Below are positions 1 to 64,000 of a DNA stretch of 64,000 bases, piece after piece (the stretch's first letter is position 1; each line of letters starts with the position of its first letter). The notes under the pieces were generated by a model. It saw only the letters and a program-made list of their open reading frames with translations. It ran no database searches and had not been told where the DNA came from. This DNA is from Acidobacteriota bacterium (GTDB lineage Bacteria; Acidobacteriota; Vicinamibacteria; Vicinamibacterales; CAVVIG01). The stretch lies in NCBI GenBank assembly GCA_003222395.1, contig QHWB01000053.1, positions 62,001 through 126,000 on the forward strand, in the 5' to 3' direction. The position numbers and the translations under genes are program-made.

Positions 1-1025
1 CGAAAGGGCTGACGACCGTCAGCGACGCCGGCTCGCCGCCGTCGACGATCGAGGTGATGAAGAAGGTCGTCGACGAGCGCAAGCTGCCGCTTCGCGTGTG
101 GATGATGCTGCGCGAGACGCCCGATCGCCTCGCGATCGACATGCCGAAGTACCGCACGGTCAACTACGGCGACAAACGCTTCACGGTTCGAGCCGTCAAG
201 CGCGCGATCGACGGCGCGCTGGGATCGCGCGGCGCCTGGATGCTCCAGCCCTACAGCGATCTGACGTCCACGAGTGGGTTCAACACCGACTCGCTCGAGG
301 ACGTGACCCGCGCGGCGGAACTCGCGGTCATCAACGATTATCAGTTGTGCGTGCACGCGATTGGCGACCGCGGCAACCGCGAGGTGCTCGACATCTACGA
401 GGAGACGTTCAAGCGACATCAGGACAAGGCAACCTCGAGCTCGAGCGGGCGCAACGCGCGAGTGAGCGCGGCCGGGCGCGGGTCCCCCGCCGCAGTGATA
501 GACGGCAAGAACCTCCGCTGGCGCATCGAGCACGCGCAGCATCTGAACGCGGCGGATATTCCACGGTTCGCACAGCTCGGCGTCATCGCGTCGATGCAGG
601 GGATTCACGCGACTTCCGACGCGCCGTTCGTGCTCGCGAGGCTCGGGCCGAAGCGAGCCGAAGAAGGTGCGTATGTCTGGCAGAAGCTGATGAAGGCAGG
701 CGCGACAATCGCCAACGGGACAGATGCCCCGGTCGAGGACATCGATCCGATTCCGTCGTTCTACGCGTCGGTGTCGCGGAAGCTGAAGGACGGATCGGTG
801 TTCTATCCGGACCAGCGCATGAGCCGCATGGAGGCGCTGCGCTCGTACACGATCGACGCGGCCTACGCGGGGTTCGACGAGAACATCAAGGGCTCGCTTC
901 GGCCAGGCAAGCTGGCGGACATCACCGTCTTCTCGAAAGATCTGATGACGATTGCTGAGGACGACATTCCAACGGCGCAGGTCCTCTATACGATCGTCGG
1001 CGGCAAGGTGCAGTACAGCCGCTAG
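1..1025 (+). CDS. Amidohydrolase, YtcJ-like (5' truncated by window edge)
   Basis: The frame is open from the first bases to TAG at 1023-1025, so the start and N-terminal metal site lie outside the window. About 340 residues are visible, beginning with GLTTVSDAG. They include the HAIGDRGN motif, RIEHAQ, a GTDAP segment and the closing GSLRPGKLADITVFS, an order typical of the amidohydrolase_3 (YtcJ-like) family of metal-dependent hydrolases in the urease superfamily. The substrate cannot be told. An unusual Ser/Ala/Gly-rich stretch (about 427-507) sits between the HAIGD helix and the RIEHAQ strand, where relatives are normally short; it is GC-rich and may be an inserted repeat that stayed in frame. 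A remnant of an oxidoreductase operon follows on the same strand after 73 bases. Confidence 0.85.
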   Translation, partial: KGLTTVSDAGSPPSTIEVMKKVVDERKLPLRVWMMLRETPDRLAIDMPKYRTVNYGDKRFTVRAVKRAIDGALGSRGAWMLQPYSDLTSTSGFNTDSLEDVTRAAELAVINDYQLCVHAIGDRGNREVLDIYEETFKRHQDKATSSSSGRNARVSAAGRGSPAAVIDGKNLRWRIEHAQHLNAADIPRFAQLGVIASMQGIHATSDAPFVLARLGPKRAEEGAYVWQKLMKAGATIANGTDAPVEDIDPIPSFYASVSRKLKDGSVFYPDQRMSRMEALRSYTIDAAYAGFDENIKGSLRPGKLADITVFSKDLMTIAEDDIPTAQVLYTIVGGKVQYSR

Positions 1026-1098
1026 TCGTCAGCTGCGGCAACCGGCTTCCTGAAGGTGCCACCGCACCGCGGGCACTGCCGGATCCACAATCCGCCCC

Positions 1099-1370
1099 AT
1101 GGCCAGCTACACATTCCGGTTGAATGGCCGTGAGGTCGCCGCCGATTCCTGGGATCCGGCGCAGCCGCTGCTCTACGTCCTGCGCGATCAGTTCGCGCTG
1201 CACGGCGCGAAATTCGGCTGCGGGCTCGGCCAGTGCGGCGCGTGCACCGTCCTCGTCCGACGGCGCTGCGGCGATTGCGAATGCGGTGTTCGATGCGACG
1301 GGCACTCGGCTGCGCAGCGTCCCGTTCACGCCCGAGCGCGTGAAGGCGGCGATGGCGGCGAGGCCCGCCC
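1099..1370 (+). pseudogene. Remnant: start of a 2Fe-2S subunit joined to the end of a molybdopterin subunit
   Basis: ATG at 1099 opens a good N-terminus of a CoxS/IorA-type [2Fe-2S] protein, with the plant-ferredoxin-like motif CGLGQCGACTVLV ending near 1257. From about 1262, in the next frame (+1), the sequence reads AIANAVFDATGTRLRSVPF and then a TPERV helix, which matches the extreme C-terminus of an IorB-type molybdopterin subunit. The intact operon at 7088-9849 carries the equivalents GCGLGQCGACTVIV and GNAVFDATGARIREVPF. The simplest reading is one internal deletion that removed the rest of iorA and nearly all of iorB, leaving the two ends out of frame with each other. No function is expected. 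Confidence 0.8.
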
Positions 1371-1397
1371 CACCACGAGCCTCCGGCCCGCAACACG

Positions 1398-1904
1398 CTA
1401 TTCCAGCAGCAGCGGCTCGGCGCGCTCTTCGGGCGCCGGCGCCAGCCGGCGATCGCGCATGATGAGCCGCGCGCAGGCGTTCCATCGCAGCAGCGCATCG
1501 TCGTTGCCGGCGGGACGAAAGCTTTCGGCGCGCTCGTACCAGACCATCGCCTCGCGCAGCCACCCGTAGACGTGCGGGAAGACGGCGGGCGACGCGCGCC
1601 GCAGCCGCGCCTTGGCCCGGCGCTCCCAGATGATGCCGGTGTAGTACGCGCGCTCGTACTCGTCGCGCAGCCGCGCGGCAACCTGCACCGCTTCGTCGTG
1701 CGCCGTCAGCAGGTCGTCGTCGAACTGATCGGTCAGCGCGAGCAGCAGCATCGCGAGCACTTCCTGGTTGTCGGCGTCGACTTGTAACGCGTCGAGACAG
1801 ATGCTCTCGGCCTCGCCAGGCTCGTTGAGGAGCCGGTAGCGCTCGGCCTTCGCCAGGGCGCGCGGCACCGATTCCGGCGAAAGCGTCTTGAGCTCGAATG
1901 TCAT
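1398..1904 (-). CDS. TPR-like repeat protein
   Basis: A 168-residue soluble protein starting MTFELKTLSPESVPRAL. This ATG (1904-1902) was chosen because GGGAGGA lies just upstream; an upstream extension would only translate the repeat region. The sequence is helical and fits tetratricopeptide-type repeats: AKAERYRLLNEPGEAESICL, then ALQVDADNQEVLAMLLLALT, then a long amphipathic region with YERAYYTGIIWERRAKARL and a final repeat around WYERAESFRP. Such proteins are usually scaffolds; no partner is evident. It lies downstream of the sdh operon on the same strand but is separated from it by an inverted repeat-rich spacer, so co-transcription is doubtful. Confidence 0.7.
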   Translation of the reverse strand: MTFELKTLSPESVPRALAKAERYRLLNEPGEAESICLDALQVDADNQEVLAMLLLALTDQFDDDLLTAHDEAVQVAARLRDEYERAYYTGIIWERRAKARLRRASPAVFPHVYGWLREAMVWYERAESFRPAGNDDALLRWNACARLIMRDRRLAPAPEERAEPLLLE

Positions 1905-1918
1905 GAATGTCCTCCCTG

Positions 1919-2050
1919 CATTGCTGATTTTAGATTGCTGATTGCTGATTGGATTGCTGATTGATTGCGGATTGTTGCTGATTGATGCTGATTGATTGAG
2001 CCGATTGCAATCAACAATCAATCAGCAATCTGCAATCAACAATCTGCAAT
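1919..2050. repeat. Reiterated ATTGCTGATT motif with inverted half
   Basis: Between the TPR gene and sdhB, variants of ATTGCTGATT repeat from about 1919 to 1998, followed by the reverse-complement motif (AATCAGCAAT, CAATCAACAAT) from about 2008 to 2050. The halves can pair into a long imperfect hairpin. It is AT-rich against a very GC-rich background. Placed right after the sdhB stop, it could end sdh transcription; that role is inferred. Confidence 0.7.
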
Positions 2051-2061
2051 ATTGGAAGCTC

Positions 2062-2802
2062 CTACCGGAACATCCGCAGCAACTTGACCACGGGATCGTA
2101 GAGCTGATCGATGACGCGTTCCTTCAGCGGAATGATGGCGTTGTCGGTGATCCCGATACCCTCCGGGCAGACCTTCGTACAGCATTTCGTGATGTTGCAG
2201 AAGCCGACGCCGTACGCATCCTTCAAATCGCGCGCGCGCTGCTCCACGTCGAGCGGATGCATCTCGAGCGCCGCCGCATAAATCATGTGTCGCGGCCCCA
2301 CGAACTCGTCGAACAGCCGATGGTCGCGCAGCACGTGACAGACGTCCTGGCACAGAAAGCACTCGATGCACTTCCGGAATTCCTGGACGCGCTCGACGTC
2401 CGCCTGCGCCATGCGCCACGTGCCGTCCGGCGCGTCGGGAGGTCTCGGCTTGAACGGTTTGATCGACTTCTTCGCGCGGAAGTTGAACGAGACGTCGGTC
2501 ACGAGATCCTTGATCGGCGGAAACGCCTTCATCGGCTCGATTGTGACTGGCTTGGCGAGATTCAGCTGGTTCAGGCGCGTCATGCACATCAGCCGCGGAT
2601 GTCCGTTCACTTCCGCCGAGCACGAGCCGCATTTCCCCGCCTTGCAGTTCCAGCGCACCGCCAGGTCGTGCGCCTGGTGCGCCTGAATCTGGTGCACGGC
2701 GTCGAGCACGACCATCCCCTCGGTCACCTCGGTTGCGTAGTCGGTGAACGTGCCCTCGTGACCGTTGCCGCGCCAGATACGAAACGTCGCCGTTTGTCCC
2801 AT
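2062..2802 (-). CDS. sdhB: Succinate dehydrogenase iron-sulfur subunit
   Basis: 246 residues, the usual SdhB/FrdB length. It carries electrons from the flavin of SdhA to the membrane anchor through three Fe-S clusters. The N-terminal ferredoxin domain has the [2Fe-2S] ligands in CKAGKCGSC followed by the cysteine of RLMC. The C-terminal domain has CIECFLCQDVC and CNITKCCTKVCPEG, which provide ligands for the [4Fe-4S] and [3Fe-4S] clusters. ATG at 2802 directly abuts the TAG stop of sdhA (2805-2803), so the two are translationally coupled. The sequence resembles the short SdhB type found with single-anchor (Sdh1-like) complexes. Confidence 0.95.
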   Translation of the reverse strand: MGQTATFRIWRGNGHEGTFTDYATEVTEGMVVLDAVHQIQAHQAHDLAVRWNCKAGKCGSCSAEVNGHPRLMCMTRLNQLNLAKPVTIEPMKAFPPIKDLVTDVSFNFRAKKSIKPFKPRPPDAPDGTWRMAQADVERVQEFRKCIECFLCQDVCHVLRDHRLFDEFVGPRHMIYAAALEMHPLDVEQRARDLKDAYGVGFCNITKCCTKVCPEGIGITDNAIIPLKERVIDQLYDPVVKLLRMFR

Positions 2803-4617
2803 CTATTTCATCTCCTCGACGACCTTCTTCAGCTCCTGAGGCATCGGCGGAATCGCAGCGCGCGAAACTTCCGTCGAGCCGTCGCGCGACTTCCGCGTGA
2901 CGATGTTGAACGTGGCGAATGCCGGATCCTTGTCCGGATAGTCCTCGCGGAAATGGCCGCCGCGGCTTTCCTTCCGCTCGATCGCCGACAGCGTGATCGC
3001 CTCCGACACCGTCAACAGGTTGTGCAGATCCAGCGCGCTGTGCCAACCGGGGTTGTACTCGCGGTGTCCGCCGATGCCGACTCGGGCCGCACGCGCACGC
3101 AACGTTCGAAGGCAGTCGAGCGCCCGCTTCATCTCGCCTTCGTTTCTGACGATGCCGACGAGATCCTGCATCATGTCCTGGAGCGCGTACTGCACCTGAT
3201 ACGGTCCCTCGCCCGACGTGCCGCGCTCGAACGGTTCGAGTGCGCGCCGTGCCGCGGCATCCGCCTGCGAACCGTCGACGTCGGCCGCTTTCTGCCCGAC
3301 GGCATACTTCGCGGCGAACTCGCCTGCGCGCTTGCCGAATACCAGCAGATCCGAGAGCGAGTTGCCGCCGAGACGGTTGGCGCCGTTGATGCCCGCCGCG
3401 CACTCGCCGGCCGCGAAGAGCCCGGACACGGTAGACATCTGCGTGTCGGCGTCGACCCGCACGCCGCCCATGATGTAGTGCGTCGTCGGACCGACTTCCA
3501 TCGCCTCCTGCGTGATGTCGATGTCGGCAAGCTGCTTGAACTGGTGATACATGCTCGGCAGCTTCTTCTTGATGTGCTCGGCGGCGTGGGGAATCCGCGC
3601 CTTGATCCACGAGATGTCGAGGAACACGCCGCCGTGGGGACTGCCCCGTCCCTCTTTGATCTCGCGCACGATGCAGCGGCTGACGTGATCGCGCGTGAGG
3701 AGCTCGGGCGGGCGCCGCGCCGATTTGTCGCCCTGCGTGTACCGCCACCCTTCCTCTTCGTTGTCGGCCGTCTGCGGACGATAGTTCTCGGGGATGTCGT
3801 CGAACATGAAGCGGCGGCCCAGACTGTTCTTCAGCACGCCGCCTTCGCCGCGCACGCCTTCGGTAACGAGGATGCCGCGCACACTCGGCGGCCACACCAT
3901 GCCGGTCGGATGGAACTGCACGAACTCCATGTCCATCAGATCGGCGCCGGCGTCGTACGCCAGCGTGTGCCCGTCGCCGGTGTACTCCCAGCTGTTGCTC
4001 GTGATCTTGTAGGCGCGGCCCACGCCTCCGGTTGCGAGGACCACCGCCTTCGCGCGAAAGAGCTTGAAGCGCCCGCGCTCACGCTCGTAGCCGAACGCGC
4101 CGGCGATCCGATCGCCGCTCTTGAGCAGCTGCACGATCGTGCATTCCATGTGGACGTCGATCCCCATGTGAATGCCGTGATCCTGAAGCGTCCGGATCAT
4201 CTCGAGGCCGGTCCGATCGCCGACGTGCGCGAGACGCGGATATCGATGGCCGCCGAAGTTGCGCTGCAGGATGCGTCCGTCCGCCGTCCGATCGAACAGC
4301 GCGCCCCACGCTTCGAGCTCGCGCACGCGATCGGGCGCCTCCTTCGCGTGGAGCTCCGCCATCCGCCAGTTGTTGACGTACTGTCCGCCGCGCATCGTGT
4401 CGGCGAAATGGACTTGCCAGCTGTCGCGATCGTCGACGTTGGCCAGCGCCGCCGCGATGCCTCCCTCGGCCATCACGGTGTGCGCCTTGCCAAGCAGCGA
4501 CTTGCACACGAGGCCGACCGAGACGCCCGACGCCGACGCTTCGATCGCGGCGCGAAGTCCCGCGCCGCCTGCTCCGATCACCAGCACGTCATGGACGTGC
4601 GTCTGATATTCCGGCAT
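2803..4617 (-). CDS. sdhA: Succinate dehydrogenase flavoprotein subunit
   Basis: 604 residues; oxidises succinate to fumarate (or the reverse) at a covalently bound FAD. The N-terminus carries the dinucleotide fold VLVIGAGGAGLRAAIEA, and the FAD-histidine is expected at His46 in AHTVMAEGGI. Other family signatures are FVQFHPTGM, the GVRGEGG substrate loop, LTRDHVSR, YIMGGVRVD, GLFAAGECA and GANRLGGNSL. ATG at 4617-4615 overlaps the TGA of the anchor gene by one base (TGATG), and the stop abuts sdhB. The C-terminus (KDPAFATFN) is short, as in other sdhCAB-type operons. Confidence 0.95.
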   Translation of the reverse strand: MPEYQTHVHDVLVIGAGGAGLRAAIEASASGVSVGLVCKSLLGKAHTVMAEGGIAAALANVDDRDSWQVHFADTMRGGQYVNNWRMAELHAKEAPDRVRELEAWGALFDRTADGRILQRNFGGHRYPRLAHVGDRTGLEMIRTLQDHGIHMGIDVHMECTIVQLLKSGDRIAGAFGYERERGRFKLFRAKAVVLATGGVGRAYKITSNSWEYTGDGHTLAYDAGADLMDMEFVQFHPTGMVWPPSVRGILVTEGVRGEGGVLKNSLGRRFMFDDIPENYRPQTADNEEEGWRYTQGDKSARRPPELLTRDHVSRCIVREIKEGRGSPHGGVFLDISWIKARIPHAAEHIKKKLPSMYHQFKQLADIDITQEAMEVGPTTHYIMGGVRVDADTQMSTVSGLFAAGECAAGINGANRLGGNSLSDLLVFGKRAGEFAAKYAVGQKAADVDGSQADAAARRALEPFERGTSGEGPYQVQYALQDMMQDLVGIVRNEGEMKRALDCLRTLRARAARVGIGGHREYNPGWHSALDLHNLLTVSEAITLSAIERKESRGGHFREDYPDKDPAFATFNIVTRKSRDGSTEVSRAAIPPMPQELKKVVEEMK

Positions 4618-5426
4618 CACCAGATCCGAACGTCGGTCCACACGCCCATCGAGCAGAGCCGGACGTACAGATCGGCGAAGCCGACGGCGAACAGACTGGT
4701 CCACGCCCACCACATGTGCCGGCGATTGAGACAGCTGACGCATCGGTACGCACGGGCGCCAAGCGGCGCGCGCGAGATCTGATCGACGCACCCGCCGGCG
4801 ACGTGCCGCATCGAGTGGCAGCCGAACAAGTACCCGCTGAGCAGCGTGACGTTGGCCGCGAGCACGATCGTGCCGACGCCGACGCCGAACTGCACGCGTC
4901 CGGTTGCCGGATCGGCGAACCACAGCGCTTCCCACGCGTCGACGACGAGAATCGCCAGGACCGCCATCGAGATGAACAGCATGTAGCGGTGGATGTTCTG
5001 CAGGATCAGCGGGAACGAGTTCTCGCCCCAGTACGTCGTGCGGTGCTCGCCGACGGTGCACGACGGCGGATCGCCCCAGAACGCCTTGTAGTAGGCGCCG
5101 CGGTAGTAGTAGCAGGTGAAGCGAAACAGCGCCGGAATCGGCAGGATGAGCAGCGCCGGCGTGAACGGCAGCCACGGCGGCAGCGCCGCAGGTTTCGGGC
5201 CGAACCAGTTGTGAGGCGAGGTGCCGAAGATTTCCGGCGAGTAGAACGGTGAGATATAAGGACCGTAAGTGTAGTGATCGCCCTGGAAGGCGGCCCACGT
5301 CGCATAGACGACGAAGGTCGAGAGACCGGCGAACACCAGCAGCGGCTGGACCCACCACAAGTCTCTTCGTGTCGTTTCGCCGAAACGCCGACGCGCGACG
5401 ACCAGGGGTACGGCGGACTCGGACAT
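4617..5426 (-). CDS. sdhC: Succinate dehydrogenase membrane anchor, single five-helix type
   Basis: 269 residues with five hydrophobic segments (about 29-47, 90-110, 148-168, 181-203, 236-255). It is the first gene of a sdhC-sdhA-sdhB operon, with AGGAGG upstream of ATG 5426. Length and layout match the single-subunit anchors of mycobacterial Sdh1 rather than the usual two small SdhC/SdhD subunits. Cys/His clusters are conspicuous: RFTCYYYRG, DPPSCTVGEHRTTYWGE, LFGCHSMRHVAGGC and CVSCLNRRHMWW. For mycobacterial Sdh1 a membrane-embedded Rieske-type centre has been described, and these residues are candidates for such a site or for haem. The assignment is strong from context; cofactor content is inferred. 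Confidence 0.85.
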   Translation of the reverse strand: MSESAVPLVVARRRFGETTRRDLWWVQPLLVFAGLSTFVVYATWAAFQGDHYTYGPYISPFYSPEIFGTSPHNWFGPKPAALPPWLPFTPALLILPIPALFRFTCYYYRGAYYKAFWGDPPSCTVGEHRTTYWGENSFPLILQNIHRYMLFISMAVLAILVVDAWEALWFADPATGRVQFGVGVGTIVLAANVTLLSGYLFGCHSMRHVAGGCVDQISRAPLGARAYRCVSCLNRRHMWWAWTSLFAVGFADLYVRLCSMGVWTDVRIW

Positions 5427-5483
5427 GCAACGACCTCCTCGCTCCGCGCCGTGTCTTGCTCGATGTGGCGCCTAACATAGCAA

Positions 5484-7091
5484 TCAGCGCTGGAAGATCG
5501 CAAATAGCGGCGTGCCGTCCGGCTCGGGAACGAGCTCGATTCGTCGGAGCCCGCGCGATTCCGCCAGCGCGAAGAGCGGCCGATCGTCGCGGCTCGCGAG
5601 CACGAGACTGCCGGCCGGCACCGCCGACGGGTCGAGCGTGCCCTCGGTGAAGTAAATCGTCCGCTGCAGCAGATCCTGGCGGCGTTGCTTGATCAAGTAG
5701 AACTGCCAATACGCGTCGAGATATGGAACGTGCCTCGTGCTTAGGTAAATCGCCGGCACGCGCTCGCGCGACGCGCGCGCGACGATCGACTCGAGGGCGC
5801 CGCGACGATTCCCGCTGAACCAGATCGCCGATCGGATGCGGTAGTCGCCGAAATAATCGAAGAGGACGAACGCAAAATGGAGCGGTACCAGCGCGAGCAG
5901 GACGATGGCCGCCGCGCGGTACACCCGCGCGCGCGCCGCCAGCAGCCGCTCGACGCCCCGAGTCGCGATCAGCACTCCGAACGGCAGCAGCTCGAGCTCG
6001 CGATCGATCGCGTACGGCTCCGGCACCACGAGACATGCGGCAAAGGGCGCCGACAGAAATCCGGCGAGCAAGATGAGATCGAGCGTCGTGCGCCGTCCGG
6101 TTGCGATCGCGACTATGCCGACCGGTACGAAGACGAGCAGCGGAGCGAGGAACACGCCGACGTGGCGCGTCGAGTTCATGACGTTCGTGTAGCCGCCGTA
6201 CAGGAACAGATAGGCAGGATCGAAAAAGTACCAGTACATCGAAATGCGGCCCGTGACGCCTGAGAACGCCAGCAGCCGCCGCGCCTGCTCCAGCGCCGCC
6301 GCGAGTGACAGGCCTTTGAACCCCTGCAGATAGTCGATCGGCTGCGGCTGGCGGTATCGCTCGAGCGTTGCCGTCACGAACGCCGGATGCGTCGCGGCCC
6401 ACACCGCGAGTAGGGTGAGCGGCCACGCGAAGCCGGCGATCGCCGTCACCCAGGGTCGCGTCGTCTTCTGCTCGCGCAGGATTGCCGCGAGCGTCATGGC
6501 GAGATAGAGCGGCATCATGATCAGCGACGCGATGTAGCTGTAGACGCCGAGGCCGAGCAGGCTGCTGGCCGTGAAGAGGATCCATGCGTCGCGCCGCTCG
6601 AAGTAGATCAGCAGACACAGCAGCCAGCCGAGCACGAACGGCACCGGATACAGGTAATCCATCGCCAGCCGGCTGTGGATGAAGTGCGCGGGCGTCAGCG
6701 CGAGGAGCGCCGCGGCCAGCAGCGCCGCGCGTGGCGCGGCGAACATCCGACGCGCGATGAAGTACGTGAGCACGACGTTGATCGCGCCGACGGCTGCCGA
6801 CGGCAGTCGAACGGTCCAGTCCGTGAGCGGCAACACCTTCAGGAACGGCGCCATGCAATAGACGATGACCGGGTGGAACCAGACGTTTTGGCCGAGGAGG
6901 CTCATGTGGAAGTACAGCGGCAGGAAGCGGCCGTCAAGGTCGTGTGCAGTGGCGGCGATCGAATGCGCCTGGAGCGCGAACATCACCTCGTCCGGATCGA
7001 GGTAGACGGGGGCACCTCCCGCGCCGGCGGTGTAGAGGAGAAAGGCGCCGGCGGCGAGGAGCAGCAGGCGCCCGCGCTCGCCGGCGTTCAC
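5484..7091 (-). CDS. Membrane glycosyltransferase, PMT/ArnT-like (GT-C fold)
   Basis: 535 residues with about eleven transmembrane helices in the first 400 residues and a soluble C-terminal part. The first periplasmic loop has the acidic pair VYLDPDEVMFALQAHSIA, the position of the catalytic acid in ArnT/PMT-type transferases that use polyprenyl-phosphate sugars. Later come the HFIHSRLAMDYLYPVPF loop and repeated aromatic membrane segments. The start is a GTG at 7091 overlapping the iorB stop by four bases (GTGA), so it is translationally coupled to the molybdoenzyme operon, an odd partnership. The acceptor (lipid, protein or glycan) is unknown. Confidence 0.75.
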   Translation of the reverse strand: MNAGERGRLLLLAAGAFLLYTAGAGGAPVYLDPDEVMFALQAHSIAATAHDLDGRFLPLYFHMSLLGQNVWFHPVIVYCMAPFLKVLPLTDWTVRLPSAAVGAINVVLTYFIARRMFAAPRAALLAAALLALTPAHFIHSRLAMDYLYPVPFVLGWLLCLLIYFERRDAWILFTASSLLGLGVYSYIASLIMMPLYLAMTLAAILREQKTTRPWVTAIAGFAWPLTLLAVWAATHPAFVTATLERYRQPQPIDYLQGFKGLSLAAALEQARRLLAFSGVTGRISMYWYFFDPAYLFLYGGYTNVMNSTRHVGVFLAPLLVFVPVGIVAIATGRRTTLDLILLAGFLSAPFAACLVVPEPYAIDRELELLPFGVLIATRGVERLLAARARVYRAAAIVLLALVPLHFAFVLFDYFGDYRIRSAIWFSGNRRGALESIVARASRERVPAIYLSTRHVPYLDAYWQFYLIKQRRQDLLQRTIYFTEGTLDPSAVPAGSLVLASRDDRPLFALAESRGLRRIELVPEPDGTPLFAIFQR

Positions 7092-9388
7092 GACCGCGCG
7101 CGAAGCGCGGCGACGATCCGCTCCGGCGTGAACGGCACCTCGCGGATGCGCGCGCCGGTCGCGTCGAACACGGCGTTGCCGACGGCGGCGGCGACGATCG
7201 TGATCGCCGTTTCGCCGGCGCCCGATGCTTCGACGCCGTTGCGGTTGATTAGCACGCTTTCGACCTCGGGCACATCGAATCCGAGCGGCAGGCTGTGGTA
7301 CGTGCGCCAGTCAATCGACGTGACCTTCCGCTCGTCCCACGTCACTTCTTCTCCGAGCGCGCGGCTCAGCCCCTGCAGCGCGCCTCCCTCGATCTGATTC
7401 TTCATGCCGTCGGGATTCGTGATCGGTCCGCAGTCCTGCGCTACGACGAGCTTCCTGACGCGGATCCGTCCGCTCGACTGGTCGACGTCGACGTCGGCGA
7501 CCATCGCGACGTAGCCGTTGTCGCCTTCGTACGCAACGCAGGCGATGCCGCGACCGCTGCCGGTGCGCTGCGGCGACTGGCGCGGCTGCCACTTGGCTGC
7601 CTTCGCGGCCGCCTGGACGACCTCGCGCAGCCGCGGATCGCTGAGATGACGCACGCGGTACTCGACCGGATCGGCCTTCACGTGCGCGGCGATCTCGTCG
7701 AGGAAGCATTCGTGCGCGAACGTGTTCTGTAGACGGGCCGGCGACCGCAGCGGTCCGGTGAAGAACGGCGATGCGATCGTGTGGGTCACGACGCGCTCGC
7801 TCTTGATCGTGCCCGCGCCATTGCACGATCCGTCGATGCAGCCGGCGAGATACGACGGAACGGCGTTGCTGCCGTTCCTGAGCGGACCGCGCGGCGCGCC
7901 GGCCGCGCGCGGCGCCGGCGCCGCCGGCTCGAAGCCGACGAGCATCCCGGTAACGACGTTGCCGGGTTGATCGTACCCGGGACGTCCGCCGAGCGAAGGC
8001 GACCACGACTCGCAGTCCCACGCGGCGATCGTCCCGCTGCGATCGACGGCGGCGCGCTGATCGATCACGTACGCGAAGCCGTAGTTTTCCCATGCCATCT
8101 CGTCCTGGCGCGAGAGCTGGATGCGCACCGGCTTTCCGACCGCGTGCGACAGCAGCGCCGCGTCGTACGACACGGTGTCCGCCCCGTTGATGCCATAGCA
8201 GCCCGATCCGCGCACGTAGATGACGCGGACGTTGTCCGGCGGGATGCCGAGCACCGCCGCGACGCCGCTTCGCGTCGGATACGCCGACTGCGTCGGCGAC
8301 CACACGGTCGCTTTGTTCCCTTGCACATCAGCCACCGCGCACGACGTCCCCATCGATCCATGCATCTGATACGGATGCAGATACGTCGCCTTCAACACCG
8401 ACGAGGCGGCGGTCATCTTCTGATCCACGTCCTTCGAGTCGACAACAGCCGCGTCGCGCGCCGGCTGTTTGCGCAGGTGGTCGTAGAAATCGTGCTGCGC
8501 CGGCAGACCTGGGCCCGCGGTCCATACGACTTTCAGCTTGGCCGCCGCCTGGATCGCCTGCCACTGCTTCTCGCACACCACGCCGACGAAGTTCTTGCGG
8601 ACGACCACTTTCACCAGTCCAGGCATGCCGCGGACCGAAGCCTCGTCGACGCTCGCGACCGCTGCGCCGACAGACGCCGGGCGGACGACGCGGCCGTGCA
8701 GCATTCCTGGAACGCGGACGTTGTGGACGAACTCGAACGTGCCTGTCGCCATCTCCGTCATGTCGACGCGCGGCACCGGCGTCCCCATCACCTTCCAGTC
8801 GGCGACCGCCTTGCGCGGGGCGTGCGCGTTCACGGTGACGTCGAACCGTTTGCCGCCAACGAGCTCGCCGTAGCTGACGCGTTTGCCGGTATCGCCTTTG
8901 ACGCCGACAACACCGTCGCTCGCCGAAAGCCGATCGACCGGGACGCCGAGCCGTTGGGACGCGAGGCGCAGCAGCGCTTCACGAGCTGTCGCGGCGGCCT
9001 GCGCCAGGTTTCGCTCGTTGAAGTTGGTCGGCGTCGACTGGCTCCCGGACGTGGTTCCCTGGTCGGGACAGATCGACGTGTCGCACTGAATGAGCTTCAC
9101 CCGCGAGACCGGCACCGACAACTCCTCGGCGACGAGCTGAATCTGCGCCGTGTACATGCCCTGGCCGAACTCGCACTTGCCGGTATACGCGGTGACGCCG
9201 CCGTCGGCGCCGACGGCGAGCCACGAATCGAGCTGCGTCGGATCGACGTGCGACCCGCGCGTGTCGAACGGGCCTTGCACGACGTCGGCGGCGTCGAGGA
9301 TCGATGCGGCGCTGAAGCTCACGACGAGCGCGCCCGACATCTGCAGGAACGCACGGCGGTCGACGGCGGTGGGTATTTTCGTCGTCAT
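7088..9388 (-). CDS. iorB: Molybdopterin-binding large subunit, isoquinoline 1-oxidoreductase type
   Basis: 766 residues. Large subunit of a periplasmic hydroxylase of the xanthine oxidase family (IorB/aldehyde dehydrogenase type), binding the Mo cofactor and acting on aldehydes or N-heterocycles. A Tat-type leader (DRRAFLQMSGALVVSFSAA) shows export. Cofactor and active-site signatures include GKCEFGQGMYTAQIQLVAEE, DQGTTSGSQST, GSMGTSCAVADV, VRGSGCYGINGADTVSYDAA and the closing GAGETAI, where the Glu is the catalytic base of the family. ATG 9388 overlaps the iorA stop (ATGA). A second, deleted copy of such an operon lies at 1099-1370. The substrate cannot be read from sequence. Confidence 0.88.
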   Translation of the reverse strand: MTTKIPTAVDRRAFLQMSGALVVSFSAASILDAADVVQGPFDTRGSHVDPTQLDSWLAVGADGGVTAYTGKCEFGQGMYTAQIQLVAEELSVPVSRVKLIQCDTSICPDQGTTSGSQSTPTNFNERNLAQAAATAREALLRLASQRLGVPVDRLSASDGVVGVKGDTGKRVSYGELVGGKRFDVTVNAHAPRKAVADWKVMGTPVPRVDMTEMATGTFEFVHNVRVPGMLHGRVVRPASVGAAVASVDEASVRGMPGLVKVVVRKNFVGVVCEKQWQAIQAAAKLKVVWTAGPGLPAQHDFYDHLRKQPARDAAVVDSKDVDQKMTAASSVLKATYLHPYQMHGSMGTSCAVADVQGNKATVWSPTQSAYPTRSGVAAVLGIPPDNVRVIYVRGSGCYGINGADTVSYDAALLSHAVGKPVRIQLSRQDEMAWENYGFAYVIDQRAAVDRSGTIAAWDCESWSPSLGGRPGYDQPGNVVTGMLVGFEPAAPAPRAAGAPRGPLRNGSNAVPSYLAGCIDGSCNGAGTIKSERVVTHTIASPFFTGPLRSPARLQNTFAHECFLDEIAAHVKADPVEYRVRHLSDPRLREVVQAAAKAAKWQPRQSPQRTGSGRGIACVAYEGDNGYVAMVADVDVDQSSGRIRVRKLVVAQDCGPITNPDGMKNQIEGGALQGLSRALGEEVTWDERKVTSIDWRTYHSLPLGFDVPEVESVLINRNGVEASGAGETAITIVAAAVGNAVFDATGARIREVPFTPERIVAALRARS

Positions 9389-9849
9389 GCCCGCTTCTCC
9401 TGATACTTCTTGATCGCCCGCAGCATGCGGACGTGCGTGAAGCAGCGGCACAACACGCTCCCAAGCCCCTGCTGGAGCTCCGCATCGGTGGCCTTGGGCT
9501 TCTGATCGAGAAACGCCTTCGCCGTCAGGATCACGCCGTTCAGGCAGAAGCCGCACTGCGCCGCCTGTTCGTCGATGAATGCCTGCTGCAAAGGATGCGG
9601 CTTCTCCGCCGTCCCCAGCCCTTCGAGGGTCGTGATCTCCGCGCCGGCGACCGTGCCGACCGGCGTCACGCACGAACGGACGGCGCGGCCGCGGACGATG
9701 ACCGTGCACGCGCCGCACTGGCCGAGACCGCAGCCGAGCTTCGGCCCGCGGAGCCCGAGATCATCACTGAGCACGTACAGCAGTGGCGTCGTCGGATCGA
9801 CGTCGAGGCGATGCGAACTTCCATTCACGTTCAATGCAATTTCACTCAT
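9385..9849 (-). CDS. iorA: [2Fe-2S] small subunit, isoquinoline 1-oxidoreductase type
   Basis: 154 residues; passes electrons from the molybdenum centre of the next gene product. The N-terminal plant-type [2Fe-2S] domain has CGLGQCGACTV and the fourth ligand in AVRSC; the C-terminal all-helical [2Fe-2S] domain has QCGFCLNGVI and LCRCFTHVRML (CxxC plus CxC). There is no signal peptide, so it is presumably carried out with the Tat-exported large subunit. A GGGAG site precedes ATG 9849. It is the first gene of iorA-iorB-glycosyltransferase and is divergent from the BACON lipoprotein, with only 45 bp between the two starts; that spacer must hold both promoters. Confidence 0.9.
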   Translation of the reverse strand: MSEIALNVNGSSHRLDVDPTTPLLYVLSDDLGLRGPKLGCGLGQCGACTVIVRGRAVRSCVTPVGTVAGAEITTLEGLGTAEKPHPLQQAFIDEQAAQCGFCLNGVILTAKAFLDQKPKATDAELQQGLGSVLCRCFTHVRMLRAIKKYQEKRA

Positions 9850-9894
9850 TTGGCATCTCCCGCCCGTGAACGGACTCAGTATATATTTGCGCGC

Positions 9895-11235
9895 ATGCAG
9901 ATTGCGGATCGCCGACTCGTGGCGGCGGCTGCCGTGCTTGCGCTGGCGGCCGCGTGCACCAAGAACAACAACGCCAACACGCCGACGACGCCGTCGTGCA
10001 CGGTGACAGCCGGCACGATCAGCGCATCGTCGTTCGCCGCCGCGGGCGGCACCGGCTCGGTGCCCGTGACGGCAGGCACCGGCTGCACGTGGACCGCGAC
10101 CAGCAGCGCGACGTTCGTGACGATCACGAGCGGCGGGTCGGGCAGCGGCAACGGCACCGTGAGCTTCACGGTCGCGGCGAACACCGGCGCGTCGCGAACC
10201 GCCACGCTCACCATCAGCGGCACTTCGTTCACCGTTTCGCAGAGCGCCGCAGGACCGACGTCGGCAGGCAGCCTGACCGCGCCGACGGCGAACGCACCGA
10301 TCGGTGGACAAACCGTGACCGACACGCGGCCGACGCTCGTCGTCAACAACGCGACCGCGAGCGGCACCGTCGGCACCGTCACCTATCGCTTCGAAATTTC
10401 TGACCTGCCGACCTTCCCCAACGATCCCGTGCGCACGTTCACCGTCGATGGCATCGCCGAAGGTGGCGGCACGACGAGCTGGCAGGTGAATCGGGACCTC
10501 GGTCCGGACGTGTTGTGGTACTGGCATGCGCGCGCGACCGATGGGACGACGACGGGCGCTTACTCGTCGACCGAGACGTTTCGCACCGTGGGACCGTGCA
10601 GCATCACCGTGTCGCCGACGAGTTTTTCGGTCGCCGGCGCCGGCGCGACGATCGTCGTCACGGTTGGCGCAGGAAGCACGTGCAACTGGACGGCGACGAG
10701 CAACGCGTCGTTCATCACGATCACGTCCGCGGCGTCCGGCACCGGCAGCGGAACGCTCTCGGCGTCGGTCGCGGCGAACACCGGCGCAGCGCGAACAGGT
10801 ACGGTGACGATTGGCGGACAGACGGTCACCGTTAATCAGTCGGCCGGAGGCGGAGCCACGATTTCGGTTTCGTTCCGCATGCGCGATCCGGCGGTGAGCG
10901 GCGCGAGTCCGGCCACCGAGTGCCGAATCACGAGCAGCACCGGCAGCACGTGCGTTCTGGAATCGACGTCATTCCCGCTCGGCACGAACGGGCTCGTGAA
11001 GTTCGACTGGGCGGTACAGTTCACCGACGGCGACGTCAGGACGTTCAGCCAGAGCGGCGGCAACAGCGCGTTCTCGTTCACGTGGACCTGCGGCGGCCCG
11101 CAGAGCACGACCGAGGGCGCGTCGCAGCCATTGTCGGTCACGCTGACGGTCACCGATTCGAACGGGGCGACGGCATCGGCGTCCGCGGGCAGCGGCAATC
11201 AACCGCCGTTGTTCGTGCGCCTGTTCAAATGCTGA
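9895..11235 (+). CDS. Lipoprotein with two BACON domains
   Basis: 446 residues from ATG 9895. A signal peptide ends in the lipobox LALAAAC, so it is probably a lipoprotein on the cell surface or periplasmic face. Two BACON-type beta-sandwich domains are clear, about residues 35-120 and 235-320. Each starts with Cys-x-(V/I)-T-V, has the hallmark GTGCTWTATSSATFVTIT or GSTCNWTATSNASFITIT, and closes in TVNQSA or TVSQSA. Between them is a fibronectin-like segment (PTLVVNNATASGTVGTVTYR), and the C-terminal 110 residues form another beta-rich domain with a Cys pair and a terminal Cys. BACON domains are linked to carbohydrate or mucin binding. Ligand unknown. Confidence 0.85.
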   Translation: MQIADRRLVAAAAVLALAAACTKNNNANTPTTPSCTVTAGTISASSFAAAGGTGSVPVTAGTGCTWTATSSATFVTITSGGSGSGNGTVSFTVAANTGASRTATLTISGTSFTVSQSAAGPTSAGSLTAPTANAPIGGQTVTDTRPTLVVNNATASGTVGTVTYRFEISDLPTFPNDPVRTFTVDGIAEGGGTTSWQVNRDLGPDVLWYWHARATDGTTTGAYSSTETFRTVGPCSITVSPTSFSVAGAGATIVVTVGAGSTCNWTATSNASFITITSAASGTGSGTLSASVAANTGAARTGTVTIGGQTVTVNQSAGGGATISVSFRMRDPAVSGASPATECRITSSTGSTCVLESTSFPLGTNGLVKFDWAVQFTDGDVRTFSQSGGNSAFSFTWTCGGPQSTTEGASQPLSVTLTVTDSNGATASASAGSGNQPPLFVRLFKC

Positions 11236-11351
11236 CGTTTACAATCCTGGTCGGCCAATCCGACTCTTGAAATCGACCGGCGTCGCGCCCGCGGCGCCGG
11301 TGCCGAATCTCTCCTGAATCCGCAGACACGCATGGCACACCTCTTGACCTT

Positions 11352-12659
11352 GTGGTATGCGTGGGTTGGGTCGTTGTCTTCATCGTTATCGCAGCTCTCG
11401 CATTCAAGGCGTCGACGCCTGAAGAACGGCTGCGGCTGATTCGGGCGCTGCGCGGCCTTCTGCTGAACGCGCGGGCGGTCGCGGCGCGCAACCTCGAGGA
11501 GTGCCGGCCGTTTCACGACGCGCTGCGCGCGCGCGTGCGCTGGCCGATCGCGACGCTTGCGATCGTCGCGCTCAACGTGGCCGTGTTTCTCGCGATGGTC
11601 TTCGGCCGCGGCGCAATTTCCGACCCGGAGACGCTCGTCTCGTGGGGCGCGACATTTGGTCCGCGCACGACGAACGGCGAGTGGTGGCGCCTGCTGACGT
11701 CGATGTTCGTGCAGCCGGGATTGCTCGCGCTGCTCGTGAACGTCGCCGGCGTGACGCAGCTCGGTCTCGTGCTCGAGCGCGTCGTGGGCCGTCTCGCGCT
11801 GGTGTCGATGTATTTGACCGCGGGCATCTTTGCGTGTCTCGTCACCATCGTCGCGAATCCGGTGACAGTCAGCGCCGGCGCATCGGGCGCGATCTTCGGC
11901 CTTTACGGTCTGCTGATCGCCTGCTGCATCTGGGATCTCTTCCGGCCATCGCCGGTGCCGATCCCGCTCGTCGCGGTCAAGCGGATTCTTCCCGCCGCTG
12001 TGATCTTCGTTCTGTACAACGCGAACAACGACAACGTCGGCACCGCCGCCGAGTTCATCGCGTTCGTCATCGGCTTCGGATCGGGCCTCGTGCTGACCAG
12101 CGGCGCCGGCGACCGCCAGCCTGCGCCGCGGCTGCTCGGCGCGATGTCGGGCGGCGCGCTCGTCATCGCGATGGTCGCCGCCGTGCCGCTGCGCGGCATC
12201 GCCGACGTGCGTCCTGAAATCGCGCGCGTGATCGCGATCGAGGATCAGACGGCGCCCGTGTACCGCAGCGCCGAAACGCGCTACAGGAAGAACCAGATCA
12301 GCGCGTCAATGCTGGCCGACTTGATCGAGCTGAAGATCATGCCCGAGCTGCACCAGGCGGGCGCGCGGCTCGCCGCGATCACCGGCATCCCCAAAGATCA
12401 TCAGGTCCTGATGGTCGACGCGCAGGAATACGTCAGGCTGCGCTATGAGAGCTGGCGCCTGCGGGCCGAAGGACTGCGGCGAACGGCGGCGCCGGTTCTG
12501 CGGCGATCGGATGGCGCGGGGCTCGCGGCCGAAGCCAACTGGCGAGACCGCGTCCAGTCGCAGTACCGAACGAATCAGATCATGCTGGGGCGTGCCGAAG
12601 GAACCGAACGCGCCTCTCTCGAAGTGCTCGACCGGATCAGACCGCTCAACCACAATTAG
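11352..12659 (+). CDS. Rhomboid-family membrane protein, predicted inactive
   Basis: 435 residues. An N-terminal membrane segment (4-19) precedes a six-helix rhomboid core (about 63-250) and a 185-residue cytoplasmic helical tail. The catalytic-serine motif is present as GASGAIFGLYG (Ser178). However, the helix-6 motif that should read AHxxGxxxG reads TAAEFIAFVIGFGSG, putting Glu234 where the catalytic His belongs, and the loop that normally has HxxxN shows MFVQPGLLALLVN with the His lost. Peptide hydrolysis by the usual Ser-His dyad is therefore not expected; it may bind membrane proteins as pseudo-rhomboids do. The start (GTG at 11352) is uncertain. A hairpin and nine T residues follow the stop. 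Confidence 0.8.
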   Translation: MVCVGWVVVFIVIAALAFKASTPEERLRLIRALRGLLLNARAVAARNLEECRPFHDALRARVRWPIATLAIVALNVAVFLAMVFGRGAISDPETLVSWGATFGPRTTNGEWWRLLTSMFVQPGLLALLVNVAGVTQLGLVLERVVGRLALVSMYLTAGIFACLVTIVANPVTVSAGASGAIFGLYGLLIACCIWDLFRPSPVPIPLVAVKRILPAAVIFVLYNANNDNVGTAAEFIAFVIGFGSGLVLTSGAGDRQPAPRLLGAMSGGALVIAMVAAVPLRGIADVRPEIARVIAIEDQTAPVYRSAETRYRKNQISASMLADLIELKIMPELHQAGARLAAITGIPKDHQVLMVDAQEYVRLRYESWRLRAEGLRRTAAPVLRRSDGAGLAAEANWRDRVQSQYRTNQIMLGRAEGTERASLEVLDRIRPLNHN

Positions 12660-12660
12660 T

Positions 12661-12688
12661 TCGCGGCGGGGGCCCCACGTTTTTTTTT
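12661..12688 (+). terminator. Hairpin plus T-run after the rhomboid gene
   Basis: GGGGCCCC-centred hairpin (about 12667-12678) followed by nine Ts at 12680-12688, starting two bases after the rhomboid stop. It fits a rho-independent terminator for the plus strand, though the stem is short. It is partly a duplicate of the first arm of the repeat that follows. Confidence 0.55.
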
Positions 12689-12821
12689 CGCGGCGGGGCC
12701 CCACCCCTGCCGCGCAGACGCGCTCGCACCGTAGTGCTCGCGCGTATTTAGAACGGAACGTCACCAATACGAGATTCACCCTCCACGCGCAGGGAGCAAA
12801 GTTGGCGACGTTCTGTTCTTA
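12689..12821. repeat. Inverted-repeat element, copy A (one arm degraded)
   Basis: Left arm 12689-12749 has two GC-rich hairpins (CGCGGCGGGG...CCTGCCGCG and CGCGCTCGCAC-CGTA-GTGCTCGCGCG). Then come AGAACGGAACGTC (12750-12762), a 44-nt spacer, and the inverted GACGTTCTGTTCT (12807-12819). The spacer, read on the other strand, aligns with that of copy B (both GCC.AC....TCCCTGCG....GGT). The right arm is missing; the stop codon of the ACT-domain gene overlaps this end. Confidence 0.75.
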
Positions 12822-13472
12822 GTATCGCCGCTTCTCCTGGCGCACGATGTCGAACTTCGCGGTGTCGGCGACGGCCATTACCGCCATCACGCCCGCCTGG
12901 ACCGGATCGGACACGACGAGATCGGCGGCGTCGGGCACGCTGCCGGCCATGTTGAGGGAGATGACGCGCAGCCCTTTCGCGCGCACTTCCTCGACGGCGT
13001 TCGTGATGTCGCCGCCCATCAGCGAACCGGCGAGCACGAGGAGGCGCACGCGCGGCAGCAGAACGACGGCGCGGACGGCGGCGGCGAGGTTTTGCTCCCC
13101 GACGAGCGGAATCGTATCAACCGAGATTCGTTCGCCGCGGATGTTGTGGCGGTCGGCCTCGCTGATCGCGCCCATCGCGACCTGACCGACCTGCGCGCCG
13201 CCGCCCATGATGATGATCCGCTTGCCGTAGATCTTCGCGAACGACGGCGTCGGCTCGACGCTCTTGATTCCGGCGACCGCCCGCATGTCGGCGACGACCG
13301 TCTCGATCGCGCGCTCGGTCGCGAACTCCAGATACACCTGCGGATCGCGATCCAGCGGACGGACGATGTCGACGTACGTGATGTTCGCATCGTGCGCCGC
13401 GAGGACCTTTGTCAAGCCATGCAGGATTCCCGGCTGGTCCGCCACCGTCGCCAGCACCGCGTGATCGGGCAT
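12819..13472 (-). CDS. ACT-domain protein with DUF5612-like C-terminal domain
   Basis: 217 residues. The N-terminal ACT domain (about 1-75) reads VLATVADQPGILHGLTKVLA with HDANITYVDI, the regulatory fold that binds amino acids or other small ligands. From about 80, KIYGKRIIIMGGGAQVGQVA starts a Rossmann-like domain with a glycine-rich turn, then AISEADRHNIRGERISVDTIPLVGE and VLAGSLMGGDITNAVEE. This order matches ACT-DUF5612 proteins known mainly from archaea and some bacteria; their function is not established. The gene stands alone, with repeat elements immediately downstream (12807-12821) and just upstream (from 13490), so its promoter lies within or beside copy B. Confidence 0.75.
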   Translation of the reverse strand: MPDHAVLATVADQPGILHGLTKVLAAHDANITYVDIVRPLDRDPQVYLEFATERAIETVVADMRAVAGIKSVEPTPSFAKIYGKRIIIMGGGAQVGQVAMGAISEADRHNIRGERISVDTIPLVGEQNLAAAVRAVVLLPRVRLLVLAGSLMGGDITNAVEEVRAKGLRVISLNMAGSVPDAADLVVSDPVQAGVMAVMAVADTAKFDIVRQEKRRY

Positions 13473-13489
13473 ACGCGCATGTAATCACA

Positions 13490-13699
13490 TTTTCTTAACG
13501 CGTGGGGCCCACCCCCACGCGCTGACGCCCTCGCGCCGTAGCGCGAGGGCGTATCCAGAACAGAACGTCGCCGACAACTGTCCCTGCGGGGGACCGGACC
13601 AAGTACGGATCGGTGACGTTCTGTTCTTGATACGCGCGAGCGGTTTACGCCGCGAGCGCGTCTGCGCGGCGGGGGTGGGTCCCCGCCGCGTTAAGAAAA
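13490..13699. repeat. MITE-like element, copy B, complete, with 13-bp terminal inverted repeats
   Basis: 210 bp bounded by a perfect inverted pair, TTTTCTTAACGCG (13490-13502) and CGCGTTAAGAAAA (13687-13699). Inside are a left arm with hairpins CGCGTGGGG/CCCCACGCG and GCCCTCGCGC-CGTA-GCGCGAGGGC, then AGAACAGAACGTC (13557-13569), a 45-nt spacer, the inverted GACGTTCTGTTCT (13615-13627), and a right arm with related hairpins. No protein is encoded, so movement would need enzymes supplied elsewhere. Confidence 0.8.
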
Positions 13700-13716
13700 C
13701 GTCGGTCCCCACACGT

Positions 13717-15075
13717 TCATCGAACAATCCGGCCGCAGTCGGGCATCGCTTTGCCGTAGAACGGATTCTGAACGGTGTCGCCCCGCTGCAGCCAATACTT
13801 CTGCGCCATCGGACAGAATGCGATGGTGACGCCGTCGCCGTAGCTCGAGCCAGACGTCTTGACGTAGTCGATGATCGCGTCGCTCAGCGTGCCGAACGCC
13901 GCACGCGCTGCCGGCAGATCGGTCGCGCGCACCAGAGCGCCGGCGGACATTCGAATCGGCTCGCCTGCCGATCCGAGATGACCCGCTTCGGTTGCGATCG
14001 CGCGCGCGTCGTCATGGATTCGTTCGGTCGCGTCCGCGTGCAGCGCCTGTTGAATCCGAAGGTACGCCTCGACGATCGCCGTCGGGTCCGCGGCCGTTTT
14101 GCTCGACGCGGTCGTCGCGGCACGCGGTTGCGGCGATGCCTCCTGGCCGGCGCGGCTCAGATAGTCGATGACTGCCGAGACATCGTCATCGTTCAATTTG
14201 AGGTTCGGCATCCGCGCCTCACGATACTCGGCGCGCAGCGCCACCGCGATCGGATCGCCGTCGGCGTTCATCTTGTCTGGCGCTGCAATGAAACGACGGA
14301 GCCAGTCGCGATCGCGGCGGCTGGTGACGCCCGCGAGATCCGGACCGATGCGAGCTTGCCCGCTTCCAATCGCATGGCAGGCGGAACAGTGATAGACGAA
14401 CGTGTATTGACCCGTGTCGAACGTCCGCGCCGGCGCCTCCGCGTACGATTTCAGCGCGTCGCCCGGGGGAGTCTGCCAGCTGTTCATCCACTGGCCAATC
14501 GTCCTCGCGATGAACTTCGGGTTGTCGACGGCCGAGTTCCGCATCCATTGGCCCGTCGCCTGGTTCCCGACCAGCAAGTACGGGACATGCCCGTCTGGGT
14601 TCCTCGGATCAGGTCCCGTGTACAGCCCGAGCTTTCGGCCGATCAGCTCGATGTCGCCCTTCGCACCGGTTAGAAATAACCAGCCAGGCCCCGCGTGATA
14701 CTTTTCGGCGTACTCCGCGAGGACGGCCGGCGTATCGTGATCGGGATCGATCGTGATCGAGTAAAAGAAGACGTCGCGACCCATGCGATCGCCGAGCAGT
14801 CGCTGCACTTGCGCCAGCCGCGCGGTCTCGAGCGGGCAGGCGTATTTGCAGGTCGTGTAGATCAGATCGATCGCGACGATCTTTCCTTTCACGAGGTCGT
14901 CGTAGAAGCGCACCGTCTTGCCCTGGTGCGTCGTCAACGTGACGTTCGGGAAGAAATCGGCGCCCCAGCGGGTGTCGCCGGCTGCGGCCGCAGCCGACGT
15001 GTACGGTGCATTCACTAATGAATTCAGCCACAAGGCCGCGGCCGCCGCGATCGTGGCTGCGATTTTCCATCGCAT
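13717..15075 (-). CDS. SCO1/SenC - cytochrome c - DUF3347 fusion protein (copy 1)
   Basis: 452 residues, exported by a signal peptide (residues 1-33). Three parts in order: a SCO1/SenC thioredoxin-like domain (about 40-215) with copper ligands in TTCKYACPLE and the distal His in DGHVPYLLVGN; a class I cytochrome c domain (about 235-325) with haem motif CSACH and probable axial Met in RMPNLKL; and a C-terminal DUF3347 domain (about 350-450) ending in CPMAQKYWLQRGDTVQNPF and YGKAMPDCG, a proposed metal-binding fold. SCO proteins deliver copper; the attached haem suggests electron transfer coupled to copper loading. GGGAGGA precedes ATG 15075. It lies 29 nt after the multicopper oxidase, a likely client. 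Confidence 0.85.
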   Translation of the reverse strand: MRWKIAATIAAAAALWLNSLVNAPYTSAAAAAGDTRWGADFFPNVTLTTHQGKTVRFYDDLVKGKIVAIDLIYTTCKYACPLETARLAQVQRLLGDRMGRDVFFYSITIDPDHDTPAVLAEYAEKYHAGPGWLFLTGAKGDIELIGRKLGLYTGPDPRNPDGHVPYLLVGNQATGQWMRNSAVDNPKFIARTIGQWMNSWQTPPGDALKSYAEAPARTFDTGQYTFVYHCSACHAIGSGQARIGPDLAGVTSRRDRDWLRRFIAAPDKMNADGDPIAVALRAEYREARMPNLKLNDDDVSAVIDYLSRAGQEASPQPRAATTASSKTAADPTAIVEAYLRIQQALHADATERIHDDARAIATEAGHLGSAGEPIRMSAGALVRATDLPAARAAFGTLSDAIIDYVKTSGSSYGDGVTIAFCPMAQKYWLQRGDTVQNPFYGKAMPDCGRIVR

Positions 15076-15104
15076 TGTCCGTCCTCCCGATCCGAGCCCG
15101 GCGC

Positions 15105-17333
<2,229 letters not shown>

Positions 17334-17850
17334 TACTCCCTGCTCCTTTCATTTCATGAAGGCGAGCCACACCGTCAGGCGATGGCACTGGCTCGATTGG
17401 GGCGGAAGGAAAATCAACACGTCCCTGCCACTAACGCGTGAGAAAACATCACGAGCTTCGACAGACGAAGCTCATGTCGACGAGGCGCACGCCGCGCAGC
17501 AGCGAGCGCGTTGCCGGACGACCGCGCGGGCGCGCGACGATCATCAACGGACCGATGCTGACCGGTCGTGGAAGCTATTTAGCGAACGCAGGCGAGAACC
17601 ATCTGCGCCAACGATCGATCACGACATCCTCTTTGTCGTGATCACGACATCCTCTTTGTCGTGATGTACGTTGATTAACACGCGGCGGCATCAGCGAGCA
17701 AGGCAGCGGTCAAGAAACGCCGTGCATCGCGCGAGCGTAGCGAAAGCCGACGCGCATCCATGGCTCCGCCATCGGCGATGGCACACTGAAATGTATGCGC
17801 TTGTATTTTTCTATGACTGAGCTGATGCGATCGTAAACGAGTTCAACAAT
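17334..17850. other. 517-bp intergenic region upstream of the multicopper oxidase
   Basis: No convincing gene. It holds the promoter side of the multicopper oxidase operon, a small hairpin (GAGCTTCG/CGAAGCTC, 17453-17473), a doubled palindrome at 17618-17665, and the spacer after the second SCO-cytochrome gene. Base composition is more AT-rich near 17780-17850. A lysine/arginine-rich stretch on the plus strand (about 17690-17790) has no start codon. Confidence 0.6.
17618..17665. promoter_or_regulatory. Tandem palindrome, possible operator
   Basis: The 23-bp unit starting ATCACGACATCC is repeated exactly twice (17618-17640 and 17641-17663). Each unit, with the next two bases, is palindromic: ATCACGACA, seven-base loop, TGTCGTGAT. 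It lies 285-330 bp upstream of the multicopper oxidase start. Two phased dyads look like paired sites for a dimeric regulator, or two stacked hairpins; the function is inferred. Confidence 0.5.
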
Positions 17851-19218
17851 TCATCGCACGATCCGGCAGTCCGACATCGCTTTACCGTAAAACGGATTCT
17901 GAATCGTGTCGCCTCGCTGCAGCCAATATTTCTGCACCATCGGACAGAATGCCGCGGTGACGCCCTCGCCATAGCTCGACCCAGACGCCTCGACGTACGA
18001 CATGATCGCGTCGCCGAGTGTCCCGAACGCCGCACGGGCCACTTTGAGATCGTCCGCACGCGTCAACGCGGCAGCCGATGTTCGAATTGGTTCGCCCACC
18101 GATGCGAGGTTTCTCGCTTCGGTTTCAATCACGCCTGCAGGCTCACGGATTCGTTCGGTCGCGTCAGCGTGCAGCGCCTGTTGAATCCGAAGGTACGCAT
18201 CGACGATCGCGGTGAGCGCCTCGGCCGCCGGTCTACTCGAGGCCGTCGCCGCGACAGGCCCCGGCGGCGGCGCCTGCTGCGCAGCCCGGTTCTGTCCTTC
18301 CAGATAGTCGATGACCGCTGAAACATCCTCGTCGTTCAATTTGAGGTTCGGCATCCGCACCTGTCGATACTCCGCGCGCAGCGCCAGCGCGATCGGATCG
18401 CCGTCCGCGTTCATCTTATCGGGCGCCGTGATGAAACGACGCAGCCAGTCGCGATCGCGCCTGCCGGTGACGCCGGCGAGATCCGGACCCAGCCGCGTCG
18501 TCGCATTCCCGACGCCGTGGCAAGCGCCGCAGTGATAGGCGAATGTGTACTCGCCTTTGTTGAACGTCCGCACCGGCGCAGCCGCAGACGATTTCAACGC
18601 GTCGTTCGCCAGCGTGTGCCAGCTGTCCATCCACTCGCCGATCGTTCTCGCGATGAACTTCGGGTTGTCGGTCGCCGAGTTCCGCATCCATTGACCCGTC
18701 GCCTGATTGCCAACGAGCAGATAGGGAACATGGCCATCCGCGTTCGTGGGATCCGGACCCGCGTAAATTCCGAGCTTCCTGCCAACGAGCTCGATGTCCG
18801 CCTTCGCCCCCGTGAGGAACAGCCAGCCCGGACCGGCGCGGTACTTCTCCGCGTATTCCGCGAGCACCGCGGGCGTGTCGTGATCGGGATCGATCGTGAT
18901 CGAGTAGAAGAACACGTCGCGCCCCATGCGATCGCCGAGCAGCCGCTGCACCTGCGCGAGGCGGGCCGTCTCGAGCGGGCACGCGTACTTGCACGTCGTG
19001 TAGATGAGATCCACGGCAACGATCTTCCCCTTGATGAGATCGTCGTAGAACCGAACCGATTTTCCCTGATGCGTTGTGAACGTCACGTTCGGGAAGAAAT
19101 CGGCGCCCCAGCGCGAGTCGTCGGCCGCGGCCGCGGCCGACTCGAACGAAGCATTCACCAGACAACTCAGCCACAAGGCAGCGGCCGCCGCGATCGTGGC
19201 TGTGATCTTCCGTCGCAT
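17851..19218 (-). CDS. SCO1/SenC - cytochrome c - DUF3347 fusion protein (copy 2)
   Basis: 455 residues, very similar throughout to the protein at 13717-15075, so the two genes are clear duplicates. Signal peptide 1-31; copper motif TTCKYACPLE; distal His in DGHVPYLLVGN; haem motif CGACH with RMPNLKL as axial Met region; C-terminal CPMVQKYWLQRGDTIQNPF and YGKAMSDC. Differences concentrate in the linker between the cytochrome and DUF3347 domains (a Gln/Ala/Pro-rich segment) and the extreme C-terminus, which lacks the Gly of DCG. AGGAG precedes ATG 19218. The preceding oxidase gene is only a fragment, so this copy has lost its in-cis partner and may serve the remaining oxidase or another copper enzyme. 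Confidence 0.85.
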   Translation of the reverse strand: MRRKITATIAAAAALWLSCLVNASFESAAAAADDSRWGADFFPNVTFTTHQGKSVRFYDDLIKGKIVAVDLIYTTCKYACPLETARLAQVQRLLGDRMGRDVFFYSITIDPDHDTPAVLAEYAEKYRAGPGWLFLTGAKADIELVGRKLGIYAGPDPTNADGHVPYLLVGNQATGQWMRNSATDNPKFIARTIGEWMDSWHTLANDALKSSAAAPVRTFNKGEYTFAYHCGACHGVGNATTRLGPDLAGVTGRRDRDWLRRFITAPDKMNADGDPIALALRAEYRQVRMPNLKLNDEDVSAVIDYLEGQNRAAQQAPPPGPVAATASSRPAAEALTAIVDAYLRIQQALHADATERIREPAGVIETEARNLASVGEPIRTSAAALTRADDLKVARAAFGTLGDAIMSYVEASGSSYGEGVTAAFCPMVQKYWLQRGDTIQNPFYGKAMSDCRIVR

Positions 19219-19246
19219 CGTCGGTCTCCTCATCCCTGCGCGCCGC

Positions 19247-19456
19247 TTACGGAAGAATCTCGAATGGATCTTCTTCGTACGTCACCCCCGTCACCTTCGC
19301 GATCGGCGTGGGAAGCGGTTTCAGGAACGCGCCGCCGGCGTCGTTGATCTCCCACCGCAGCAGCATGGAATTGTCTTCGTGCGTCGTGTTGTGGCAATGC
19401 TCCATGAACATGCCGCCCCAGTCGCGGAACTGCATCGTGATGGTCACGCTGCGCGC
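19247..19456 (-). pseudogene. C-terminal fragment of a second multicopper oxidase
   Basis: About 70 codons match the C-terminus of the oxidase at 15105: VTITMQFRDWGGMFMEHCH, THEDNSMLLRWEINDAGGAF and the ending EEDPFEILP. Upstream of about 19456 the similarity stops abruptly and no N-terminal copper domains are found, so roughly 670 codons are missing. The 28-nt gap to the following SCO-cytochrome gene mirrors the 29-nt gap in the intact operon, which shows that the whole two-gene unit was duplicated before this copy was truncated. Confidence 0.85.
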
Positions 19457-19584
19457 GGTGCGAAGAACGAAGGTGGCGAAACAGTTTTCAACGCGCACCG
19501 ATGGGCCATGGCGCAAGGCACACACGCCACGTCACATGTGCGCGTTCAGTCGTCGTGTTTGAGGAGTACGTCGACGGGAATCCT

Positions 19585-20370
19585 TCAGTGCGTCAGGCCG
19601 TAGACGATGTAGTTGACGCCGAGCTTGTATGCTTCGTTCGTCTGATCGATCGGACGGAATCCCGTGCCGGACCACTCCCAGAACTGCGACACGTCGGTGT
19701 TGTAGTTGATGATCATCTGCAGCCGCTTGTTCGGATCGTTGTCCTCGTAGACGCCGCGGAAGATCGGCTTGCCGTAGTTGTACGCCTGCGGCACGATCTC
19801 GAGGTCGTCGATCTCGAAGAACGAATGGAAGATGGGATGCGTCGGCTGCATCTCGTAGAAGCGCAGGTTCGGCAGCACGCGCTTCATGTTCGCCTCGAAC
19901 GGCTCCCACCCGGGGCTGCCGAAATCGCCGGGCTGCTTGAAGTCGTCGACGATGACGAAGCCGCCCTTCTCGATGTAACTGCGCAGCGCCGCGGCTTCGC
20001 GATCGGTGAGCGTCCACCAGCTCACCTCGATGATGTACGCGACCGGATACTTGAACAGCTCGGGATCGTCGAGCGTCAGCGTGTTGATCGTCTCGTCGTG
20101 CGCGCCGAGATAGCTGACCTCGTTCATGATTCGCATCAGGTTCTGCTCGGCGATCGGATAGCCGTGCGCCCACGACGGCAGCCCGCGCCACCAGTAGCCG
20201 CCCGGCGCCGTCTCGTACTTCACCCGCACGAAGGTGAAGCGTCCGTCGTATTGTGCGTTCGGTTCGATCTTGAAGGGGACCCAGCGGCCGCCGAATCCGC
20301 CGAAGCCGCGCTGCGCGTAGGCCGCCGCAGCGAGCGACAGCACGAGGGCGGCGGCGAGCATCGGCTTCAC
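19585..20370 (-). CDS. Exported DUF4159 protein (paralogue 1)
   Basis: 261 residues. Signal peptide MKPMLAAALVLSLAAAAYAQ, then a glycine-rich RGFGGFGGR segment and a DUF4159 domain (about 40-260). The domain has a Rossmann-like, glutamine-amidotransferase-like layout: RFTFVRVKYET, DPELFKYPVAYIIEVSWW, an EKGGFVIVDDF strand-turn, and HPIFHSFFEIDD. It ends in NEAYKLGVNYIVYGLTH. The biochemical role of DUF4159 is unknown. In many bacteria it is part of larger BatA/MoxR-linked membrane proteins; here it is a small stand-alone secreted protein. Close paralogue at 24399 and a more distant one at 52841. Confidence 0.8.
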   Translation of the reverse strand: MKPMLAAALVLSLAAAAYAQRGFGGFGGRWVPFKIEPNAQYDGRFTFVRVKYETAPGGYWWRGLPSWAHGYPIAEQNLMRIMNEVSYLGAHDETINTLTLDDPELFKYPVAYIIEVSWWTLTDREAAALRSYIEKGGFVIVDDFKQPGDFGSPGWEPFEANMKRVLPNLRFYEMQPTHPIFHSFFEIDDLEIVPQAYNYGKPIFRGVYEDNDPNKRLQMIINYNTDVSQFWEWSGTGFRPIDQTNEAYKLGVNYIVYGLTH

Positions 20371-20399
20371 ACGTACAGGATACCGTGTCGGGTCGCTCG

Positions 20400-20466
20400 C
20401 CTGAAAGGCTCGCGCTACATAAGAATGGTGTAGCGCGAGAGAGTGGTGTAGCGCGAGGCTTTCAGC
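20400..20466. repeat. Inverted repeat with CTGAAAGGCTCGCGCTACA ends
   Basis: CTGAAAGGCTCGCGCTACA at 20401-20419 pairs with TGTAGCGCGAGGCTTTCAG at 20448-20466 with one mismatch. A third partial TGTAGCGCGAG copy sits between them. It lies between the 3' end of the deaminase-CYTH gene and the start of the DUF4159 gene and could act as a terminator. The GGCCT-AAA-GGCC style recurs at 25373 and 34986. Confidence 0.65.
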
Positions 20467-20478
20467 CGAGCGGAACCG

Positions 20479-22461
20479 TCAGCGCCCGGCGGCCAGCTCC
20501 ACATAGCCGTCGCTGATGGTGTCGTCCGGACTGGTGCCGAACAGCGCGAGCAGCTCGCTGATGACCGCCGCCTTGTCCTGCGCGTCGCGGCGCGACCAGG
20601 TGCGCGACTTCACCTCGACGAAGTACCCGTCGCTCGCCGGGTTCGTCAGCCGATCGAGGTGAACGTAGAACTCCACGCCGCGGTACGCGACGAGCCAGCG
20701 GCGGCGATCCTTCTCGACGACGTGTTCGGCGGCGGGCCGGAAGTACTCGCGGTAGAAGCGCGCCGAATGGGTGGCCGGCGCGAACCATCGCGAGCGGGAG
20801 AGGAACACGGCGCCGAACGCTTCCTCGCGCGTCCGGCCGGTGAGCGTCAGCCGCGTGCGCGCCGACGTCGCCTCGCCGACCGCGTCGAGGAACTCGTCCT
20901 CGCGGTAGCGAAGCCATCCCTGATCCGGATCCTCGAACGACCAGTACGTATCGAACTGGTGGTAATGGCTCGAGCGCACCACCGTGAGCTGTTTGCTCTT
21001 GATGACCGACAGCACCTGCGACTCGGACGGCACGCGCGCCTTCACCTGAACTTCGAAGCTCTCCTGCTCGACGGCGCCGCCGACCGCGACGAGCTTCTGC
21101 AGAACGTTCACCTCGCGGCTGCTGAGAAACGTGTCGATGCGCGCCGCCTCGCCGCGCGCCGCCGCGCGCAGCGCCGCTTCGTCGAGCGTCAGCAGCGCCC
21201 GATCCCGCATCAGCCACCGGCCGTTGCACATCACATCCACGACGTCGGTCGACTTCGCGGCGTACACGATCTGCGCGTAGACGGCGTTCGGATCGCGCGC
21301 GAACGCCGGCACGTTGTGCACCGGGCTCAGGTCGACGACGATGAGGTCGGCGCGCTTGCCCGCTTCGAGCGATCCGGTGAGGTGCTCCATGTGCATGGCG
21401 GCGGCGCCGAGCCGCGTCGCCATCGCGAGCGCGTCGCGCGCCGGCAGCGCCGTCGGATCGCCGCCGATCCCCTTGGCGAGCAGCGCCGCGAGGCGCATCT
21501 CCTCGAACATGTCCAGATCGTTGTTCGAGGCGGCGCCATCGGTGCCGATGCCCACGCTCAGGCCGAGCTCGAGCATCCGCGCGACCGGCGCGACGCCGGC
21601 CCCGAGCTTCAGATTGCTCGTCGGATTGTGCGCGACGCCCGCGTCGAAATTCTTCAGCGCGCGGATCTCGCCGTCGTCCACGTGCACGCAGTGGGCGGCG
21701 AGCACCTTTGCGCCGAACAGCCCCTGCTTCTTCACCCACGGCACGACGGGCATGCCGTGCACGCGCCGCGACGCCTCCACTTCGAGCGCCGTTTCCGACA
21801 GGTGGATGTGGAGCGGTACGTCGAATTCCGCGGCGAGCTCCGCGCACGACCGAAGGATGTCGGGCGTGCACGTGTAGGGCGCGTGCGGCGCCGGCGCCGG
21901 CACGACGAGCGGATGTCCGCGCCAGCGTTCGATGAAGTCGCGCGCGCGCGCGAGCGAGTCCTCGTAGCTCGTCGCATCGGGCGTCGGAAAGCGAAGCACG
22001 GTCTGGCCGCACAGCGCGCGCATCCCCGCCTCGGCGGTCGCTTCGGCGATCGCCTCCTCGAAGTAATACATGTCGGCGAAGCACGTCACGCCGGAGCGGA
22101 TCATCTCGGCGCAGCCGAGCCGCGTGCCGAGCCGCACGAAGTCGGGGCTGACGAACTCGCGCTCGACCGGCATCATGTAGCCCATGAGCCACACGTCGAG
22201 GCGCAGATCGTCGGCCAACCCGCGCAGCAGCGTCATCGGCACGTGGGTATGGGCGTTGACGAGGCCGGGCATGACGACGCGGCCGCCGCAATCGATCGTG
22301 TCGGCGGCGGCGTACGTCTCAGCGCCCGGGCCGACCGCGGCGATCGAATCTCCGGCGATCGCGACCGCGCCGGATCGATGGATGGTGAACGATCGATCCA
22401 GCGTCAGCAGCGTTGCGTTGATGAGGAGCGTGTCGCAGCGCGGCGGCATGAGCACCATCAT
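20479..22461 (-). CDS. MTA/SAH deaminase-type amidohydrolase fused to a CYTH-like domain
   Basis: 660 residues. Residues 1-430 form a complete metal-dependent deaminase of the MtaD/TrzN group: metal ligands in NAHTHVP, then HAPYTC, HIHLSET, LAAHCVHVDD and GIGTDGAASNNDLDMFEE, closing in GSLEAGKRADLIVVD. Its expected reaction is removal of an amino group from 5'-methylthioadenosine, S-adenosylhomocysteine or a related purine. Residues 440-655 are an extra domain that fits the CYTH (triphosphate tunnel) fold: FEVQVKA near the start, HQFDTYW, LRYRED, RLTLTGRT, EKDRRRW and YVHLDRLTN, then YFVEVKSR. The first motif has Gln for one of the usual Glu residues. Relatives normally stop near residue 435. 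Confidence 0.8.
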   Translation of the reverse strand: MMVLMPPRCDTLLINATLLTLDRSFTIHRSGAVAIAGDSIAAVGPGAETYAAADTIDCGGRVVMPGLVNAHTHVPMTLLRGLADDLRLDVWLMGYMMPVEREFVSPDFVRLGTRLGCAEMIRSGVTCFADMYYFEEAIAEATAEAGMRALCGQTVLRFPTPDATSYEDSLARARDFIERWRGHPLVVPAPAPHAPYTCTPDILRSCAELAAEFDVPLHIHLSETALEVEASRRVHGMPVVPWVKKQGLFGAKVLAAHCVHVDDGEIRALKNFDAGVAHNPTSNLKLGAGVAPVARMLELGLSVGIGTDGAASNNDLDMFEEMRLAALLAKGIGGDPTALPARDALAMATRLGAAAMHMEHLTGSLEAGKRADLIVVDLSPVHNVPAFARDPNAVYAQIVYAAKSTDVVDVMCNGRWLMRDRALLTLDEAALRAAARGEAARIDTFLSSREVNVLQKLVAVGGAVEQESFEVQVKARVPSESQVLSVIKSKQLTVVRSSHYHQFDTYWSFEDPDQGWLRYREDEFLDAVGEATSARTRLTLTGRTREEAFGAVFLSRSRWFAPATHSARFYREYFRPAAEHVVEKDRRRWLVAYRGVEFYVHLDRLTNPASDGYFVEVKSRTWSRRDAQDKAAVISELLALFGTSPDDTISDGYVELAAGR

Positions 22462-22482
22462 GCCGCACCGGCCGCCGGTTCG

Positions 22483-22953
22483 TCACGCGACGACGATCGT
22501 CAGCGTGGTGCCGCTCAGCCGCGTCGTGAACTGCCGCAGCGGAGACGGGGCGGGCCCCTGTGCGACGGCGCCGCTCGTCCTGAACTGCGATCCGTGGCAG
22601 GGGCACACGTAGCGGTCGTTCTGGAAACCGCTCACCGTGCATCCCTCGTGCGTGCAGACAGCGGTGAGCGCGACGAACGTGTCGACTGCGGAGTGGGAAA
22701 CGAGGAAGTTGCCGCTCGACGTCTGGACGAGCGCCGCGCTGCCGACCGACGAGAGCGGCGAGCTGGCGTCGACGTTGAGGGTAATCGTACCGCTCGAGAC
22801 GCTCGCGTTGACCGTCGAGAGCGAGGGGGCGGTGGTGTCGGCGCTCGTCGGACTTCCGCCACATCCTTGTAATAAAGATGCAATAGATACGAACGACGCA
22901 GCTTGGACGCAGAATTCCCCTTGGTGTACGTTGGCGGTCTGGGCTGAGGACAA
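22483..22953 (-). CDS. Rieske [2Fe-2S] protein, probably exported
   Basis: About 156 residues from ATG 22953; the true start may be further in. The N-terminal stretch [18 protein letters not shown] looks like a lipoprotein or uncleaved signal sequence with a possible lipobox Cys. The Rieske fold (about 50-156) has both ligand boxes, CTHEGC and CPCHGSQF, with the disulfide cysteines typical of high-potential Rieske centres of the QcrA type. No cytochrome b gene is adjacent. Its 3' end is 21 nt from the deaminase-CYTH gene on the same strand, so they may be co-transcribed. Six bases separate its start from the divergent MFS gene start. Confidence 0.8.
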
Positions 22954-22959
22954 TCGATC

Positions 22960-24252
22960 GTGCTGCGCGCGCTTCGTTATCGTAACTATCGACTGTTTTT
23001 CGCCGGCCAGATTCTGTCGCTCGTCGGCACCTGGATCACCACGACCGCGACCAGCTGGCTCGTCTACCGCCTCACCGGCTCAGCGTGGCTGCTCGGCGTC
23101 GTCGGCTTCGCCGGTCAGTTCCCCGCCTTCCTGCTCGGTCCGTTCTCCGGCATCGTCGTCGATCGGTGGAACCGGCATCGGCTCCTCGTGCTGACGCAGA
23201 CGTTCGCGATGCTGCAGTCGTTCGCGCTTGCCGCGCTGACGCTGTCGGGACGCGTGACGATCGAGGCGGTCGTCATGCTCAACATCGTGCAGGGGCTGGT
23301 GAACGCGTTCGACATGCCGGCGCGCCAGTCGTTCCTCATCCAGATGATCGAGAACAAGGAGGATCTGGCAAACGCCATCGCGCTGAACTCGTCGATGGTC
23401 AACGTGGCGCGGCTGATTGGACCGTCGATCGCCGGCGTCATCATCGCGGCAGCCGGCGAGGGTTGGTGCTTCGCCATCGACGGTGTGAGCTACGTCGCCG
23501 TCATCGTCGCCCTGCTGATGATGCGTATCGCGCGGGTCGCGCCCTCGTCCGGGCGCGGACGGGCGTTGCAGCAGTTCAAGGAAGGCTTCACCTACGCGTT
23601 CGGCTTCGCGCCGATTCGAGCGGTGATCCTGCTGCTCGCAATCGTCAGCCTCGTCGGGGTGCCGTACACCGTGCTGATGCCGATCTTCGCCGCGAGCGTT
23701 TTCCAGGGCGGTCCGCACACGCTCGGCCTCCTCATGACCGCGTCGGGCTGCGGAGCGCTGGCAGGAGCGCTGTGGCTCGCGGCGCGCAAGACGGTCGTCG
23801 GCCTCGGTCGCGTCATCCCGATCGCCACCGCGCTGTTCGGCGCCGGTCTAATCGCCTTCTCCTTCTCACGCGTGTTGTGGCTCGCCGTTCCGTCGCTCGT
23901 CGTCGCGGGCTTCGGTTTCATGGTGCAGATGGCGTCGAGCAACACGATTCTGCAGACGATCGTGGACGACGAGAAACGCGGACGCGTGATGAGCTTCTAT
24001 ATGATGGCGTTTCTTGGAACAGCGCCGTTCGGCAGCCTGATCGCCGGCTCGCTGTCGTCGCGCATCGGGGCGCCTCACACCCTGCTCATCGGCGGCATCT
24101 GCTGCATCGCGGGCGGCGCGTCGTTCGCGTCGGGCCTCCCGGCGATCCGGGCGGCCGTGCGCCCCATATATATAAGGATGGGGATCCTGCCGGAAGTGGC
24201 GGCAGGTCTCGGTAATGCCGCGGAGCTGTCGGTGCCGCCCGAGCGGCAATGA
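22960..24252 (+). CDS. MFS exporter, EntS/MFS_3 type
   Basis: 430 residues with about eleven to twelve hydrophobic helices. The start [20 protein letters not shown] and [20 protein letters not shown] are characteristic of the MFS_3/EntS group. The loop between helices 2 and 3 has [17 protein letters not shown] (the MFS A-motif), and DMPARQSFL is a further family signature. The group includes enterobactin and macrolide exporters, but specificity cannot be read from sequence. It starts at GTG 22960, divergent from the Rieske gene. Half of a repeat element follows 12 nt after the stop. Confidence 0.85.
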
Positions 24253-24264
24253 GGGCTGCCTACA

Positions 24265-24341
24265 TTTCTTAATTCGCGTGGGGCCCCCACGCGCTGACGC
24301 GCGCGGGCCGTAGCCCGCGCGCGTATCTAGAACAGAACGTC
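24265..24341 (+). repeat. Half of the inverted-repeat element, copy C
   Basis: Starts TTTCTTAATTCGCGTGGGG, a variant of the 13490 terminus, continues through hairpins CGCGTGGGG/CCCCACGCG and CGCGCGCGGGC-CGTA-GCCCGCGCGCG, and ends with the exact 13-mer AGAACAGAACGTC (24329-24341). The mirror half lies at 25289, with the DUF4159 gene between. Confidence 0.75.
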
Positions 24342-24398
24342 GCAGCACGATGACCACGTGTGTTCAGGATTTTCGTGGGTTTCGTGTTTTCGTGGCTA

Positions 24399-25202
24399 CT
24401 AATGGGTCAAGCCGTAGATGATGTAGTTGACTCCCAGCTTGTACGCTTCATTCGTCTGATCGATCGGACGCAGGCCCGTGCCCGACCATTCCCAGAACTG
24501 CGAGATGTCGGTGTTGTAGTTGATGATCATCTGCAGGCGCCTGGTCGGATCGTTGTCCTCGTACACGCCGCGGAAGATCGGCGTGCCGGCGACGTAGGCC
24601 TGGGGCACGATGTTCAGGTCGTCGATCTCGAAAAAGGAGTGATAGATCGGGTGTGACGCCGACATCTCGAAGAAACGCACGTCGGGCAGCACGCGCCGCA
24701 TGTTCGCCTCGAAGACGTCCCACCCGCCGGAGCCGTCAAATCGTCCGAACCCGCCGCCGCGCACCTTGAAGTCGTCGACGATGACGAAGCCGCCCTTCCG
24801 CAAGTACGTTCGCAGGCCTTCGGCTTCGCGATCGCTCATGTCCCACCAGCCGACTTCGATGACGTAGGCGACCGGGTACTTGAAGAGCTCCGGATCGTCG
24901 AACGTGAGCTCGTTGATCTCCTCCATGTGCGGATTGAGGTAGCTCACCTCGTTCATGATCTTCATCAGGTTCTGCTCGGCGAGCGGATAGCCGTGCGACC
25001 AGGCCGGCCATCCGCCGTACCAGTTGCCGCCGGGCAGATGCGTATAGCGGATGCGCACGAACGTGAATCGCCCGTCGTACGCGGTATTGGGATAAATCTG
25101 AAACCGTCCGCGAAAACCGAAGCCGCGGAAGCCGAAATCCTGCGCGGCCGCCGTCGCCGCGACGAGTCCGGCGACCAGCGCGGCCGCCGTCAAACGCCTC
25201 AT
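24399..25202 (-). CDS. Exported DUF4159 protein (paralogue 2)
   Basis: 267 residues from ATG 25202 (MRRLTAAALVAGLVAATAAAQ signal peptide). After a DFGFRGFGFRGRF segment the DUF4159 domain runs to the C-terminus: RFTFVRIRYT, WSHGYPLAEQNLMKIMNEVS, DPELFKYPVAYVIEVGWWDM, RKGGFVIVDDFKV and HPIYHSFFEIDD, ending NEAYKLGVNYIIYGLTH. It is clearly a duplicate of the 19585 gene; a glycine-rich loop (VRGGGFGRFDGSGG) is longer here. Function unknown. It is bracketed by two inverted half-copies of the interspersed element (24265-24341 and 25289-25343), as if it were the element's interior. Confidence 0.8.
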   Translation of the reverse strand: MRRLTAAALVAGLVAATAAAQDFGFRGFGFRGRFQIYPNTAYDGRFTFVRIRYTHLPGGNWYGGWPAWSHGYPLAEQNLMKIMNEVSYLNPHMEEINELTFDDPELFKYPVAYVIEVGWWDMSDREAEGLRTYLRKGGFVIVDDFKVRGGGFGRFDGSGGWDVFEANMRRVLPDVRFFEMSASHPIYHSFFEIDDLNIVPQAYVAGTPIFRGVYEDNDPTRRLQMIINYNTDISQFWEWSGTGLRPIDQTNEAYKLGVNYIIYGLTH

Positions 25203-25288
25203 TCCGCGAGTATAATCCCGCCGCGGCAGCGCTAAGGGCTGCGCCCACGGTTGTGACAGCAGCCCGATGCACTTATGACATGCGCTGA

Positions 25289-25343
25289 GACGTTCTGTTC
25301 TGGATACGCGCGAGCGGTGTACGCCGCGAGCGCGTCTCCGCGT
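25289..25343 (-). repeat. Half of the inverted-repeat element, copy D
   Basis: GACGTTCTGTTCT (25289-25301) followed by GGATACGCGCGAGCGG and CGCCGCGAGCGCGT, closely matching the right arm of copy B (13615-13665). The GC-rich outer hairpin and terminus are missing. It faces copy C across the DUF4159 gene. Confidence 0.7.
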
Positions 25344-25372
25344 GACAGCCTTGAGCCGTTGCGAGGCGCAAC

Positions 25373-25390
25373 GCGGGCCTTTAGGCCTGC
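25373..25390. repeat. GCGGGCCT-TT-AGGCCTGC hairpin upstream of the NHL gene
   Basis: Eight-base stem with one mismatch, 27 nt before the start codon of the NHL-repeat protein. It belongs to the same GGCCT/AGGCC palindrome style as the repeats at 20400 and 34986. It could influence the 5' leader of the NHL mRNA; this is not shown. Confidence 0.5.
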
Positions 25391-25416
25391 CCAAGCGTTT
25401 GTTGAGGAGGGCCATT

Positions 25417-26574
25417 GTGAAGTCATATGTGAAATTGTCGGCCGCCATCGTTGTGCTCGCGGGCGCCGCGCTCGCAGCACAGAACGACGTCGCGCCGACC
25501 AATGATCTGCCGAACCCATATGGGAGCGTCGAGAACTATTTCAAGCTGCCCGAGGGACGCAAGTGGGGTTCGACGAGCGCGATCGAGATCGACAAGGACG
25601 GCAGGACGATCTGGGTCGCCGAGCGCTGCGCCGCAAATAGCTGTCTCGATCGCGCGACCGGAGAGATGTCGTCTTCCGATCCCGTGCTGCACTTTGACGC
25701 GTCGGGCAAATTGATCAAGAGCTTCGGCGCCGGCATGCTGATCTTTCCGCACGGCATCTTCGTCGACCGCGACGGGAACGTGTGGGTGACCGACGGTCAG
25801 GACAACGCGCCGGTACCGGCGCGCGGCGCCGGCGGCGGACGCGGACGCGAAGCGGGCGCCGGAGCCGCGCCGACCGCGCCTGCGCCGAGCGGACCGATCG
25901 GGCCGCGCCCCGGCGCGACGAAAGGCAATCAGGTGTACAAGTTCAGCCCCGACGGCAAAGTGCTCCTCACGCTCGGCAAACCGGGCGGCGCGGCGGCGCC
26001 CGACTACTTCTATCAGCCGAACGACGTGCTGGTGGCGCCCAACGGCGACATCTTCGTGTCCGAGGGTCACGGCGCGGGCAACAACCGCGTCCTGAAGTTC
26101 GACAAGGCCGGCAAGTTCATCAAGGAGTGGGGCAAGCTCGGCACCGCGCCCGGTGAATTCGATCAGCCGCACGCGCTCGCGATGGATTCGCGCGGACGCC
26201 TCTTCGTCGGCGATCGCAACAACAACCGCGTCCAGATCTTCGATCAGGACGGCAAGTTCATCGCCGAATGGAAGCAGTTCAGCCGTCCGAGCGGCGTCTT
26301 CATCGACAAGCAGGACAATATCTACGTCGCCGATTCCGAATCGGAGTCGGTCTCGCGCAACCACGATGGCTGGAGGCGCGGCCTGCGAATCGGCAGCGCG
26401 AAAGACGGCACCGTGAAGTACTTCATCCCCGATCCCGAAACGCGCAAGCGTCCCGATTTCAGCGGCACGAGCGCGGCCGAAGGCGTCGCCGCCGACGCGC
26501 AGGGCAATGTGTACGGCGCCGAGGTCGGGCCGCAGCGGGTGATGAAATACACGCGTCGATCCGGCACTCAGTAG
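25417..26574 (+). CDS. Exported NHL-repeat beta-propeller protein (copy 1)
   Basis: 385 residues from GTG 25417, chosen because GAGGAGGG lies just upstream and a signal peptide follows (KLSAAIVVLAGAALAAQ). The rest is a six-bladed NHL propeller. Blade signatures include FPHGIFVDRDGNVWVTD, QPNDVLVAPNGDIFVSEGHG, FDQPHALAMDSRGRLFVGD and the RVQIFDQDGKF strand. It resembles the lyase-like propellers of peptidyl-alpha-hydroxyglycine alpha-amidating lyase, but catalysis is not demonstrated. A Gly/Ala/Pro-rich loop (about 140-175) is inserted between blades. Tandem paralogue at 26711. Confidence 0.8.
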   Translation: MKSYVKLSAAIVVLAGAALAAQNDVAPTNDLPNPYGSVENYFKLPEGRKWGSTSAIEIDKDGRTIWVAERCAANSCLDRATGEMSSSDPVLHFDASGKLIKSFGAGMLIFPHGIFVDRDGNVWVTDGQDNAPVPARGAGGGRGREAGAGAAPTAPAPSGPIGPRPGATKGNQVYKFSPDGKVLLTLGKPGGAAAPDYFYQPNDVLVAPNGDIFVSEGHGAGNNRVLKFDKAGKFIKEWGKLGTAPGEFDQPHALAMDSRGRLFVGDRNNNRVQIFDQDGKFIAEWKQFSRPSGVFIDKQDNIYVADSESESVSRNHDGWRRGLRIGSAKDGTVKYFIPDPETRKRPDFSGTSAAEGVAADAQGNVYGAEVGPQRVMKYTRRSGTQ

Positions 26575-26602
26575 TAGGAGCGGACCAACGTGTCCGGCCG
26601 CG

Positions 26603-26684
26603 GCGGACGTCTCGTCAGAGGCCGACACGTCTCGCCAGATGCCGACACGTCTCGCCAGGGGCCGACACATCGGTCGATCCCTAC
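26603..26684 (+). repeat. Tandem GCCGACACGTCTCGCCAG repeat
   Basis: About three and a half copies of a 20-bp unit (26603, 26621, 26641, 26661) between the two NHL genes; the last copy degenerates into GCCGACACATCGGTCG. That tail resembles the palindrome GGCGGACCGATGTGTCCGCC at 41166. No coding role. Confidence 0.65.
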
Positions 26685-26710
26685 CTGTTCAATGTTGGGA
26701 GGGTGTAATC

Positions 26711-27823
26711 ATGCGCCTGTTAGCGTGCGCGTTCATCGTCGCGGCCTTCGCTCAGTCGACCTCCGAGCCGATCAACGATCGCCCGAATCCGTATCAAGCG
26801 ATCGAGAACTACTTCAAACTGCCCGCCGGTCGAACCTGGGGATCGACGAGCGCCGTCGACGTCGACAAGGACGGCCGATCGATCTGGGTCGGCGAACGAT
26901 GCGGGGTGAACAGCTGCGCCGATCCGGCGGACGGTAAGATGTCGCCGCTCGATCCCGTGCTGAAGTTCGACGCCTCCGGCAAGCTCGTGAAGAGCTTCGG
27001 CGCCGGGATGATCGCGTTCGCCCACGGCATTCACGTCGACAAGGACGGCAACGTCTGGGTGACCGACGCGAACGACAACCGCCCGCGTCCCGCGCGCGGC
27101 GCAGCGCCCGGCGCGCCTGCGCCGCCGGCGCCCGCGAAGCTGGTCGGCCATCAGGTGATCAAGTTCAGCCCCGAGGGTAAGGTGCTGATGACGATTGGCA
27201 AGGCCGGCGTCGCCGGGAATCCGCCCGAGGCGCTCACCGAACCCAACGACGTCGTGACGGCGCCGAACGGCGACATCTTCGTCGCCGAAGGACACAGCGG
27301 GCAGAACGCGAACGCCGCGCCGGACACCGTCGCACGAATCTCGAAGTTCACGAAGGACGGCAAATTCATCAAGTCGTGGGGCAAGCTCGGCTCCGCGCCC
27401 GGCGAATTCCGTACGCCGCACAGCCTCGCGTTCGATTCGAGGGGTCGTCTGTTCGTCGCCGATCGCGGCAACGTGCGGCTGCAGATCTTCGATCAGGACG
27501 GGAAGTTCCTGCAGGAGACGAAGGCGTTCAGCCGCCTGAGCGGCATCTTCATCGACAAGAATGACACGCTGTACGGCGCCGACTCCGAGTCGAGCCCGAC
27601 GTCGCACCCCGGCAACTGGAAGCGCGGCATCCGCATCGGCAGCGCAAAAGATCTGACGATCACGTATCTCATTCCCGATCCGAAGAACCCCGATCCTGCC
27701 AAGACGACCGCCGGCACGAGCGCCGCGGAAGGTGTCGCCGTCGACGCGGCCGGAAACGTCTACGGCGCCGAAGTGGGACCGAAGCAGGTGGTCAAATACG
27801 TGAAGAGGACGGGGACGCAGTAG
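26711..27823 (+). CDS. Exported NHL-repeat beta-propeller protein (copy 2)
   Basis: 370 residues from ATG 26711, preceded by GGGAGGG. Signal peptide MRLLACAFIVAAFAQ. NHL blades as in the preceding gene: FAHGIHVDKDGNVWVTD, EPNDVVTAPNGDIFVAEGHS, FRTPHSLAFDSRGRLFVAD and VDAAGNVYGAEVGPKQVVKY. Both proteins share NPYxxxENYFKLPxGRxWGSTSA at the mature N-terminus and a Cys pair (GERCGVNSCADPADG here), so they arose by tandem duplication. The Pro/Ala insert (RPARGAAPGAPAPPAPAK) is at the same site but differs in sequence. Ligand or substrate unknown. Confidence 0.8.
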   Translation: MRLLACAFIVAAFAQSTSEPINDRPNPYQAIENYFKLPAGRTWGSTSAVDVDKDGRSIWVGERCGVNSCADPADGKMSPLDPVLKFDASGKLVKSFGAGMIAFAHGIHVDKDGNVWVTDANDNRPRPARGAAPGAPAPPAPAKLVGHQVIKFSPEGKVLMTIGKAGVAGNPPEALTEPNDVVTAPNGDIFVAEGHSGQNANAAPDTVARISKFTKDGKFIKSWGKLGSAPGEFRTPHSLAFDSRGRLFVADRGNVRLQIFDQDGKFLQETKAFSRLSGIFIDKNDTLYGADSESSPTSHPGNWKRGIRIGSAKDLTITYLIPDPKNPDPAKTTAGTSAAEGVAVDAAGNVYGAEVGPKQVVKYVKRTGTQ

Positions 27824-27846
27824 CTTGCCGGTTGCTGGGGGCCCGA

Positions 27847-27877
27847 GGTTGCTGGTTGCTGGAGGCAACCAGCAACC
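27847..27877. terminator. Bidirectional hairpin GGTTGCTGGTTGC/GCAACCAGCAACC
   Basis: A perfect 13-bp stem (27847-27859 with 27865-27877) and five-base loop between two converging genes, the NHL protein and the SnoaL-like protein. No long T-run follows on either strand. It is made of the reiterated GGTTGCTGG motif, related in style to the repeats at 1919 and 59355. Confidence 0.6.
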
Positions 27878-27880
27878 AGT

Positions 27881-28303
27881 CTAGACCTCTGCGGTCAGCG
27901 CAGGCATCCGGCCGATCGACTGGAACAGGCCGAGGTTGTCGAATACCTCGTACTCTTCGATGATCTTGCCGTTGGCGAAACGCATGACCGAGATGCACGG
28001 CACGGTCACCGGCCGGCCGGTGCCGCTGATGCCCGCCAGCTCTCCGCGATGCGTGCCTTTTGCGGTGAACCGCAGCGCGACCTTGTCGCCTTCGGCGATG
28101 ACGTCGTCGATCTGAAGGACCATATCGGGAAAGGCGTTCAGGTACATCGTCACCAACTGCCGCCACCCTTCAGGACCGCGGAACTGCATGCCGGGTCCCT
28201 GGTACACGTAGAACGGCGCGTGCAGGGCGGCTCCCTCATCCAGCTGCCGGCTGTTGATGCAGTCGACGACGCGGCGGCACAGAGCTTTGTTCTCACCGTT
28301 CAT
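27881..28303 (-). CDS. SnoaL-like ester cyclase family protein
   Basis: 140 residues from ATG 28303, selected because GGAGGTGA precedes it by five bases; an in-frame ATG 24 nt upstream lacks such a site. The sequence fits the SnoaL/NTF2-like cone fold: NSRQLDEGAALHAPFYVY, GPEGWRQLVTMYLNAFPDM, IAEGDKVALRFTAKGTHRG and ISVMRFANGKIIEEYEVFD. Such small proteins act as cyclases, isomerases or simply bind polar aromatic compounds. It is followed by the cupin gene on the same strand only if transcription starts upstream; the cupin gene lies 31 nt upstream of this start. Confidence 0.8.
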   Translation of the reverse strand: MNGENKALCRRVVDCINSRQLDEGAALHAPFYVYQGPGMQFRGPEGWRQLVTMYLNAFPDMVLQIDDVIAEGDKVALRFTAKGTHRGELAGISGTGRPVTVPCISVMRFANGKIIEEYEVFDNLGLFQSIGRMPALTAEV

Positions 28304-28334
28304 ACGAGTCACCTCCATGGCGCTCATTTCCTTC

Positions 28335-29054
28335 TCATTTCCTGATAGAGGGATGCACGTAACCCGCCTTCAGCACATGATCCGACGGCCGAAAGCTCAG
28401 ATAGTCCACATGATCGCCGATGTCGGTCCAGCCGTGCGGGACGCCCGCCGGAATGATGACGATATCGCCCGTCTTCACGACCTTTTTGACGACGTCGCTG
28501 CCCGCGATCATGCCGCCGCACGACGGTCCGTTCAGCTCCGTAGTCACCGACGCGTCCGGCGCCGTCTTTCGGCCGTTGACGATGTGACCGCCGGTCACGA
28601 GCGTGCCGCCGCCCGAGATGATCAGATAGCCTTCGGTCTGTGAATCGTGCGCGATGCCGCCGGGGGTCGCGCCGCTTGGCGGCGTGGTCGCCTGCTCGCC
28701 GCACGGCTCGCCCTGCTGGGCGCCACGGCCGCCGCCGGCTCCGGCCCCTGCCGCCCGTCCACCGCCGCCCGCCGCGCCGCCGCCAGCTGCGGCGCCGCCA
28801 CCGGCTCCGGCGTTCGCGCCGCCGCCCGCGCCCGTCCCGCGTGCGCCGGTGGCCACGCGATGGATCACACCGACCGCGTAGTTCTCGCTGCCGATGTCGA
28901 CAACCCTGATCGTGCGATCGACGCCCGGCTCGGCGTTCACTTTCTTCACTTCCTCGTCGGTGATGTAGGTGGCCGCCTTCGGCGACTGGGCGATCGCGAC
29001 CGCCGGCGCAATCGCCAGCGCCATGCCCACGGCTTGCACGATGATCCTTCGCAT
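28335..29054 (-). CDS. Exported cupin-fold protein with Gly/Ala-rich insert
   Basis: 239 residues from ATG 29054 (GGAGGAGG just upstream). Signal peptide MRRIIVQAVGMALAIAPAVAIA. Residues about 20-70 and 135-239 form a small beta-barrel of cupin type: EGYLIISGGGTLVTGGHI, then VVKTGDIVIIPAGVPHGWTD with one metal-type His. Between them lies a low-complexity Gly/Ala insert (about 71-110) encoded by GCC/GGC-rich DNA, probably a flexible loop expanded by slippage. Only part of the canonical cupin metal site is visible. Likely same operon as the SnoaL-like gene. Substrate unknown. Confidence 0.7.
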   Translation of the reverse strand: MRRIIVQAVGMALAIAPAVAIAQSPKAATYITDEEVKKVNAEPGVDRTIRVVDIGSENYAVGVIHRVATGARGTGAGGGANAGAGGGAAAGGGAAGGGGRAAGAGAGGGRGAQQGEPCGEQATTPPSGATPGGIAHDSQTEGYLIISGGGTLVTGGHIVNGRKTAPDASVTTELNGPSCGGMIAGSDVVKKVVKTGDIVIIPAGVPHGWTDIGDHVDYLSFRPSDHVLKAGYVHPSIRK

Positions 29055-29138
29055 GACTCCTCCTCCATGACCCAGAAACCGTCTCGGAGCGCTGCGCATT
29101 CAGCGCGGATGCGCAAGTTGGTCGCGTACTATAACGGA

Positions 29139-29903
29139 ATGCCATTCAATCGGCGAGAGTTCCTCGCGGCATCCGGCGCAATATTCGGGGCGCGGGCCGT
29201 CAGTCCCGCGAACTGCGCGACGCAGGTCGGCCCCGCGATCTCGCAGCCCCCCCAGCCACAGATGCCCGGTCCGCCGGGCGACGCCGCGCCGGGACGCCTG
29301 CGCAAGCTTGGGCTCGGCGAGGGCGATCGCGACGGCCTGCTCTACGCGCCGGTCGGCTACAAGGCGGGCGAGCCGATGCCGCTGCTCGTCCTCCTGCACG
29401 GCGCCGGCAACACGTCGATGTCAGTGCAGTACGCGTTTCCTCACGCCGACGCGTTCGGGTTCATCGTCGTCGCCCCCGACTCGCGCGACGAGCGCACCTG
29501 GGATTCGATCCTCGGCATGTGGGGACCGGACCTCGAGTTCATCGGCGAGGCGATGAAGTACGCGAAGAGCAGGTGCTCGGTGAAGGACGATCACGTCGGC
29601 CTCGCCGGCTTCTCCGACGGCGCGTCGTACGCGCTGTCGATGGGCATCGGCAACGGCGACGTGTTCTCGCGCATCATGGCGATGTCGCCCGGCATCATGC
29701 AGCCGGCGGCGGTGCGCGGCAAGCCGAAGATCTTCATCTCGCACGGCGTCAACGATCAGGTCATGCCGATCGACATCACGAGCCGCAAGTTCGTGCCGCG
29801 GCTGAAGAATCTCGGCTACGACGTCACCTACCGCGAATACGAAGGACGCCATCAGCTGCCACCGCCGATCGCGCACGATGCGTTCGAGTGGTTCAGCAAG
29901 TGA
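29139..29903 (+). CDS. Tat-exported alpha/beta hydrolase (esterase/phospholipase-like)
   Basis: 254 residues from ATG 29139, which opens a Tat leader (NRREFLAASGAIFGARAV). The mature part is an alpha/beta hydrolase of the carboxylesterase/PHB-depolymerase-like group: PLLVLLHGAGNTSMS (oxyanion region), nucleophile in AGFSDGASYAL, acid in HGVNDQVMP, and catalytic His in YEGRHQLPP. The expected activity is ester hydrolysis in the periplasm. A poly-proline segment (QPPQPQMPGPPG) links the leader to the domain. The stop lies three bases before the flavin monooxygenase start, so the two are co-transcribed, with a glycosyltransferase third. Confidence 0.8.
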   Translation: MPFNRREFLAASGAIFGARAVSPANCATQVGPAISQPPQPQMPGPPGDAAPGRLRKLGLGEGDRDGLLYAPVGYKAGEPMPLLVLLHGAGNTSMSVQYAFPHADAFGFIVVAPDSRDERTWDSILGMWGPDLEFIGEAMKYAKSRCSVKDDHVGLAGFSDGASYALSMGIGNGDVFSRIMAMSPGIMQPAAVRGKPKIFISHGVNDQVMPIDITSRKFVPRLKNLGYDVTYREYEGRHQLPPPIAHDAFEWFSK

Positions 29904-29906
29904 GCG

Positions 29907-30980
29907 ATGCCGCTGCGCCTCGGCGTTCTCGATCAGGCTCCGATTGCCGCAGGGTCGACCGGCGCCGGCGCGCTGAGGAACTCGATCGATCTCGCGCGGC
30001 TCGCCGACGAGCTGGGCTATCGCCGCTACTGGGTCGCCGAACATCACGGGACGCCGATGCTCGCCTGCGCGAGCCCGGAGGCGCTCATCGCGCCGATTGC
30101 GTGCGCGACGACGCGCATCCGCGTTGGCAGCGGCGGCGTGATGCTGCCGCATTACAGCCCGCTGAAGGTCGCGGAGACCTACAGCATGCTGAGCGGCATC
30201 TTTCCGGCGCGGATCGATCTGGGCGTCGGGCGAGCGCCCGGCAGCGATCCGCTCACCGCCTTCGCGCTCCAGCGCGATCGCCGTCAGGCGTCGCCTGACG
30301 ATTTTCCGCAGCAGCTCGAGGAGCTCCTCGCGTACCTGCACGATGCGCTGCCGCCGCGGCATCAGTTCGCGCGGCTGTCGGCGCTGCCCGGCCGCCCCGA
30401 GCGCCCCGACGTCTGGCTGCTCGGATCATCGCCTCAGAGCGGCAGCTGGGCGGCGGAGCTCGGGCTGCCGTACGCCTTTGCCGATTTCATCAACCCGCAC
30501 GGGGCCGAAATTGTCGAACGCTACCGGCGCGACTTCCGAACGCTCACGATCTCCACCACAGCGGACACGGAGGACATGGAGCAACAAACCGGGTCGAACC
30601 TCCGTGCTCCCCGCGTCGGCGTTGGAGAGTCTCGCCCGCGCGTCATCGTCGCAGGGTGGGCGCTGTGCGCCGACACCGACGAAGAAGCGGAGCGCCTCGG
30701 CGCGAGCGCGCGAATGGCGTTTGCGATGCTGCTCGGCGGCCAGCCGATTCCAGTGCCGCCCGTCGACGAAGCGCTTCGGTTTCTCGAGGAACACTGGGCG
30801 GCGGCCGAATCGCTCGTCCGTCGTCGCCGCTGGATCGTCGGATCGCCGCCGAAGGTGCGCGCGGGCCTCGAAGCGCTCGCGGAGGAATACGGCGCCGACG
30901 AGGTGATGATCGTCACGATCACCCACGATCACGATGCTCGCCGGCGATCGTACGAGTTGATCGCGCGCGCCTTTACTTAG
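29907..30980 (+). CDS. LLM-class flavin oxidoreductase, MsnO8-like
   Basis: 357 residues with the luciferase-like TIM barrel. The N-terminus LRLGVLDQAPIAAGSTGAGA and the motif RYWVAEHHGTPMLACASPEA mark the MsnO8 subfamily; VGSGGVMLPHYSPLKVAE and DLGVGRAPGSD complete the FMN/substrate pocket. Such enzymes use reduced FMN and oxygen to oxidise small molecules. A divergent, polar stretch (about 210-238, ADTEDMEQQTGSNLRAPRVG) separates the two halves of the barrel. Middle gene of an esterase-LLM-glycosyltransferase run. The reductase partner is not nearby. Substrate unknown. Confidence 0.82.
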   Translation: MPLRLGVLDQAPIAAGSTGAGALRNSIDLARLADELGYRRYWVAEHHGTPMLACASPEALIAPIACATTRIRVGSGGVMLPHYSPLKVAETYSMLSGIFPARIDLGVGRAPGSDPLTAFALQRDRRQASPDDFPQQLEELLAYLHDALPPRHQFARLSALPGRPERPDVWLLGSSPQSGSWAAELGLPYAFADFINPHGAEIVERYRRDFRTLTISTTADTEDMEQQTGSNLRAPRVGVGESRPRVIVAGWALCADTDEEAERLGASARMAFAMLLGGQPIPVPPVDEALRFLEEHWAAAESLVRRRRWIVGSPPKVRAGLEALAEEYGADEVMIVTITHDHDARRRSYELIARAFT

Positions 30981-30990
30981 TTCTCGCACG

Positions 30991-32103
30991 ATGCGCATCG
31001 GACTTATCGTCACCGGCGGCGTCGACCGCTCCGGACGCGAACGCGTCACGCCTGCGCTGCTGTGGCTGATCGAACGCCTCGTGCGGCGTCACGACGTCCA
31101 TGTCTTCGCGCTGCACTACCACCTCCACGCGTGCACGTACCCGCTCCTCGGCGCAACGGTCCATGACGTCGGCCGCGTCGATGGGCCGCCCGGCCTGCGG
31201 CGATGGCGGCTCGCCCGCCGCCTCGACCGCGCGATCGGGCGCGTCGGCGCGTTCGGCGTCGTGCATGCGTATCAAGGGATGCCGGCCATGGTGGCAGCCG
31301 CGGTCGCGGCGTCGCGGCACGTACCGCTGATCGTTACGCTCGACAGCGGCGAGCTCGTCGGCATCGCCGACATCGGCTACGGCCTGCAGCGCCGCTGGAT
31401 CGATCGGCGCAGTCTGGCGCTCGCGATGGATCGCGCCGCGCGTGTGACGGTCTCGACCGAATTCATGGCGCGGCTGCCGGGGCTGAGCCGCCGCCGCGTC
31501 GACGTCGTGCCGATGGGCATCGACGAGACGCTGTTTCCGGCGGCGTGGCGCGGCGACGGTCCACCGTGGCGTCTGCTCCGCGTAGCCAGCATCAATCCGG
31601 TGAAGGATCACCCCACGCTGCTCCAGGCGATGCGGCGCGTCGTCGATCGGCTTCCCGAGGTTCATCTCGACATCGTCGGCGAAGACACGATGAACGGGAC
31701 GATCCAGTCGCTCGCGCGTACGCTGGATCTCCTGCCGCATGTCGGTTTCCACGGATTTCTGCCGACCGATCGACTCGCGCCGTTCTACGCGCGCGCCCAC
31801 CTCCACGTCGTCTCGTCGCGGCACGAGGCGGCGGCCGTCGCCGTGCTCGAAGCGGCGTGCGCCGGTCTCCCGACCGTCGGGACGCGCGTCGGGTACATCG
31901 CCGACTGGGAACCGGAACGGGCCGCAGCCGTGCCCGCGGGCGATCCGGGCGCGCTTGCCGACGCGATCGTCGCGCTGCTGCAGGATCCGGCGCGCCGTTC
32001 CCGTCTGGCGGCGAGCGCTCGATCGTGGACGCTGGATCACGATGCGGATTGGACGGCGCGCCGGTTCGAAGAACTCTACGAAACAGAACGCAGAGATCGC
32101 TGA
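30991..32103 (+). CDS. GT4-family glycosyltransferase
   Basis: 370 residues with the two-Rossmann GT-B layout. The N-terminal half begins MRIGLIVTGGVDRSGRERV (donor/acceptor domain). The C-terminal domain has LLRVASINPVKDHPTLLQAM, HVGFHGFLPTDRLAPFYARA and the E-x7-E signature in SRHEAAAVAVLEAACAGLP. It should transfer an activated sugar with retention of configuration. It starts 10 nt after the LLM gene and its 3' end overlaps the converging flippase gene by 28 bp. It marks the left edge of the surface-glycan locus. Confidence 0.85.
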   Translation: MRIGLIVTGGVDRSGRERVTPALLWLIERLVRRHDVHVFALHYHLHACTYPLLGATVHDVGRVDGPPGLRRWRLARRLDRAIGRVGAFGVVHAYQGMPAMVAAAVAASRHVPLIVTLDSGELVGIADIGYGLQRRWIDRRSLALAMDRAARVTVSTEFMARLPGLSRRRVDVVPMGIDETLFPAAWRGDGPPWRLLRVASINPVKDHPTLLQAMRRVVDRLPEVHLDIVGEDTMNGTIQSLARTLDLLPHVGFHGFLPTDRLAPFYARAHLHVVSSRHEAAAVAVLEAACAGLPTVGTRVGYIADWEPERAAAVPAGDPGALADAIVALLQDPARRSRLAASARSWTLDHDADWTARRFEELYETERRDR

Positions 32104-33383
32104 GATCGCAGCCTAAACAGTTTCCCCGCGGTCGTTGCGATCTCTTCGTTCTTCGATTGCTCCACGGTTCGGCGCAGCGGCCACCAGATCGCCGCCTCGC
32201 CGATTGCGAGGCTGACGGCCGCGCCCGTCGCGCCCGCGAGCGGCATCAACAGCGCCGATGCGGCGATCTGAATCGCCAGAGCCGCGGCGCTCCACCGCAC
32301 CACGATCGTTTCAGCGCCGGCTGCGTACAGGAAAATCTTCCTTCCGGAGTTCGTCACCGCCGGCAGGAGCGCGATGCCCATCCACATGAGCGCTGGTGCG
32401 CCCTTCGAGAACGCGTCTCCGTACACGAGGCGCAGCAGCGGGCCGGCGACCGCGACGTACGGAATCGCGACAGCGAGCGTTACGGCGACAAGCGCGCGGT
32501 TGAACGATCCGTACGTTCGATGCGCTTGGCGACGGTCGCGGCCGTACTCGCCCGACAGCACCGGCAGCGCGCCGGCGAACATCGCGCCCGGAGCAAGCCG
32601 GGCCACGGTGCCACAGCGCGACGCTGCGGCGAAAATGCCGACCTCTGCGGGCGTCGCCAGGTAGCCGAGCATCAGCGGGCCGACGCGCGCCTGCACGTTC
32701 GCGACGAGTCCGGACGCCGCGAACGGAATCGCGCGCCGAATCAACGCCGCGGTTTCGGACCACGACGGACGCCGAATCGGATCGCGAGCGCCGAAGGCCA
32801 TCGCGTAAAGCACGAGACCCGATCCGATCTGTGCGAGTTGAACGATCGTCGCCAGCAGGACGAGCGGCGAGACGCCGGCGCCAGCCCGCGCCAGAACCGA
32901 CGACGCGGCAAGCTGCGCCGCCGACCACGCCGTCTCGACGATCAGCACCGTCGGCACCCAGGCCGGCTGCGATCGGAACAACGCGCCGAAGCAGCCGTAG
33001 GCTGCGCCGGTTGCGCCGAGCAGCACGCCGAGGCGAATGCCGGCGATCGATTCCGGATCCGCGGCGATGCGCGGCGCGGCGGCGTACATCACCGCGCCCA
33101 GCGGCACGAGCAGCAACAGCCTCGACGCGAGCGCGCCGCCGAGCAGCCGGCCGTGGCACGCGTCGCTGCGCGCGCCGTCGCGCGGCAGCAGGACGCCGAA
33201 GCCGAGATCGGCGACGACCGTCAGCATCGACGCCCACGTCGTGCACAGGACCCAACGGCCGAACCGCTCCACGCCGAGCGTGCGGCCGATGACCAGCGAG
33301 AGCGCGAAGGCGATGGCGCCGCGCGCGAGATTGGAGCCGAGAAACGCGGCGCTGAGGCGTCCGATGCGCGCGAGCGGCCTCAT
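32076..33383 (-). CDS. Polysaccharide flippase, MATE/Wzx-like (1)
   Basis: 435 residues, about twelve transmembrane helices, starting MRPLARIGRLSAAFLGSNLA. It has the usual layout of the polysaccharide biosynthesis (Wzx/RfbX) family: ALSLVIGRTLGVERFGRWVL near the start, paired helices with Arg-rich loops, and PLLRLVYGDAFSKGAPALMW in the second half. It should move lipid-linked glycan across the inner membrane. ATG 33383 overlaps the stop of the amidohydrolase gene by four bases (ATGA). It is the last gene of the coupled minus-strand operon; a second flippase is encoded at 44189. Confidence 0.82.
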   Translation of the reverse strand: MRPLARIGRLSAAFLGSNLARGAIAFALSLVIGRTLGVERFGRWVLCTTWASMLTVVADLGFGVLLPRDGARSDACHGRLLGGALASRLLLLVPLGAVMYAAAPRIAADPESIAGIRLGVLLGATGAAYGCFGALFRSQPAWVPTVLIVETAWSAAQLAASSVLARAGAGVSPLVLLATIVQLAQIGSGLVLYAMAFGARDPIRRPSWSETAALIRRAIPFAASGLVANVQARVGPLMLGYLATPAEVGIFAAASRCGTVARLAPGAMFAGALPVLSGEYGRDRRQAHRTYGSFNRALVAVTLAVAIPYVAVAGPLLRLVYGDAFSKGAPALMWMGIALLPAVTNSGRKIFLYAAGAETIVVRWSAAALAIQIAASALLMPLAGATGAAVSLAIGEAAIWWPLRRTVEQSKNEEIATTAGKLFRLRSQRSLRSVS

Positions 33384-34579
33384 CGAGCCGCGACCCCGGG
33401 TTCGACGATGGAACAGTCGTCGATTCGCCGCGCGAGCGCCGCGTCGGCGACCTTCGGCGCGCCATCGACGTGAATCGGACGTGAACGCGTGCGGCATCCG
33501 TTGAAGATGCCGGCCAATCCGGGATGCGCGAGAATCGGCCGGCCGCCGATCGTCACGAGCTCGACGTCGCGGCGCGCCGTCGCGACGAGCGCCTGTCCCG
33601 GTTCGGCTGCCACGCCCGGGATGACCAGCAAATCGGCCGGCGCGCCAACCGCCACGCGCCCGAGCTGCGGCTGCCGAATCGTCGCCGCCGCATCGACCGT
33701 CACCATCGCCAGGAGATGCGCGGGCGGCACGCTCGACGTCTCGTATGCGACGCAGAGCTCTTCGAGCAGATCGCGGGAGCCGGTCAGACGCGAATCGGTG
33801 CCGATGGCGACGTTCGTCTCCGTCCGCGACGGATCGATCGTCCGTCCGAACAGAAACATGTTCGACGCGGGACACCAGACGGCGCCGGCGCGAGCCGAGG
33901 CGACGCGCCGCCATCCCCCGGCGTCGATCCCCACGCCGTGGACGAGCACGGTATTCGGCGCAAGGCAGCCGAGCGATTCGAGGCGTTCGACCTCGCCGCT
34001 CGCGGCGGCGTCGACGCCTTCGGCGATGTGCACGAAGAACGGCGCCGATGCCGGCGTCGATCGAAATCGGCGCTGGACGTCGCCGCCTCGCTCGCCGCGC
34101 GCCCCGGCCGCCCGATCCTGCAGCAGGAACGAGTGCGCCCATCCGTACTTGCGCAGCACGCGCAGCGGCATGTCGCGGCGCAGCTCCGAATAGAACGGAT
34201 TGTGGTGCGCGACCGTCGTCACTCCGCTCAGCACGTTCTTCAGCGCGCCCACGAACAGTCGATCGCTCAGCGGATGGCTGCCGGCCTTTCGGATCGCCGC
34301 GTCGTCGGCGAGCCGCGGACGCATGTCACCGATCCATTCGCTCGCATTGCCGTACCGGTCGCGAAACTTGATTCGCCCGTAATGATTCAGCTCGAGGTGG
34401 TCGTGCGCGTTGACGAGCCCCGGCAGCACGAACGATCCGCGGACATCGACGACGGCGTCGCCCGGGCGCGGCGGATCGCCAATCGCGAGCACCCGCGACG
34501 CGAACCGCACCGACTCCGCCGTCCCCTCCCCGGTGACGACGCGCGCGTTGGTCAGCGTGACCGCGGACGTCCAGATCAC
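33380..34579 (-). CDS. Amidohydrolase-family protein in glycan operon
   Basis: 399 residues. Metal-dependent hydrolase fold with the N-terminal metal pair in VNAHDHLELNHYG (HxH), then TTVAHHNPF, FVHIAEGVD, LVHGVGID, ASNMFLFG and the catalytic Asp in AIGTDSRLTGSRD; the C-terminal barrel cap ends ADLLVIPGV. It resembles chlorohydrolase/deaminase-type members, and the reaction is probably deamination or amide cleavage. GTG 34579 overlaps the methyltransferase stop (GTGA) and its own stop overlaps the flippase start, so it is fully embedded in the operon. Its substrate may be the glycan precursor; this is inference from position only. Confidence 0.78.
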   Translation of the reverse strand: MIWTSAVTLTNARVVTGEGTAESVRFASRVLAIGDPPRPGDAVVDVRGSFVLPGLVNAHDHLELNHYGRIKFRDRYGNASEWIGDMRPRLADDAAIRKAGSHPLSDRLFVGALKNVLSGVTTVAHHNPFYSELRRDMPLRVLRKYGWAHSFLLQDRAAGARGERGGDVQRRFRSTPASAPFFVHIAEGVDAAASGEVERLESLGCLAPNTVLVHGVGIDAGGWRRVASARAGAVWCPASNMFLFGRTIDPSRTETNVAIGTDSRLTGSRDLLEELCVAYETSSVPPAHLLAMVTVDAAATIRQPQLGRVAVGAPADLLVIPGVAAEPGQALVATARRDVELVTIGGRPILAHPGLAGIFNGCRTRSRPIHVDGAPKVADAALARRIDDCSIVEPGVAAR

Positions 34580-35325
34580 GGCTCTTTTATCGCGTGGAAG
34601 ATCACCACGATCGGCGGGTTACCCCACCGCTTCCTGAACGCGCGAATCGACGGATCGTCGCCGGCGTTCAGCCGCGGTTCGCGGATCGCCTCGACGCGCA
34701 GACCCGCGCCGCCAAGAGCGCTGAGGTGCTGATCGATCGCGTGCGCCTCGAACGCGATGTCGTGCGTTGCGCCGTCGGCGGACCGAAACGTACGGCGCCA
34801 GCCGTGCTCGGTCCACGATGGATGAAAGTCCGAGTAGACCAGATGGCCGCCGAGCGCGAGCACGCGCGCCATCTCGCGCGCCCACGCGTGCAGATCGGCG
34901 ACATCGCCCACCATCAGCGACGCGTTGATCACGTCGAAGGCGCCGCGGCGGAACGGCAGATGGACCGCGTCGCCGCAGATGCATCGCGGGCCTGAAAGGC
35001 CCGCGCCACAGTCGTTCAGACCCGCGCCACCACCGGTGAGGCCGGCCCCGCTGATGATCGTGTGGGGCGGCCGTTTCAGGGCCGCCTTCGATCGTGTCAA
35101 CATCGCCCACGACCGATCGACGCCGACGACGGCTGCGCCCGTCGATGCGAGGATCGGCAGGTACCTGCCCGTTCCGGTACCGACGTCAAGGGCGCGGCGC
35201 GCGCGCAGACGCAGCAGCAGCGGCTCGACGATGGCCTGTTCGGCGTGCATCAGCGGGTTGTGCGCGAAAGCCGGATACGCGTCGGCCCACAAGTCGTACG
35301 CCGTGCGGGAACTGAGCGTCTCCAT
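34576..35325 (-). CDS. Class I SAM-dependent methyltransferase with inserted palindrome
   Basis: 249 residues. A UbiE-like Rossmann methyltransferase: ALDVGTGTGRYLPILA (motif I, about 45-60), VVGVDRSWAML (acidic residue of motif II), then CGDAVHLPFRRGAFDVINA, and ALGGHLVYSDFHP. Between motifs II and III, residues about 84-113 contain three GAGL repeats (ISGAGLTGGGAGLNDCGAGL) that relatives lack; the DNA there holds palindromes (34986-35004, 35066-35086), so a repeat has been inserted in frame. ATG 35325 shares its A with the TGA of the upstream radical SAM gene. Likely acts on the glycan or its lipid carrier. Confidence 0.8.
   Translation of the reverse strand: METLSSRTAYDLWADAYPAFAHNPLMHAEQAIVEPLLLRLRARRALDVGTGTGRYLPILASTGAAVVGVDRSWAMLTRSKAALKRPPHTIISGAGLTGGGAGLNDCGAGLSGPRCICGDAVHLPFRRGAFDVINASLMVGDVADLHAWAREMARVLALGGHLVYSDFHPSWTEHGWRRTFRSADGATHDIAFEAHAIDQHLSALGGAGLRVEAIREPRLNAGDDPSIRAFRKRWGNPPIVVIFHAIKEP
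34986..35086. repeat. Palindromic insert inside methyltransferase gene
   Basis: GCGGGCCT-GAA-AGGCCCGC (34986-35004) and GGCGGCC-GTTTCAG-GGCCGCC (35066-35086) flank a GCGCCAC-rich middle. The whole is translated as the GAGL repeats of the methyltransferase. The same AGGCC/GGCCT palindrome style occurs between genes at 20400 and 25373. Confidence 0.65.
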
Positions 35326-36806
35326 CAGAAACCTGTCGTCTCCGGCCGCTGGTACCGCAACAGCCGGTGCAGCGCCTGCAGCTCGTACGGCGCTGCGTAC
35401 CACTGCAGCGCGTATCGCCAGCCGCCCGCCGCTTTCAACAGCAACCGTCTCAGTCCGGTGAGGCGCGGATCGGTGACGGTCGGATAGAACGCGTTCACGA
35501 CGCGCTCGAAATTGCGGATGCGCCGGCGGACTTGGCGCTGCACCCACGGCAGGCCGTCGCCGCGCCGCATCGACAGCTGCTGCCATTCCAACGACGCCCA
35601 CTGTTCCAGCGTGTCCGGAAATGCGAACCCGCGACGCTGCGCTTCCGAGTAGAGGCCGCCTTCGAGCGGCACGGGCGTATATGCGTAAAGGATGATTTCA
35701 GCCGCCGGATTGATCCGTTTGATGCGGCGGATGAACGCGAAGGTGCAGTCCATGTCCTTCTCGGGATCGGGCGGACATCCGAGCACGAATGAAAATTCCG
35801 GGACGATGCCGTATTCGCGCATGCGGCGCGCGAGCGCGAGCGCGAGCGCCGCCGATGCCCGGCCGCCTTTGTTCATCGCGGCGAGCGCCTCGTCCGACCC
35901 CGATTCGGCGCCCGAGAACACCATCTTCAGTCCCGAACGCGCCATCTTCGTCCACGTCGCGTCGCTGTACTGCATCAACACGTCGACTCGCCCGAGCGCC
36001 CACCACCGCAGACCGAGATTCGCGATCCGATCGCAGAACTCGGCGGTCCGCGCTTCGGAAATGAAGAAGTCCATGTCGTGCATCTGCACCGCGTCGATGT
36101 CGTAGATCGACATCAGGTGCCGCACGACGCGCTCCATCCGGGCGGGCGATTGCGCCAGCCACCGGCGGTTCGACATCGACACGACCGCACAGAAGCTGCA
36201 CGCGAAGGGACAGCCGAATGAGGTGTTGTGTGCCGCCGTGCGCCGGCCGAGATAGTTCTTGTGGATGTACTGCTCCATCTCGACGCGGTGGTACGGCAGA
36301 TCGGGCAGGTCGTCGAGCGGCGTCATCGCGCCGAGCGGGTTGTGGATGACGTGCGCGCCGGCCTTCCACGACAGACCGCTGACGCGGTCGAGTGACCCGC
36401 GCGTCCGCAGCGCGCCGATCAATTCAACGAGCGGCCGCTCGCCCTGGGAGCGGATGACGAAGTCCACGAGCGGCGATTGAAGCACCGTGTCGCTGTGCTG
36501 CGTCGGGACATAGCCACCCCACACGATCGGCACGTGCGGCAGCGCCGCCTTCACGCGCCGGCATACCGACACCGCCTGCGTGAGCTGCGGTCCCGGCATC
36601 ACCGTGACGGCGAGCAGGGCGATCTCCGCGGGCGGAACGGCGGTCAAGCGCGCGATGATCTCCGCCGCCGGATGCGCGGTCAGGTTGCCGTCGACGAGAC
36701 GCCACGGCTCCGATGTGCGCTCGAGGACCGCCGCGAGCGACATCAGCGACAGCGGCAGCGGCTGCTTTCCCGGACTCGTCGACAGCGGATTGAAGAGCAC
36801 GATCAT
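35325..36806 (-). CDS. B12-binding-type radical SAM enzyme
   Basis: 493 residues. N-terminal cobalamin-binding-like Rossmann domain (1-140: MIVLFNPLSTSP, HVPIVWGGYVPT) lacking the classic DxHxxG. The radical SAM barrel follows, with the [4Fe-4S] ligands Cys199, Cys203 and Cys206 in FGCPFACSFC and downstream motifs VFSGAESGSDEAL and FSFVLGCPPDPEKDMD. The C-terminal 130 residues are the helical region typical of this class. Such enzymes often methylate unreactive carbons or rearrange carbon skeletons. ATG 36806 overlaps the preceding stop (ATGA) and its own stop overlaps the next methyltransferase start. Probably modifies the glycan or its lipid; the substrate is unknown. Confidence 0.85.
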   Translation of the reverse strand: MIVLFNPLSTSPGKQPLPLSLMSLAAVLERTSEPWRLVDGNLTAHPAAEIIARLTAVPPAEIALLAVTVMPGPQLTQAVSVCRRVKAALPHVPIVWGGYVPTQHSDTVLQSPLVDFVIRSQGERPLVELIGALRTRGSLDRVSGLSWKAGAHVIHNPLGAMTPLDDLPDLPYHRVEMEQYIHKNYLGRRTAAHNTSFGCPFACSFCAVVSMSNRRWLAQSPARMERVVRHLMSIYDIDAVQMHDMDFFISEARTAEFCDRIANLGLRWWALGRVDVLMQYSDATWTKMARSGLKMVFSGAESGSDEALAAMNKGGRASAALALALARRMREYGIVPEFSFVLGCPPDPEKDMDCTFAFIRRIKRINPAAEIILYAYTPVPLEGGLYSEAQRRGFAFPDTLEQWASLEWQQLSMRRGDGLPWVQRQVRRRIRNFERVVNAFYPTVTDPRLTGLRRLLLKAAGGWRYALQWYAAPYELQALHRLLRYQRPETTGF

Positions 36807-37702
36807 CGCGCGATCCACAAGCCGAACGCCGCCGGCGCCCTGCCGAGGCGCAGACGTGACAGACGTCTCTTCATCCGCCACGCGAGCGGACCGCGCGACG
36901 GAACATAGGCCGGCTGCATCTGCAGCGTTCGCGCCGCGGTTTCGAGCGACGGGAACGTGAGGTAGCCTGCACCGGCCGGGACGATGGTCGCGAGTCCGTA
37001 CTCGAACTGGAACCGGCGCGCCTGCTGGGCCGTCATCGCCTGACCGTCTCCGTCGGAGTGAAACATGGGCGAATCCATCACTACCAGTGCGCCGCCCGGC
37101 GCGAGCATCTCGCGCGCGCGCCCCAGCGCATCGGCGACGTCGTGCGCGTAGTGCAGCGAGCCGTTGAAGACGACGACATCGAACTGGTGCGGCAGGAACG
37201 GCAGCGCGTTGAAGTCGGCCTGCACGATCGGGAACTGCGACGCGTAGTACCGCGCCGCCCCGAGTCCGTCGGCCTCGTCGTCCAGCACGTCGACGGCAAC
37301 GGTGTGATGTCCGAGCTCGGCGAGTCGGTGCGACAGCCAGGCGCTGCCGGCACCCACGTCCAGGACATGCACCGACTGCGGCGCCTCGGCAAGGACGTGG
37401 CGCAGCAAGTGGTGGTACGTCTCGCGGCGGACGCGCCACTCGCCCGCCTGCGGGTGATCCTCGCCGACCGATGGCAGCGTGCAGTAGTACTCAGGCAACG
37501 CCTGACGATGGCCGTCGCCGGCGCGGACGACACGATACTGCGCGAGAAACGGCTCGAGGGCGGCGACGCGCGCCGGCGTCAGGAACCGCCACATGCCGTC
37601 GCGATACTCGAACTGGCGTCCGCACCGCGTGCACCAGCACGCTTCGCCTCGAGGACCGAGGTCGGCCGCGCATTCCGGGCAGGCAAACTTTGGCGTCCAC
37701 AT
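36803..37702 (-). CDS. SAM-dependent methyltransferase with N-terminal zinc ribbon
   Basis: 299 residues. Residues 1-40 form a Trm112-like zinc ribbon, FACPECAADLG and ACWCTRCGRQFEYRDGMWRF (Cys8, Cys11, Cys24, Cys27). A linker with YYCTLPSVGEDHPQAGEWRV leads into the class I methyltransferase core from about 105: VHVLDVGAGSAWLSHRLAEL, VAVDVLDDEADGLG, DFNALPFLPHQFDVVVFNGS and LAPGGALVVMDSPMF. The ribbon-plus-methyltransferase order is common in polysaccharide and antibiotic clusters. ATG 37702 lies 27 nt after the previous gene, in a spacer with GGTTGCTGG- and GCCCCCAGCC-type motifs, the only gap in this operon. Confidence 0.82.
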   Translation of the reverse strand: MWTPKFACPECAADLGPRGEACWCTRCGRQFEYRDGMWRFLTPARVAALEPFLAQYRVVRAGDGHRQALPEYYCTLPSVGEDHPQAGEWRVRRETYHHLLRHVLAEAPQSVHVLDVGAGSAWLSHRLAELGHHTVAVDVLDDEADGLGAARYYASQFPIVQADFNALPFLPHQFDVVVFNGSLHYAHDVADALGRAREMLAPGGALVVMDSPMFHSDGDGQAMTAQQARRFQFEYGLATIVPAGAGYLTFPSLETAARTLQMQPAYVPSRGPLAWRMKRRLSRLRLGRAPAAFGLWIAR

Positions 37703-37712
37703 CTTCGTCGAT

Positions 37713-37748
37713 CTGTCGGTTGCTGGCTCCTAGCCCCCAGCCCCCGTT
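37713..37748. repeat. Short GGTTGCTGG / CCTAGCCCCCAGCCCCC spacer motif
   Basis: Fills the small gap between two methyltransferase genes. GGTTGCTGG matches the hairpin motif at 27847; the C-rich half pairs imperfectly with it. A TTTTT run follows at 37746-37750. It may act as an intra-operon attenuator, though this is weakly supported. Confidence 0.4.
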
Positions 37749-38545
37749 TTTCTGAGCACAATCAGGAAGTGATCGCCGCACGAGCGCGCGCCGGGCCACC
37801 CGCCGATGCGATCCTCGATTCGCTGAAGCACCGCCACGAACGCCGGATGGCGATCGGCAAACGCGTGCATGTACGGAGGAGGCACGAACAGACCGAGCGT
37901 CCGCAGCTCGACGCGCGCGAACCCCGCCGCCTCGAAGATCCGGCTGATCGATGACGGCGAGTAATAGCGCATCCATACCGTGCGGCTCTCGAGCGGGACG
38001 GGAGTCGGCGCGAGTGAAAAGCGGACGCGCATGCGCGCCCAGTCGCGCCGCATGAAGTACAGCGCGAGCTCCCAGGGACAGACGCGCCCGATCACCGACG
38101 CGATCAACACGCCGCCCGGACGCAGCCGGCGGACGATGGCGCGCGCGGCTGCCTCGAGGTCGACGACGCAATTGAGCGGACCGAAATTCGAGCAGGCGGC
38201 ATCGAACGTTGCCGGCGCGAGTCGATCGACCTCCTGAATGCCAAGGTGATGGATGTCCACCCGGTCCGCGACGCCAGCCTCGCGAACGCGGCGTCGCGCT
38301 TCCTCGGTCATCTCCAGCGACCAGTCAATTGCCGTGACGCGGTAGCCGCGAGCGGCGAAGAACTCCTCGTCGGTGCCCGGTCCGCACCCGAGATCGAGCA
38401 AGTGCGATCCAGGCGGCACACGGGCCTCGACCGTCCGCCAGAATCGCTCGCGCATGGCGCGCAGGATGCGGTTCTCGACGTTCGAGTCGTGATACGTCGC
38501 GGCGACGCCGCCGAACGCCCGCTGCGTGTCGATGTCCGCGTTCAC
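37730..38545 (-). CDS. Class I SAM-dependent methyltransferase
   Basis: 271 residues from GTG 38545, chosen because it overlaps the stop of the upstream radical SAM gene as GTGA, the coupling used across this operon; an ATG 48 nt upstream would overlap much more. Core motifs: SHLLDLGCGPGTDEEFFAAR (SAM site), YRVTAIDWSLEMTEEARRRV, VDIHHLGIQEV, FDAACSNFGPLNCV and LRPGGVLIASVIG. The C-terminal half (SRTVWMRYYSPSSISRIFEA) recognises the substrate. Third methyltransferase of the operon, with a different C-terminal domain from the others, so the product is probably methylated at several positions. Confidence 0.82.
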   Translation of the reverse strand: MNADIDTQRAFGGVAATYHDSNVENRILRAMRERFWRTVEARVPPGSHLLDLGCGPGTDEEFFAARGYRVTAIDWSLEMTEEARRRVREAGVADRVDIHHLGIQEVDRLAPATFDAACSNFGPLNCVVDLEAAARAIVRRLRPGGVLIASVIGRVCPWELALYFMRRDWARMRVRFSLAPTPVPLESRTVWMRYYSPSSISRIFEAAGFARVELRTLGLFVPPPYMHAFADRHPAFVAVLQRIEDRIGGWPGARSCGDHFLIVLRKTGAGG

Positions 38546-39582
38546 GACTGCCACGGCGCATGTCTCCACGTTGTCTTCAGCGAACAGACACACTTCGCGC
38601 AGACCGGATCCGATCCGACGTCGAACGATTCCCTGAACGCACGCAGGTTCGTCGCCACGATCTTCTCGAGCGGCATCTCGCGCACGTTTCCGATCGCGTC
38701 ATGGAAGAAGCACGGGCGCACGCCGCCGTTCGCTTCGACGACCACCGACACCCACGGGGCGTTGCACGACACCGGAGGGAACGGCTCCTCGCCGGCGAGC
38801 GCCGAATAGTACCGCGGCAGCCGCCGCAGCTTGTCGGGCGATTCGGCGATGAAGCCGGATGCGAAATCCCGGGCGTAGACCTGAATCGTCCGCTCGATCG
38901 CCGCTTCGAAATCGGCGATCTCCTCGCGGTCGAGCATCAGCGGCAGCGGATTGGGCGGTTCGTCGCGGCCGAAGGCCGTTGACGAGACGTCGGCCGGCAG
39001 AAACGAGATGCCGTCCAGCCCGAGACGGTGTGCGTGATCGATGAGGGCGCCGACCTGCCGGAAGTTCTCGCGCTGCAGCGTCGACCGCGCGGTGACCGGC
39101 AGGCGCGGCGCCAGCTGGCGCAGCCGCGCGACGCCGCGTTCGACGGTGCGCAGCGCGGCAACGCCGCGAATCCGCTGGTACAGCGGTTCGTCGGTCGCGT
39201 CGAGCGAGATGCAGACGCGCGCGAACTGTTCCACCACGCGTTCGGCGCTCCGCTCGAGCAGGATGCCGCTCGTCAGCAGATGCAGCGTGATGGCGCGCGC
39301 GCGAAACGACCGCGCAGCGTCGAAGACTTCCGGTCGCAGAAGCGGCTCGCCGCCCGAAAAGACGACGAGCTGCGTGCCCAGCGCCGACAGCGACGCGGCG
39401 ACCGTGTCGATTTCCTCGAGCGTCAGGTCGCCGGCGCCCGTCTGTCGCCACCAGTCGCACGAGATGCAGCGGCTGTTGCAGCGGCTCGTCGGATAGAACA
39501 CGGCGAGCGGCAGCACGAACGTGCGGTTGCTGATCTCGCCCAGTCGAACCAGCGTCGCTGTCGCGAGGGACGCCGGCGTCAT
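38542..39582 (-). CDS. Radical SAM enzyme with SPASM-type C-terminus
   Basis: 346 residues. The radical SAM cluster ligands are Cys35, Cys39 and Cys42 in TSRCNSRCISCDWW, followed by FSGGEPLLRPEVF and ARVCISLDATDEPLYQRIRG. The C-terminal region carries further cysteines in the SPASM arrangement (VSCNAPWVSV, VRPCFFHD, DPVCAKCVC), able to hold auxiliary Fe-S clusters. Members of this class oxidise or cross-link peptides, or dehydrogenate sugars. ATG 39582 overlaps the preceding stop by four bases. In this glycan operon a sugar or peptide-glycan substrate is plausible, but no precursor peptide was recognised nearby. Confidence 0.85.
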   Translation of the reverse strand: MTPASLATATLVRLGEISNRTFVLPLAVFYPTSRCNSRCISCDWWRQTGAGDLTLEEIDTVAASLSALGTQLVVFSGGEPLLRPEVFDAARSFRARAITLHLLTSGILLERSAERVVEQFARVCISLDATDEPLYQRIRGVAALRTVERGVARLRQLAPRLPVTARSTLQRENFRQVGALIDHAHRLGLDGISFLPADVSSTAFGRDEPPNPLPLMLDREEIADFEAAIERTIQVYARDFASGFIAESPDKLRRLPRYYSALAGEEPFPPVSCNAPWVSVVVEANGGVRPCFFHDAIGNVREMPLEKIVATNLRAFRESFDVGSDPVCAKCVCSLKTTWRHAPWQS

Positions 39583-42317
39583 CGCGGTTGCTCGCTTGGA
39601 ATCGCCGCGGCCTGCGGCGAGAGGAGCGGAACGGTGACGATGGCCGGCAGCGGCGGCGTCATCCGCGCGAGGCGATCGACGCGCCGCTTCAGGAGCGGCA
39701 GCGCCAGACGATGGCGAATCAGCGCGAGCGCGGCCAGTCCGGCCGACGCGGGTCGCCCTCGCGATCCGCGTCGCGTGAACGCGCGCTTCAATCGGTCCGC
39801 CGCACGGTGCGCCCGGAATTCGGCGTGCACGAACGCGTGCAGCGCCCGATAGAAATCGGGAACGTAGGTCGCGCGATACATCATCGCGAGATCGTTGGAA
39901 TCGATCCAGTTCTGTTTCTGTCCGAGCTGCGCCTGCACGCGCTGGTAGAACGTCGTCCCCGGAAGCGGGTAGGACACCGAGACGCCGATGTCGTCGGGAC
40001 GGCAGTCGCGGACCATCTGCAGCGTCCGCTCGATGTCGTCGCGCGTCTCGCCGGGATAGCCGAACTGCAGGAAGAAGCAGACTTCGATGCCGACCGCCCG
40101 CAGCCGGCGCGACGCGCCGACGATCTGATCGACCCGCGTGCCCTTCTCCATCGCGTCGAGAATGCGCTGCGAGCCCGATTCGGCGCCAAGCCACACGGTG
40201 CGGCAATGCGACGCGCGCAACGCCTCGGCCGTATCGGCCGTCACCTGATCCGCGCGCAGCAGGCACTTGAACGGCATCGCCACCCCGCGCGCCTGCACCA
40301 GCTCCGCGAAGCGGTGAATCCATCCGGGTTTCAGGCCGAAGATGTCGTCCGCGAAGCAGAGATGATCGGGCACGTACGTGCGGTTGAGCCACGCCATCTC
40401 GTCGACGACATGCTCCGGCGACCGCGCGTTGTACCGCTGACCGTAAATCGGCTTCGCGCACCAGTTGCAGTGGTATGGACACCCGCGCGTCGTCACGACG
40501 TTCATCGAGAAGTAGCCGTGGCGCCGGCGCCACATCGCCCGGTATCGCGGCACCTCGACGAGATCCCATGCGGGAAACGGCAGCGCGTCGAGATCGCGAA
40601 TGATGTCGCGCGACGACGACCGCCGCAGATGCCCGTTTTCGTCGCGGACGCAGACGCCGGCGATCGACTGCAGGCTGTCGGTCCGCTTCCCCGTGAGGAC
40701 GTCGAGCGCTTCGACGAGTGTGACTTCGCCTTCGCCGGCAAGCACGGCGGAGGCGCCGCCGTCGAGGTACGTCGCTGGATGGTCGGTCGCGTCGGAGCCG
40801 GCGACGATGGTCGGGATGCCGCGCGCGCGGGCGGCCGTAATCATCGTGAGCGCGGCCTGCCGCATGCGCAGCAGGCACATCTTGCTCAAGTAGTTGAAGT
40901 TGTCTTCGTAGATCACGGCGAACCGCGGACGATGGCGGTCGAGCGCGTCGGCCCACTCCGCTTCCGAGGTCGCGAGCATCGCGTCGAAGAGCGCAACACG
41001 ATATCCGCGCTCGCGCACGCACGCGGCCGCGTACAGCGATCCCAGCGGCGCATAGGGTTGCTGCGCCGCCCACAGCTTCGGATCGAACCGGAGGAAGTAC
41101 GCCTGCCCGAAGAGCACGTCCACCGCAGGCGCCGCAGCGGGGCCGGTGGCGTCGGCGCGGGCAGGGGCGGACCGATGTGTCCGCCGCACGGCGACACGCG
41201 TGCGAGCGACCTCACGATAGATGTTGACCGTTTGCCGCGCCGCGCGCGTCCACGAAAACTGCGCCGCACGCGCGAGGCCGCGTGCCGACAATTCGGCCCG
41301 CCGCTGCGGATCGCGCGCCAACCGGACCATCGCTTCGCCAAAGCCGTCGGCGTCGATCCGATCGACCTTCTCGACGGCGTCGCCGCCCACTTCTGCAAGC
41401 GCGGCCGCGCGTCCCGTCACAACCGGCGCCCCGCATGCCATCGCTTCGATGACGGGCAGGCCGAACCCTTCGTACATCGATGGATACACGAAGATTTCTG
41501 CGAGGCTGTAGAGCGCCGGCAAGTCCTCGAACGGGACGTAGCCGGTGAACCGGATCGCGTCGGCAACCTTCGAGCGCCGGATGACATCCTCGAGCCCGCG
41601 CGAGAGCCAGCCGTATGGACCGACGCACACGAGCTGATGCGGCAGTTCGCCGGCGCGGCGGCGCGACGCAAACGCTTCCACGAGCTTCGGCAGGTTCTTC
41701 CGCGGCTCGATGGTCCCGACATAGAGAACGGTGCGGTCCGCGAGGCCGTATCGGCGCCGAACGCGATCGAGCTCCGCCGGATCAGTGACGCGGTGGAACG
41801 ACGGTGCGGCGGCCTCGTGCACGACGTGCACCCGATCCGGATTCAACGCGTACAGCCGAACGATGTCGTGCTTTGCGCTCTCGGACACGGTGACGATGGC
41901 GTCAGCGCGCTTCGCGGCGAGATCGACGAGCGGCAAATTGAGCAGCACGCGCCGCAGCGGGTGATAACGGGGGTACATCCGCAGGCTCATGTCGTGAATC
42001 GTCACGACCGTCGGCGCCGGCGATGCGATCGGCACCATGCCGTTGGTGAAATGCGCGACATCGGCGTCGAGCGCGTGGAGCGCCGCCGGCGCACCGAGCT
42101 GCATCCACACCATGCGCGGCATCTGTCGTCCGGAAACAGCGACTCTGACCGTTGGCGGAAGCGGACTGGTCGTCTCGACATCGCGATTCGAGAGCACCAC
42201 CACCTCGTCGTGCGACGCTTCGCGCGCAAGATGATGCAGCAGATGCTCGGTGTAGTACCCGACACCGGTCCGCCGCGGCCGCAGTGCGGTGCCGTCAAAC
42301 GCGATACGCATGGACAT
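39579..42317 (-). CDS. Fusion: GT4 glycosyltransferase + B12-type radical SAM enzyme
   Basis: 912 residues. Residues 1-373 are a GT4 glycosyltransferase: RIAFDGTALRPRRTGVGYYT, LYVGTIEPRKNLPKLVEAF and E283-x7-E291 in MYEGFGLPVIEAMACGAP. Residues 374-399 are an Arg/Ala/Pro-rich linker. Residues 400-912 are a B12-binding-type radical SAM enzyme: LGSLYAAACVRERGYRV and AGSDATDHPATYLDGGA (cobalamin-like domain), then Cys613, Cys617 and Cys620 in RGCPYHCNWC, and FLQFGYPGETRDDIERTLQM. The linker is encoded by a palindromic repeat (41166-41185). Start ATG 42317 or 42311 overlaps the ligase gene by about 20 nt. The single chain could pass a sugar-bearing intermediate from one domain to the other; it may also be an accidental fusion. 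Confidence 0.88.
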   Translation of the reverse strand: MSMRIAFDGTALRPRRTGVGYYTEHLLHHLAREASHDEVVVLSNRDVETTSPLPPTVRVAVSGRQMPRMVWMQLGAPAALHALDADVAHFTNGMVPIASPAPTVVTIHDMSLRMYPRYHPLRRVLLNLPLVDLAAKRADAIVTVSESAKHDIVRLYALNPDRVHVVHEAAAPSFHRVTDPAELDRVRRRYGLADRTVLYVGTIEPRKNLPKLVEAFASRRRAGELPHQLVCVGPYGWLSRGLEDVIRRSKVADAIRFTGYVPFEDLPALYSLAEIFVYPSMYEGFGLPVIEAMACGAPVVTGRAAALAEVGGDAVEKVDRIDADGFGEAMVRLARDPQRRAELSARGLARAAQFSWTRAARQTVNIYREVARTRVAVRRTHRSAPARADATGPAAAPAVDVLFGQAYFLRFDPKLWAAQQPYAPLGSLYAAACVRERGYRVALFDAMLATSEAEWADALDRHRPRFAVIYEDNFNYLSKMCLLRMRQAALTMITAARARGIPTIVAGSDATDHPATYLDGGASAVLAGEGEVTLVEALDVLTGKRTDSLQSIAGVCVRDENGHLRRSSSRDIIRDLDALPFPAWDLVEVPRYRAMWRRRHGYFSMNVVTTRGCPYHCNWCAKPIYGQRYNARSPEHVVDEMAWLNRTYVPDHLCFADDIFGLKPGWIHRFAELVQARGVAMPFKCLLRADQVTADTAEALRASHCRTVWLGAESGSQRILDAMEKGTRVDQIVGASRRLRAVGIEVCFFLQFGYPGETRDDIERTLQMVRDCRPDDIGVSVSYPLPGTTFYQRVQAQLGQKQNWIDSNDLAMMYRATYVPDFYRALHAFVHAEFRAHRAADRLKRAFTRRGSRGRPASAGLAALALIRHRLALPLLKRRVDRLARMTPPLPAIVTVPLLSPQAAAIPSEQPR
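41159..41185. repeat. Palindrome GGCGGAC-CGATGT-GTCCGCC at the domain junction
   Basis: Perfect seven-base stem at 41166-41185, preceded by GGGCAGGG. Codes for residues 378-384 of the fusion protein (RRTHRSA). Similar to the degenerate GCCGACACATCGGTCG at 26661. It sits exactly between the two enzyme domains. Confidence 0.7.
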
Positions 42318-44142
42318 GTAATCGCTGGTCGTTGGTCGTTCGTCCCTGGTCGTAGGTCGTCAAACGTCGGCGGGGCGTTGATCGCTGTTCGAGGCCCGAG
42401 AGTTGAGCGTTGACGTGGGCGAAGCCGAGCGTCATCGCGAACAGGACGTAGGTCGGCGCGAAGCTGAGGAACGAGTCGACGGCGCCGTGGACGGCGATCG
42501 CGAGGACGGCCGCGGCAATCGCCAGGCTCGCGGGGTTGGCGACCGCCGACCGCGTGACGCGCGCGATCGACCAGAGCAGCCAGGCGAACGCCAGCGCGCC
42601 GGCGATGCCGGCGCCGGCCAGCACTTCGAGGTACATGTTGTTGCTGTGAATGCGAGGATCGCCTGCCGCGAGGCCCGCATACGACGCATACGACAGCCGG
42701 AAGTTGTCCGGTCCGACACCAACCAGCGGACGGGCGGCCGCCATGCGCCAGGCTGCGCGCCACAGCTGAAAGCGGCGGGGCCGGACGGTCGGATGCGGCG
42801 GCGCAAACGTCGCCAGCGCCGTCAGCGGCCGATCGCCGGCAACGACGGCGCGCGACATGACCGGAACCGCGCCGGGCTCGGTCGTGAACCACAGCCGCCC
42901 TTCCTGCACCACGTCCCATACGAGACGGTATTGGCCCGGCTGGCCGGGCGCGCGCACGTGTGCCGCCATCGATACGCGTGAACCTGGCGACACCGGCGCG
43001 TCGAACGCCGTGCGGACGCCCTCGAAGGTGACGATGCGATCCGTTTTCGCATCGAGCCAGTGGTACGACACGTAGAACGGCGGATCGGCGTCGGAATCCC
43101 ACACGATCCGCCCGGTATTGATCAGCGTCACCGGAATCGACGCCGCCTCGCCGTTCGCCATCGAGATGTCGGCGGGCGCGACGAAGGCGGCCCGGTACCA
43201 CGATTCCTGTCCTTCGCTCGTGAAGCGCAGCCACAACGACTGGGTCGACCGCGAGGCGAACAGGAGCGCGCCGATGACCGCCGTCAACGCGGCGATTGCG
43301 ACGACGCCGCGATCGCGGCCCCGCGCGTTGTAGCGCGACGCGCCGACGAGCGCCAGGCTGGCGGCCATCGTGATCAATCCTGTGCGCGTGAACGTCAGCG
43401 CGATCGCTTCGGCGATCAGCACGAGCGCCGCGAACACGGCCGCGGTCCGCCCGCGCCGTTCGGCGTCGAGCTCGATCAGCAGCAGGCCGAGTCCGAAGGC
43501 GAATACGATTTCCAGATACATCGACGCGATCGTCGGGTACTGCAGCGAGCCGCCCGCGCGAACCTGCGCGCCGACGGTGGCGAGCCCGGGCCGGAACGCC
43601 GTCAGCAGACGCAGGACGGGCGCAAGCTGGAGGTACTCGAGCCCTGCGAGGAGGCTCACAACGGCGCCGGTGACTACCACCGCCGCGAGAGCGATCCGCA
43701 GCCGCGCCTGCGTCGTGACGCCGGCGACCGTGAGAAGGAAGACGCCGAACGCCGCGGCGATGCGTCCCGTCATGTGCAGCGCGTTCGTGCGGGAGACCGA
43801 CGACAGCAGCGACGCGACCGTCATTGCGGCCACGAGCGCGAGCCACGGAGCGGTGAAGCGCGTGCGCCACGCGGGCCGGGAGGTCGATGCGATCAGCGCG
43901 AGCGCCCACACGCCGAACGACAGCAGCAAGGCCGCTTCAAGGGTGCTGATCGACTGCGACGGCAGACGAAGCAGAGGACGCGTCGCCTCGAACGGCGTCA
44001 CGAACGACAACAGCACGACGCCCGCGAAGGCGGCATTGGCTCCCACTGCGGGCGTGGCTTCCCCAACCATGTGTGCGGATACGCATGCAGCGGTTCCAAG
44101 AAGCTTGCCACGCGTGCGATGAGGCACGCCTGCTGCATACAT
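42295..44142 (-). CDS. O-antigen ligase/polymerase (Wzy/WaaL family) with lumenal Ig-like insert
   Basis: 615 residues. Ten or more transmembrane helices surround the large periplasmic loop typical of WaaL/Wzy proteins; GVGPDNFRLSYASYAGLAAG and HSNNMYLEVLAGAGIAGALA are the family signatures near residues 475 and 500. Residues about 318-424 inside the loop look like an extra beta-sandwich: SIPVTLINTGRIVWDSDADP, VSYHWLDAKTD, VSPGSRVSMAAHVRAPGQPG and WDVVQEGRLWF, a pattern like the NBR1-type Ig domain. The enzyme should polymerise or ligate glycans from a polyprenyl carrier. It is the first gene of the minus-strand operon, divergent from the flippase at 44189. The tail (from about residue 597) runs through a reiterated GGTCGTT motif. 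Confidence 0.82.
   Translation of the reverse strand: MYAAGVPHRTRGKLLGTAACVSAHMVGEATPAVGANAAFAGVVLLSFVTPFEATRPLLRLPSQSISTLEAALLLSFGVWALALIASTSRPAWRTRFTAPWLALVAAMTVASLLSSVSRTNALHMTGRIAAAFGVFLLTVAGVTTQARLRIALAAVVVTGAVVSLLAGLEYLQLAPVLRLLTAFRPGLATVGAQVRAGGSLQYPTIASMYLEIVFAFGLGLLLIELDAERRGRTAAVFAALVLIAEAIALTFTRTGLITMAASLALVGASRYNARGRDRGVVAIAALTAVIGALLFASRSTQSLWLRFTSEGQESWYRAAFVAPADISMANGEAASIPVTLINTGRIVWDSDADPPFYVSYHWLDAKTDRIVTFEGVRTAFDAPVSPGSRVSMAAHVRAPGQPGQYRLVWDVVQEGRLWFTTEPGAVPVMSRAVVAGDRPLTALATFAPPHPTVRPRRFQLWRAAWRMAAARPLVGVGPDNFRLSYASYAGLAAGDPRIHSNNMYLEVLAGAGIAGALAFAWLLWSIARVTRSAVANPASLAIAAAVLAIAVHGAVDSFLSFAPTYVLFAMTLGFAHVNAQLSGLEQRSTPRRRLTTYDQGRTTNDQRLHVHAYRV
42325..42360. repeat. Reiterated GGTCGTTGGTCGTT motif
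   Basis: Four to five imperfect GGTCGTT/CTGGTCGTA units at the junction of the ligase and fusion genes, translated as TTYDQGRTTNDQR at the ligase C-terminus. Same style as the reiterated motifs at 1919, 27847, 59355 and 60663. Confidence 0.5.
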
Positions 44143-44188
44143 CGCGAATCGTCACGGCAAATTCGCGCTTTCGAGAGATTGGCTTACG

Positions 44189-45460
44189 GTGGACGAAAGC
44201 TCATTTCGTAACCCGAAACTGAGGGACGCGCGCCTCGTCGCCTACAAGGCGTTCGCCGATGCCGCAGGTAAAGGATCCGTTTTCCTCGTCACGGTCGTCG
44301 CGGCGCGCCGGCTGTCGCCCGAGGCGTTCGGTATCTTCTCGCTCGCCTCGACGCTCGGGTGGATCCTCGCCGTCGCGGCCGACTGCGGCATCCAGTTGCA
44401 CGTCGCGCGCGCAGTCGCACGCACGCCCGCGCGCGCGTCCGGCATTCTTTCGGCGTGGCTGCGCGTTCGTCTGTGGACGACCGCCGCGGCGATTGCGGTT
44501 GTCATGCTCGGCCTTATTGCGACGCAGGCGACGCTCGCGTTCGCGCTGCCGCTGCTGCTGTTCGCGATCGTGTACGGCGGCAGCGGGTTGATCGAGTTCC
44601 TGCACTATTTCTATCGCGGCCTGTCGCGCAGCGACGTCGAATCGACACTCACGCTGTGGCAGCGCTCCGCCACGCTCGTCTTCGGCATCGTCGCACTGCT
44701 GTGGCGGCCGGACGTCGCCGTGCTCGCGCTCGCCATGCTCCTTCCGGTCGCGACGACGCTGCTCGTCAGCGTTTCGATCGCGACACGTCTTGCCAATCCG
44801 CAATCCGCGCTGCGCGGGCGCCAGTACGCGATCGATGGCGAGAGCTTCGTGAAAGAGGTGCTCCCGATCGGCGCCGGCATCGTGCTGTCGGCGCTGTATT
44901 TTCGAATCGACGTTTTTCTGGTGCAGTGGTGGAACGGCACTGAAGCGGTCGCGCTGTACAACGCCGTGTTCAGGATCGTCGAGGCGCTGCGGCTCTTTCC
45001 GGCGGCGGTGCTGGCGGTGGCGCTGCCGGCGCTCTGTACGGCGACCGACCTGCGTCCCGTGACGCGCGTCGCGACGGGCGTGCTGCTGTTCGCGTCCGCG
45101 GCTGCAGCCGTCCTATGGCTTACGGCCGATCGGACGATTCCGCTGCTCTACGGCGAGAGGTACGCCGACGCGGTTCCCGCCTTCCGGATCCTGCTGCTCT
45201 CGTTTCCGCTGCTGTCGCTGAACTACGCGCTCACGCATCAGCTGATCGGTTGGAACGGTCAGCGCGCCTACGCGGCAATCTGCGGCGTCGCGCTCGTCAT
45301 CAACATCGTGCTGAACGCCCGGCTGCTGCCGTCGATGTCGATCGACGGCGCCGCGTGGGCGACGCTGGGCACGGAGGTGTTTCTGACGTGCGGTTGTGTG
45401 CTCGCGCTTGCGACCCGCGGCGCCCGATCGATGGCGGCGACGGCGGGGCTGCCGGTATGA
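44189..45460 (+). CDS. Polysaccharide flippase, Wzx-like (2)
   Basis: 423 residues from GTG 44189, with about twelve to fourteen hydrophobic helices. Family signatures: VTVVAARRLSPEAFGIFSLA at helix 1-2, VLPIGAGIVLSALYFRIDVF at the second half start and DRTIPLLYGERYADAVPAFR. It is only distantly similar to the flippase at 32076, so it probably handles a different lipid-linked unit or acts with different timing. Divergent from the ligase gene with 46 bp between. Its stop overlaps the following start (ATGA), and with the nucleotidyltransferase-fold and NtrC genes it forms the plus-strand arm of the glycan locus. Confidence 0.82.
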   Translation: MDESSFRNPKLRDARLVAYKAFADAAGKGSVFLVTVVAARRLSPEAFGIFSLASTLGWILAVAADCGIQLHVARAVARTPARASGILSAWLRVRLWTTAAAIAVVMLGLIATQATLAFALPLLLFAIVYGGSGLIEFLHYFYRGLSRSDVESTLTLWQRSATLVFGIVALLWRPDVAVLALAMLLPVATTLLVSVSIATRLANPQSALRGRQYAIDGESFVKEVLPIGAGIVLSALYFRIDVFLVQWWNGTEAVALYNAVFRIVEALRLFPAAVLAVALPALCTATDLRPVTRVATGVLLFASAAAAVLWLTADRTIPLLYGERYADAVPAFRILLLSFPLLSLNYALTHQLIGWNGQRAYAAICGVALVINIVLNARLLPSMSIDGAAWATLGTEVFLTCGCVLALATRGARSMAATAGLPV

Positions 45461-46420
45461 CGCGGCACGAGCTCGCCATCGCGCGCACGGTCATCTACGC
45501 GGGGCTGTTCGATTACCCGGTCACGCTCGATCAGCTGCACCAGTCGCTGATCGAGTCGGACCTCACGCCGTCGGAGATCCTCTCTCTGTACGAACGCAGC
45601 GACGCCCTCCGGCAGATCGTCGACTGGCGCGACGGATTCTTCTTTCCGTCGGGCAGGGCCGGACTCATCGCCGAACGGCGGCGGCGCGAGGCGCGGAGCC
45701 GCGCGTTTCTGGAGCGGCACCGTTTCGCGCTCCGTCTCGTCTCGGCAATTCCGTTCACGCGGCTCGTGGCGCTGTCGGGCAGCGTCGCGCACATGAATCT
45801 CGAACCCGAGGGCGACCTCGATTTGTTCATCATCACGCGGGGCGCGCGCGTATGGACCGTGACGCTCGCCGTCCTGCTCTTGACGAAGTTTTTCGGCTGC
45901 CGCCGCGTCATCTGCGCGAACTTCGTGATTGCCGATTCGCACCTCACGCTCGACCAGGAGGATCTGTTCACCGCGAACCAGGTCATTCATCTCAAGCCAC
46001 TCGTCGGCGCCGATGCGCTGGCCGAATTCGCGGCAGCCAACCCGTTCGTGAAGCGGTTCTATCCAAACGCACTTTGCACGGACCGGTCCTGGTCGCCCTT
46101 CGGCGCCACGTTGCCGCTCGATCCCTGCTCGGCTGAGGACCGCGCTGCGCGCGTTCGGCCGCTGCGACCCACGACGGTCGATCGTCTGAAATCGGCGCTC
46201 GAGATCTTCCTCGCGCCGCCATCTCCGCTCATCGAAGCGGCCTGCCGCTCGCTCTACGGCTGGCATCTGCGGCGCCGCGCTGCGTCGTGGCGCTCGCCGG
46301 AACAGGTGTCGCTGCAGAGCGACTACCTGAAGCTGCATACGAAGAGTCATCGTCATTTCATCCTCGACCGCTTCGATCGCGCCGTCGCCGACGCGATGCG
46401 GGAGGTCGAACAGGTCTTGC

Positions 46421-47798
<1,378 letters not shown>

Positions 47799-47806
<8 letters not shown>

Positions 47807-48272
47807 CGTCGTCGCCGCCGCTGTCGCGCTGAGCCTGCTGAATGCGTCGTGGCGGCTCGAGCACGATCGCGAGTCGACGGCCGCGTTCGACGGACGGACG
47901 TTTCGATACACGCTCGGGCCGGGCGCACCGCGCGCGCAATTCGCGGCGCTGGTCGCGCCGATCGAGGGCGGACTCGCGTCCTACTCGCGCGTCACGTTCA
48001 CGGCGTCGGCGGATCGTCCGATGCGCGTGAACGTCGATCTGCGGCCTGCCGGCGCGAACAATCCTCCGCGATGGCGGCGGTCGGTGTACTTGGATGGCAC
48101 GCCGCGCACCGTGACGATTCGGTTCGACGAGATGAACCCGGTGCCGCGAACCAATACGGGAACTCCGCCGCTCGACACGATCGGCGCGTTGATGTTCACC
48201 GTCGACACCAACAACACGCGTCCAGCCACGAGCGGCGCGATCACCTTCACGTCGATCGCGCTCGAACGCTAA
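47799..48272 (+). CDS. Small beta-sandwich protein, CBM11/CIA30-like (uncertain)
   Basis: About 157 residues from TTG 47799, overlapping the NtrC stop; the start is uncertain. The sequence fits a single beta-sandwich: SWRLEHDRESTAAFDGRTFR, SYSRVTFTASADRPMRVNVD, RWRRSVYLDGTPRTVTIRFD and DTIGALMFTVDTNNTRPATS, closing in ITFTSIALER. This pattern resembles carbohydrate-binding domains of the CBM11/CIA30 type, where the last strand reads as here. Only a short hydrophobic start (VVAAAVALSLLN) hints at export. A glycan-binding role is tempting beside the glycan locus but unproven. Confidence 0.55.
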
Positions 48273-48282
48273 TCCACTCTCG

Positions 48283-48693
48283 GTGCGCAATCGTCTCGGC
48301 GATCGCCCGCATTCCGGCATCCGATTCGTGCTCACGGCGCTCCGGCGCGGCGTGTCGCGGCGCTGTCCTCACTGCGGAATCGGACCGCTGTTCTCCGGCT
48401 GGGCGCACCACGTCGAGCGATGTCCGTCGTGCGGTCTCGTCTACGAACGCAACCCGGGCGACACGTGGTTGTTCACCATCGCCGGCGACCGGCTCCCGGT
48501 CGCCGTCGCCATCGTTCTCGTCTATTTCGGATTCGCGCGATCGCATCGGGCGATGGGCCTGGCCGTGTTCATCGCGATGATCGCGCTGCTGGTGTGGACA
48601 TCGCCGAACCGCTGGGGCGTCGGCATCGCGCTGCACTACCTGTCGCGAGTGTTCTGGCCCGATCCCGCGGACCCGGTGCCGGAGGATCGGTGA
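48283..48693 (+). CDS. DUF983 membrane protein with zinc ribbon
   Basis: 136 residues from GTG 48283. The N-terminal part has a zinc-ribbon, RRCPHCGIGPLFSGW and ERCPSCGLVYERNPGDTW, followed by two transmembrane helices (about 70-88 and 92-108). This is the DUF983 pattern, small membrane proteins often found near haem or cytochrome oxidase assembly genes. Role unknown. It converges with the sugar-dehydrogenase gene at 48709 with only 15 nt between. Confidence 0.8.
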   Translation: MRNRLGDRPHSGIRFVLTALRRGVSRRCPHCGIGPLFSGWAHHVERCPSCGLVYERNPGDTWLFTIAGDRLPVAVAIVLVYFGFARSHRAMGLAVFIAMIALLVWTSPNRWGVGIALHYLSRVFWPDPADPVPEDR

Positions 48694-48708
48694 ATCGGGG
48701 GGCAGATC

Positions 48709-49986
48709 TCAACGAATGATTCGCAGCGCTGTAGGCGCGGTCGGCGGCGCGGCGGGACCGACGATCTTGAGCAGCCGGCCGCCGGAGTGGCTGACGATGT
48801 ACAGCTCGCCGTCGGCGTCCACCGCGAACGAACTGATGTTGCCGAGCACGTCGCTTCCGCCGAGCTCGGCGGTGTGTTCGGTGACATCCGAAGCGCGCGC
48901 CTCGCCGCTCGACGGATCGATCGTCAGCGCAAGCGACCACACGCGCGCGGCGACATAGTCGGCGAAAAAGTAACGCCCCTGGAACGACCGGGCGAGCGCC
49001 GTGCCCCGGTACACGTAGCCGCCGGTGATCGACTGGCCCACAGAGTGGTCGTACTCGTGAATCGGCTCTATGAGCGGCAAATACGCCGGGGCCGTGGTGG
49101 TCACTTCGTCGTGCAATCCTTCGCGGTTCCGCCAGCCGTAATTGCGCGCGCCACGCGCCGGCGGCTGGTAGTCCACCTCCTCGTACCGGTTCTGACCGAC
49201 GTCGGCGATCAGCAGCGCGCCCGTTCCGCCGTGCGTCGGATCGTCGAAGTTGTAGCGCCACGGATTGCGCAGGCCGAACGCCCAGATCTCCGGACGCGCC
49301 GGCACGGGGTTTCCGCCGAGATATGGATTGTCCGGAGGAACCTGATATCCGATCGGATGCGAATCGGGCACGTTCACGTCGATCCTGAGCATCTTGCCGA
49401 GCAGCTCGCTGCCGGTTTGCGCGCGGTTGCCGGGATCGTCTGCGGCGCCGCCGTCACCCAGCCCCACGTACAGATATCCGTCGGGGCCAAAGGCGAGGTG
49501 ACCGCCGTTGTGATTCGAAAACGGCTGGTCGATCCATGCCGGACCGGCGGCTCCGTTCCAGCGCAAATCAAAACGCGTCGACACGTCGGCGGTCAACGAA
49601 TCGGCCGCGCGGCGGAAGCGCGCTACCACCGTGTCGCCGGATCGATTCGTGAAGTTCACGAAGAAGCGCCGACTCGTGTCCGGCACGAACGCCAGGCCGA
49701 GCAGCCCCTGCTCGCCGCCTGAGACGATCGACGCGCTGACGTCGAGGAACTCGGGCGACACGATGACGCCGTTCCGTACGGCGCGGATGATGCCGTTCTG
49801 CTGCACGACGAACCACACGCTTCGGTCCGTCGGGTCCTGCACCGCCGCGACCGGCAGCGTGAATCCCGACGCTTCCACGCGCGTCCGCAACTGCGCGTCG
49901 ACGGTCGCGACGGCAACGCAGGCGGCACACAGCGCGATCGAAATCGTCCGCGATGCTCGTGTCGTGTCCTTGCCTTCAGCCAACAT
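48709..49986 (-). CDS. PQQ-type glucose/sorbosone dehydrogenase, exported
   Basis: 425 residues with signal peptide (SIALCAACVAVATVDAQ). A six-bladed GSDH propeller: PVAAVQDPTDRSVWFVVQQNG, GGEQGLLGLAFVPD, the active-site blade FSNHNGGHLAFGPDGYLYVG followed by LGDGG, PEIWAFGLRNPWRYNFDD, IADVGQNRYEEVDY and EPIHEYDHSVGQSITGGYVY. The His and Arg residues expected to hold PQQ and substrate are present (His in NGGHLAF, Arg in LRNPWR). It should oxidise sugars or polyols in the periplasm. Divergent from the related gene at 49999; only 12 bases separate the nominal starts, so one of them probably begins further in. Confidence 0.87.
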   Translation of the reverse strand: MLAEGKDTTRASRTISIALCAACVAVATVDAQLRTRVEASGFTLPVAAVQDPTDRSVWFVVQQNGIIRAVRNGVIVSPEFLDVSASIVSGGEQGLLGLAFVPDTSRRFFVNFTNRSGDTVVARFRRAADSLTADVSTRFDLRWNGAAGPAWIDQPFSNHNGGHLAFGPDGYLYVGLGDGGAADDPGNRAQTGSELLGKMLRIDVNVPDSHPIGYQVPPDNPYLGGNPVPARPEIWAFGLRNPWRYNFDDPTHGGTGALLIADVGQNRYEEVDYQPPARGARNYGWRNREGLHDEVTTTAPAYLPLIEPIHEYDHSVGQSITGGYVYRGTALARSFQGRYFFADYVAARVWSLALTIDPSSGEARASDVTEHTAELGGSDVLGNISSFAVDADGELYIVSHSGGRLLKIVGPAAPPTAPTALRIIR

Positions 49987-49998
49987 CTCGACGCGAGT

Positions 49999-51339
49999 AT
50001 GCTACTGGATGTGTCGCGTCGCTGGATCCTCATCCTGTGCGCGTCCTCGATCGCGTGCAACAGGACGCCTCCCGCGCCCGATGTTCCGTCGACCGGCGTC
50101 GAGCAGATCACCGGCCGCGAAAGCATCGGCTGGGATCAGCGCGCGATCGATCCTGTCGAGCTGGCCAGCTTCCGCTACGCGGTCTACGTCGACGGCAATC
50201 GTTCCGAATTGAGCGGCGCCTCGTGCGCGTCGACTTCGTCCAGCGGCGGCTACGGCTGCAGCGCGCGCCTGCCCCCGCTTTCCGCCGGACGCCACGCGAT
50301 TCAACTCGCCGCGTTCATCGTCGCCGGATCGATCGTCGAGAGCGCACGATCGGGCACGCTCGAGGTCAACGTGTCCGCCGCGAGTTCTCCCTCGTCTGTC
50401 GGCGGCGCGGCGCCCGAGCGCGTTCAGTGGCGGACCGATCCCGTCGTCACGTCCGACGGAGTCGAGATGAGGATCGAAGCCGTTGCGCGAAATCTCGAGC
50501 GGCCCACAGGTCTTGCGTTCATGCCCGACGGCCGCATCGTCGTCGCCGAGCAGCAGGGCTCGATACGGGTCGCGGGCATCGACGGCGTCGTGTCGGACGG
50601 ATCACGAATCGAAGATGTCAACGTTCGCGGTGGTGGACTGCTCGCCGTCGCGCTCGATCCGCAGTTTGCCGTGAACCATTTCGCGTACATCGTGTACACG
50701 GCGCGGCCCCGCGGCGATTCCGCCGTCATTCGCCTGGCGCGCGTCCGCGAAGCGGCCGGCACGTTCGCGGATCGCGTCGTGCTGTATGACCAGCCGCTCG
50801 ACGCCGCCGATGCCACAGCGGCGTTGTCGATCGGACCCGATGGAAGGCTGTACGTCGCGGCGGGCGGTGACGTACTGCGGCTGAATCGCGACGGCACGAC
50901 GCCGGACGGTCAGCCTGGCTACACGCCGGTCTATTCGTCGGGATACCACGCCGCGCGCGGCTTGGCCTGGCAGCCCGAATCGGGATTGTTATGGGTACTC
51001 GATTCCGCCGGTTCGGCGATCGCGCGCGTGATGCCGGCCGGTCGTCCGCAGACGGCGCGTGCGCTGCCCCGGTCGACGCCGCCCTCGTCTATCGCGTTTG
51101 GAACTGATGCGATGGCCGCCTTCAGGAACGACCTCATCATCGGATCGGACGAGGGACGTCACCTGCTGCGCGTGCGCTTCGATCCGCGCGCGCCGACGAC
51201 GGTCGCCGGCACCGAGCGGCTGCTGCAGGACGCAGTCGGCGGCATCCGCGTCGTCGCCGCCGGACCAGACGGCGCGCTCTATTTCGCGACGGCAGATGCC
51301 GTTGGCCGCCTGGCGGCCGTTACGGCTTCTCGTAGGTGA
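49999..51339 (+). CDS. GSDH-like beta-propeller lipoprotein without the catalytic motif
   Basis: 446 residues from ATG 49999 (GTG 50011, giving MSRRWILILCASSIAC, is a better start). Lipobox ASSIAC. Residues about 40-130 are a fibronectin-like domain (ASFRYAVYVDGNRSELSGAS). The rest is a sugar-dehydrogenase propeller: NLERPTGLAFMPDGRIVVAE, GGGLLAVALDPQFAVNHFAY, ALSIGPDGRLYVAAGGDVLR and VAAGPDGALYFATADAVGRL. The segment corresponding to the NHNGG active-site blade lacks the histidine, and the NPWR arginine is absent, so activity with PQQ is unlikely. It may bind rather than oxidise. Its 3' end overlaps the small Tat gene. Confidence 0.75.
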   Translation: MLLDVSRRWILILCASSIACNRTPPAPDVPSTGVEQITGRESIGWDQRAIDPVELASFRYAVYVDGNRSELSGASCASTSSSGGYGCSARLPPLSAGRHAIQLAAFIVAGSIVESARSGTLEVNVSAASSPSSVGGAAPERVQWRTDPVVTSDGVEMRIEAVARNLERPTGLAFMPDGRIVVAEQQGSIRVAGIDGVVSDGSRIEDVNVRGGGLLAVALDPQFAVNHFAYIVYTARPRGDSAVIRLARVREAAGTFADRVVLYDQPLDAADATAALSIGPDGRLYVAAGGDVLRLNRDGTTPDGQPGYTPVYSSGYHAARGLAWQPESGLLWVLDSAGSAIARVMPAGRPQTARALPRSTPPSSIAFGTDAMAAFRNDLIIGSDEGRHLLRVRFDPRAPTTVAGTERLLQDAVGGIRVVAAGPDGALYFATADAVGRLAAVTASRR

Positions 51340-51517
51340 AGCCGCGTTCCTGCACGAGACCAATCATCATCGTGTGTGCCGGCACGAGCCTGACGCCCGG
51401 ACTGAGACCGGCGAGCGGCGGCGACGGCGGCCGATCCGCGCTCTGCGCCGCGGGCAGCGCGGTGAGGCCGGTTACTGCGGTGACGGTAGTCAAAAACGCG
51501 CGACGGTCGCAACCCAT
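51320..51517 (-). CDS. Small Tat-signal protein (65 aa)
   Basis: A 65-residue frame with a convincing twin-arginine leader, MGCDRRAFLTTVTAVTGLTA, then a short mature part (LAGLSPGVRLVPAHTMMIGL, ending FTYEKP). Nothing is recognised in the mature part. It is convergent with the propeller lipoprotein (20-bp overlap) and divergent from the cytochrome c gene 25 nt away. It might be a small secreted protein or the leftover start of a larger gene. Confidence 0.4.
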   Translation of the reverse strand: MGCDRRAFLTTVTAVTGLTALPAAQSADRPPSPPLAGLSPGVRLVPAHTMMIGLVQERGFTYEKP

Positions 51518-51542
51518 GCGCACATAGTAATAGAATTCCCTC

Positions 51543-52544
51543 GTGCGATTCGTCCTGACCGCGTCGCTCGCCGTCGTTGTCGCCGCGTCCGCCTGCGCGC
51601 GGGCGAAAGAGCGCCAACCTGCGCTCATCTCGGAAAAAACGACGATGGTTACGGCCTGGCAGGTGCCGCAGAATCCGCTGAACGATCCGACGCTGGTGGA
51701 CGCTCGGCTCGCCGATCAGATCAAGTGGGGATTTCGAATCTTCACCGACACGCCGCACGAGGCGCCGCGGTTCACCGGCGGCAAGGTCTCGTGCAGCAAC
51801 TGTCATCTCAACGCCGGCCAGCGCGAGCGGGCGCTTCCCGTCGTCGGCGTCGCCGGGATGTTTCCCGAATACAACGGCCGCGCTGCCCGCCTGATCAGCC
51901 TCAACGACCGCATCGTCGACTGCTTCCTGCGCAGCGAGAATGCGACAGGCCGCCTTGGCCCGACTGAAGCCTCGGCCTCCTCACTCGTGATGGAGCGCGA
52001 GGCTTTCGGCCGTCGCTCGCCCGACGACGTCGCGAAGGCGGCTGGCGAGCGTCAGCTCGAGCTGCCGACGCCCACCTCGAAAGAAGTGCTCGCGGTGGCG
52101 GCGTATCTCGCGTGGCTGTCGAAGGGCCACGCCGTCGGCCAGAACCCGCCGTGGCGCGGCAGGAACGCGATTGCCGCGAATCATCTTGTTCCGATCGACA
52201 AGCTCGATCGATCGCGCGGCGAAGCGATCTACCGTGAGCGATGCACGTCGTGTCATGGCCAGGACGGCCAGGGCGTTCAGATCGGAGACAAGAAAGCCGG
52301 CCCGTTGTGGGGCGCCGATTCGTGGAACGACGGCGCCGGCGCGTCACGCGTGTACACGCTCGCCGGAATCATCCGCTACGCGATGCCCTATCTGGATCCC
52401 GGAAGCCTCACGGACGAAGACGCACAGCACGTCGCGGCGTTCATCACTTCGCAGCCGCGACCGGCGTACCCCTTCAAGGATCGCGATTATCCAGGCGGGA
52501 AAGTTCCAGTCGACGCGGTGTACTACTTCGCGTCGGAGCGCTGA
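51543..52544 (+). CDS. Dihaem cytochrome c, thiosulfate dehydrogenase (TsdA)-like
   Basis: 333 residues from GTG 51543; signal peptide with a possible lipobox (AASAC18). Haem 1 motif Cys84-x2-Cys87-His88 (CSNCHLNAGQ) and haem 2 motif Cys234-x2-Cys237-His238 (CTSCHGQDGQG). The segment SLNDRIVDCFLRSENATGRL has Cys127 at the place of the distal thiolate haem ligand known in TsdA. TsdA joins two thiosulfates to tetrathionate in the periplasm; the family also includes enzymes for other sulfur compounds, so the substrate is likely but not certain. The C-terminal TLAGIIRYAMPYL supplies a probable Met ligand to haem 2. Confidence 0.8.
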   Translation: MRFVLTASLAVVVAASACARAKERQPALISEKTTMVTAWQVPQNPLNDPTLVDARLADQIKWGFRIFTDTPHEAPRFTGGKVSCSNCHLNAGQRERALPVVGVAGMFPEYNGRAARLISLNDRIVDCFLRSENATGRLGPTEASASSLVMEREAFGRRSPDDVAKAAGERQLELPTPTSKEVLAVAAYLAWLSKGHAVGQNPPWRGRNAIAANHLVPIDKLDRSRGEAIYRERCTSCHGQDGQGVQIGDKKAGPLWGADSWNDGAGASRVYTLAGIIRYAMPYLDPGSLTDEDAQHVAAFITSQPRPAYPFKDRDYPGGKVPVDAVYYFASER

Positions 52545-52556
52545 CATACCGCTCGG

Positions 52557-52739
52557 CTAAAGCCTTGCGCTGTTCGTCGCTCGCGCGACATCTATCTGCG
52601 TGCACGGGTTTGTTCGACGGTCTCGAGCCAACACGATGGCGCCAAGCACGAGGCTGTCGGCAGCGGAGAGCTGACTGACGTTCAGGACGATGTAATTGCA
52701 CCCCTCGCGCAGCAGGACGGACGCGATCGGTGAGCGCAT
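52557..52739 (-). pseudogene. STAS-domain remnant (anti-sigma antagonist-like)
   Basis: A 60-codon frame reads SVLLREGCNYIVLNVSQLSA and ADSLVLGAIVLA, which matches the centre of a STAS domain, where the phosphorylatable Ser would be the DS of AADSLV. The N-terminal strand seems to continue in a different frame at 52740-52800 (DPNPPVVVGVRAMMG). No complete gene can be drawn, so this is taken as a decayed copy between the cytochrome c and DUF4159 genes. It accounts for most of an otherwise unexplained 296-bp gap. Confidence 0.35.
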
Positions 52740-52840
52740 GAGGCTGCGCCCGATCGCGGCCCATCATCGCGCGCACGCCGACGACGACGGGCGGATTCGG
52801 ATCGCTCATGATGGGATCGACAGCATTATACTGGGCCTTC

Positions 52841-53647
52841 ATGCGTCCGATTGGATTGGCGTTGATCGCGCTGCTGGTCGCGACGGCCGACGCCGCGCCG
52901 CAGCGGCGCGGCCGCTTCAACTACTACGGCGCCATCGGCCCGAATCCCTCCTATGACGGCGCGTTCATGTTCTGCCGGATCGCGTTCAACAATGCATCGA
53001 ACGGCGACGGCGGCGGGTGGTTCGTCGACTATCCGCGCGCCGATACGAACCTGAGTTTCCGATTCTCCGAGCTCACGGCCGCGACCGTCAGCCGCGACAT
53101 CGCCGGCAATTTCAATCACGCCGTCTATCGGCTGACCGACGCGGAGATCGATCACTGTCCGTTCATCATGATGACCGAACCGGGCGGCACGTACTTCAGC
53201 CCCGAAGAAGCGCAGCACCTGCGCAGCTATCTGGAGCACGGCGGCTTCTTATGGGCCGACGATTTCTGGGGTGAGTACGCGTGGGCTCACTGGGAGAACG
53301 AGATCCGCAAGGCGTTGCCGTCGGCGGAGTTCCCGCTGATGGACGTTCCGCTGGACCATCCGATCTTTCACGTGTTGTACGACGTACGCGAGGTGCCGCA
53401 GATTCCGTCAATCGGCTTCTGGTTCGGCACCGGCGGCCGCACGTCCGAGCGTGGCGCCGACAGCGCAGTGGTCCATGCGCGCGCGATCACCGATCGCGAA
53501 GGCCACATGCTGGTTTTCATGACGCACAACACCGACTTCGGGGACGCGTTCGAGCGCGAAGGCGAGAATCGCGCGTACTTCGATCAGTTCGCCGCCCCTG
53601 GATATGCGGTCGGTGTCAACGTCCTGTTGTACGCCCTGACGCACTAG
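52841..53647 (+). CDS. Exported DUF4159 protein (paralogue 3, divergent)
   Basis: 268 residues from ATG 52841 (MRPIGLALIALLVATADAAP signal peptide; upstream ATG codons exist but spoil the signal). The DUF4159 domain is recognisable (NPSYDGAFMFCRIAFNNASN, DTNLSFRFSELT, HCPFIMMTEPGGTYFSPEEA, EHGGFLWADDFWGEYAW and HPIFHVLYDVREVP) but more diverged than the 19585/24399 pair. It ends in APGYAVGVNVLLYALTH, the same closing motif as its paralogues. Function unknown. It converges with the metallo-beta-lactamase gene, with a 32-bp overlap. Confidence 0.78.
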   Translation: MRPIGLALIALLVATADAAPQRRGRFNYYGAIGPNPSYDGAFMFCRIAFNNASNGDGGGWFVDYPRADTNLSFRFSELTAATVSRDIAGNFNHAVYRLTDAEIDHCPFIMMTEPGGTYFSPEEAQHLRSYLEHGGFLWADDFWGEYAWAHWENEIRKALPSAEFPLMDVPLDHPIFHVLYDVREVPQIPSIGFWFGTGGRTSERGADSAVVHARAITDREGHMLVFMTHNTDFGDAFEREGENRAYFDQFAAPGYAVGVNVLLYALTH

Positions 53648-54719
53648 CGGCGTACTCTCTGCTGCCGCCCGTGCGCGCGTTTGTCGCGACGAACGATCCA
53701 TCTTCCTTCGCGCTCAACTTGATCCAATAGCTCGTCGTCTCGTCGAGATTCGCGATGCGATCGTCGGCGAAATTCTGCGCCCCTTCGTTGCGCGACCGAT
53801 GGAGCTGCCACACGTCCTCGATGCCCTGCACGCGGCGCAGCGCCGCGAACATGTCGGACGCGCCGCCCTTCGTGGCGCCGTTGTTGACGACGGCCACGCG
53901 GGGCGGCGAGGCGCCGAAGACGGCGGGATCGGCCGCATCGAGGCCGCCATGATGCGGCAGCAAGTAGACGTCGGCCTGCCCGAGGCGATCGCCCGGGCAG
54001 AACAGCGCATACAGCGGCGGACCCGTGAGGTCGCCGAGATCGATGAACCGGAAGCGGCCGAATTGCAGCACGATGCCGGTCGAGCGCGGGTTCTCGTGCG
54101 GCTCCTGCGGCGGCCGCGGCGCGCCGCACGACGCGTTCGCGCGTCCCGCGCCGTCGAGCGCGCTGGTGAGCGTCGCGCGCGCCGAGCTCACGACCGTTGC
54201 CACCAGACCAGTGAGTGGAAGCCGATCGCCCGGCTTCGGCTCGATGTGGCGCGCTCTGGCGCGGACGGCCGCATATCGCTGGAACGCGTCGAGCGTTCCG
54301 CGCGACGTCTGCTCCGCTTCAGCGGGCACCGTGCCGTGATCGATGAACGTGCGGATCGGCACGAGCGCGGCGAGCTCGGGCGCCCCGCCGTCATGGTCCG
54401 CGTGGAAATGCGTGATCAGAAGAAAGTCGATCCGCTTCAACGCGGCATCGCGAACGGCAGCCGCGATGCGGTTCGCGTCGCGCGCCTGACGCGCGTCACC
54501 GGGCTGCGACTGGAATGCGCCCTCGTGTCCGGGAAATCCGGTATCGACGAGCAGCGACTGACCCGAGGGCGTCACGATGAGCGTCGACTGCCCGCCTTCG
54601 ACGTCGATGAAGTAGATGTCGAGCGTCCGCGCGGCTCGCGCAGCGAAGCCTTCGCCGAGATGAGGCGACCCCAGTGTCGCCGCCGTGAAGACCAGTGCAA
54701 CGGCGAGTCGAAACGTCAT
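53616..54719 (-). CDS. Exported metallo-beta-lactamase-fold protein (ComEC-like)
   Basis: 367 residues from ATG 54719 (signal peptide FRLAVALVFTAATLG). The MBL fold has the zinc motif LLITHFHADHDGG and further ligand-type histidines in ADVYLLPHHGGLDAADPAVF. The first strand is LDIYFIDVEGGQSTLIVTPS, the hallmark of the ComEC-type branch of metal-dependent hydrolases, here secreted as a single domain and without the channel part. A Pro/Glu-rich segment (PRPPQEPHENPRSTG) separates the motifs. Possible roles include phosphodiester or lactone hydrolysis; no substrate can be named. Confidence 0.78.
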   Translation of the reverse strand: MTFRLAVALVFTAATLGSPHLGEGFAARAARTLDIYFIDVEGGQSTLIVTPSGQSLLVDTGFPGHEGAFQSQPGDARQARDANRIAAAVRDAALKRIDFLLITHFHADHDGGAPELAALVPIRTFIDHGTVPAEAEQTSRGTLDAFQRYAAVRARARHIEPKPGDRLPLTGLVATVVSSARATLTSALDGAGRANASCGAPRPPQEPHENPRSTGIVLQFGRFRFIDLGDLTGPPLYALFCPGDRLGQADVYLLPHHGGLDAADPAVFGASPPRVAVVNNGATKGGASDMFAALRRVQGIEDVWQLHRSRNEGAQNFADDRIANLDETTSYWIKLSAKEDGSFVATNARTGGSREYAASASGRTTGR

Positions 54720-54847
54720 CTTCACCTGCTCGCGGGGACCCCCGCTCGCGTCGCGCTGCGGGCGCTCGAAGACTCGCTGTCCTCGCGCGAGCCTCTGGCG
54801 CGCGCATGCATCCTACCAGATGGTAAAACCCGACATATACTGCGCCG

Positions 54848-57800
54848 ATGCGGCTTCTCTTCGTGATTCTCTCGGGCACGATTCTGGTCGCCGGCGCGGT
54901 CAGCGAAGCGCCACGCGCGCTCGATCCTGCGCTGCTGCACGATCTGCGCTGGCGCAGCATCGGACCCGCGAACACCGGAGGCCGCATCGACGATTTCGCG
55001 GTTGCGCGGACGCCAGGGGCGCCCGACGCGATCTACGTCGCCTCGGCGGGCGGCGGCGTGTTCAAGAGCACAAATCAGGGCACAACGTGGACGCCAATCT
55101 TCGATGGCGTTGACGCGATGATGTCGATCGGCGACGTCGCCGTCGCGCCGTCCAACGGCAGCATCGTGTGGGCCGGCACCGGTGAGGCGAACAATCGGCA
55201 GAGCTCCTCGTGGGGCGACGGCGTCTACAAGTCGCTCGACGCGGGTCGCACCTGGCGATCCGCGGGCCTCAAAGAAACGCGTCACATCGGGCGCATCGTC
55301 ATTCATCCGAGCAACCCCGATATCGTGTACGTTGCCGCCGTCGGCCATCTGTGGGGTTCGAACGCCGAGCGCGGCGTATTCAAGACGATCGACGGCGGCA
55401 AGACCTGGAACAAGGTGCTGTTCGTCGACGAGAACACCGGCGCGACCGATCTCGCCATGGATCCACAGAACCCCGAGATCCTGTTCGCCGCGACCTATCA
55501 GCGCCAGCGCAAAGCCTGGGGATTCAACGGCGGCGGAGCGGGCAGCGGCGTCTACCGCACCGTCGACGGCGGCGCGACGTGGACGGCGCTGGCGGCGGGG
55601 CTCCCGAAGGGCGAGAAGGGACGCATCGGCCTCGACATCTTCCGCGGCGACGGACGGCTGGTCTACGCGGTCGTCGAAGCCGCCGGCCGCGAGAACGGCG
55701 TCTACCGCAGCGTGAATCGCGGCGACACGTGGGACCAGCTGTCGACGGTGAATCCGCGTCCGATGTACTACAGCCAGATTCGGATCGATCCGAAGGATCG
55801 CAACCGCATCTACCTCCTCGGATCGAACCGCGGATTCTACGTCTCGGACGACGGTGGACGAGACTTTCGCGACGTGTTCAGCGCGATCCACTCCGAAGAT
55901 CACGCGCTCTGGATCGATCCTGACGATCCGAATCATTTGATCGTCGGCGGCGACGGCGGCGTCTCGATCTCGTGGGACCGCGGGCAGACGTGGCTCTTCC
56001 GCGACAACCTGCCGGTCGGCCAGTTCTACGAGATCAGCGCCGACCTGGAGGACCCGTACACGATCTGCGGCGGACTGCAGGACAACGGGCACTGGTGCGT
56101 GCCGAGCGCGACGCGCCACCGCAACGGCATTTCGAATCGCGACGCGTTCAACATCGGCAGCGGCGACGGATTCTACGCGCGCATCGATCCCACCGACGCG
56201 CGCACCGTCATCGTCGAATCGCAGGAAGGACGCGCCAACCGTGTGAATCTGATCACCCTCGAGCGCCAGGCCATCCAGCCGGTCGGCGTCGATCTTTTGA
56301 CGGGGTCCGACACCCGTCCGACAGCGGTCCGACACGTGTCGGACCCCCTCCGGTGGAATTGGAACACGCCCATTGTCATGTCGGCGTTCGATCCGAAGGT
56401 GCTGTACACCGGATCGAACGTCGTGTTCCGGTCGGCGGATCGCGGCGTGACCTGGAAGGCGATCAGCCCCGATCTGACGGCACACGTCGACCGCGACACG
56501 CTGCAGATGATGGGCGCGACGGTCGGCGATCGTGCACTGTCGCGACACGACGGGCAGACGTCTTTCTCCACGCTGACCACGATCGGCGAATCGCCCCTCG
56601 ACGCGAAGCTGCTCTATGCCGGCAGCGACGACGGTCAGCTGTCGGTGACGCGCGACGGCGGGCAGAAGTGGACGAACATCACCGCTCGCGTGCCCGGACT
56701 GCCGGCGAACACGTACGTGAGCAGCGTCCTCCCCTCGCGACACGTCGCCGCGCGCGTGTACGCGACGTTCGACGGCCACACCAACGATGACTATCACGCG
56801 TATGTATTCATGAGCGACGATTACGGTCAGACGTGGCGCTCGATCGCCGCAGGCGTGCCGGATACGTCGGTGCACAAACTGCGCGAGCATCCGCGAAACG
56901 CGCGTCTCCTGTTCGTCGGCCACGAGCGCGGCGTCAGCGTGTCGATCGACGGCGGTGCGAGCTGGACATCGCTCAACCTGAACATGCCGAACGTGCCGGT
57001 CGACGATCTGTTGATCCACCCGCGCGAGAACGATCTCATCGTCGGGACGCACGGACGCAGCATTTGGATCCTCGATAACATCTCCGCGCTCGAGGCGCTC
57101 TCGACGGAGCCTATGACGACCGATGCCTTTCTCGTTCCTCCAGCGCGCGCGCGCCTGCTGTCCATCTACAACCCGCAGGCGTGGTTCGGCGGCGGCCAGT
57201 TCTTCGCGCCGAATCCGAGCTTCGGCGCGCTGCTCGACTATTACGTGCGCGATGGCGTAAACGCCCCGGCGCAGATTTCGATCGCCGACGCCGGCGGCTC
57301 GACGGTTCGGACGTTCAAGGGTCCGGCGCGCCGCGGCATCAATCGCGTGACGTGGGATCTGCGGCTGGAGCCGCCGGTCCCGGCTGCCGAACAGCCGGCG
57401 GCGGCTCGATTCGCTGGCCCGCCGCCCGGTCCAACGGTTCTGCCCGGCAAGTACAACGTGAGCGTCATGCTGCCGTCCGGCCGTACGCTTACCGGCCAAC
57501 TCGTCGTCGAGCTGGATCCGAGGCTGCACGTCGCCGACGCAGACCGGCGGGTCCGCCAGACGTCGCTGCTGAAGCTGTACGAGTTGGAAAAGGCGACTGC
57601 CGCCGCACGAGACGCAGCCCGCGGCGCCCTCGATCGCGCGGCGCTGGCGCGCAGCGCGAGCGAAGGTTCGGCGCTGACGCGCCTGCAGAGCGATCTGACG
57701 ACGATGCTGAATACGGCGGCGAACCTGACACGCGCCATCGACGGCTATTCGGGGGCGCCGACGGCGGATCAACGCCGCCAGATCGAGTGGACCTTCGACG

Positions 57801-57883
57801 ATGCGACGAAGACGATCGGAGAGCTGAACCGCGTGCTCAACGCCGACAGCCGTCCGCCAATCGTGCTGCCGCGGCGTCCCTGA
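54848..57883 (+). CDS. Large BNR/VPS10-type beta-propeller, exported
   Basis: 1011 residues with signal peptide (LLFVILSGTILVAGAVSEA). At least eight BNR (Asp-box) repeats occur, for example GVFKSTNQGTTWTPIF, GVYKSLDAGRTW, GVFKTIDGGKTWNKVLF, GVYRTVDGGATW, GVYRSVNRGDTWDQLS and VSVSIDGGASWTSL. This is the sortilin/VPS10 or sialidase-like propeller seen in many secreted acidobacterial proteins. The C-terminal 230 residues form a fibronectin-like strand block (FKGPARRGINRVTWDLRLEP) and a helical tail. No sialidase catalytic residues stand out, so binding is likelier than hydrolysis. A palindrome is embedded in the coding sequence at 56302-56347. Confidence 0.8.
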   Translation: MRLLFVILSGTILVAGAVSEAPRALDPALLHDLRWRSIGPANTGGRIDDFAVARTPGAPDAIYVASAGGGVFKSTNQGTTWTPIFDGVDAMMSIGDVAVAPSNGSIVWAGTGEANNRQSSSWGDGVYKSLDAGRTWRSAGLKETRHIGRIVIHPSNPDIVYVAAVGHLWGSNAERGVFKTIDGGKTWNKVLFVDENTGATDLAMDPQNPEILFAATYQRQRKAWGFNGGGAGSGVYRTVDGGATWTALAAGLPKGEKGRIGLDIFRGDGRLVYAVVEAAGRENGVYRSVNRGDTWDQLSTVNPRPMYYSQIRIDPKDRNRIYLLGSNRGFYVSDDGGRDFRDVFSAIHSEDHALWIDPDDPNHLIVGGDGGVSISWDRGQTWLFRDNLPVGQFYEISADLEDPYTICGGLQDNGHWCVPSATRHRNGISNRDAFNIGSGDGFYARIDPTDARTVIVESQEGRANRVNLITLERQAIQPVGVDLLTGSDTRPTAVRHVSDPLRWNWNTPIVMSAFDPKVLYTGSNVVFRSADRGVTWKAISPDLTAHVDRDTLQMMGATVGDRALSRHDGQTSFSTLTTIGESPLDAKLLYAGSDDGQLSVTRDGGQKWTNITARVPGLPANTYVSSVLPSRHVAARVYATFDGHTNDDYHAYVFMSDDYGQTWRSIAAGVPDTSVHKLREHPRNARLLFVGHERGVSVSIDGGASWTSLNLNMPNVPVDDLLIHPRENDLIVGTHGRSIWILDNISALEALSTEPMTTDAFLVPPARARLLSIYNPQAWFGGGQFFAPNPSFGALLDYYVRDGVNAPAQISIADAGGSTVRTFKGPARRGINRVTWDLRLEPPVPAAEQPAAARFAGPPPGPTVLPGKYNVSVMLPSGRTLTGQLVVELDPRLHVADADRRVRQTSLLKLYELEKATAAARDAARGALDRAALARSASEGSALTRLQSDLTTMLNTAANLTRAIDGYSGAPTADQRRQIEWTFDDATKTIGELNRVLNADSRPPIVLPRRP
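56302..56347. repeat. Palindrome GGGGTCCGACAC/GTGTCGGACCCC inside the BNR gene
   Basis: Twelve-base arms at 56302-56313 and 56336-56347, with a perfect 20-bp palindrome GGTCCGACACGTGTCGGACC at 56326-56345. Encodes GSDTRPTAVRHVSDP in the propeller. Likely an inserted repeat that kept the frame. Confidence 0.7.
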
Positions 57884-57937
57884 CGAATCGCTGCGAGACA
57901 TTGAGCGCATCGGTTCGGCGCGCCGAAGTCGAGCTGG

Positions 57938-59347
57938 ATGACTCCGGCCGGCACCAGTCTTGGATCCTTCCGTGGCATGCGTTCTGCGGGATCATTGGTA
58001 TCCGCCCCGGTATCCGCCGCGATGGTCGCCGTCGTTCTGGCCGGCGGGCAGTCCGCGTCATCGGCGCAGACGGCGAACAGCACGAACACGAAGCACGATT
58101 TCAGCGCGGCGATCTTCTCCACATACGAGCCGCTCGTGCTGCGGCTGGAAGCGCCGCTCGACGACCTTTTCGCGCACGGTCAGCAGGACAACTATTCCGT
58201 GCGCGGCGCGCTCACCTACCAGGATCGTGGGCGCGAAGTACACGTTCCAGCCGTGAAGGTCAGCGTTCGCGGCAACTCGAGCCGCAACGCGTCCGAGTGC
58301 ACGTTTCCGAAGCTGAAGCTGGAGTGGCCGTCGGCGTCGCTGAAGATCGGCACTCATTGCGGCGAATCGACCGACGGCTCGGTGACCGCGAAGTTCGGAC
58401 GGCTGCCGAACGAGCACTCGCCGCGACGGGAAGCTTTTGTATACCAGCTCCTCGACGTGCTGCAGGTGCTGTCGCTGAAGGCGCGGCCGGCGCGGATCAC
58501 CTACGTCTCCTCCGGCCGGGAGCCGCTCGTCCGAAACGCGATGGTGCTGGAGGACACGTCCGACGCGCTGAGCCGGCTCGGCGCGCAGAAGGAGATTGCG
58601 CCCGAACAATTCACGTCCGCGCGCGATGCGTTCGCGCCGGCCGATAGCGCGACGCTCGCGTTCGCCGAAGCGATGATCGGCAACTTCGACTGGTGCCTGC
58701 GTTTCTTTCCGCGAGACACCTACCGGTGCGACGCGCGGCGGCCGCTCTGGAACGTGCTGGCGTTCGCGTGGCCGGACGGACGCGTGCGGCCGTTGATCTA
58801 CGACTTCGACGTCTCCGGCATGGTCGCCGGCCATCACCGCTGGTTCGGCGACATCTTCAACGAGGCATTCCTGCCGTCAGCGTCGCCTGCGCGGCTCGAG
58901 GTCATCAGCCAGCTGCAGCGCACGCGGACGTTGTTCGGCCGCGCCGATCTCGACCGAGCGCGGCGGCATTTCACGCAGAAAAAAGCCGACGCGTATCGAC
59001 TGCTCGATGAGAGCGACCTCGATTCAGCCGGGCGTGGGACGATCAAGGAATATCTCGACACGTTTTTCGAAGCAATCGGATCCGACGACGCGTTCTATCG
59101 ACCGGTCGTCACGGCGCCGAACGCGGTCGCGTACGCCGACGCGAGTCGCAGGTCAGCGGTGTGCCCGGCGCGTGGTCCGATACCCGCCGGCACGCCGGTC
59201 AGTGATCCGGTACAAACGAGCGGCGACATGATCCAGGTGCGCCTGCTCGACGCGTTATGGCACTGGGCGCCGCCGGTCAAGTGTCCGGACATCCGCAAGA
59301 CCCCGGTGTGGATCGACAAGGCGGCGGTCACTCGGGATTATCCGTAA
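57938..59347 (+). CDS. Secreted protein, possibly CotH-like
   Basis: About 469 residues from ATG 57938; the signal peptide region (SAAMVAVVLAGGQSASSAQ) suggests the true start may be 57977 or later. The VKVSVRGNSSRNASECTFPK stretch resembles the RGNSS motif of CotH-type kinases, which phosphorylate secreted or spore-coat proteins. Further on, EAMIGNFDWCLRFF and RPLIYDFDVSGMVAGHHRWF, with an acid in each, are placed like the kinase catalytic acids, but the match is partial. It follows the BNR gene by 55 bp on the same strand. The assignment to CotH is tentative; otherwise unknown. Confidence 0.5.
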   Translation: MTPAGTSLGSFRGMRSAGSLVSAPVSAAMVAVVLAGGQSASSAQTANSTNTKHDFSAAIFSTYEPLVLRLEAPLDDLFAHGQQDNYSVRGALTYQDRGREVHVPAVKVSVRGNSSRNASECTFPKLKLEWPSASLKIGTHCGESTDGSVTAKFGRLPNEHSPRREAFVYQLLDVLQVLSLKARPARITYVSSGREPLVRNAMVLEDTSDALSRLGAQKEIAPEQFTSARDAFAPADSATLAFAEAMIGNFDWCLRFFPRDTYRCDARRPLWNVLAFAWPDGRVRPLIYDFDVSGMVAGHHRWFGDIFNEAFLPSASPARLEVISQLQRTRTLFGRADLDRARRHFTQKKADAYRLLDESDLDSAGRGTIKEYLDTFFEAIGSDDAFYRPVVTAPNAVAYADASRRSAVCPARGPIPAGTPVSDPVQTSGDMIQVRLLDALWHWAPPVKCPDIRKTPVWIDKAAVTRDYP

Positions 59348-59354
59348 CGCTCGT

Positions 59355-59410
59355 CCGGGTTCGAGGTTCTGGGGTCCGGGTTCTTGGTTCTGGGTTCGGG
59401 GTTCTGGGGC
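59355..59410. repeat. Reiterated GGTTCTGGGGT motif
   Basis: Five to six imperfect copies of GGTTCTGGG/GGGTTCGGGG follow the CotH-like gene, between two converging genes. Same style as the GGTTGCTGG and ATTGCTGATT arrays elsewhere in the window but a different sequence. Probably a transcription-end or replication-slippage product. Confidence 0.6.
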
Positions 59411-59492
59411 GACGAGCACGATTGAGACGGCCGTAGAGATCACGATCGGCGACTATTTGACCATTCTGCGGCCGCCGCCGTGTGGTTGGTTT

Positions 59493-60512
59493 TCAAGCGA
59501 GAGTCGGATCCGGAGAGACCCGCACGATCATCTTCCCGAAGTTGCGACTCTCGAACAGGCCAATCAGCGCCCGCGGCGCCGCATCGAGGCCGTCGATGAC
59601 GTCCTCTCGATACTTGATTCGGCGATCGCGGACGAGCGGCGCCACTTCCTGGATGAACGCCGGCATCCGGTCGCCGTGATCGCTGACGATGAACCCTTTG
59701 ATCATCGCGCGGTTGACCAGCAGCGATCGCAGGCTCGGCCCGCCACGGTCCTCGGTGTCGTTGTACTCCGAAATCCTCCCGCAGAGCGGAATGCGCGCGC
59801 CGCGGTTGAGCACTCGAAGCACTGCAGCCAACACCGCACCACCGACATTTTCGAAATCGATGTCGATTCGATTCGGACACGCCGCCTGGAGAGCGGGCAC
59901 GAGATCGTCGGTCTTGTAATTGACGCATGCGTCGAACCCGAGCTCCTCTACGACGTAGCGGCACTTCTCCGCCGACCCGGCGATGCCGACGGCGCGGCAG
60001 CCGCGCGCCTTTGCGAGCTGGCCAACGACCGAGCCGACCGCGCCCGATGCCGCCGACACGACGACGGTTTCGCCGGCCCTGGGCTGACCGATGTCGATCA
60101 AGCCGACGAACGCGGTCATGCCGGGCATGCCAAGCACGCCGAGTGCGGTCGACACCGGCGCCGCGCGCGGATCGAGCTTCCGGAGATCCTTTCCGTTCGA
60201 CACGGCGTATTGCTGCCAGCCGTCGTAACCGGCGACGATGTCGCCGGCGCGAAACGCCGGATTGCGCGACTCGACGACCTCACTCACCGTGTGGCCGCAC
60301 ATGACGTCGCCGAGATTCACCGGCGCCGCGTACGAGTCCGCGTCGCTCATGCGTCCACGCATGTATGGATCGACCGACAGATAGATCGTCCGTCGCAGCA
60401 CGTCGCCGTCCGCAACCGGCAGAAGCGGAACGTCGACGGCGCCGAAATTCGCCGCAGTCGGCATTCCGACGGGACGGCTCTTCAACAGAATCCGGCGATT
60501 CTTTCCGTTCAT
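59493..60512 (-). CDS. NADPH-dependent medium-chain reductase, CurA/YncB type
   Basis: 339 residues from ATG 60512. A zinc-free medium-chain dehydrogenase/reductase: N-terminal LKSRPVGMPTAANFGAVDVP, SVDPYMRGRM, and then PRAGETVVVSAASGAVGSVV, the GAVG nucleotide-binding turn, followed by AVGIAGSAEKCRYVVEELGF and DIDFENVGG. The order is that of CurA/prostaglandin-reductase-like enzymes, which reduce alpha,beta-unsaturated ketones. No zinc-ligand cysteines are present. Single gene; nothing nearby names its substrate. Confidence 0.88.
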   Translation of the reverse strand: MNGKNRRILLKSRPVGMPTAANFGAVDVPLLPVADGDVLRRTIYLSVDPYMRGRMSDADSYAAPVNLGDVMCGHTVSEVVESRNPAFRAGDIVAGYDGWQQYAVSNGKDLRKLDPRAAPVSTALGVLGMPGMTAFVGLIDIGQPRAGETVVVSAASGAVGSVVGQLAKARGCRAVGIAGSAEKCRYVVEELGFDACVNYKTDDLVPALQAACPNRIDIDFENVGGAVLAAVLRVLNRGARIPLCGRISEYNDTEDRGGPSLRSLLVNRAMIKGFIVSDHGDRMPAFIQEVAPLVRDRRIKYREDVIDGLDAAPRALIGLFESRNFGKMIVRVSPDPTLA

Positions 60513-60606
60513 GACGGCCCATCCTATCTCGTTCGACGTCGGGCTCCGCAAGGGCCGCCAGGCAGCAGCAACGCAGGCCCGCCTACGCTTCGCAATCGCG
60601 CAGCCG

Positions 60607-60648
60607 CAAAAACAAAAGGCGCTCGGGTGTGAGTCACTCGAGCGCCTT
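60607..60648 (-). terminator. Rho-independent terminator of the acetyltransferase gene
   Basis: AAGGCGCTCG (60616-60625) pairs perfectly with CGAGCGCCTT (60639-60648). On the minus strand the stem is followed by TTTTGTTTTTG. It lies 39 nt after the acetyltransferase stop (60687) and ends the protease-acetyltransferase transcript. Confidence 0.8.
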
Positions 60649-60662
60649 GGTCGTGGGTCCGG

Positions 60663-60690
60663 TGCTTAGGGATTAGGGCGTCGGGATTAG
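60663..60690. repeat. Short reiterated TTAGGGATTAGGG motif
   Basis: GCTTAGGGATTAGGGCGTCGGGATTAG, about three units, at the 3' end of the acetyltransferase gene. Another member of the group of short reiterated motifs at gene ends. Confidence 0.45.
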
Positions 60691-61337
60691 TGGACCGGTC
60701 CAGCCCACACCGCCTGACGGAGACGCCACTCGTCGTCGAGGATCGTCCAGAGCGCCTGATCGACGTATTCTCCGTTCTTACGGAACGATTTCCGCAGGAC
60801 GGCTTCCGGTGTCGCGCCGAGCTTGCGAAGCGCGCCGTTGCCGCGGCCGTTGCGGATCGCCGCGCGCGCCTCGAGGCGATGCACGCCGATCGTTTCGAAT
60901 GAGAACTCCAGCACCAGCTCCGCCGCTTCATGGAACAATCCAGTGCCCCAGTACGCGGATCCGAGCGCAAAACCCCATTCCGCCGTGCCAAAACCCGGTT
61001 CGAGCTGGCGCACCTGGAAGAGGCCGATCGCCGTGTCGTCGTCGGACAGCGTGACCGCGAAGCAGACGTAGGCACCGGCGACGCGTTGCCGCAGCGTCCA
61101 GTCGATGAAGCGCTCGAAGCCGTCGACGGTGCTCGGAGGCGGCGAGATGAACCGCGAAACCTCTTCGCTGTTCAGCATCGCGAACAGCGACATCGCGTCC
61201 GACCTGCGCAGCTCGCGCATCACGACGCGCGTTCCGCAGAGAAACGGCAGCCGCTGCTGCCAATCGGTCGAAACGACCGGAGTGGTCGCTTGAATCGCGA
61301 TCGCGTCGAGCTCCGGCTGATAAGGCATCTTTTCCAT
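60687..61337 (-). CDS. GNAT acetyltransferase, RimJ/RimL-like
   Basis: 216 residues from ATG 61337, which overlaps the stop of the subtilase gene by one base (TAATG). GNAT fold: RVVMRELRRSDAMSLFAML (N-terminal helix pair), GLFQVRQLEPGFGTAEWGFA with the central strand, LGSAYWGTGLFHEAAELVLE (acetyl-CoA binding loop, an R/Q-x-x-G-x-G/A variant) and HRLEARAAIRNGRGNGALRK, the signature of the RimJ/RimL branch. It should acetylate an N-terminal amine or small-molecule amine. Co-transcribed with the secreted protease; a strong terminator follows. Confidence 0.82.
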   Translation of the reverse strand: MEKMPYQPELDAIAIQATTPVVSTDWQQRLPFLCGTRVVMRELRRSDAMSLFAMLNSEEVSRFISPPPSTVDGFERFIDWTLRQRVAGAYVCFAVTLSDDDTAIGLFQVRQLEPGFGTAEWGFALGSAYWGTGLFHEAAELVLEFSFETIGVHRLEARAAIRNGRGNGALRKLGATPEAVLRKSFRKNGEYVDQALWTILDDEWRLRQAVWAGPVH

Positions 61338-63730
61338 TAGAAGCCTCCGCCAGTGGTGGACGTCGGCAGCGGTGCCGTCGGATCTGATGTCGGTGGCGGC
61401 GGCGCTGTCGTTGGCGGCGGCGCTGTTGTCGGCGGCGGTGCTGTCGTCGGCGGCGGCGCTGTCGTCGTGGTCGTGGGCGGTGTGGTTGTGGACGATGTCG
61501 TCGTTGCCGGCGCCGTAGCCGGCGGCGTCGTTGTCACCGGAACGACCGCCGGCGATGTCATCGACGCAATTGCGTCGAACACTTGTGCGTCGGACAGGTA
61601 ACCGAGCAGCCAGGCCCAGTCCACTAGTTGAATGTTGCCTACCGCACCCGTGCCCCAGACGATGTTGCCGTCCGTGATGGTTCCCCAGACGATGTTGCCG
61701 TCGGCGGCCGTGCCCCAGACAATATTCCCATCGGTCTGGTCGGTACCCCAGACGATGTTGCTGTCGTCGATGGTCGTGCCCCAGACGATGTTCTGGTCCG
61801 CAATATCAGTGCCCCAGACGATATTGCCGTCAGCGCAGGAGGTGGCGTCGCATGCCGCCGACCAAAGGATGCTGGCGCCCGCTTCGGCCGTGCCCCACAC
61901 GATGTTCTGAGCATCGGCCGTGCCCCACACGATGTTCGCGCAGTCGCCGCCGCCGCAGTCCGTACCCCACACGATGTTCTCATCACCTGCGGCCGTGCCC
62001 CAGACGATGTTGCTGCACGCGGCGTCTCCGCATGACGTGCCCCACACGATGTTCTGGTCGGTAGCCGTGCCCCAGACGATGTTGCTGCATCCCTGATCGC
62101 TGCACGCGGTGCCCCAGACGATGTTCTGGTTGGCATCGGTTTTCGCGACGCCCCAGTTGACTCCGAGGCCGAAAGCGTTGGCCGTCGGCAGCGGTACGCC
62201 GCCGCCCAGCATGTGGTTGCCCCAGATGATGTGCTTGTTCCACATCGCCTCGGTGGGAATCGTCTCGCCGCTTTGGCCGGTTGCGTAGAACTTCGCGAGC
62301 CGCACTGCGCCCAGCGTGTTCAGGAACCCAGCGCCCTGTACGAGCGGGCTGTAGCCGGGACGAGTCTCCGCCGTGTACTGCAGGATCGCTTTCACCAGGT
62401 TCGGTGTCAGCGCGGGGTTGGCCTGCATCATCAGCGCGACGGTGCCGGTGACGACCGGCGCCGACATGCTCGTGCCGGTCAGCACGAGATACGGCATCGT
62501 GGCCATCGCTTCGCTGCCGGGTACCAGGAACTGCGTCTTCGTCGTGTAGTAGTTGCTCAGCGGATCGGCCAGCGAAATGGTGCCGACGCCCGGCGCGACG
62601 AGGTCGGGCTTCGCCGTCCAGTCCTTGAACGTCGGTCCGTGCGAGCTGAAATTCGCAACCGTGTCGTCGGCGCGTCCGACGGTGCCGTTGGTGCTCGACG
62701 CGCCAACCGTGAGCACCCACGGCGCGTTGCCTGGCGCGGTGATGCCGCCGTATTGCGGCAAGCCCGCCGCATTCTTGCCGAGGTTGCCCGCCGCGGTAAC
62801 GACCACTACGCCGCTATCGACGACGCGCTTTGCCGCGAGCGTGAGGGGATCGGTCCAGAACGACTCGTGGACGCCCGCGGCGATCGAGACATTCACGACG
62901 CGGATCTTGTATTGGTCGTGGTGCGCGACAATCCAGTCGAATGCTGCGATCACGTTGCTGATCGTGCCGGCGCCGTTCGCGTCGAGCACTTTGAGCGAGA
63001 CAAGGCTGGCGTCGGGAGCGATGCCCGCTTTCTGACCATCAGAGTCGCGACCGTTGCCCGCGACGATGCCCGCGACGTGCGTGCCGTGCCCGTCGTCGTC
63101 GTACGGTGTCGTCCGGCCGTTGACGAAATCGACGAACGCCGAGACGCGCTGATCGCCGAATGGATACAGATCGGTCGAGCGGTTCGTCAGATCGTCGTGC
63201 CACTCGGTGATGCCGGAATCGATGAGCGCGACGCCGACGCCGGCGCCCGTCAGACCGAGTCCCTTGTTCACCGGCCGCGCGCCGACGGTCATCGCGGTGC
63301 GGTAGTTGGCCCTGGCGATCGGACGATCGAAATCGATCCTGAGTATCGACGGATCGGCGACGAGCTTCGAGAGGATGGAATTCGGGACGGTAAGAGTTCG
63401 ACCGTTGATGATCGCGAGGTTACCGTGTTCTTGTTTTGCGTACGCCCTGAGTTCGGTTGGAAGCTGCGCGCCGGGCTGAAGTGTGACGATAACGCTCGAC
63501 GTTTCAGTCGGCTGCAGCGCGGCTCGCGCGGTGAGCTCGCGATCGAGCTTGCCGCGACGAGCTTGAGAGTTTGGTTGACCGGCGGTACCTCGCTGCGCGG
63601 ATGCCTGATGCCGTCCCTCCGCCAATGCGCCCGGCACGAAGCCGAGCAACATGGCGACGAGAAGCCAACCGGTGCGCTTCGGTCCCCACACGGCCTTACG
63701 TCTGCTGGGCACACACGTAAAGCGGATCAT
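61337..63730 (-). CDS. Subtilase (S8) with NIVWGT repeats and Pro/Thr tail
   Basis: 797 residues. Signal peptide (RTGWLLVAMLLGFVPGALA); a propeptide-like segment 40-145; S8 catalytic domain (about 150-480) with Asp171 (ALIDSG), His215 (DGHGTHVAGIVAG), oxyanion Asn316 (VTAAGN) and Ser421 (TGTSMSAPVV). After it come 13 exact NIVWGT repeats plus two degenerate copies (HIIWGN, SILWSA), spaced by 4-8 residues, four of the spacers with paired cysteines (ACSDQGC, SCGDAAC, DCGGGDC, ACDATSC). The C-terminal 60 residues are Pro/Thr-rich. NIVWGT repeats are a recognisable feature of acidobacterial surface subtilases. Protein substrate unknown. GNAT gene downstream. Confidence 0.88.
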   Translation of the reverse strand: MIRFTCVPSRRKAVWGPKRTGWLLVAMLLGFVPGALAEGRHQASAQRGTAGQPNSQARRGKLDRELTARAALQPTETSSVIVTLQPGAQLPTELRAYAKQEHGNLAIINGRTLTVPNSILSKLVADPSILRIDFDRPIARANYRTAMTVGARPVNKGLGLTGAGVGVALIDSGITEWHDDLTNRSTDLYPFGDQRVSAFVDFVNGRTTPYDDDGHGTHVAGIVAGNGRDSDGQKAGIAPDASLVSLKVLDANGAGTISNVIAAFDWIVAHHDQYKIRVVNVSIAAGVHESFWTDPLTLAAKRVVDSGVVVVTAAGNLGKNAAGLPQYGGITAPGNAPWVLTVGASSTNGTVGRADDTVANFSSHGPTFKDWTAKPDLVAPGVGTISLADPLSNYYTTKTQFLVPGSEAMATMPYLVLTGTSMSAPVVTGTVALMMQANPALTPNLVKAILQYTAETRPGYSPLVQGAGFLNTLGAVRLAKFYATGQSGETIPTEAMWNKHIIWGNHMLGGGVPLPTANAFGLGVNWGVAKTDANQNIVWGTACSDQGCSNIVWGTATDQNIVWGTSCGDAACSNIVWGTAAGDENIVWGTDCGGGDCANIVWGTADAQNIVWGTAEAGASILWSAACDATSCADGNIVWGTDIADQNIVWGTTIDDSNIVWGTDQTDGNIVWGTAADGNIVWGTITDGNIVWGTGAVGNIQLVDWAWLLGYLSDAQVFDAIASMTSPAVVPVTTTPPATAPATTTSSTTTPPTTTTTAPPPTTAPPPTTAPPPTTAPPPPTSDPTAPLPTSTTGGGF
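61648..62130 (-). repeat. Tandem array encoding NIVWGT units
   Basis: About 480 bp of tandemly repeated DNA whose core, on the plus strand, is CCCCAGACGATGTT or CCCCACACGATGTT. Units vary between 30 and 48 bp because spacer lengths differ. Repetition at the DNA level is high, so copy number may vary between strains. Confidence 0.8.
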
Positions 63731-64000
63731 GGCGTGATACTGCTGAGCAAGGTAGCGGCCAGATCCACCGAGCCCCGAAGAATTTCCATAAACCGTTCCA
63801 CCGACTCGACTTCTAACCGACGGCGGCGACGTACGTCAACGAACGTGCCCTGCACAAATGTGCTATCTCACGTCTGTAGATTACACGATTACCGATAAGA
63901 CATTGGAGAAGAGAAGTTTATATCAGATTGCCCAGCTTGATAACAATACTGATCTGTGAAAAACCGCGAAGCACCCTGAATCCTCGTGAAGACGCCGATT
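63731..64000. other. 270-bp region upstream of the subtilase, AT-richer
   Basis: No gene recognised up to the window end. It includes the presumed promoter of the subtilase operon; base composition drops in GC from about 63870 on (CAATACTGATCTGTGAAAAA), unlike the rest of the window. The remainder of an intergenic region or the 3' part of a neighbouring gene may lie beyond. Confidence 0.5.

Follow-up and report, generated by a model that had tools for sequence, protein, structure and literature searches.

The region between positions 12660 and 13699 of the window (the whole 64-kb stretch of DNA that was analysed) holds two structured repeats, here termed copies A and B, and raises the question of what the repeated unit is and how it has spread. 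A sequence-only reading had proposed a new interspersed element bounded by 13-bp terminal inverted repeats. Its interspersed nature is borne out by the source genome (G000; 7.74 Mb, 99% complete; the other G-numbers used below denote relatives), which contains 93 exact copies of the 13-mer AGAACAGAACGTC and none of the reversed control. The proposed limits and terminal repeats are not upheld: copy B contains the true unit twice over, and the repeats TTTTCTTAACGCG/CGCGTTAAGAAAA, although present, are the outer ends of two head-to-head elements. In the collected genome copies, the repeat unit is a single ∼88-nt element with polarity, in the order GACGTTCTGTTCT, hairpin 2, hairpin 1, and TAAGAAAATG. 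Its consensus in the working orientation is KYKGY-GACGTTCTGTTCT-RGATAC-hairpin 2-CAG or CTG-hairpin 1-(RR)TAARAAAA, usually followed by ATG or GTG; the alignment places RGATAC directly before hairpin 2. The stem of hairpin 2 comprises 6 bp, a conserved tandem GA/GA internal loop and a further 3–4 bp, and the loop of hairpin 1 is GTGGGG. By eye only, the 5′ GACGTTCTGTTCT resembles the 3′ end when the latter is reverse-complemented, as (R)ACRTTTTCTTA.

Copy B consists of two complete elements head to head, one on the minus strand (13487–13574; 98.9 bits with covariance model R1) and one on the plus strand (13610–13701; 89.7 bits), and its core pair is as first described, with AGAACAGAACGTC at 13557–13569, the reverse complement at 13615–13627, and a 45-nt spacer (13570–13614). 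The left element lies upstream of a minus-strand ORF starting at 13472, and the right one is directed at the minus-strand ORF 13717–15351, whose 3′ end it approaches. Copy A consists of one complete minus-strand element (12677–12767; 90.9 bits) and a bare core, so that the hairpin arms reported for both copies are found on the two elements of copy B and on one in copy A, the right half of copy A having none. Of its core pair, the right member is the exact GACGTTCTGTTCT (12807–12819, plus strand; a weak model match of 14.2 bits) across the reported 44-nt spacer (12763–12806), and the left member, read on the plus strand as AGAACGGAACGTC (12750–12762), carries one mismatch. The minus-strand ORF 12819–13472 has a TAA stop that takes in the last base of the bare core; on the other side, a partial hairpin-1 module extends beyond copy A towards 12660, where it abuts the stop codon of the plus-strand ORF 11352–12659. 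Two further copies in the window had been missed: a complete minus-strand element at 24263–24346 (91.6 bits; exact core 24329–24341), and a plus-strand composite at 25284–25389 (51.3 bits; exact core 25289–25301) with a second stem-loop inside hairpin 1. With up to two mismatches allowed, the search pattern has 10 matches in the window against 3.3 expected. As a separate observation on this neighborhood, the minus-strand ORFs 13717–15351 and 17851–19233 look paralogous by reading, each with SCO-like and cytochrome-like halves, and a multicopper-oxidase-like ORF (15105–17333) lies between them.

The spacers of copies A and B align when A is reversed, as had been claimed: only 7 of 2000 shuffles score as high, whereas 1159 of 2000 do so for the forward alignment, and the two copies therefore probably share ancestry as a pair. 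Among the loci examined, head-to-head pairs with 20–120 nt between cores have three distinct spacers (44, 45, and 52 nt), the third being a different 52-nt sequence shared by loci C64 and C94. For the most part, copies stand alone or in direct tandems, and there are also composites, in which one stem-loop module is nested inside another. Exact-core copies lacking hairpins occur at two other loci (L025 and L029) in addition to the one ending at 12819.

Conservation of the stems as structure, despite changes in sequence, is strongly supported by covariation in 42 of 44 extracted sequences from this genome and its relatives; these were chosen by a pattern requiring a terminal NTG, such that the 3′ end of the model leans towards NTG. 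Across both hairpins, 94.7% of cells are paired, and 9 pairs carry double changes, amounting to 56 double-change cells as compared with 14.5 in shuffled alignments. None of 500 shuffles attains any of five covariation measures, and slid pairings collapse. The GA/GA columns of hairpin 2 remain unpaired beside covarying pairs, and in hairpin 1, 14 sequences have non-standard pairs at two near-base positions, which by eye are often GA/GA again. The fold predicted independently by RNAalifold agrees on hairpin 2, whereas its hairpin 1 is shorter and shifted. Rfam contains no match to the window region or to the cluster of copies in G017.

The family is confined to related Acidobacteria MAGs. Exact core matches occur in 7 of 40 genomes, with 93 in G000, 69 in G017, and 20 in G014; the remaining four genomes have a single match apiece, of which only that in G002 sits in an element; those in G013, G016, and G027 lack hairpins and were rejected. 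The G016 match encodes RRSVL in an apparent Tat signal (by reading). Matches to the covariance model at E 0.01 or better were obtained in 21 of 60 genomes, the counts per genome saturating because only 73 candidates were scored in each. A search of 84,980 species genomes for the 18-mer TATCYAGAACAGAACGTC returned 69 stretches, mostly from related Acidobacteria MAGs, and the isolated matches outside Acidobacteria were rejected for lack of hairpins. Two of these records, from Xylanimonas and Schaalia, have a stretch in common in which repeated TGGATAGG units surround the 18-mer, unrelated to the element.

Orthologous sites are both occupied and empty, in comparisons that are between relatives rather than close strains and that bear on past rather than present mobility. 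Upstream of rplP (30 loci, 2 of them unreadable), G000 has an element, G002 has a hairpin-1-like leader, and the 26 other readable loci of relatives have neither. Separately, the rpsC-rplP gap of many relatives (L198–L217) contains other palindromic low-complexity strings (GGTAATTGGGTAATTGG, GGCTGATGGCTGATGG, and others) that differ from genome to genome. At the junction of crcB and DUF190 (named by reading; two further loci were unparsed), two genera are occupied and three are empty: G012 reads TGA-TCC-ATG, with G002 and G013 empty likewise, G017 has GGTGACGCTCTGTTCT...AAAGAATG between stop and start, and G000 carries a tandem of two elements. The copies of these two genomes have the same hairpin 2 except for a compensatory U-A/C-G change near its base, which suggests an old shared insertion whose structure has been kept. 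Four G000 copies, at L068, L080, L062, and imuA, have flanks matching those of copies in relatives; at L080 and L062 the elements differ in type despite the matching flanks, such that common descent at these two is not certain. Some copies may thus be old, with sites common to different genera (crcB-DUF190 and imuA).

The contexts in which the element occurs are compatible with translation in three ways: before a start codon, with a neighboring gene's stop codon in or at the 5′ end of the element, or in frame inside a gene. The G000 loci contain 95 element matches, 11 of them tandem; of the other 84, 49 precede a same-strand gene, 15 point at a convergent one, and 20 are ambiguous, these position counts being approximate since gene calls came from a simple codon model for which the window served as training set. 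The terminal NTG is an in-frame start codon of the downstream gene in 26 of the 49 same-strand copies, and the best-scoring start in 22; the NTG-ending selection pattern biases the position of the end, not the reading frame of the downstream gene. In relatives, 26 matches (19 same-strand, 4 tandem, 2 convergent, and 1 ambiguous) include 12 same-strand copies whose NTG is an in-frame start codon. Examples read from the sequence are L041, L061 (rplP, in a ribosomal protein operon), L069, L074, and L078. An NTG also lies within 9 nt of the end in 24 of the 35 G000 copies that do not precede a same-strand gene.

Of 192 copies examined, 12 are intragenic and in frame, with the coding frame required to stay open to either side of the element (3 of 95 in G000 and 9 of 97 in relatives); all 12 use one frame, which is translated as RRSVLDT or a near variant. 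The sense frame of the element, RRSVLDTRE..., is mostly open: over 70 nt, 142 of 160 copies have no stop in it, compared with 86 and 77 copies in the case of the two alternative forward frames, and the stops in those frames account for part of the single-frame bias. Pfam assigns the hosts to MeaB, biotin ligase (BirA), UvrC, ROK, DUF72, a DEAD helicase, an HI0933-like flavoprotein, and a helicase with an MZB domain; a ninth host protein (L096) has no Pfam family match, and G017 has in-frame copies in imuA, imuB, and dnaE2 (named by reading). The PDB homologs of MeaB, BirA, and the HI0933-like host lack the RRSVLDT peptide. For MeaB, the alignment to 6cum passes directly from chain residue 96 to 97 while the query has 23 extra residues (85–107), and relative to their own homologs BirA has ∼23 extra residues and the HI0933-like protein ∼27.

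Dispersal, covariation, empty orthologous sites, translation-compatible contexts, and the lack of target-site duplication (in 107 copies, the longest words shared between flanks do not exceed those of shuffled pairings) together make it probable that this is a non-autonomous mobile palindromic element of ∼88 nt. The most likely reading is that it is mobilized in trans, probably as a single strand: the 3′ junction before RTG, the hairpins near both ends, and the lack of duplication resemble the behavior of IS200/IS605, no link to a REP-associated Y1 transposase (RAYT) was seen, and G000 has no Y2_Tnp match (on which basis an IS91-type mover was rejected). The responsible enzyme would recognize the hairpins and, by a rule analogous to that of IS200/IS605, insert the element 3′ of CAY on the bottom strand, after which selection would retain mainly those insertions that leave translation intact. 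CAY flanks most copies, although it was partly selected for by the NTG-ending pattern. Counting against this account, the transposase with matching ends anticipated by the sequence-only reading was not found, and searches with the Y1_Tnp and Y2_Tnp families revealed no autonomous relative or mobilizing gene.

That the element is instead a REP or REPIN family moved by a RAYT is, in our assessment, unlikely. A hairpin with a conserved internal mismatch, the lack of target duplication and the occasional inverted pairs would all fit, and the one RAYT-like Y1_Tnp gene of G000 has its own REP array (GTAGCGCGAGCCTTTCAGGCGAGCG), which also has a GA/GA loop. That array is, however, of a different, GTAG type, and the element has no GTAG tag. 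Moreover, no model match to the element occurs in 16 RAYT/Y1_Tnp-bearing loci (61,727 bases), and G011 and G012 (96–97% complete), which carry 21 and 51 model matches, have no Y1_Tnp match. At the RAYT-like locus itself (L031), the tandem 37-bp REPs span ∼860–1410 and 1930–2060.

The hairpins could also be regarded as a cis-acting 5′ leader RNA that regulates translation of the abutted gene and is kept for that purpose. Such a role would account for the direct contact with start codons in 26 of 49 same-strand G000 copies, for the strong stem covariation, and for the compensatory pair near the base of hairpin 2 at crcB-DUF190. It is nonetheless quite unlikely, given that, of the 84 non-tandem G000 matches, 15 point at a convergent gene and another 20 are ambiguous, that copies lie in frame inside genes, that the downstream genes have no evident common pathway, that the same genes lack the element in relatives (rplP and crcB-DUF190), and that Rfam offers no match. 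Least probable is an RNA-mediated, retro-type spread, in which sites before RTG would receive copies of a structured, A-tailed RNA: the A-rich 3′ end, the prevailing agreement in strand with the gene downstream (49 same-strand and 15 convergent), and the frequent C(UACG)G loop of hairpin 2 on the working strand, a UNCG-type RNA loop, are consistent with it, whereas the lack of target duplication and the presence of AACG, GACG, and CACG loops, in which the first position is not limited to U, make it very unlikely.

The element could itself be adapted to translation, a possibility that we hold as doubtful. It would then be a portable start module, with a purine-rich leader and an ATG, stops in the other frames, and a mostly open sense frame, which genes would tolerate in front of them, behind them, or within them; the inserting enzyme would read RTG and thereby seek out start codons, and some copies would now be maintained as 5′ leaders.

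Among known systems, the closest likeness is to the Rickettsia palindromic elements (RPEs), which adopt a stem-loop form and for which we know of no identified mover. RPEs are dispersed and non-autonomous, and their in-frame insertions into many unrelated genes encode a conserved peptide (PMC10969869). The element described here is likewise dispersed, non-autonomous, and in frame in unrelated genes, with one reading frame and a conserved peptide. It differs from RPEs in its phylum, in having two separate hairpins and a constant 13-mer in place of one ∼150-bp palindrome, in its commonest clear position before start codons, and in its hairpin-in-hairpin composites. By this description, the element is a new, non-autonomous, translation-compatible palindromic element that, by analogy, would work as the RPEs do. 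A literature search, conducted largely on material other than full texts, found no earlier description in Acidobacteria.

Other families share fewer of these features. REPs can be intragenic, including in DNA-repair genes (PMC3733652), and the element resembles the GTAG/CGTC-tagged REPs, REPINs, and REPtrons in its short hairpins, its singletons, pairs, and tandems, and some intragenic copies, including those in DNA-repair genes. Unlike GTAG REPs and REPINs, it lacks a GTAG at the hairpin's 5′ foot, and no copies were found flanking a RAYT gene in the loci searched; it differs further in its length of ∼88 nt and its two different hairpins. In CGTC REPs the CGTC lies beside an 8–9 bp stem with A-T at positions 1 and 2, whereas in the element it lies within the 13-mer, away from the stem. 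Pneumococcal BOX elements are modular, and enterobacterial RU/ERIC elements target TA with duplication. Both are short mobile sequences that contain open frames and can lie inside genes (PMC2759123, PMC3049150), and in these respects they are similar to the element by description. Members of the IS200/IS605 family have subterminal hairpins, make no duplication, and leave a fixed short flank on one strand, with targets such as TTAC and TTGAT. MITEs derived from this family are comparable in that the element has hairpins near both ends, no duplication, and a 3′ junction before RTG, but no matching TnpA ends were found and CAY is not known to be among the targets of the family. The absence of target-site duplication further separates the element from a MITE of a DDE transposon.

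Protein-coding palindromes have so far been described mainly in Rickettsia, and the present case extends to an unrelated Acidobacteria lineage of free-living type. Because the element enters conserved enzymes in frame (MeaB, BirA, UvrC, and DnaE2) and also precedes start codons, among them the one of the S10-operon gene rplP, it offers a tractable case for how selfish DNA becomes protein sequence or leader, and for which enzyme moves hairpins with no duplication left behind; gene calling in Acidobacteria MAGs that carry the element is also affected. A dense cluster of copies is present on contig 181 of G017 (L257–L259; ∼27160–32610), where about ten copies, all in one direction, occupy ∼6 kb of an imuA-imuB-dnaE2 mutagenesis cassette; an integron-like cassette array was considered here and rejected, as the copies lie both inside and between these genes. 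In many of the relatives read, the DnaE2 loop after GAELT (L261–L290) contains varied repeat-like low-complexity inserts (e.g., ANSEFGIQNSEF, RNLELKTQNLELK, and GQVGQARQAGLH), as if many classes of repeat use one tolerated site.

Follow-up and report, generated by a model that had tools for sequence, protein, structure and literature searches.

We suggest that a two-enzyme gene in an acidobacterial genome (G000, 7.74 Mb) very probably goes back to a single old fusion between a GT4 glycosyltransferase gene and the coupled B12-type radical SAM gene next to it, and that its tolerant linker then gained host-specific REP-type palindromes, in frame and independently in separate lineages. The gene lies in a stretch of 64,000 nucleotides of that genome, called the window below, and all coordinates refer to this stretch.

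The fused gene and its two halves

The fusion gene occupies positions 39579..42317 of the minus strand, where it is marked by its open reading frame, its Pfam domains and the existence of orthologous fusions. The frame has 912 codons. Homologues start at residue 3 (MRIAFDGT, position 42311), and therefore this is the likely natural start and the protein is probably 910 amino acids long. Pfam finds a GT4 N-terminal domain at residues 18-167, a GT4 C-terminal domain at 195-347, a B12-binding domain at 420-537 and a Radical_SAM domain at 607-768. This bears out the preliminary description of the region, which had reported a 912-residue frame with a complete GT4 half and a complete B12-type radical SAM half; the motifs that it named, E283-x7-E291 and Cys613/617/620, were likewise found where it had placed them.

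The glycosyltransferase half (residues 3-371; 41205..42311, minus strand) scores above the Pfam cut-offs, given in brackets, for PF13439 at 55.3 (28.5), PF00534 at 93.4 (26.4) and PF13692 at 93.8 (27). Structure comparison with MshA (3c4q) gave a Z of 36.5 and an rmsd of 2.8 over 353 residues, and the E-x7-E motif is encoded at 41445-41471. The second half (39582..41123, minus strand) is recognised by Pfam and by its folds as a B12-binding-like domain followed by a radical SAM core, C613xxxC617xxC620, the three cysteines of which are invariant in 41 aligned sequences. PF04055 (Radical_SAM) scores 69.6 in the fusion frame, and PF02310 (B12-binding) scores 34.0 for the half alone and 31.9 for the whole frame, against a cut-off of 32.1; both families are matched in 27 of 27 relatives. 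The predicted B12-binding domain and the CxxxCxxC core place it in the cobalamin-dependent radical SAM type, and Foldseek matches it to MgmA, TsrM and OxsB; its fold also resembles that of AprD4. Two named enzymes of this kind were ruled out with NCBIfam, HpnJ by a TIGR03471 score of 135.3 bits against a cut-off of 577.6 and BchE by a TIGR02026 score of 109.7 bits against 481.35.

Between the halves runs a linker of approximately residues 372-398 (41124..41204, minus strand), which is hypervariable among orthologues and predicted to be disordered in its core. AlphaFold models the two halves as mostly well folded and gives the linker core, residues 381-394, a pLDDT below 50; the model does not pack one half against the other with confidence (pTM 0.55). 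A VIA-align list for the whole model contained glycosyltransferase rows only and is not informative on the radical SAM half. The modelled picture of two halves and a loose linker would fit a tether better than a built channel.

Gene neighbourhood and probable function

The start of a radical SAM/SPASM gene (38542..39582, minus strand) overlaps the stop of the fusion gene in an ATGA, and this gene adjoins it in every family member examined, whether the halves are fused or separate. Beyond it, and also on the minus strand, are the class I methyltransferases MT3 (37730..38593), MT2 (36803..37702) and MT1 (34576..35325), a second B12-binding radical SAM gene (35325..36806) and an amidohydrolase (33380..34579), all identified by Pfam and synteny and the second radical SAM gene by NCBIfam as well. 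Just upstream of the fusion lies an O-antigen ligase/Wzy-like membrane protein (42295..44070, minus strand), and on the plus strand a Wzx-type polysaccharide flippase (44189..45460), both again from Pfam and synteny, and a nucleotidyltransferase-like protein (45457..46461) that has no Pfam hit and was named by eye from a GS...DxD motif. Among 71 distant loci, 60 have a homologue of the latter upstream of the radical SAM gene, and 47 have an MT3-like methyltransferase beside that gene. Where contigs are long enough, the set comprising the Wzy/ligase-like protein, flippases, three methyltransferases, the radical SAM/SPASM protein and the second B12 radical SAM protein is largely conserved across the family. 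Family and neighbourhood, from which substrate and reaction are read here, make it likely that the fusion protein modifies a surface glycan or glycolipid.

Fused and separate forms in relatives

The species-level collection was searched with the radical SAM half, which gave 226 related stretches, of which the best 80 were kept; at E < 1e-100 the half was matched in 22 of 193 genomes of the class. Five relatives in the same family carry the fusion with both halves in one frame: G023 (L075), G021 (L076), G006 (L078), G005 (L077) and G019 (L079). Because these are five independent assemblies with the same fusion, the fusion is not an assembly error. A further genome, G025 (L080), is also open across the joint; its linker contains ten N, a scaffold gap, and it was for this reason left out of the count of fused genomes. 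The fused lineages number only six, and two of them are close sisters.

As the preliminary description had proposed to look for, the two halves also occur as separate adjacent genes, in G008 with TGACCATG between them (gap 68 nt) and in G004 with an ATGA overlap (65 nt); the same holds for a Chloroflexota locus, L101 (ATGA, 35 nt). The spacing is 2 mod 3 in each of these three cases and 0 mod 3 in each of the six fused ones (66-258 nt); therefore, fusion needed both the loss of a stop and a net frame change. At another locus, L153, the same radical SAM enzyme has been fused independently to its other usual upstream neighbour. The open-access literature, which is weak evidence on this point, yielded no described fusion of a glycosyltransferase with a B12-type radical SAM enzyme.

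When a concatenated tree was rooted on the outgroups, a clade of the window plus the five fused relatives received support of 98.4/97 (97% bootstrap), and the five relatives without the window group at 97.6/97. The separate forms G008 and G004 fall outside the fused clade, together with G025. Since all continuous fused cases form one clade, a single fusion followed by lineage-specific repeats would be the simpler explanation of the fused set. The position of G025, open at the joint yet grouped with separate forms, makes a second fusion or a re-split in that lineage possible.

The palindrome at the joint belongs to a dispersed repeat family

The linker of the window contains a REP-type repeat (41161..41185, plus strand) that consists of GCAGG, a degenerate GTAG-like end, and the palindrome GGCGGAC-CGATGT-GTCCGCC at 41166-41185, and that encodes RRTHRSA on the minus strand. 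The palindrome had been said to encode residues 378-384 exactly; its location was correct, but the exactness was not, since the 20 nt take in codons 379-384 completely but leave out one of the three bases of codon 378. As a shape it is unremarkable, the fusion frame holding 11 comparable inverted repeats (arms at least 7, loops at most 14). However, a search for the same palindrome elsewhere in the genome, also proposed at the outset, was successful: GGCGGAC-N6-GTCCGCC has 22 exact sites in G000 against 1 for a reversed control, and it is because of this membership of a dispersed repeat family that the palindrome is more than chance. Within the window itself there is a mild excess of two-mismatch matches (6 versus 1.7), and relatives of G000 have 1-5 copies of the pattern per genome.

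Twenty extracted copies from G000 have a common form near GTAGGGGCGGACC-AACG-TGTCCGCC, and the window copy reads GCAGGGGCGGACC-GATG-TGTCCGCC. One end reads GTAGG (CCTAC when the copy is inverted) in about half of the 20, and GCAGG in the window copy. Most of the copies sampled look intergenic when scored simply by codon usage; a few further copies lie within open frames (L019, L021, L017 and L007), some of them perhaps as N-terminal extensions. G000 carries one Y1_Tnp gene, with no copy of the repeat within approximately 1.5 kb of it. A RAYT would be a doubtful mobiliser of the repeat, no copy being found beside the four RAYT loci inspected.

Linkers differ among the fused lineages

Within the fused clade, only the sisters G021 and G023 have a linker repeat in common, and linker sequence turns over even between sisters at 93% identity. 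The G021 linker has three copies of CGGGTCC-N4-GGACCCG, a pattern counted 445 times in G021, 19 times in G023 and 0-2 times in the other seven genomes. In the G023 linker the same family is accompanied by a 46-nt palindrome, the core of which, GGACGGGTCTCGG, has 19 copies in G023, two in G021 and none in three other genomes. The linker of G006 carries GCAGGCCTTCAGGCCTGC, with 17 copies in that genome; the family GCAGGCCT-NN-AGGCCTGC has 17 members in G006, 25 in G000 and 20 in G021, and is absent from the G000 and G021 linkers though common in both genomes. The G019 linker is a G-rich minisatellite, and no palindrome with arms of at least 7 was seen in that of G005.

The six linkers are free of in-frame stops, where their other two frames contain 5 and 7; 0.3% of shuffles do as well. 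To judge from these counts the joined frame has been kept, and the best explanation would be that selection keeps it open and hardly constrains the sequence of the linker. Inverted repeats are in modest excess there, at 8.2 per kb against 2.3 per kb in the rest of the genes (p 0.006). The palindrome was rejected as an RNA structural element, since the G000 linker RNA folds no better than its shuffles (z 0.23); the same is true of G006 and G005, and only the G021 linker, which holds three copies, departs from its shuffles (z -7.1), in keeping with its repeats.

Repeats within other proteins and a second fusion

The G021 repeat was found in 72 copies in 339 kb sampled, and 60 of these lie outside the segments that a simple scorer called coding, though about 90% of bases were called coding. 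Approximately 10 copies are well inside open reading frames, where they are translated as Gly/Pro-rich or RVLSDP-type stretches. In several cases these fall between domains, as in an ABC-ATPase pair (residue 309), in an oxidoreductase before its ferredoxin part (498) and in a glycosyltransferase (388); in a MacB-type permease they are inside a domain. A second fusion, of a beta-lactamase-like protein with an M20 peptidase, has the repeat at its joint in G021. In G023 the fused gene reads GACGCCAGTCAGGCG-TCCACC at the same point, without a repeat; therefore, this second fusion too exists without one. Searches of other genomes matched only one of its halves. We offer tentatively, and with some doubt, the wider idea that in this acidobacterial family interdomain linkers are in general supplied by host-specific REP palindromes, which would settle by preference and in frame at the joints of recently fused neighbours, such that the linker of a given fused enzyme is rebuilt in each lineage from another repeat family.

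Discussion

We consider that an ancestor of one subclade of this family would have had a GT4 gene directly followed by a B12-type radical SAM gene, an arrangement that sister lineages retain, the stop of the first gene overlapping the start of the second or standing two bases away from it. Joining the two would have taken the removal of the stop together with a net shift of frame; comparison supplies the states before and after, and the exact event is one that we infer. The resulting linker would have been tolerant, allowing repeated in-frame entry of the host's REP-type palindromes and minisatellites, with the GGCGGAC repeat as the G000 example. By family and neighbourhood, the glycosyltransferase half probably adds a sugar to a glycan or glycolipid intermediate, and the radical SAM half probably methylates, rearranges or otherwise modifies the same intermediate, within a Wzx/Wzy-type surface polysaccharide cluster. 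Fusion would then most likely serve to hold both enzymes in one place and in one ratio, and direct channelling would not be required.

We regard it as quite unlikely that the same neighbours fused several times, each time through a different host repeat falling on the stop/start overlap. Most lineages do have their own repeat at the joint, and G025, possibly fused, might be such a case; however, several parallel frame-correct events would be needed in a clade without any separate member, and the linker of G005 has no clear palindrome. The preliminary description had proposed instead that a repeat insertion created the fusion, and we find it very unlikely that the GGCGGAC element, inserted at the end of the glycosyltransferase gene, removed the stop, shifted the frame and so joined the radical SAM gene. 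The element is a dispersed repeat that sits at the joint, an insertion could supply the net +1 mod 3 change that the separate forms need, and REPs often adjoin the 3' end of an upstream ORF (PMC3733652). But the unrelated linkers of the relatives, the very kind of finding that the preliminary description had named as telling against a repeat origin, do not support that proposal: five, in one clade with the window, are fused without the element, and a repeat origin would require its loss and replacement in all the other lineages; the beta-lactamase-like/M20 case, where a fusion exists without the repeat, offers a parallel. On the tree, the fusion is older than the repeats now in its linker, and the window's repeat is best understood as a passenger that arrived late, although an older, now-erased repeat may have been present at the founding event.

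It is highly improbable, in our view, that there is no functional fusion, that GC-rich DNA has left the frame open by accident, and that the enzymes are made separately through internal initiation. In G000, a GTG at 41121-41123 falls precisely where the radical SAM half would naturally begin and could serve as the start of a separate protein, and G023 has an ATG near the same point. However, no internal start codon is shared, G021 and G006 having no in-frame ATG, GTG or TTG near the radical SAM start, and a chance frame would not account for six linkers that are all of length 0 mod 3 and free of stops despite rapid sequence turnover. An assembly or binning artefact at the repeat can be given virtually no credence, for though assemblies break at repeats, and G025 has its gap at the joint, the five other assemblies show the fusion too, their linkers being different, and synteny of the operon extends through the family.

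A single old fusion with later repeats in its linker provides an ordered series for a natural enzyme fusion, from overlapping genes through one fused frame to repeat-built linkers. It also provides a natural series of one two-enzyme protein in which the linker ranges over approximately 22-86 residues, so that linker tolerance is directly testable. It carries a warning as well, that a repeat at a fusion joint is no evidence of the repeat having caused the fusion.

Comparison with known systems

Both halves have well-described counterparts. Like MshA, which it resembles together with other retaining GT4 enzymes, and like BshA, PimA and PimB', the glycosyltransferase half has a GT-B fold throughout and the E-x7-E motif; unlike MshA, to which it is about 22% identical, its donor and acceptor are unassignable. 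The radical SAM half resembles the cobalamin-dependent enzymes MgmA (9ccb), TsrM, OxsB, CysS and TokK in having a B12-binding-like domain and then a CxxxCxxC core, but is only about 20% identical to those compared. Among repeats, the palindromic elements of Rickettsia are 105-146 bp long (PMC2229807), and they share with ours translation in frame inside conserved proteins, where they are apparently tolerated; the sequence differs, and the repeats described here are approximately 20-46 bp.

There is also a likeness to the GTAG/CGTC REPs, which a survey found to be short dispersed palindromes, mostly intergenic, with a minority in frame inside ORFs, and of which different kinds lie near the same recB site in two Xanthomonas species (PMC3733652). 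The repeats described here resemble the intragenic members in being short, dispersed and palindromic; a GTAG-like tag at one end is seen in about half of the 20 copies from G000, and in the window copy it is degenerate (GCAGG). What sets them apart from those of the survey is their position, where two enzymes encoded by adjacent genes have been fused, and the variety at this one joint, which across sister lineages holds at least four unrelated repeat families and a minisatellite. Intragenic REPs are thus already known, and the convergence of several repeat families on one joint between enzymes is the unusual part.

Repeats at gene joints

A REP palindrome, one of the short dispersed repeats, lies at the exact joint of a second fused gene in the relative G021, a 642-amino-acid ORF that unites a beta-lactamase-like domain with an M20 peptidase (L205:17903-19828). 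The same fused gene is present in its sister G023 (L214) without the palindrome, and outside these two genomes only one half of the protein or the other is matched. The CGGGTCC-N4-GGACCCG family found in the glycosyltransferase/radical SAM linkers of both sisters has 445 copies in G021 (4.5 Mb), often clustered at a spacing of some 30-50 bp, versus 19 in G023; this abundance is apparently the result of a recent burst. In the window, a GTCGTTGGTCGTTCGTCC-like repeat reading TTYDQGRTTNDQR is seen ahead of the start of the fusion (42325-42370), where it overlaps the Wzy-like ORF at its 3' end; it is another repeat sited at a gene joint in the same operon.

The radical SAM enzyme and its neighbour

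The radical SAM half of the fusion has a second site that takes insertions (window about 40680-40690, residue about 545), where Gly/Ser/Arg-rich inserts of about 14-28 residues are found in G006 (L078), G005 (L077) and G019 (L079). The nucleotidyltransferase-like protein encoded at 45457-46461 had no match in a Pfam search, and at distant loci its homologue nearly always adjoins this radical SAM family; we suggest that this family without a name merits description. In a Chloroflexota MAG, the nucleotidyltransferase-like upstream neighbour and the same radical SAM enzyme form one 853-amino-acid ORF (L153:3945-6503), which is an independent fusion within the radical SAM family of the window.
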